Shown here: positions 1-15,410 of the stretch, piece after piece | Layout: each line of letters opens with the position of its first letter | Position numbering within the stretch: the first letter of the stretch is position 1 | From: a bacterium | Lineage (GTDB): Bacteria; Thermosulfidibacterota; Thermosulfidibacteria; Thermosulfidibacterales; JALWSI01 | Assembly: GCA_027080315.1 (NCBI GenBank) | Contig: JALWSI010000107.1 | Location: forward strand, 7,885 to 23,294 | Direction of reading: 5' to 3' | Length of the DNA stretch: 15,410 nt | The notes under the pieces: model-generated | What the model saw: the letters and a program-made list of their open reading frames with translations, nothing else | Databases searched by the model: none | Told to the model about the DNA's origin: nothing | Made by a program: the position numbers and the translations under genes

Positions 1-86
1 AGGGAAAGCCCCTTTTTGATGACCAAAGGGAGTGGGATTGACACCAAATATAGGGCTGAGTGGTAGGGACGGCGATAAAGCTACTA
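1..86. other. Left edge, unresolved; possible tail of a rightward gene
   Basis: No gene can be assigned here. On the plus strand all three frames are open from the edge and stop early: frame 3 ends with TGA at 39-41 (reading GKPLFDDQREWD), and frame 1 ends with TAG at 64-66. Either could be the last codons of a gene transcribed rightward into the palindrome at 87-116. On the minus strand a GTG at 44-42 opens a frame running off the edge, but it has no Shine-Dalgarno sequence. A convergent gene end is the simplest reading, but the sequence does not decide it. Confidence 0.25.
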
Positions 87-116
87 AGGACGGGAGGCGT
101 TAACGCCTCCCGTCCT
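87..116. terminator. 30-bp perfect palindrome, probable intergenic terminator or repeat element
   Basis: The left arm AGGACGGGAGGCGTT is followed directly by its exact reverse complement, giving 15 pairs without mismatch around a GTTAAC centre. It lies 16 nt past the stop of the HoxU-like gene. On the plus strand it is followed by ACTTTTC, a short T-run, so it may end transcription arriving from the left. On the minus strand the following bases (TAGTAGC) hold no T-run, so it would be a poor intrinsic terminator for the por operon. GC-rich perfect palindromes like this also occur as dispersed intergenic repeats in many bacterial genomes; one copy cannot separate these options. Confidence 0.55.
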
Positions 117-132
117 ACTTTTCACAGCTAAA

Positions 133-840
133 TCACCGGCAGTCCATACAGAGCTTGGCCTTATCCTCAGGCAGACCCATCTCTTTAAGCCACTCAATCT
201 CCTCTTCTGTGGCAAAGTACTTTCCACACTTCTCACAGGCCACCAGTTTGCTCTTTTTATGCCAGCGTTCCATGATGCGATAGCCATCCTTCTCCTCAAT
301 AGGAATCACATCAACAGGGCAAACATAGGTGCAGGCACCACAGCTTATGCAGAGGGGATTGGGCTCGTCAAAGGGAGGAACTACCCGCCTCTCTGGCCCC
401 CTGCTCTCGTAGCCCAATGCGTGCCTGCCCACCACCTCGCTACACACCCTTACGCAGAGACCACAGAGAATACAGTCCTCGTTCTCCTTCTCAAAACGGG
501 GCTCTTTCACCCCCATCTCTTCCGCCATCTTTTGAATGACAGGTAGGTTGGGACAACGAGAGAGATAGAGCTCCATCAACATCTTGCGAGACTTCTCTAT
601 CTTCTCGTTAGAGGTCTTAACCTCAAGCCCCTCCTCTGCGGGATAGTCGCACGATGTCACAATCTTTGTGCGTTTGCCCTTCTTTATCTCTACCAAACAG
701 AGGCGGCATGCGGTGTAGGGCTTAACCTCGTCGTGGTGACACAGATTGGGGATCTTTATTCCGTATCTCTTTGCCACCTGGAGAATGGTCTCTCCAGGGC
801 GTGATACCACCTTTTTTCCATCTATGGTCAACTCTGCCAT
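133..840 (-). CDS. NuoG/HoxU-like iron-sulfur subunit, short electron-transfer protein
   Basis: A 235-aa soluble electron carrier, similar to the N-terminal part of NuoG and to HoxU. Residues 1-75 form a plant-type [2Fe-2S] domain with C34, C45, C48 and C64. A double [4Fe-4S] ferredoxin domain follows, with C123/C126/C129/C133 and C164/C167/C170/C174. The His-Cys cluster of NuoG, normally between these two domains, is missing: the stretch around residues 90-112 has only C96. A C-terminal pair of CxxC motifs (C202/C205 and C231/C234) could bind zinc or another cluster. There is no molybdopterin or H-cluster domain, so it is not catalytic by itself. It starts 1 nt after the nuoF-like stop, with AAGGTGG upstream of its ATG, and is the last gene of the operon. 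It probably wires the NADH module to the pyruvate oxidoreductase. The family call is firm; the partner is inferred. Confidence 0.85.
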   Translation of the reverse strand: MAELTIDGKKVVSRPGETILQVAKRYGIKIPNLCHHDEVKPYTACRLCLVEIKKGKRTKIVTSCDYPAEEGLEVKTSNEKIEKSRKMLMELYLSRCPNLPVIQKMAEEMGVKEPRFEKENEDCILCGLCVRVCSEVVGRHALGYESRGPERRVVPPFDEPNPLCISCGACTYVCPVDVIPIEEKDGYRIMERWHKKSKLVACEKCGKYFATEEEIEWLKEMGLPEDKAKLCMDCR

Positions 841-841
841 C

Positions 842-2713
842 TTACACCACCTTCACTGCGTCAAATTTACACACATCTTTGCAAATACCGCACTTGATGC
901 ACTTATCCTGGTCAATCTCGTGAGGCTTCTTGGTCTCGCCAGTGATGGCCTCAACAGGACATCTCTTGGCACACACAGTGCAGCCGGTGCACTTCTCTTT
1001 GTCTATCTCGTAGCGCACCAAGGGCTTACACACACCAGCGCGGCACTTCTTGTCTCTAACATGCTCTAAATACTCGTCTTTGAAGTACCTGATGGTGGTG
1101 AGCACGGGGTTGGGGGCAGACTTTCCAAGACCGCAGAGAGAGGCAGTTCCAATGACCTCTCCAAGCTCCTCAAGAAGCTCAATATCCTCTTCTGTGCCGT
1201 TGCCTTCGGTGATTTGGGTTAGAATCTGAAGCATGCGCCTCAGACCCTCACGGCAGGGGGTGCACTTTCCGCAGGACTCCTCGGTGAGAAACTTCACGAA
1301 GTACCGGGCAACATCCACCATACAGGTATTCTCGTCCATAACGATCATGCCGCCAGAGCCCATCATGGAACCGGCCTCGTCAAGGCTGTCAAAGTCAACT
1401 GGCAGATCCAGCAGCGATTCAGGGAGACATCCTCCCGAAGGCCCTCCCGTCTGCACAGCCTTGAACTTCTTGCCGTTGGGAATTCCCCCTCCTATATCAA
1501 AGATCACCTCTCTCAGGGTCATTCCCATGGGAACCTCAACCAGACCGGTATGCTCAACGTCTCCAACCAAAGAGAAGATCTTGGTGCCCTTGCTGTTCTC
1601 GGTTCCCATAGAGGCATACCAAGCTGCTCCCTCCTTCACGATCAGGGGCACATTGGCCCAGGTCTCAACGTTGTTGAGTACCGTGGGTTTACCCCAAAGA
1701 CCGCTCTCGGTGGCATGGATGTGCTTGGACCTCGGCTCTCCAACCCTTCCCTCAATAGAGGCCATCAAGGCAGAGGACTCTCCGCATACGAAGGCTCCAC
1801 CACCCCTGACAATCTTAATGTCAAAGGAGAATCCCGAGCCCAGTATGTTCTCACCTAATAGGCCGTATTCCCTGGCCTGCTCTATGGCCAAGGTGGCGTT
1901 CTCTACAGCCAAGGGATACTCTTTTCGCACATAGATGTATCCCTCTGTAGCTCCAACTGCGTAGGCCCCTATGATCATCCCCTCAACTACGCAATGGGGA
2001 TTTCCTTCCAACAGGCTTCGGTCCATATAGGCCCCGGGGTCGCCTTCGTCGGCGTTGCATATTACGTATTTCGTGGGAACATCATACTTCTTTGCGTCTT
2101 CCCACTTCCACCCTGTGCGGAATCCGGCGCCTCCTCGGCCTCTCAAACCAGACTCGGTAACCTCTTCAATGATCTTGTCTGGCTCCATCTCAAACAGGGC
2201 CTTTGCCAGGGCTGTGTATCCCCCTATGCTGATGTAGTCTTCAATGCTCTTGGGATCTATCTTTCCGTTCATGTCCATAAGGAGTCTCTTCTGCTTGCTG
2301 TAGAAGGGGATCTCCTCCTCGTGGACCACCTTGTTGCCCTGGGAGTCTGTGTAGAGGAGTCGTTCAACAACCTCTCCATTGAGAAGGGTCTTCTCAACGA
2401 TCTCTGGCACATCCTCGGGCTTAACCTTTTGATAAAAGATCTTCTGGGGATAGATCACCACCAAGGTTCCCCTGCCGCAGAAGCCGTGGCATCCAGTGCC
2501 TCTAACAGCATGCCCATCGCCCTTCTCTTTCACCGAGGCATCTATACCCCGCTTCGCAATCTCCTCTTCAAAAGCCTTGTAAACCTCCATGGCACCGTGA
2601 GCCAAACAACCGGTCCCGGTGCAGACGGCAACAAACCTCTCCTCTCCCGAGCGAGAAGCTGCAAGGCTCTTCTGCAACTCAAACAGCTCTTCTTTGCTAT
2701 TTAACCTGCTCAT
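842..2713 (-). CDS. NuoF/HydB/HndC-like NADH-binding flavoprotein with C-terminal ferredoxin domains
   Basis: A 623-aa diaphorase subunit that binds FMN and NAD(H). Domain order: a thioredoxin-like [2Fe-2S] domain (C31, C36, C75, C79); the 51-kDa core with the glycine-rich [13 protein letters not shown] at 189-201 and the flavin-site [13 protein letters not shown] at 220-232; the N3-type [4Fe-4S] motif C481/C484/C487 with C527; then a C-terminal double [4Fe-4S] ferredoxin domain (C575/C578/C581/C585 and C605/C608/C611/C615). H551, C557 and C562 just before it resemble the metal-site region of HydB-type subunits. This layout is that of NADP-reducing or bifurcating hydrogenase subunits (HndC, HydB) rather than plain complex I NuoF, which lacks both extra domains. 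The start overlaps the nuoE-like stop as ATGA. No hydrogenase gene is nearby; pyruvate oxidoreductase genes are instead. Confidence 0.93.
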
Positions 2714-3177
2714 TCTCTGTACTCCTCAATGAGACTGTCCACCTTGGACGGGGTCATGTGGCCGTAGTACTTGTCGTCCACTATCACCAAGGGACCAAGG
2801 GCACAGGCACCAACACAGTTGACGGTCTCCAAAGTGAACTGAAGATCCTTTGTGGTCTTTCCTGCAGGGATACCCAGCACATCAGAGAGACGCTCCAGCA
2901 CCCGATAGGCCCCTTTAACGTGACAAGCGGTTCCTGTGCACACCTGAACCACGTGTTTTCCTCTGGGCAAGAGGCTGAATGCCCTGAAGAAGGTGGCTAT
3001 GTGGTACACCCTGGCCAAGGGAAGCTCCAAGGTGTTAGCCACCTCTTCTAACACCTCTTTTGGCAGGTAAGAGTAGATGTCTTGCAGATCTTGAAGGATC
3101 TCAATCATCCTCGCGCTATTGTAACCGTAGCGCTCAAGCACCTCTTTCACATTCTCTTTAACCTTCTCTACAGCCAT
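2710..3177 (-). CDS. NuoE/HydC/HndA-like [2Fe-2S] subunit
   Basis: A 155-aa subunit of the 24-kDa complex I family. Residues 1-70 form the helical N-terminal part typical of NuoE. The thioredoxin-like half carries the four cluster ligands C80, C85, C121 and C125, in CTGTACH and CVGAC contexts. It normally pairs with the FMN subunit, which here is the next gene with a 4-bp ATGA overlap. It starts 1 nt after the porB stop (TGA-G-ATG), so translation of the NADH module is linked to that of the pyruvate oxidoreductase. That is the best sequence evidence that the two modules are made together. Full length, with no missing ligands. Confidence 0.94.
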
Positions 3178-3178
3178 C

Positions 3179-4147
3179 TCATAACTCCTGTGTAAGCCTC
3201 TCCATCTTTTTGAGGCGCTCGTACTCTCTGGTAACCATCTCTTGAAACTCGTCTATCACCTCTTGTGGAAGGTGACGGAAACGCCGCTGGCCTTTGAGAT
3301 AGTCCGTAACAGGCCTCAAACCCTGTGGAAGATCAAGGGAAAGCCTGTACTTTCCATGGTCCACCTCGTACAAGGGGAAGACCCCCGTCTCTGCAGCCAA
3401 TCTGCCCAACCTCACCGAATAGGCAGGATCGGTTCCCCAACCAGTGGGGCATACCGCAAACATGTGAATATAGGCAGGTCCCTCTATCTCAGTGGCACGT
3501 TTCACCTTACGAATCAGGTCTAAAGGATAGCTTGGACAGGCTGTGGCAACGTAGTCTGCCTTGTGAGCCACAGCAATCTCTGCAAGGTTCTTCTTCCAGT
3601 AACCCTGCCCAAAACTCACCTTTCCAGCAGGAGTGGTGGTGGTGCTTGCACCCAGGGGAGTTGCCGATGAGCCCTGAACACCGGTGTTCATATAGGCCTC
3701 GTTGTCGTAGCAGATGTAGGTGAAATTATGACGGCGAATAAGAGCTCCAGACAACGCTTGAAGTCCGATGTCGGCGGTTCCTCCGTCACCTCCCAAGGCA
3801 ATCACCTTGATCTTCTTTGAGGGGTCCAACCTTCCCTTTCTCTGCAAGGCCTTAACCGCAGCCTCCACTCCCGAGGCCACAGCGGCAGCGTTCTCAAAGG
3901 CCACGTGCAACCAGGGTAGCGCCCATGAGGTGAATGGGTACGGAGACGAGACTATCTCCATACATCCAGTTGCGTTTATCACTATGGTGTCTTTATCAAC
4001 TGCCTTGAAGATATGGCGCAGCCCCAGAGCAGCTGCACAGCCCTGACACGCTCTGTGTCCTCTGGTGAAGAACTCCTCTTTCTCCACCAAACGGTACGCA
4101 AAAACATTCAAGGCGCTCTCTATTGGTCTCTTCACTTCTGCACTCAT
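3179..4147 (-). CDS. porB: Pyruvate (2-oxoacid):ferredoxin oxidoreductase, beta subunit
   Basis: A 322-aa TPP-binding subunit. C34, C37, C62 and C233 are the four ligands of the [4Fe-4S] cluster next to the thiamine. GGDGGTADIG at about 119-128, followed by YDNEAYMNTG (N149), is the TPP/magnesium-binding motif. SSPYPFTSW at 67-75 is typical of the pyruvate-type beta subunit. Together with the other three subunits it catalyses CoA-dependent oxidative decarboxylation of pyruvate to acetyl-CoA and CO2, or the reverse. Its start overlaps the porA stop as ATGA. Pyruvate is the most likely substrate, but a related 2-oxoacid cannot be excluded from sequence alone. Confidence 0.94.
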   Translation of the reverse strand: MSAEVKRPIESALNVFAYRLVEKEEFFTRGHRACQGCAAALGLRHIFKAVDKDTIVINATGCMEIVSSPYPFTSWALPWLHVAFENAAAVASGVEAAVKALQRKGRLDPSKKIKVIALGGDGGTADIGLQALSGALIRRHNFTYICYDNEAYMNTGVQGSSATPLGASTTTTPAGKVSFGQGYWKKNLAEIAVAHKADYVATACPSYPLDLIRKVKRATEIEGPAYIHMFAVCPTGWGTDPAYSVRLGRLAAETGVFPLYEVDHGKYRLSLDLPQGLRPVTDYLKGQRRFRHLPQEVIDEFQEMVTREYERLKKMERLTQEL

Positions 4148-5322
4148 TCTCTCAACCCCACTATCTTCACAATCTCTGGCTCTTTGCCCGTCTTAAGGAA
4201 GTTCTCGCCGATCTCAAACATCTCTATGTAGTTCTCAAGGGAGATATCGCGACCACCCAGGCCAGCCACACACCCCACAACCATGGGACGTTTGGGCTCA
4301 TGGTAAAGGGCTGAGCGCACCTCAGACAAGACCGGTCCGGCCTGGCCTCCAAATGAGATACACCTGTCTAACACCACAACGCATTTGGCGTTAACCAAGG
4401 CATCAATGAGGTCCTGAAATGGGAAGGGTCTCCACAGGCGAAGCTCCACTATTCCCACCTTCTTGCCCTGCTCCCTAAGGGCATCAACGGCAACCTCTGC
4501 CGCCTCTGTCACCGAACCCTGAGTGAGAAGAATGATATCGGCATCGTCGCTCTTATAGTGCTCAATAGGATTGTATTTGCGGCCAAAGTTCTCGCCAAAC
4601 TCTTTGAGAACCTCATCAATCACCTTGCGAGAGTTTCTTATGGCAACGTCCTGCTGCTTTTTGGCCTCTGTGTAAACATCGGGAAGCCCCACGGGACCCA
4701 AGGTCATGGGGTTGTCGGTATCCAGCTTGTACTTGTACTCAAATGGAGGAAGATAGCCTTCCAACTCTTCGTCCTCAAACATGTAAAGGGGCTCGATCAC
4801 GTGGGTAAGAATAAATCCGTCAAAGTTCACCATAACCGGCAGCAGCACATCGGGATGCTCTCCTATCTTGAATGCCATGAGGGTGAGATCGTAGGCCTCC
4901 TGCCCGTTGTTGGCAAAGATTGAGATCCATCCTGTATCCCTCTGTCCCATAACATCGCTGTGATCGTTCCAAATGCTTATGGGTCCAGAAAGTGCCCGGT
5001 TTGCCAAGGCCATAACCACAGGAGTTCTTAAGCTGGGAGCCAGGTACAGAATCTCGTGCATCAAGGCCAGTCCCTGAGAACTGGTTGAGGTGAACACCCT
5101 GGCACCGGCTGCGGCGGCTCCCACACAGGCGCTCATGGCGGTGTGCTCTGATTCAACGGTTATGTATTCTGCATCCAGCTCACCATCGGCCACCAAGGAG
5201 GCAAGATGCTCCACAATGTGCGTCTGTGGAGTGATGGGATAGGCAGAAACCACATCAACATTGGCCTGCCTTGCCGCCTCGGCAATGGCTATAGAGACCT
5301 CCATTCCTACTCTTTTTGCCAT
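4144..5322 (-). CDS. porA: Pyruvate (2-oxoacid):ferredoxin oxidoreductase, alpha subunit
   Basis: A 392-aa alpha subunit supplying the pyrimidine side of the TPP site and the 2-oxoacid pocket. YPITPQT at 28-34, VESEHTA at 56-62, and NRALSGPISIW at 108-118 followed by NDHSDVMGQRDTGW are hallmark blocks of PorA. The C-terminal half (from about 265) is the transketolase C-terminal-like domain. An in-frame ATG 45 nt upstream would add 15 residues. The start at 5322 is preferred because family members begin near MAKRVGMEVS, GAGGTGAAAG sits just upstream, and the ATG overlaps the porD stop as TAATG. The stop overlaps porB. Confidence 0.94.
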   Translation of the reverse strand: MAKRVGMEVSIAIAEAARQANVDVVSAYPITPQTHIVEHLASLVADGELDAEYITVESEHTAMSACVGAAAAGARVFTSTSSQGLALMHEILYLAPSLRTPVVMALANRALSGPISIWNDHSDVMGQRDTGWISIFANNGQEAYDLTLMAFKIGEHPDVLLPVMVNFDGFILTHVIEPLYMFEDEELEGYLPPFEYKYKLDTDNPMTLGPVGLPDVYTEAKKQQDVAIRNSRKVIDEVLKEFGENFGRKYNPIEHYKSDDADIILLTQGSVTEAAEVAVDALREQGKKVGIVELRLWRPFPFQDLIDALVNAKCVVVLDRCISFGGQAGPVLSEVRSALYHEPKRPMVVGCVAGLGGRDISLENYIEMFEIGENFLKTGKEPEIVKIVGLRE

Positions 5323-5612
5323 TATTCTTTCACCTCTTCTTCCATTGTTATGCAGGAGGCAGGACACTCAACAGCGCATATTCCACATCCCTTGCAATAG
5401 TCGTAGTTGGGATTGAAATAGCCATACTCATCTTTCTCATAGGCGTATTCAGGGCAGAAGATGTAGCAAGTGCCGCACTTTATGCACCTCTTCTTATCCA
5501 CCACAGGGGCAAGGGTCTTCCAATCCCCTGTCTTGTACTCAACACTGTTGCCTGGCTCTGGAATGATGCAGGCAAAGGTTAGCTCTGTCCATTTAGGCTT
5601 AGGATTCATCAT
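5322..5612 (-). CDS. porD: Pyruvate (2-oxoacid):ferredoxin oxidoreductase, delta (ferredoxin) subunit
   Basis: A 96-aa 8Fe-8S ferredoxin-like subunit that carries electrons out of the TPP site. The clusters are bound by C43/C46/C49/C53 and C73/C76/C79/C83; each fourth cysteine is followed by proline, and C87 is an extra cysteine. The roughly 35-residue N-terminal extension before the first cluster is usual for PorD. The first ATG overlaps the porC stop as ATGA; a second ATG follows immediately, so the protein may be one residue shorter. This is the probable docking point for the downstream NuoG/HoxU-like carrier or for free ferredoxin (inference). Confidence 0.93.
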   Translation of the reverse strand: MMNPKPKWTELTFACIIPEPGNSVEYKTGDWKTLAPVVDKKRCIKCGTCYIFCPEYAYEKDEYGYFNPNYDYCKGCGICAVECPASCITMEEEVKE

Positions 5613-6157
5613 TGTGCAACCCTCGCTTCGTCATAGGCCCTCCTAAAGGCCTTTATCTCCTTTTCGGCTATCCTTGCGAATCGCTCGGCGATGAACTTTT
5701 CAAGAACCTCAAGCTCCACCAGCTTATCCGCTTTGAGCAGGGTGGCCAGCATAACCACATTGGTTATGGGAACCCCCAGCTCCTCCATGGCGATGTTGGT
5801 TGCGTCCACAGCCACAACAGATCCCTTGACGTTCAGCTTCTCTTTCACCTCAGCGGGATCATGTTTGGTGTTTATGGCCAAAATACCGCCTTCCTTCATT
5901 CCCTCGGTCACAGGCACCGAACCCAGCAAAGTTGGATCCAGAACCACCACCATGTCAGGATGATACACCCCTGTTCGTGTCTTAATTGGAGTGTCAGATA
6001 TTCGGGTGAATGCCTGAACCGGGGCTCCTCTTCTCTCGGCGCCAAAGGAGGGAAACGCTTGAGCGTATTTACCCTCTTCAATGGCAGCCAGGGCCAAGAG
6101 CTCTGCAGAAGTGACAGCGCCCTGTCCCCCGCGTCCGTGAAACCGCAGTTCTACCAA
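5609..6157 (-). CDS. porC: Pyruvate (2-oxoacid):ferredoxin oxidoreductase, gamma subunit (TTG start)
   Basis: A 182-aa gamma subunit, first gene of the seven-gene operon. GRGGQGAVT at 8-16 and FPSFGAERRGAPV at 35-47 are the family motifs; this domain helps bind CoA in the four-subunit enzymes. The start codon is TTG. The frame continues upstream without a better start, and AAGGAGGT lies 9 nt before the TTG, so the choice is well supported. The length is normal for PorC/PorG. The 169-bp gap to waaA upstream is the only sizeable gap here and is the expected place for the operon promoter. Confidence 0.93.
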   Translation of the reverse strand: MVELRFHGRGGQGAVTSAELLALAAIEEGKYAQAFPSFGAERRGAPVQAFTRISDTPIKTRTGVYHPDMVVVLDPTLLGSVPVTEGMKEGGILAINTKHDPAEVKEKLNVKGSVVAVDATNIAMEELGVPITNVVMLATLLKADKLVELEVLEKFIAERFARIAEKEIKAFRRAYDEARVAQ

Positions 6158-6166
6158 GAGACCTTT

Positions 6167-6174
6167 ACCTCCTT
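6167..6174 (-). promoter_or_regulatory. Strong ribosome binding site deciding the TTG start of porC
   Basis: On the minus strand AAGGAGGT matches the 16S rRNA tail over eight bases and lies 9 nt before the TTG. This near-ideal site offsets the weak start codon, and no ATG or GTG is similarly placed. Confidence 0.75.
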
Positions 6175-6217
6175 TTTATATGGATTGCTCCTCTTTTGAA
6201 CCCTTCCTATTCTCTCT

Positions 6218-6246
6218 CAATACTCGCCTTTAACCCTTAGCGTCAA
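6218..6246 (-). promoter_or_regulatory. Candidate sigma-70-type promoter for the por operon
   Basis: On the minus strand TTGACG (6246-6241) matches the -35 consensus in five of six positions. A 17-nt spacer leads to GTATTG (or TATTGA with 18 nt), which is a weak -10. Transcription would begin about 55 nt before the porC start. There is no clear terminator behind waaA, so readthrough from the yebC-waaA operon is also possible. Confidence 0.35.
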
Positions 6247-6326
6247 GTGCTATGCCTGCTATCCTCTCACTAAAACCTCTAAATTTGAAACATAAAAAGG
6301 CTCTTATTAAACCAAGAAAAGGATCC

Positions 6327-7622
6327 TTAAACAGGAAGTTTCTGCATCACCTCTCTTATCACCTCAAGGGTTCTATCCTGGGCACCTATGTTATCAAACA
6401 CCGCTTTTCTTCCCCTCTCTCCCATGACCCTGCTTTCCTCTTCGTTCTCAATAAGTCTGCATAGGTGATCTATGGTACTCTCCTTGTTGCTTCCCACCAC
6501 CATTCCCCCTGCCTCTGTAAGGGTTTGAGAGATCTCTTTGAAGTTGAATACGTGGGAACCCATAACCACAGGAACCCCTACAGCCGCTGGCTCTAAGGGG
6601 TTGTGACCACCCTTCTCCACCAACGATCCCCCAACAAAAGCCACGTCTGCCGCTGCATAGGTGCGAGAGAGCTCCCCAAGGGTGTCCAAAAGCAGAACCT
6701 TGGCATCATTCAAGGGCTCATTTCTGCTTCTACGCCTGAACTTCACACCTCTCTCCTCCAGCAGCTTAGCCACCTCATCCCAACGCTCTGGATGCCTCGG
6801 GGCCATCACCAAGAGGACGTTCTCACAGCGCCCCAGAACCCTTAGAAGAGCCTCTTCTTCCCCTTCATGGGTACTGCCTGCAACGAGCACTCTAACCCCT
6901 TCTGGTATCCCCAGCTCCCTTCTCACCTCTGCAGGATCAATCCACCTCAAAGATGCAATAATGGTGTCGTACTTCAGGTTTCCAGTTAAGACCACCTTAT
7001 TTTCTGGAGCGCCAAGGGCCACCATACGGGCTGCATCTCTACGAGACTGCATACACAAGTAAGAGAATCTACTAAGAAGAGGGGCCATAAAGGCCTTGAA
7101 GGTATGATAGTTTTTGAAAGAGGCAGGCGACAGCCTACCATTCACGAGGATCTGAGGCACTTTTCTGATTGATAGCTCTGTGATCAATCCGGGCCACAGT
7201 TCGGTCTCTACCAAGAGAAAGAGTCTGGGGTTAACCCTACCCACAACCTTAGAGACCATATGGGGCAGATCAAAGGGGAGGTAGAATATGGCCTCTGCCA
7301 CATCGCCTAATCTATTTGATGCAGTCTCCTGGCCCGTGGCGGTAACCGTTGAGATATAGAGAGGAATATCAGGCCACTGCCCTTTCACAGCTCTGAGCAA
7401 CTCGGAGACGGCTATAACCTCCCCCACAGAGACTGCATGGCACCAGATAGGAGGAGATTCTGGCTCTGGGGGAAGGGAGAGGGCCATTCTCTGGTGCAAC
7501 CCCTTACGGTACTTGGGGGTGGTGGCCAGTTTATAGAGCAGATAAGGAGAGGCTAAGCTCCCCCCTGCCACCCAAAGGCCGGTGTAGGCCGCCTTGAAGA
7601 GCTTAGCCGTGGCTCTCCTCAC
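6327..7622 (-). CDS. waaA: 3-deoxy-D-manno-octulosonic acid (Kdo) transferase
   Basis: A 431-aa inner-membrane glycosyltransferase (GT30) that moves Kdo from CMP-Kdo to lipid A precursor on the cytoplasmic face, so the cell makes LPS. The N-terminal hydrophobic stretch (about 10-30) is the membrane anchor. Conserved blocks: HAVSVGEV at 62-69, VETELWPGLI, NGRLSPASFKNY, LTGNLKYD, and the nucleotide-sugar block FVGGSLVEKGGHNPLEP. The start is GTG with GGAG just upstream, and it overlaps the end of mce by 20 bp. It is the last gene of a run starting at yebC. Whether it adds one, two or more Kdo residues cannot be told from sequence. Confidence 0.93.
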   Translation of the reverse strand: MRRATAKLFKAAYTGLWVAGGSLASPYLLYKLATTPKYRKGLHQRMALSLPPEPESPPIWCHAVSVGEVIAVSELLRAVKGQWPDIPLYISTVTATGQETASNRLGDVAEAIFYLPFDLPHMVSKVVGRVNPRLFLLVETELWPGLITELSIRKVPQILVNGRLSPASFKNYHTFKAFMAPLLSRFSYLCMQSRRDAARMVALGAPENKVVLTGNLKYDTIIASLRWIDPAEVRRELGIPEGVRVLVAGSTHEGEEEALLRVLGRCENVLLVMAPRHPERWDEVAKLLEERGVKFRRRSRNEPLNDAKVLLLDTLGELSRTYAAADVAFVGGSLVEKGGHNPLEPAAVGVPVVMGSHVFNFKEISQTLTEAGGMVVGSNKESTIDHLCRLIENEEESRVMGERGRKAVFDNIGAQDRTLEVIREVMQKLPV

Positions 7623-8007
7623 ACAGCTCCATTAAGACTCCACCTGTGGACTTGGGGTGTAAAAAGGCAATTCTGGTACCATGGGCCCCTGCCCTTGGCT
7701 TTTTGTCAATGAGCTTGAGTCCCTCTGCCTCGGCCCTTTTCAAGGCCTCTTCAATGTTGTCCACCTGAAAGGCTATGTGGTGAATCCCCTCGCCTTTCTT
7801 CTCAATGAACTTGGCCACTGGAGAGTCGGGAGAGGTGGGCTCTAAAAGCTCTATGCGGCTCTCCCCAACGGTGAGAAAGACCACCTTCACCTTCTGCTCC
7901 TCAACCACCTCTTCTCCCTCAGGTTGAAGCCCCAAGGCCCTGTAGGGAACAATGCCCGACTCTATGCTCTTCACTGCAATGCCTATATGGTTGATCTTTT
8001 TAAGCAT
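7603..8007 (-). CDS. mce: Methylmalonyl-CoA epimerase
   Basis: A 134-aa glyoxalase/VOC-fold enzyme that interconverts (2R)- and (2S)-methylmalonyl-CoA, linking propionyl-CoA and succinyl-CoA. Two babab modules are visible, starting at NHIGIAVKS (6-14) and HHIAFQVDN (76-84). Expected metal ligands are H7, H76/H77 and E127 in [32 protein letters not shown]-type C-terminal residues (about 105-128, here beginning [12 protein letters not shown]) distinguish it from general glyoxalases. It overlaps ruvB by 8 bp and waaA by 20 bp. Its setting between DNA-repair and LPS genes is unusual, since mce commonly sits with the mutase genes. It implies a propionate or succinate route elsewhere in the genome. 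Confidence 0.9.
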
Positions 8008-9055
8008 TTCTCTCCTCCTTTAGACTATCAAGACTCAAAGCCCCGGTTTGCGAGGCTGGTGTTCTGTTGAAGTAACGGTATGCCAAAGCGGTGGCCACTC
8101 TTCCACGAGGGGTACGCTTAATAAACCCCTGCTGTAAAAGGTAGGGCTCGCACACATCCTCTAAGGTCTGTTTCTCCTCGCTTATTGAGGCGGCTATGGT
8201 GTCTATTCCCACTGGTCCACCTTCAAACTTATCAATGATGGTGAGCATAAACTCCCTGTCTAAGGCATCCAGACCTCCATCATCTATCTCCATCATCTCT
8301 AAGGCCCTTTTAGCCACCTCTAAGGTGATCACGTTGTCTGCCCTCGCCTGGGCGTAATCCCGGGCCCGCTTCAACAAGCGGTTCGCCACCCGGGGAGTAC
8401 CCCTTGAACGACGGGCTATCTCGTAGGCCCCCTCCTCATCTATCTCCACCTTCAGGATCTTAGCAGAACGCACAATGATCCTCTTCAACTCCTCTGGGGT
8501 ATAAAACTCCAGCCTGAGCAAGACCCCAAAGCGCTCTCTCAAAGGGGCGGTTAGCAACCCCAACCTCGTTGTGGCCCCCACCAAGGTGAAACGGGGAACA
8601 TTGAGTCTTATGCTTCTCGCTCCAGGCCCCTGGCCCACTATGATGTCTATGGAGAACTCCTCCATGGCAGGATAGAGTATCTCCTCCACCGACGGATTCA
8701 TACGATGAATCTCATCAATGAAGAGGATGTCTCCCTCCTTCAATCCCGTTAGTATGGCTGCAAGATCCCCTGCCCTCTCAAGAACGGGCCCCGAGGTTAT
8801 CCTCAAATTGACCCCCATCTCGTGGGCCAGCACCCCTGCCAATGTGGTTTTGCCCAGTCCCGGGGGCCCGTAGAAGAGGCAGTGGTCTATGGGCTCTCCT
8901 CTGCTCTTTGCGGCAGAGATGAAGACCCTCATGTTCTCCTTAACCTTCTCCTGGCCTATGTACTCCTCAAGCCGCGAGGGTCTAAGGGAGCCCTCAATAA
9001 GGGAGTCCTCTGCTGAGGGACTGCCGCTAACCAGCCTAACCTCACCTTCGCTCAT
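8000..9055 (-). CDS. ruvB: Holliday junction branch migration ATPase RuvB
   Basis: A 351-aa AAA+ motor that drives branch migration of Holliday junctions with RuvA. Walker [10 protein letters not shown] lies near residue 64, Walker B LFIDEIH near 110, the GATTRLG sensor block follows, and the C-terminal winged helix carries the RTPRGRVAT motif. The ATG start follows the ruvA stop by 4 nt with a weak AGGA upstream, suggesting coupling. The length is slightly above the usual 335-345 aa because of a short acidic/serine N-terminal tail and a C-terminal tail. Confidence 0.97.
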
Positions 9056-9059
9056 AAAC

Positions 9060-9650
9060 CTATCCTAACACAAGCAAGGCTGCCTTCAACGCCTCTTCTT
9101 CCGATAGCTCTCTTCCCATCTCTTTAAGCTTGACCAAGGCCTTTTCAATCTCTCCCTTGCTGTAGCCCAGGCTTGCAAGGGCCGCCACCACCCCCTCAAA
9201 CTCCTTCTGCACCACCAAAGAGGCCTTTGAGCCATGCTCCCCGGCTTTCTCGGGAAGTTTACCCTTAAGCTCGGTAATCAACCTGGTTGCAGACTTAGCC
9301 CCTACCCCGGGAATAGACTGCAGGCGTTTTGCATCTCCTTCTCTAACCGCCTCCCATAGATCCCCTATGGATAGATGCGAGATCACCGCCAGAGCGGCCT
9401 TTGAGCCCATACGGGGTATAGAGGTGAGCTGCAGAAATATGTCTCTCTCTTCCTTTGTGGAGAAGCCAAATAGCCTAACAGACTGCTGCCCAATCTGAAG
9501 CACTGTCAAGAGCTGGCACTCTTCTCCCTCTTTTGGAACACGGTAGAGGGTTGATAGAGGGGTGGTGAGCTTAAACCCTATCCCCCCTGCATCCAACGCA
9601 ACCCAGTCTTCCCCTTTCTCTAAAACCCTTCCTCTAAGGCTGTGAAGCAT
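9060..9650 (-). CDS. ruvA: Holliday junction DNA-binding protein RuvA
   Basis: A 196-aa protein that binds four-way junctions as a tetramer and loads RuvB. It starts MLHSLRGRV, the usual RuvA opening. It has the N-terminal OB fold (1-65), then helix-hairpin-helix motifs around [15 protein letters not shown] and [15 protein letters not shown], then a flexible linker and the C-terminal RuvB-binding domain (about 150-196, [16 protein letters not shown]). The start lies inside the 3' end of ruvC with a 17-bp overlap. Confidence 0.96.
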
Positions 9651-10125
9651 CTCTCATGGCCTTTCTCATCCCCTCTCTCTGGTTGTGACAAAGGGCCACA
9701 GCCAGGGCATCAGCCTCGTCGCTTGAAAGCTCCCCTTCAATCTTCAATAGCTGCTTAATCACCAGCTTCACCTGCTCCTTCTCTGCCCTTCCGTAACCAA
9801 CCACAGCCTGCTTCACCTCTGCTGGGGTGTATTCGTAAACCGGTATGTTGTGCAGCGCAAAAGAGGCCATAACCGCACCTCTGCAATGGGCCAGCTTCAA
9901 CAGAGCCCTCACGTCTTTGCCGTAAAAGACCTCTTCAATGGCAACAGCCTCTACTCTCACTCTCTCAATCAACTCCGTGGTTGCAGAGAAGAACCTTCCT
10001 GCCCTCTCTGCTAAAGATAGTCTGCTGGACACCTTTATACTTCCCCAACCCAGAGGATGTTCTTTATCGTCTATTATGCCGTATCCCATGCAGAGGGAGC
10101 CTGGGTCTATTCCCATTATCCTCAT
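9634..10125 (-). CDS. ruvC: Crossover junction endodeoxyribonuclease RuvC
   Basis: A 163-aa RNase H-fold nuclease that resolves Holliday junctions. The four acidic catalytic residues are present: D7 in MGIDPGS, E64 in VAIEEVFYGKD, and D136 and D139 in SSDEADALAVALCH. The length is normal. Its ATG overlaps the yebC stop as ATGA. The order yebC-ruvC-ruvA-ruvB is classic in many Gram-negative phyla. Confidence 0.96.
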   Translation of the reverse strand: MRIMGIDPGSLCMGYGIIDDKEHPLGWGSIKVSSRLSLAERAGRFFSATTELIERVRVEAVAIEEVFYGKDVRALLKLAHCRGAVMASFALHNIPVYEYTPAEVKQAVVGYGRAEKEQVKLVIKQLLKIEGELSSDEADALAVALCHNQREGMRKAMRDASQP

Positions 10126-10877
10126 GCAATCTGCCCTAAACGCTCCATTTCGCTATCGGGAATGTCAAAGTTAGAGTAGGTGTTCTGCACCTCATCCAGA
10201 GCCTCTAAGGCGTTAAGCATCTTCAGCAGGCTCTCTGCCTTGCTACCTGTAACCTCCACCTGATTTGAAGGGATCCTGGTTATCTCGGCTCTGTTGACCT
10301 TAACCCCCTGCTCCTCAAGATACTCCTTAACTGCCTCAACCTCAGAGGGCTCGGTGTAGAAGATGACCATCCCCTGGTCTATCTCCATGTCCTCTGCCCC
10401 GCTCTCAAGGGCAAGCTGCATCAAGGCGTCTTCATCTCTCTCCTCTGCCTCAATCTCAATAAGGCCCCTTTGCTGAAAGACCCACGATACACAGCCCGTC
10501 TCCCCCAGGTTACCCCCGTACTTTGAGAAGATGTGTCTCACCTCAGATACCGTACGATTACGATTGTCAGTTATCACCTCAACCATAACCGCAGCCCCTC
10601 CAGGACCGTACCCTTCATAAGTGATCTCCTCGTAAGTGACCCCGGGCAGTTCTCCGGTTCCTCTCTTTATTGCCCTTTCTATGTTCTCTTTGGGCATATT
10701 GGCGGCCTTTGCTGCCGCTATGGCAGAGCGCAGCCTGGGATTGGCGTCAGGATCCCCTCCCCCTTCCCTTGCTGCAACAATGATCTCCCTCGCCAGCTTG
10801 GTGAAAAGCTTGCCCCTCTTTGCATCCTCTTTTGACTTCTTGAACCTGATATTGGCCCACTTGGAGTGCCCAGCCAT
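10122..10877 (-). CDS. yebC: YebC/PmpR/TACO1-family protein
   Basis: A 251-aa member of the YebC/TACO1 family. It begins with the signature MAGHSKWANI; TYEGYGPGGAAVMVE near 85-100 and NRNRTVSEVRHIF just after are also diagnostic. Members have been described as DNA-binding regulators and, more recently, as factors that help ribosomes past difficult sequences such as proline runs; which role applies here is not visible. TAGGAGGT lies 6 nt before the ATG. First gene of the yebC-ruvCAB-mce-waaA run and divergent from the protease gene at 11027. Confidence 0.95.
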   Translation of the reverse strand: MAGHSKWANIRFKKSKEDAKRGKLFTKLAREIIVAAREGGGDPDANPRLRSAIAAAKAANMPKENIERAIKRGTGELPGVTYEEITYEGYGPGGAAVMVEVITDNRNRTVSEVRHIFSKYGGNLGETGCVSWVFQQRGLIEIEAEERDEDALMQLALESGAEDMEIDQGMVIFYTEPSEVEAVKEYLEEQGVKVNRAEITRIPSNQVEVTGSKAESLLKMLNALEALDEVQNTYSNFDIPDSEMERLGQIA

Positions 10878-10925
10878 GGTGTAACCTCCTAAGATTGCTA
10901 TTTAAGGTCTTCGGATAACCCTTTT

Positions 10926-10996
10926 ATTTAACAGGAATCTCCATTTTGGCAAGTGCAGCGCTACCCACTTGACCTGCAGCGGAGGGGAATTAGCTT
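10926..10996. promoter_or_regulatory. Divergent promoter region between yebC and the protease gene, with an inverted repeat
   Basis: Leftward for yebC: TTGCCA (10952-10947) and TTAAAT (10931-10926), 15-nt spacer. Rightward for the protease: TTGACC (10969-10974) and TAGCTT (10991-10996), 16-nt spacer. An inverted repeat CAAGTG (10950-10955) / CACTTG (10966-10971) overlaps both -35 boxes, so one dimeric regulator could affect both genes; alternatively it reflects only the two similar -35 boxes. Both -10 boxes are weak, so this is tentative. Confidence 0.35.
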
Positions 10997-11026
10997 TAAG
11001 AGCGAAAAACTTTGCAGGAGGTGCCT

Positions 11027-11884
11027 ATGCACTATTCACCCAGTTTCTTTGACTTCTTCTGGATGCTTTTGATCCTCTTCTCCTTCACCCCATGGATGAA
11101 GCAGAGAATGCTTGAGGCTGCCAGACTGAAGGTGATGAGGAAGATAGAGAAGGCAAGGGGATCAAGACTGATCAGCATCATCCATAGGCAGGAGGGATTC
11201 TCGTTTTTGGGGATACCCTTCATGAAGTACATAAACATAGAGGACTCAGAAAGGGTGCTCAGAGCCATAAGGCTAACCCCTGACGAGATGCCCATTGACA
11301 TTGTGATGCACACGCCGGGGGGACTGGTTCTGGCCGCTGAGCAGATCGCCACTGCTCTATGTCGCCATAAGGGAAAGGTGACGGTGATGGTTCCTCACTT
11401 TGCCATGTCAGGAGGCACATTCATCGCCCTTGCTGCCGATGAGATCATCATGGATCCAAACGCGGTCCTTGGGCCGGTAGATCCCCAACTGGGAGGCTTC
11501 CCTGCCGCATCCATTGTTAAGGTGGCAAAGGAGAAATCAAAGGACGAGCTCGAGGATAAGACCCTGATCATGGCTGACGTCTCTGAAAAGGCCCTGCAGC
11601 AGGTGAAGAAGAAGGTGTTCCAGATTCTTCAGGAGAAGGGTATGGAGAAAGAGAAGGCGGAGAGGATCGCAGAGGAGCTCTCACAAGGACGCTGGACCCA
11701 TGATTATCCCCTGTTCAAAGAGGATCTGGAGGAACTGGGACTGAAGGTGAGCAACGAGGTTCCCCCAGAGATCTACGACCTTATGGATCTCTACGAGCAG
11801 CCAGTTCAAGCGAGGCCATCGGTTCAGTACATACCTGTACCCTATAAAGAAGAGGCTCCCAGAAAAGGCAAAGCAGAGAATTAG
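11027..11884 (+). CDS. Membrane-anchored ClpP/SppA-like serine protease (SDH proteinase family)
   Basis: A 285-aa protein of the Clp-crotonase superfamily, close to the serine dehydrogenase proteinase (SDH_sah) family. Residues 7-23 are a hydrophobic N-terminal anchor; a basic helical stretch follows. HTPGG at 95-99 forms the oxyanion region, S128 in FAMSGGT is the expected nucleophile, and ADEIIMDPNAVLGPVDPQ (about 137-154) is the typical active-site surround. The C-terminus is charged and probably flexible. An in-frame TTG at 11012 would add five residues, but AGGAGGTG at 11016-11023 lies inside that extension and fits the ATG at 11027. The likely role is membrane protein quality control; no substrate can be named. 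Confidence 0.87.
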   Translation: MHYSPSFFDFFWMLLILFSFTPWMKQRMLEAARLKVMRKIEKARGSRLISIIHRQEGFSFLGIPFMKYINIEDSERVLRAIRLTPDEMPIDIVMHTPGGLVLAAEQIATALCRHKGKVTVMVPHFAMSGGTFIALAADEIIMDPNAVLGPVDPQLGGFPAASIVKVAKEKSKDELEDKTLIMADVSEKALQQVKKKVFQILQEKGMEKEKAERIAEELSQGRWTHDYPLFKEDLEELGLKVSNEVPPEIYDLMDLYEQPVQARPSVQYIPVPYKEEAPRKGKAEN

Positions 11885-11889
11885 GCAAA

Positions 11890-11913
11890 AAGGGGCCGCC
11901 AAGGCGGCCCCTT
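11890..11913. terminator. Bidirectional intrinsic terminator between convergent genes
   Basis: AAGGGGCCGCC (11890-11900) pairs with GGCGGCCCCTT (11903-11913). The hairpin lies 6 nt past the protease stop and 11 nt past the stop of the opposing gene. On the minus strand it is followed by TTTTTGCC, a good U-tract, so it is strongest for the leftward gene; rightward it is followed only by CTGATAA. Confidence 0.85.
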
Positions 11914-11923
11914 CTGATAACCA

Positions 11924-12505
11924 TCACTTGGAAGAGCTCTTTGTCTTGGAATGCGGTTTCTCCTCCTTTTTTGGATAAACCGCCTTAACCTCACCAGAAA
12001 CGGTGTCTATAACAACCTGCCAAAGGGGATTCTTCTTTTTGGAGTCCCAGCAGAGTATTAAAGCTTCGGGATCGTCCCAGTCCATCTTGTATATGATTCT
12101 CTTAGAGCAGCTCTTACCCGTAGCCTTTTTCACCTTCTCAAGCACCTGGGGAGAGTCCATCATCCTGTTGTAAGGCAGGGTGGGTTTACAGGCCTTGGTC
12201 TCAAGAGAGCGGGGTGGATTCAACTTGCTGCCATTAGAAAGCATGTAGTAAGTCCTGTTTTGAGATGGGGAACAGCCTGTTATGAGAAACCTTTTGGTGG
12301 TTCCATTGGCCTTCATGTCCTGAGAATCAAAAGACATGTAAACAAGATCAGGTATCTTCACCCGCTCCTTCAGAAGATTATAGGTGCCTTTAAGGGTCAA
12401 AGAAGGTGCGGGCTTCTGGGCCATCCTGTTAACCACCACCAGATAGAGAAAGAAAAGAGCCAACATCACAAAGGACGAAGTGAGAATCCTATGCTTCAAG
12501 TTCAT
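11924..12505 (-). CDS. Membrane-anchored protein of unknown function, possible PepSY-like fold
   Basis: A 193-aa protein not recognised as a named family. Residues 1-7 are basic and 10-26 are a hydrophobic helix, so it is anchored in the inner membrane with the rest probably in the periplasm. Four cysteines (C78, C106, C133, C152) could form two disulfides. The segment WQVVIDTVSGEVKAVYP (162-178) resembles the closing strand of PepSY-type domains (hydrophobic-D-x-x-x-G-x-hydrophobic); this is a weak resemblance. The last 15 residues are lysine- and serine-rich. AAGGAG precedes the ATG. It appears to be its own transcription unit, bounded by terminators on both sides. Confidence 0.75.
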   Translation of the reverse strand: MNLKHRILTSSFVMLALFFLYLVVVNRMAQKPAPSLTLKGTYNLLKERVKIPDLVYMSFDSQDMKANGTTKRFLITGCSPSQNRTYYMLSNGSKLNPPRSLETKACKPTLPYNRMMDSPQVLEKVKKATGKSCSKRIIYKMDWDDPEALILCWDSKKKNPLWQVVIDTVSGEVKAVYPKKEEKPHSKTKSSSK

Positions 12506-12589
12506 ACTCGAGTCTCCTTTTCCGATTTTATGGAAGCGCTTTTACGAGGCTTCTGTCTTCGTGTCCAGCATCAAATAGCGGCCTAAAAA

Positions 12590-12614
12590 ATGGGGGGCTT
12601 TAAGAGCCCCCCAT
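12590..12614 (-). terminator. Strong intrinsic terminator of the symporter operon
   Basis: A 10-bp stem (ATGGGGGGCT at 12590-12599 with AGCCCCCCAT at 12605-12614) has a 5-nt loop. On the minus strand TTTTTT follows at once. It lies 20 nt past the symporter stop and separates that operon from the unknown gene downstream. Confidence 0.9.
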
Positions 12615-12634
12615 CAAGGTCTTTCCCTTTTACC

Positions 12635-14257
12635 TTACTCTGGCTCGTGAAGCTCCACGCAGTACTTCTGAACGGTCTCTTCAGCAGGTGGTTTGGTCAT
12701 GAGAGAGATGATGATGAAGAGAATGAATCCCACGAATATCCAGTAGAACTGGTGAGGGGTGATGATCTTCTTGTTGAGGAAGAAGAAGTGAGGCTTACCA
12801 AAGTGCATCTTGGCATACAACCAAGTGAAGAAGGTAGCAGGAGCCATCAACACCGCTGTCCAGACAGCCGCTGCCTTGGTGGCCCGCTTCCACCATATAC
12901 CGAGAACCAAAGAGGGTCCTATTGAAGCCAGAATAACCACAAAGGCCCATCCCGACAGGTCAATAATGAGAGCAGGAGGATTGAGGGCAATGAAGGAACA
13001 TACCGCCAAAATTATGACTGTCCAGATCCTGGCTGAGAGAACAGGTTTTTCCTCGGCGAATTTAGACTTGAACACCTTGCCCATCCAGTCACGGGATAAT
13101 AAGGAGTTCAACACCATGATCCAGCCAGCCACTGTGGACATGGCGATGGAGAGACCACCAGCCACTATGATGGCCATAAGAGGCGATGAGCCAATGGACT
13201 CCATAGCGGCAATGGTAGCGTAGTCTGTCACCTTTCCTATACCGAAGGTCTTCTTGATGAGCACAAGGATTATTATGGCAATGGGTTTATGCTTGGCTGC
13301 AGCGATAGGAGCTGCCTTGGCTGCCAAGGGGTGGAAGGATTCCATGATCACCCTGGCACCGGAACCGATGATGGTAAGGGCCAAGTAGAGGGTTGCTCCC
13401 ATGAAAGTGGCCCATATAATGGACTTCTTTGCAGTCTTCACGTCCATGGCGGTGAAGAACCTCACCACCGTATATGGCATGGCCGAGAATCCATAGTGCC
13501 ATGTGAAGTAGAAACCGATCACTCCTAACCACATAGCCATGAAGGGATGCTGCACTCCAGCGGGGGCAGAGGGCATGTTGAAGAACTTGGGGCTGGTGGT
13601 GATCACAGACTGCCAGAAGTGTCCCCATCCTCCCAGCTTAACAATCATGGCAATGGCACCGATACCAGCAGCCAGCACCATGACAACACACTGGAAGGCA
13701 GCGTTCCAGGTGGTGGCGTACATACCACCCAACACCGTGTATAGAAGCACGATGAATGCAGCAATAAGGATACTCAGCTTGTAGGGCAGGTGAAGCAGTG
13801 GCACCATGAAGAGGGCCGTACCCACCAAAGAGAGAACAACATAAAGGATTCCCGCTACAAAGGTGGGAACACCAGCAACAAAGCGCCCTGCAACTGGCAT
13901 CTCGTACCTGTAACAATAGTAGTAAGTAAAAGATACCGGAGCATATTTACGAAGAGGACCTGCCGTCATAAGGGCTGCAATTGGAAAACCTGCAATGATT
14001 CCAACCAAAGCCCACCAGAAGGGATACCCGAGCACAAAGATAAAACAGGGCAATCCCAAGAAACTGGCAGGAGAAAGGAAGGTGGATGTAAGGGCGGCAC
14101 CATTGGCAAACGCTCCCACCGACCTACCAGCCACATAGTAATCATCAGCCCCAGAAGCTAACTTCCTTGAATAAACACCAACACCAATAATGATGAGGAA
14201 GTATAAAACAGCTCCCGCGGCAACTATTGGATCAACGCCTACACCGTACTGATGCAT
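12635..14257 (-). CDS. Sodium:solute symporter, ActP/acetate-permease-like (SSS family)
   Basis: A 540-aa integral membrane protein with about 13 hydrophobic helices. DDYYVAGRSVGAFANG at 38-53 after the first helix, followed by STFLSPASFLG, is the SSS-family signature. GGMYATTWNAAFQCVVM and GGLSIAMSTVAGWIMVLNS are the other conserved blocks, the last matching the sodium-site helix of this family. The subgroup is closest to ActP-like monocarboxylate carriers, so acetate, pyruvate or propionate uptake is plausible, but the substrate cannot be read from sequence. A good AAGGAGGG precedes the ATG. The preceding small membrane protein gene is 17 nt away, a pairing seen in many symporters of this type. 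Carboxylate uptake would suit the pyruvate oxidoreductase and epimerase in this window. Confidence 0.9.
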   Translation of the reverse strand: MHQYGVGVDPIVAAGAVLYFLIIIGVGVYSRKLASGADDYYVAGRSVGAFANGAALTSTFLSPASFLGLPCFIFVLGYPFWWALVGIIAGFPIAALMTAGPLRKYAPVSFTYYYCYRYEMPVAGRFVAGVPTFVAGILYVVLSLVGTALFMVPLLHLPYKLSILIAAFIVLLYTVLGGMYATTWNAAFQCVVMVLAAGIGAIAMIVKLGGWGHFWQSVITTSPKFFNMPSAPAGVQHPFMAMWLGVIGFYFTWHYGFSAMPYTVVRFFTAMDVKTAKKSIIWATFMGATLYLALTIIGSGARVIMESFHPLAAKAAPIAAAKHKPIAIIILVLIKKTFGIGKVTDYATIAAMESIGSSPLMAIIVAGGLSIAMSTVAGWIMVLNSLLSRDWMGKVFKSKFAEEKPVLSARIWTVIILAVCSFIALNPPALIIDLSGWAFVVILASIGPSLVLGIWWKRATKAAAVWTAVLMAPATFFTWLYAKMHFGKPHFFFLNKKIITPHQFYWIFVGFILFIIISLMTKPPAEETVQKYCVELHEPE

Positions 14258-14274
14258 ACTCCATCCCTCCTTTA

Positions 14275-14475
14275 TTAATCAGAGGCCACCATGAAGGCCA
14301 CACCAAGGTTTACGATGTAGAGCGCCCCTATCCAGCAATACCAAGTAGGTGCAGGAGCTCCGGCTATGAAGGTCTTGGAGAGATTGGGATTAAGGGCCTC
14401 CATAAACCACCAGAAAAACGCATAACCATAAAGGATCACAAAAGCCAATATCAACTTCTTGGGAACCTTTACCAT
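14275..14475 (-). CDS. Small two-helix membrane protein, probable symporter accessory subunit
   Basis: A 66-aa protein. Residues 8-27 and 44-64 are membrane helices joined by a short loop containing NPNLSKTF and PAPTW. It is unlike the 100-aa YjcH (DUF485) that precedes actP in enteric bacteria: it is shorter and lacks the N-terminal cytoplasmic helix, but the position and the two-helix layout are the same. AGGAGGT lies 9 nt before the ATG, and the symporter gene follows after 17 nt. It is likely needed for stability or assembly of the symporter (inference from context). I did not recognise a named family. Confidence 0.8.
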   Translation of the reverse strand: MVKVPKKLILAFVILYGYAFFWWFMEALNPNLSKTFIAGAPAPTWYCWIGALYIVNLGVAFMVASD

Positions 14476-14482
14476 CTTAATC

Positions 14483-14563
14483 TTACCTCCTTTTCAGAAT
14501 TGCTAACCATCTGTACTCAACCCATAAACTCCCCCCTTCTTCAATCGCTTTACTAATCAACAT
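14483..14563 (-). CDS. Possible 26-codon upstream ORF (leader peptide) of the transporter operon
   Basis: ATG at 14563 opens a 26-codon frame beginning MLISKAIEEGG, ending at TAA 14485-14483. The last codons AGG AGG TAA form the Shine-Dalgarno sequence of the next gene. Ribosomes finishing this ORF would thus sit on that site, which would allow translational coupling or occlusion. Its own GGAGGTGAT is 11 nt before the ATG counting from the end of the match, a little long. It could easily be chance. Confidence 0.25.
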   Translation of the reverse strand: MLISKAIEEGGSLWVEYRWLAILKRR

Positions 14564-14572
14564 CTTTCTACT

Positions 14573-14639
14573 CTATCACCTCCCTTCTTCAAGCTTCTCC
14601 TGTCCACAAGATATGAGCCCCCTCCTATCACCTCCCTTC
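14573..14639 (-). repeat. Duplicated 15-bp ribosome-binding-like sequence in the leader
   Basis: On the minus strand GAAGGGAGGTGATAG occurs exactly at 14639-14625 and again at 14587-14573, 52 bp apart. Each copy holds GGAGGTGAT, complementary to nine bases of the 16S rRNA 3' end. No standard ATG follows the first copy at normal spacing. Confidence 0.7.
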
Positions 14640-14654
14640 GCTGTAGTCTCAATA

Positions 14655-14699
14655 ACAAAACTGCTTTTGGTGTTCTTTATTGTAGAAGTTTAGTTTTGT
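14655..14699. promoter_or_regulatory. Inverted repeat flanking the leftward promoter, operator candidate
   Basis: ACAAAACT (14655-14662) and its exact complement AGTTTTGT (14692-14699) are 29 bp apart. The right arm covers both -35 boxes; the left arm falls just after the expected leftward transcription start. The layout suits a repressor that bridges two sites, but the region is AT-rich and chance is possible. Confidence 0.4.
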
Positions 14700-14702
14700 C
14701 AA
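14674..14702 (-). promoter_or_regulatory. Promoter of the transporter operon
   Basis: On the minus strand the perfect -35 TTGACA (14702-14697) is followed after 17 nt by TAAAGA (14679-14674), a moderate -10. The transcript would begin near 14667, leaving a leader of about 190 nt before the small membrane protein gene. That is long and is where the repeats and the short ORF lie. Confidence 0.55.
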
Positions 14703-14724
14703 TAGATTTTTTTGTGACTAAAAT
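14696..14724 (+). promoter_or_regulatory. Promoter of the TIM-barrel gene, overlapping the opposing promoter
   Basis: TTGTCA (14696-14701) and TAAAAT (14719-14724) each match consensus in five of six positions with an ideal 17-nt spacer. The start would be near 14731, about 37 nt before the ATG. Its -35 box overlaps five bases of the leftward -35. Confidence 0.65.
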
Positions 14725-14767
14725 TTTGGGTGTGGAACGAAGAGAATCTTTAGGATATTAACCCCCT

Positions 14768-15410
14768 ATGGTTGAGATAAAGGTGCTCCTGTCAACAGGT
14801 TCTCTCTACACTCATCCCCTGGAGAAAAGCTTCCATCTTGCCGCCAGAGCAGGCTTTGACGGTGTAGAGCTTGTGGCCAACGAGGTGTACCGCAAGCCTG
14901 GGGCAGAAAACTATTTGGAAGGGTTAGCCCTGGTCTCACCCATAAAAGCCATACATGCCCCTTTCCTTGTAGAGGGAGATAGCAGCGAAAAAACAGAATC
15001 TCTTTTGAGATCACTTGAGTTGGCAACGGCTCTTAAGGTTCCAAAGGTGATTTTCCATCCACCAATAGTCTTCCCCCCCGAAATGAAGTATCTCTGGTGG
15101 TTCAAGAGAACCAAAGACTTCTCCACCTTAAGCAAAGAGGTCTCATTATCCTTAGAGATCATGCCGGCTTTCCCTTTGGGGAGGTTCAGAATGAACCTTT
15201 TCTCAGTAAACACACGGGAAAAGTTGTCTAAATTCGCTGCAGAACGAGGACTCAACATAACCATGGACACCACCCATACGGGAACCTGGGGCTGGGATCT
15301 GGTAGAAACCTTCTCCATTCTCAATGCCCAAGGCCTGGTGAACCATATCCACCTCAGCGACTTCTATTGGTGGAAAGAGCACGTTTGGCCAGGAAAAGGT
15401 TGCTTAGAGC
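14768..15410 (+). CDS. Xylose isomerase-like TIM barrel protein (AP endonuclease 2 family), cut by the window edge
   Basis: An incomplete gene, 214 codons visible and open at the right edge. The fold is the AP_endonuc_2 / sugar-phosphate isomerase barrel: STGSLYTHPLEKSFHLAARAGFDGVEL-type opening (positions 9-35, with GFDGVEL at 29-35), HAPF at 63-66, FHPP at 96-99, LEIMP at 129-133, MDTTHTGTW at 166-174 and HIHLSDF at 193-199, then PGKG at 208-211. E34, H63, H97, E130, D167, H170 and H195 are candidate metal ligands. The family includes sugar epimerases/isomerases and endonuclease IV; ordinary conserved features of endonuclease IV are not obvious, so a sugar-type enzyme is more likely. The ATG has only AGGA 12 nt upstream. 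It is divergent from the transporter operon and shares a promoter region with it. Confidence 0.82.
   Translation, partial: MVEIKVLLSTGSLYTHPLEKSFHLAARAGFDGVELVANEVYRKPGAENYLEGLALVSPIKAIHAPFLVEGDSSEKTESLLRSLELATALKVPKVIFHPPIVFPPEMKYLWWFKRTKDFSTLSKEVSLSLEIMPAFPLGRFRMNLFSVNTREKLSKFAAERGLNITMDTTHTGTWGWDLVETFSILNAQGLVNHIHLSDFYWWKEHVWPGKGCLE

Follow-up and report, generated by a model that had tools for sequence, protein, structure and literature searches.

Can a pyruvate oxidoreductase take the place of a hydrogenase or formate dehydrogenase as the catalytic part of a Bfu-type electron-bifurcating module? The question is raised by an operon in a 15,410-nucleotide stretch of bacterial DNA (the window), in which pyruvate oxidoreductase (POR) genes run directly into genes for an NADH/ferredoxin core. 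Schut et al. (2022; PMC9304861) gave the name Por-Bfu to such an enzyme, with the same proposed function and a seven-subunit A-G composition. The idea, already in print there, was reached independently in a preliminary description of the window. A search of PMC for an experimental Por-Bfu study found none; in that search, the name was used by the 2022 prediction only. Judged by its sequence, the locus is a genuine member of this published, predicted group, both well conserved and well supported. Cofactor motifs, gene order, and phylogeny all lend good support to the replacement of the usual catalytic part by a POR, which the preliminary description had proposed.

Layout and borders of the por-bfu operon

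The operon consists of seven ORFs on the minus strand, running from 6157 to 133 in the order porC-porD-porA-porB-nuoE-nuoF-short nuoG/hoxU, where the last three are bfuC, bfuB, and bfuA (Table 1). From porC to bfuA, the successive junctions are a 4-bp overlap, a 1-bp overlap, a 4-bp overlap, a 1-bp gap, a 4-bp overlap, and a 1-bp gap. An alternative in-frame GTG of porA at 5367 would give a larger overlap with porD. All ORFs and junctions are as they had been described (overlaps of 1-4 bp or 1-bp gaps), and the cluster, thiamine pyrophosphate (TPP), and FMN motifs claimed with them were borne out, the ligands by alignment and the families by Pfam and NCBIfam profile matches for each of the seven genes.

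The perfect inverted repeat at 87-116, beyond which lies a convergent gene, is probably the terminator of the operon, and the gap upstream of porC is likely its promoter region. No consensus promoter was detected in this gap, and an Rfam search of the window gave no match. House-keeping genes lie upstream: waaA, a glyoxalase-family gene whose product looks like methylmalonyl-CoA epimerase, ruvBAC, and yebC.

Table 1. Features of the por-bfu operon and its borders (positions in the window)
Feature	Position	Strand	Remarks
waaA	6327-7622	-	upstream neighbor of porC
gap upstream of porC	6158-6326	.	169 bp, then waaA
porC, gamma subunit of pyruvate:acceptor oxidoreductase	5609-6157	-	182 aa, TTG start
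porD, delta subunit	5322-5612	-	96 aa; two [4Fe-4S]
porA, alpha subunit	4144-5322	-	392 aa from ATG at 5322; TPP-binding N domain and PFOR_II domain
porB, beta subunit	3179-4147	-	322 aa; TPP and proximal [4Fe-4S]
bfuC (NuoE/HydC-like)	2710-3177	-	155 aa; cluster C1 [2Fe-2S]
bfuB (NuoF/HydB-like)	842-2713	-	623 aa
bfuA (HoxU/short NuoG-like, Type 2)	133-840	-	235 aa
perfect inverted repeat	87-116	.	15+15 nt, directly 3' of bfuA, between convergent genes

Cofactor sites and closest relatives of the two halves

All four Por subunits find their best solved relatives in the four-subunit pyruvate:ferredoxin oxidoreductase 9bt4 (PorA, 9bt4_B, 1.2e-103; PorB, 9bt4_C; PorC, 9bt4_E; PorD, 9bt4_G), which ranks ahead of oxalate oxidoreductase wherever both match, and well above it for PorA. 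In contrast to the operon, 9bt4 has no BfuABC partner among its matched chains. PorC matches Pfam POR (PF01558, 4.7e-42) and, above cut-off, NCBIfam PRK08534/PorC; PorD matches NCBIfam TIGR02179 PorD_KorD above cut-off; PorA contains POR_N (4.9e-74) and PFOR_II, and PorB contains TPP_enzyme_C. The best NCBIfam models for PorA and PorB are pyruvate synthase, both slightly under cut-off; for PorB, the pyruvate synthase model gives 399 bits (cut-off 405), and the 3-methyl-2-oxobutanoate model gives 331. NCBIfam models of NADH-dependent phenylglyoxylate dehydrogenase also match Por subunits.

Pfam places Complex1_51K, SLBB, NADH_4Fe-4S, Fer4, and 2Fe-2S_thioredx domains in BfuB (P0002) and a 2Fe-2S_thioredx domain (7.6e-52) in BfuC (P0003). 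In the definition of Schut et al. (2022; PMC9304861), the family of bifurcating enzymes shares a BfuBC core that holds FMN and six clusters, and the window's BfuBC has the corresponding FMN/NADH, NADH_4Fe-4S, and C-terminal ferredoxin domains and the thioredoxin-like [2Fe-2S] domain of BfuC. BfuB contains the cysteines of the B1 [4Fe-4S] cluster, the N-terminal [2Fe-2S] ligands of B5 (C31, C36, C75, C79), and all eight cysteines of the C-terminal 2x[4Fe-4S] clusters B3/B4. For the B2 [2Fe-2S] cluster, the published ligand set is Cys, Cys/Thr, His, Cys, Cys, in which the His is shared by nearly all BfuB (PMC9304861); all five are present as C464/T502/H551/C557/C562 and align with C438, C476, H525, C531, and C536 of 7t2r_B (NiFe-HydABCSL). 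The B2 His alone is not diagnostic of BfuB, because the genome's NuoF-like protein also carries it, along with one B2 Cys.

The trio had been likened to the cores of HydABC and Bfu-type enzymes, and this likeness holds: the closest solved chains to BfuB (9mqx_B, 7t2r_B, 8a6t_B) all belong to bifurcating enzymes, and the best PDB matches of BfuC are the HydC subunits of the bifurcating hydrogenases 8a6t, 7t2r, and 7p5h. The BfuB/BfuC core shares its clusters and FMN with HydABC and NiFe-HydABCSL (7t2r, 8a6t, 7p5h, 7q4v), but those enzymes have a hydrogenase as catalytic part and a longer BfuA with more clusters. The best solved match for both BfuA and BfuB is Wor-Bfu (9mqx), the electron-bifurcating tungsten aldehyde oxidoreductase, which BfuC matches as well; for catalysis, Wor-Bfu has a tungstopterin aldehyde oxidoreductase where the window has a predicted pyruvate oxidoreductase.

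The third NADH gene is HoxU-like, as first described, but does not encode a full NuoG. Its short product, BfuA, has ligands for the [2Fe-2S] cluster A1 (C34/45/48/64), the [4Fe-4S] clusters A2 and A4 (C123/126/129/133 and C164/167/170/174), and a C-terminal Cys4 site (C202/205/231/234) that is conserved in at least 90% of aligned relatives. Its cysteine pattern shows neither the His-Cys motif of A5 nor another ferredoxin domain, and clusters A3 and A5 are absent. By sequence, this is the published Type 2 form with clusters A1, A2, and A4 only, in which extra subunits are needed for the substrate (PMC9304861). Since BfuA has no catalytic or substrate domain of its own, it would need an external partner. 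An AlphaFold2 monomer model of BfuA (pLDDT 94) matches BfuA of Wor-Bfu (9mqx_A) over residues 1-235 (Z 25.1, rmsd 2.6, 229 aligned, 36% identity), and the Cys4 site, which lies within this structural match, is common to both.

Gene order and phylogeny

Among 84,980 named species scanned, 80 loci were found. The canonical por-bfu order, whose conservation had been suggested as a check on the preliminary description, was present in 25 of the 26 clusters in which at least six genes were detected, and these came from Chloroflexota, Thermodesulfobacteriota, Myxococcota, Bacillota, and other lineages. Only L074 departs from this order, and it is a truncated contig that carries two por clusters. In the window's small phylum, all seven genes stand in the canonical arrangement on every complete contig, and BfuA is present in eight of nine genomes, the window's own included, at ≈62-64% identity to the window's BfuA. 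This conservation is well beyond chance. Thermotoga maritima TM0010-TM0012 presumably also lie near por genes.

The canonical clusters extend well past the Por-Bfu set of the 2022 survey, which held 12 sequences, mainly from Chloroflexi and syntrophic Proteobacteria (PMC9304861). Por-Bfu as described there, for example in Dehalococcoides mccartyi 195, has in common with the window four Por subunits and BfuABC in one operon, TPP catalysis, a BfuA lacking A3 and A5, and the same proposed function (PMC9304861). The window comes from another, small phylum, and the likeness to D. mccartyi is one of description, the sequences compared being those of Chloroflexota relatives. In other genomes, a VorB-type 2-oxoacid oxidoreductase is joined to the same bfu trio, a combination that is not named in the accessible text of Schut et al. 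(2022; PMC9304861).

The tree of PorA+PorB comprised 52 rows: 29 Bfu-linked pairs, 2 of undetermined linkage, 1 truncated contig, and 20 true stand-alone pairs. The truncated contig L167 was read as Bfu-linked because bfuC comes next at the same place in L140. All 29 Bfu-linked pairs fall in one branch (SH-aLRT 98), which also holds the two pairs of undetermined linkage and the truncated contig; none of the 20 stand-alone pairs is inside it, and these form two groups apart from it. PorB HMM scores occupy separate ranges, at least 449 bits for linked and at most 390 bits for stand-alone proteins. One POR of the linked clade (G104) is followed by unrelated genes, probably through loss of its Bfu partner. 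The residues that distinguish Bfu-linked from stand-alone POR number 11 in PorA, 7 in PorB, and 1 in PorD; because they are few, with a single one in PorD, no Por-Bfu docking surface was identified from them.

By contrast with PorAB, a single clade of Por-linked BfuB was rejected by an AU test (p 0.010), in which the truncated contigs L062 and L068 no longer carried the label "KVOR". This result implies either an exchange of the Bfu half or an origin of other Bfu enzymes from those linked to Por. We treat it as a lead, because the BfuB tree came from a quick search with weak deep nodes and the tested group was named before the AU test, after the first tree. The broad conservation of gene order, the Bfu-linked PorAB clade, and BfuB partners that do not appear to form one clade are new here.

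Predicted reaction, alternatives, and pyruvate metabolism

We give a probability of about two in three to the reading that the products of the seven genes assemble into one soluble complex of the Por-Bfu type, which would convert pyruvate to acetyl-CoA and split the electrons between NAD+ and ferredoxin. The single physical complex, its electron path, and bifurcation are predicted by analogy with the solved or assayed Wor-, NiFe-, and FeFe-Bfu relatives. PorABCD would turn pyruvate and CoA into acetyl-CoA and CO2 on TPP, or catalyze the reverse. Electrons would exit via the [4Fe-4S] clusters of PorB and PorD, pass into BfuA through A4, A2, and A1, and arrive at the BfuBC core (B1, FMN, C1, B5), where coupled bifurcation would reduce NAD+ at FMN and ferredoxin via B2, B3, and B4. 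In support of one enzyme, the Por-Bfu proposal cites transcript data from D. mccartyi (PMC9304861). The tight overlaps within the operon and the outcome of searches of the genome for other routes of pyruvate conversion, given below, also count in favor of this reading.

The same complex may instead act as a confurcating pyruvate synthase, in which NADH and reduced ferredoxin drive acetyl-CoA and CO2 to pyruvate for biosynthesis. This alternative differs from the preceding reading only in direction, and the two can hold together. It was proposed for organohalide-respiring Chloroflexi and syntrophs, with reductive pyruvate synthesis suggested for Dehalococcoides (Schut et al., 2022; PMC9304861), and it is favored by the KOR-type enzymes and the succinyl-CoA synthetase-like and SDH/FRD-like genes of the window's genome, as judged by eye from their sequences. 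However, the reductive reaction lies at ≈-500 mV, where the half of the electrons from NADH would be too weak unless substrate ratios were very favorable, and direction is not readable from sequence. We consider this direction a real possibility, at somewhat less than an even chance.

Pyruvate oxidation is energetically easy, and at ≈-500 mV it could reduce NAD+ without bifurcation, which is a point against the bifurcating reading. A non-bifurcating pyruvate:NAD+ oxidoreductase would send electrons from Por through BfuA and FMN to NAD+ only, with the ferredoxin domain of BfuB vestigial or a side entry. Consistent with such an enzyme, NAD+-linked 2-oxoacid oxidoreductases are curated in the superfamily, as the phenylglyoxylate dehydrogenase matches illustrate. 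The B5 cysteines, moreover, are mostly absent in three close relatives of the same gene order, which implies that the Bfu module is not invariant, and in two other Por-linked BfuB. One homologue without B5 lies at locus L039 (7832-9670). Nevertheless, the B2 His and three other Cys positions are kept in 28 of 28 Por-linked BfuB rows, and 27-28 of the 28 retain the B2 His/Cys ligands together with the eight C-terminal ferredoxin cysteines. Moreover, Wor-Bfu, a Type 2 relative that has been assayed and whose substrate has a comparably low potential, reduced NAD+ and ferredoxin only together (PMC9304861). A non-bifurcating enzyme is unlikely on this evidence. It is quite improbable that the operon encodes two separate enzymes, a normal POR reducing free ferredoxin and a BfuABC exchanging electrons between ferredoxin and NAD(H): the G104 POR suggests that the POR half may work alone, and clade-specific residues reveal no Por-Bfu contact surface, but BfuA lacks a substrate domain and is of Type 2, a form that works with additional subunits, and the Bfu-linked PORs are a distinct clade whose gene order is kept across phyla.

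The predicted complex looks like the genome's main gateway between pyruvate and acetyl-CoA, because family searches of this genome, a MAG that is 94% complete in 253 contigs, found no other clearly pyruvate-class POR, no PDH E1, PFL, or [FeFe]-hydrogenase domain, and, for Rnf, no RnfC above cut-off; given the state of the MAG, these absences are provisional. Por-Bfu appears to be the main pyruvate gateway in the window's phylum as well. Its proposers asked why a bifurcating module should be linked to a substrate that can by itself reduce ferredoxin (≈-500 mV) (PMC9304861), and a genome with this gene content is a clean case for that question. Tentatively, and with some doubt, we suggest that pyruvate/acetyl-CoA interconversion across the whole small phylum relies on an obligately bifurcating POR rather than a free ferredoxin-linked one; one old POR lineage would have kept its NADH-bifurcation partner, the BfuB half would have been exchanged or donated between lineages, and B5 would have been lost in some close relatives. 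The relatives lacking B5 provide a natural experiment on the FMN/[2Fe-2S] mechanism proposed for bifurcation and on which clusters bifurcation needs.

Two weak PF00676 matches were rejected as PDH E1, their frames of 640-669 codons being read as transketolase or DXS, and matches to the NiFe large subunit are weak and under cut-off. The genome has a second PorA-PorB pair (G000:C190), whose beta subunit is closer to branched-chain 2-oxoacid oxidoreductase (VOR-like) and which has no adjoining gamma or delta gene; in the 94%-complete MAG, no POR-class gamma gene other than the window's porC was found.

Non-Por oxidoreductases joined to bfuCBA

In three unrelated bacteria (L053, L136 and L110 in the table), bfuCBA is directly preceded upstream by genes for a 2-oxoacid oxidoreductase other than Por. 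The alpha subunit of this enzyme is VorB-type, scoring over the NCBIfam cut-off, and its beta subunit is short. The BfuB proteins of these "Vor-Bfu" loci group together in the BfuB tree (SH-aLRT 92), and a DmsB-like ferredoxin gene lies 3' of bfuA in at least one of them. Vor-Bfu has no entry among the functions given in the accessible portion of PMC9304861 (Schut et al. 2022).

Coordinates of the loci and genes
Feature	Location	Remark
VorB-type oxidoreductase + bfuCBA	L053:7277-13104	
VorB-type oxidoreductase + bfuCBA	L136:1320-7113	
VorB-type oxidoreductase + bfuCBA	L110:4230-9747	L101 near-identical
NuoF-like protein	L002:1081-2346 (G000:C200)	window's genome
BfuB without most B5 cysteines	L039:7832-9670	Por-Bfu operon
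BfuB without most B5 cysteines	L042:7150-8988	Por-Bfu operon
BfuB without most B5 cysteines	L043:7610-9448	Por-Bfu operon
Second PorA-PorB pair	L158:6090-8116 (G000:C190)	likewise L165, L166, L170
por cluster, no adjacent bfu	L196:3-2943 (G104:C6)	Bfu-linked clade
porD + divergent PorB-like gene + bfuCBA	L052:6466-10807 (G049)	
Paired bfu sets	L084:3092-10577	Aminicenantes
Paired bfu sets	L118:4589-12006	
193-aa ORF	window 11924-12505	- strand

Cluster ligands of BfuB

The NuoF-like protein encoded elsewhere in the window's genome lacks the C-terminal ferredoxin domain, yet two residues of the B2 [2Fe-2S] motif, its His and its first Cys, are retained (DEYLEHIKNKRC). The B2 His alone is therefore not diagnostic of bifurcation. 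The N-terminal [2Fe-2S] cluster of BfuB (B5) is described in the literature as absolutely conserved; most of its cysteines are missing in the Por-Bfu operons L039, L042 and L043, and also in L069 and L062.

Separate por genes and unusual bfu arrangements

The second PorA-PorB pair of the window's genome, like those of L165, L166 and L170, has no adjoining gamma or delta genes, and may either form a two-subunit enzyme or have PorC/PorD in common with the operon of the window. The por cluster at L196 belongs to the Bfu-linked clade and has unrelated genes after it, a natural case of Por without adjoining Bfu. At L052, bfuCBA is in line with porD and a divergent PorB-like gene, no porA was detected, and the BfuCBA partner is possibly a different TPP enzyme. 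Two bfu sets lie side by side in L084, where one BfuB has 1,038 aa and is followed by two bfuA genes, and also adjoin each other in L118. The 193-aa ORF of the window, which had no match in a Pfam search, adjoins genes for an SDH-type serine protease and a sodium:solute symporter.
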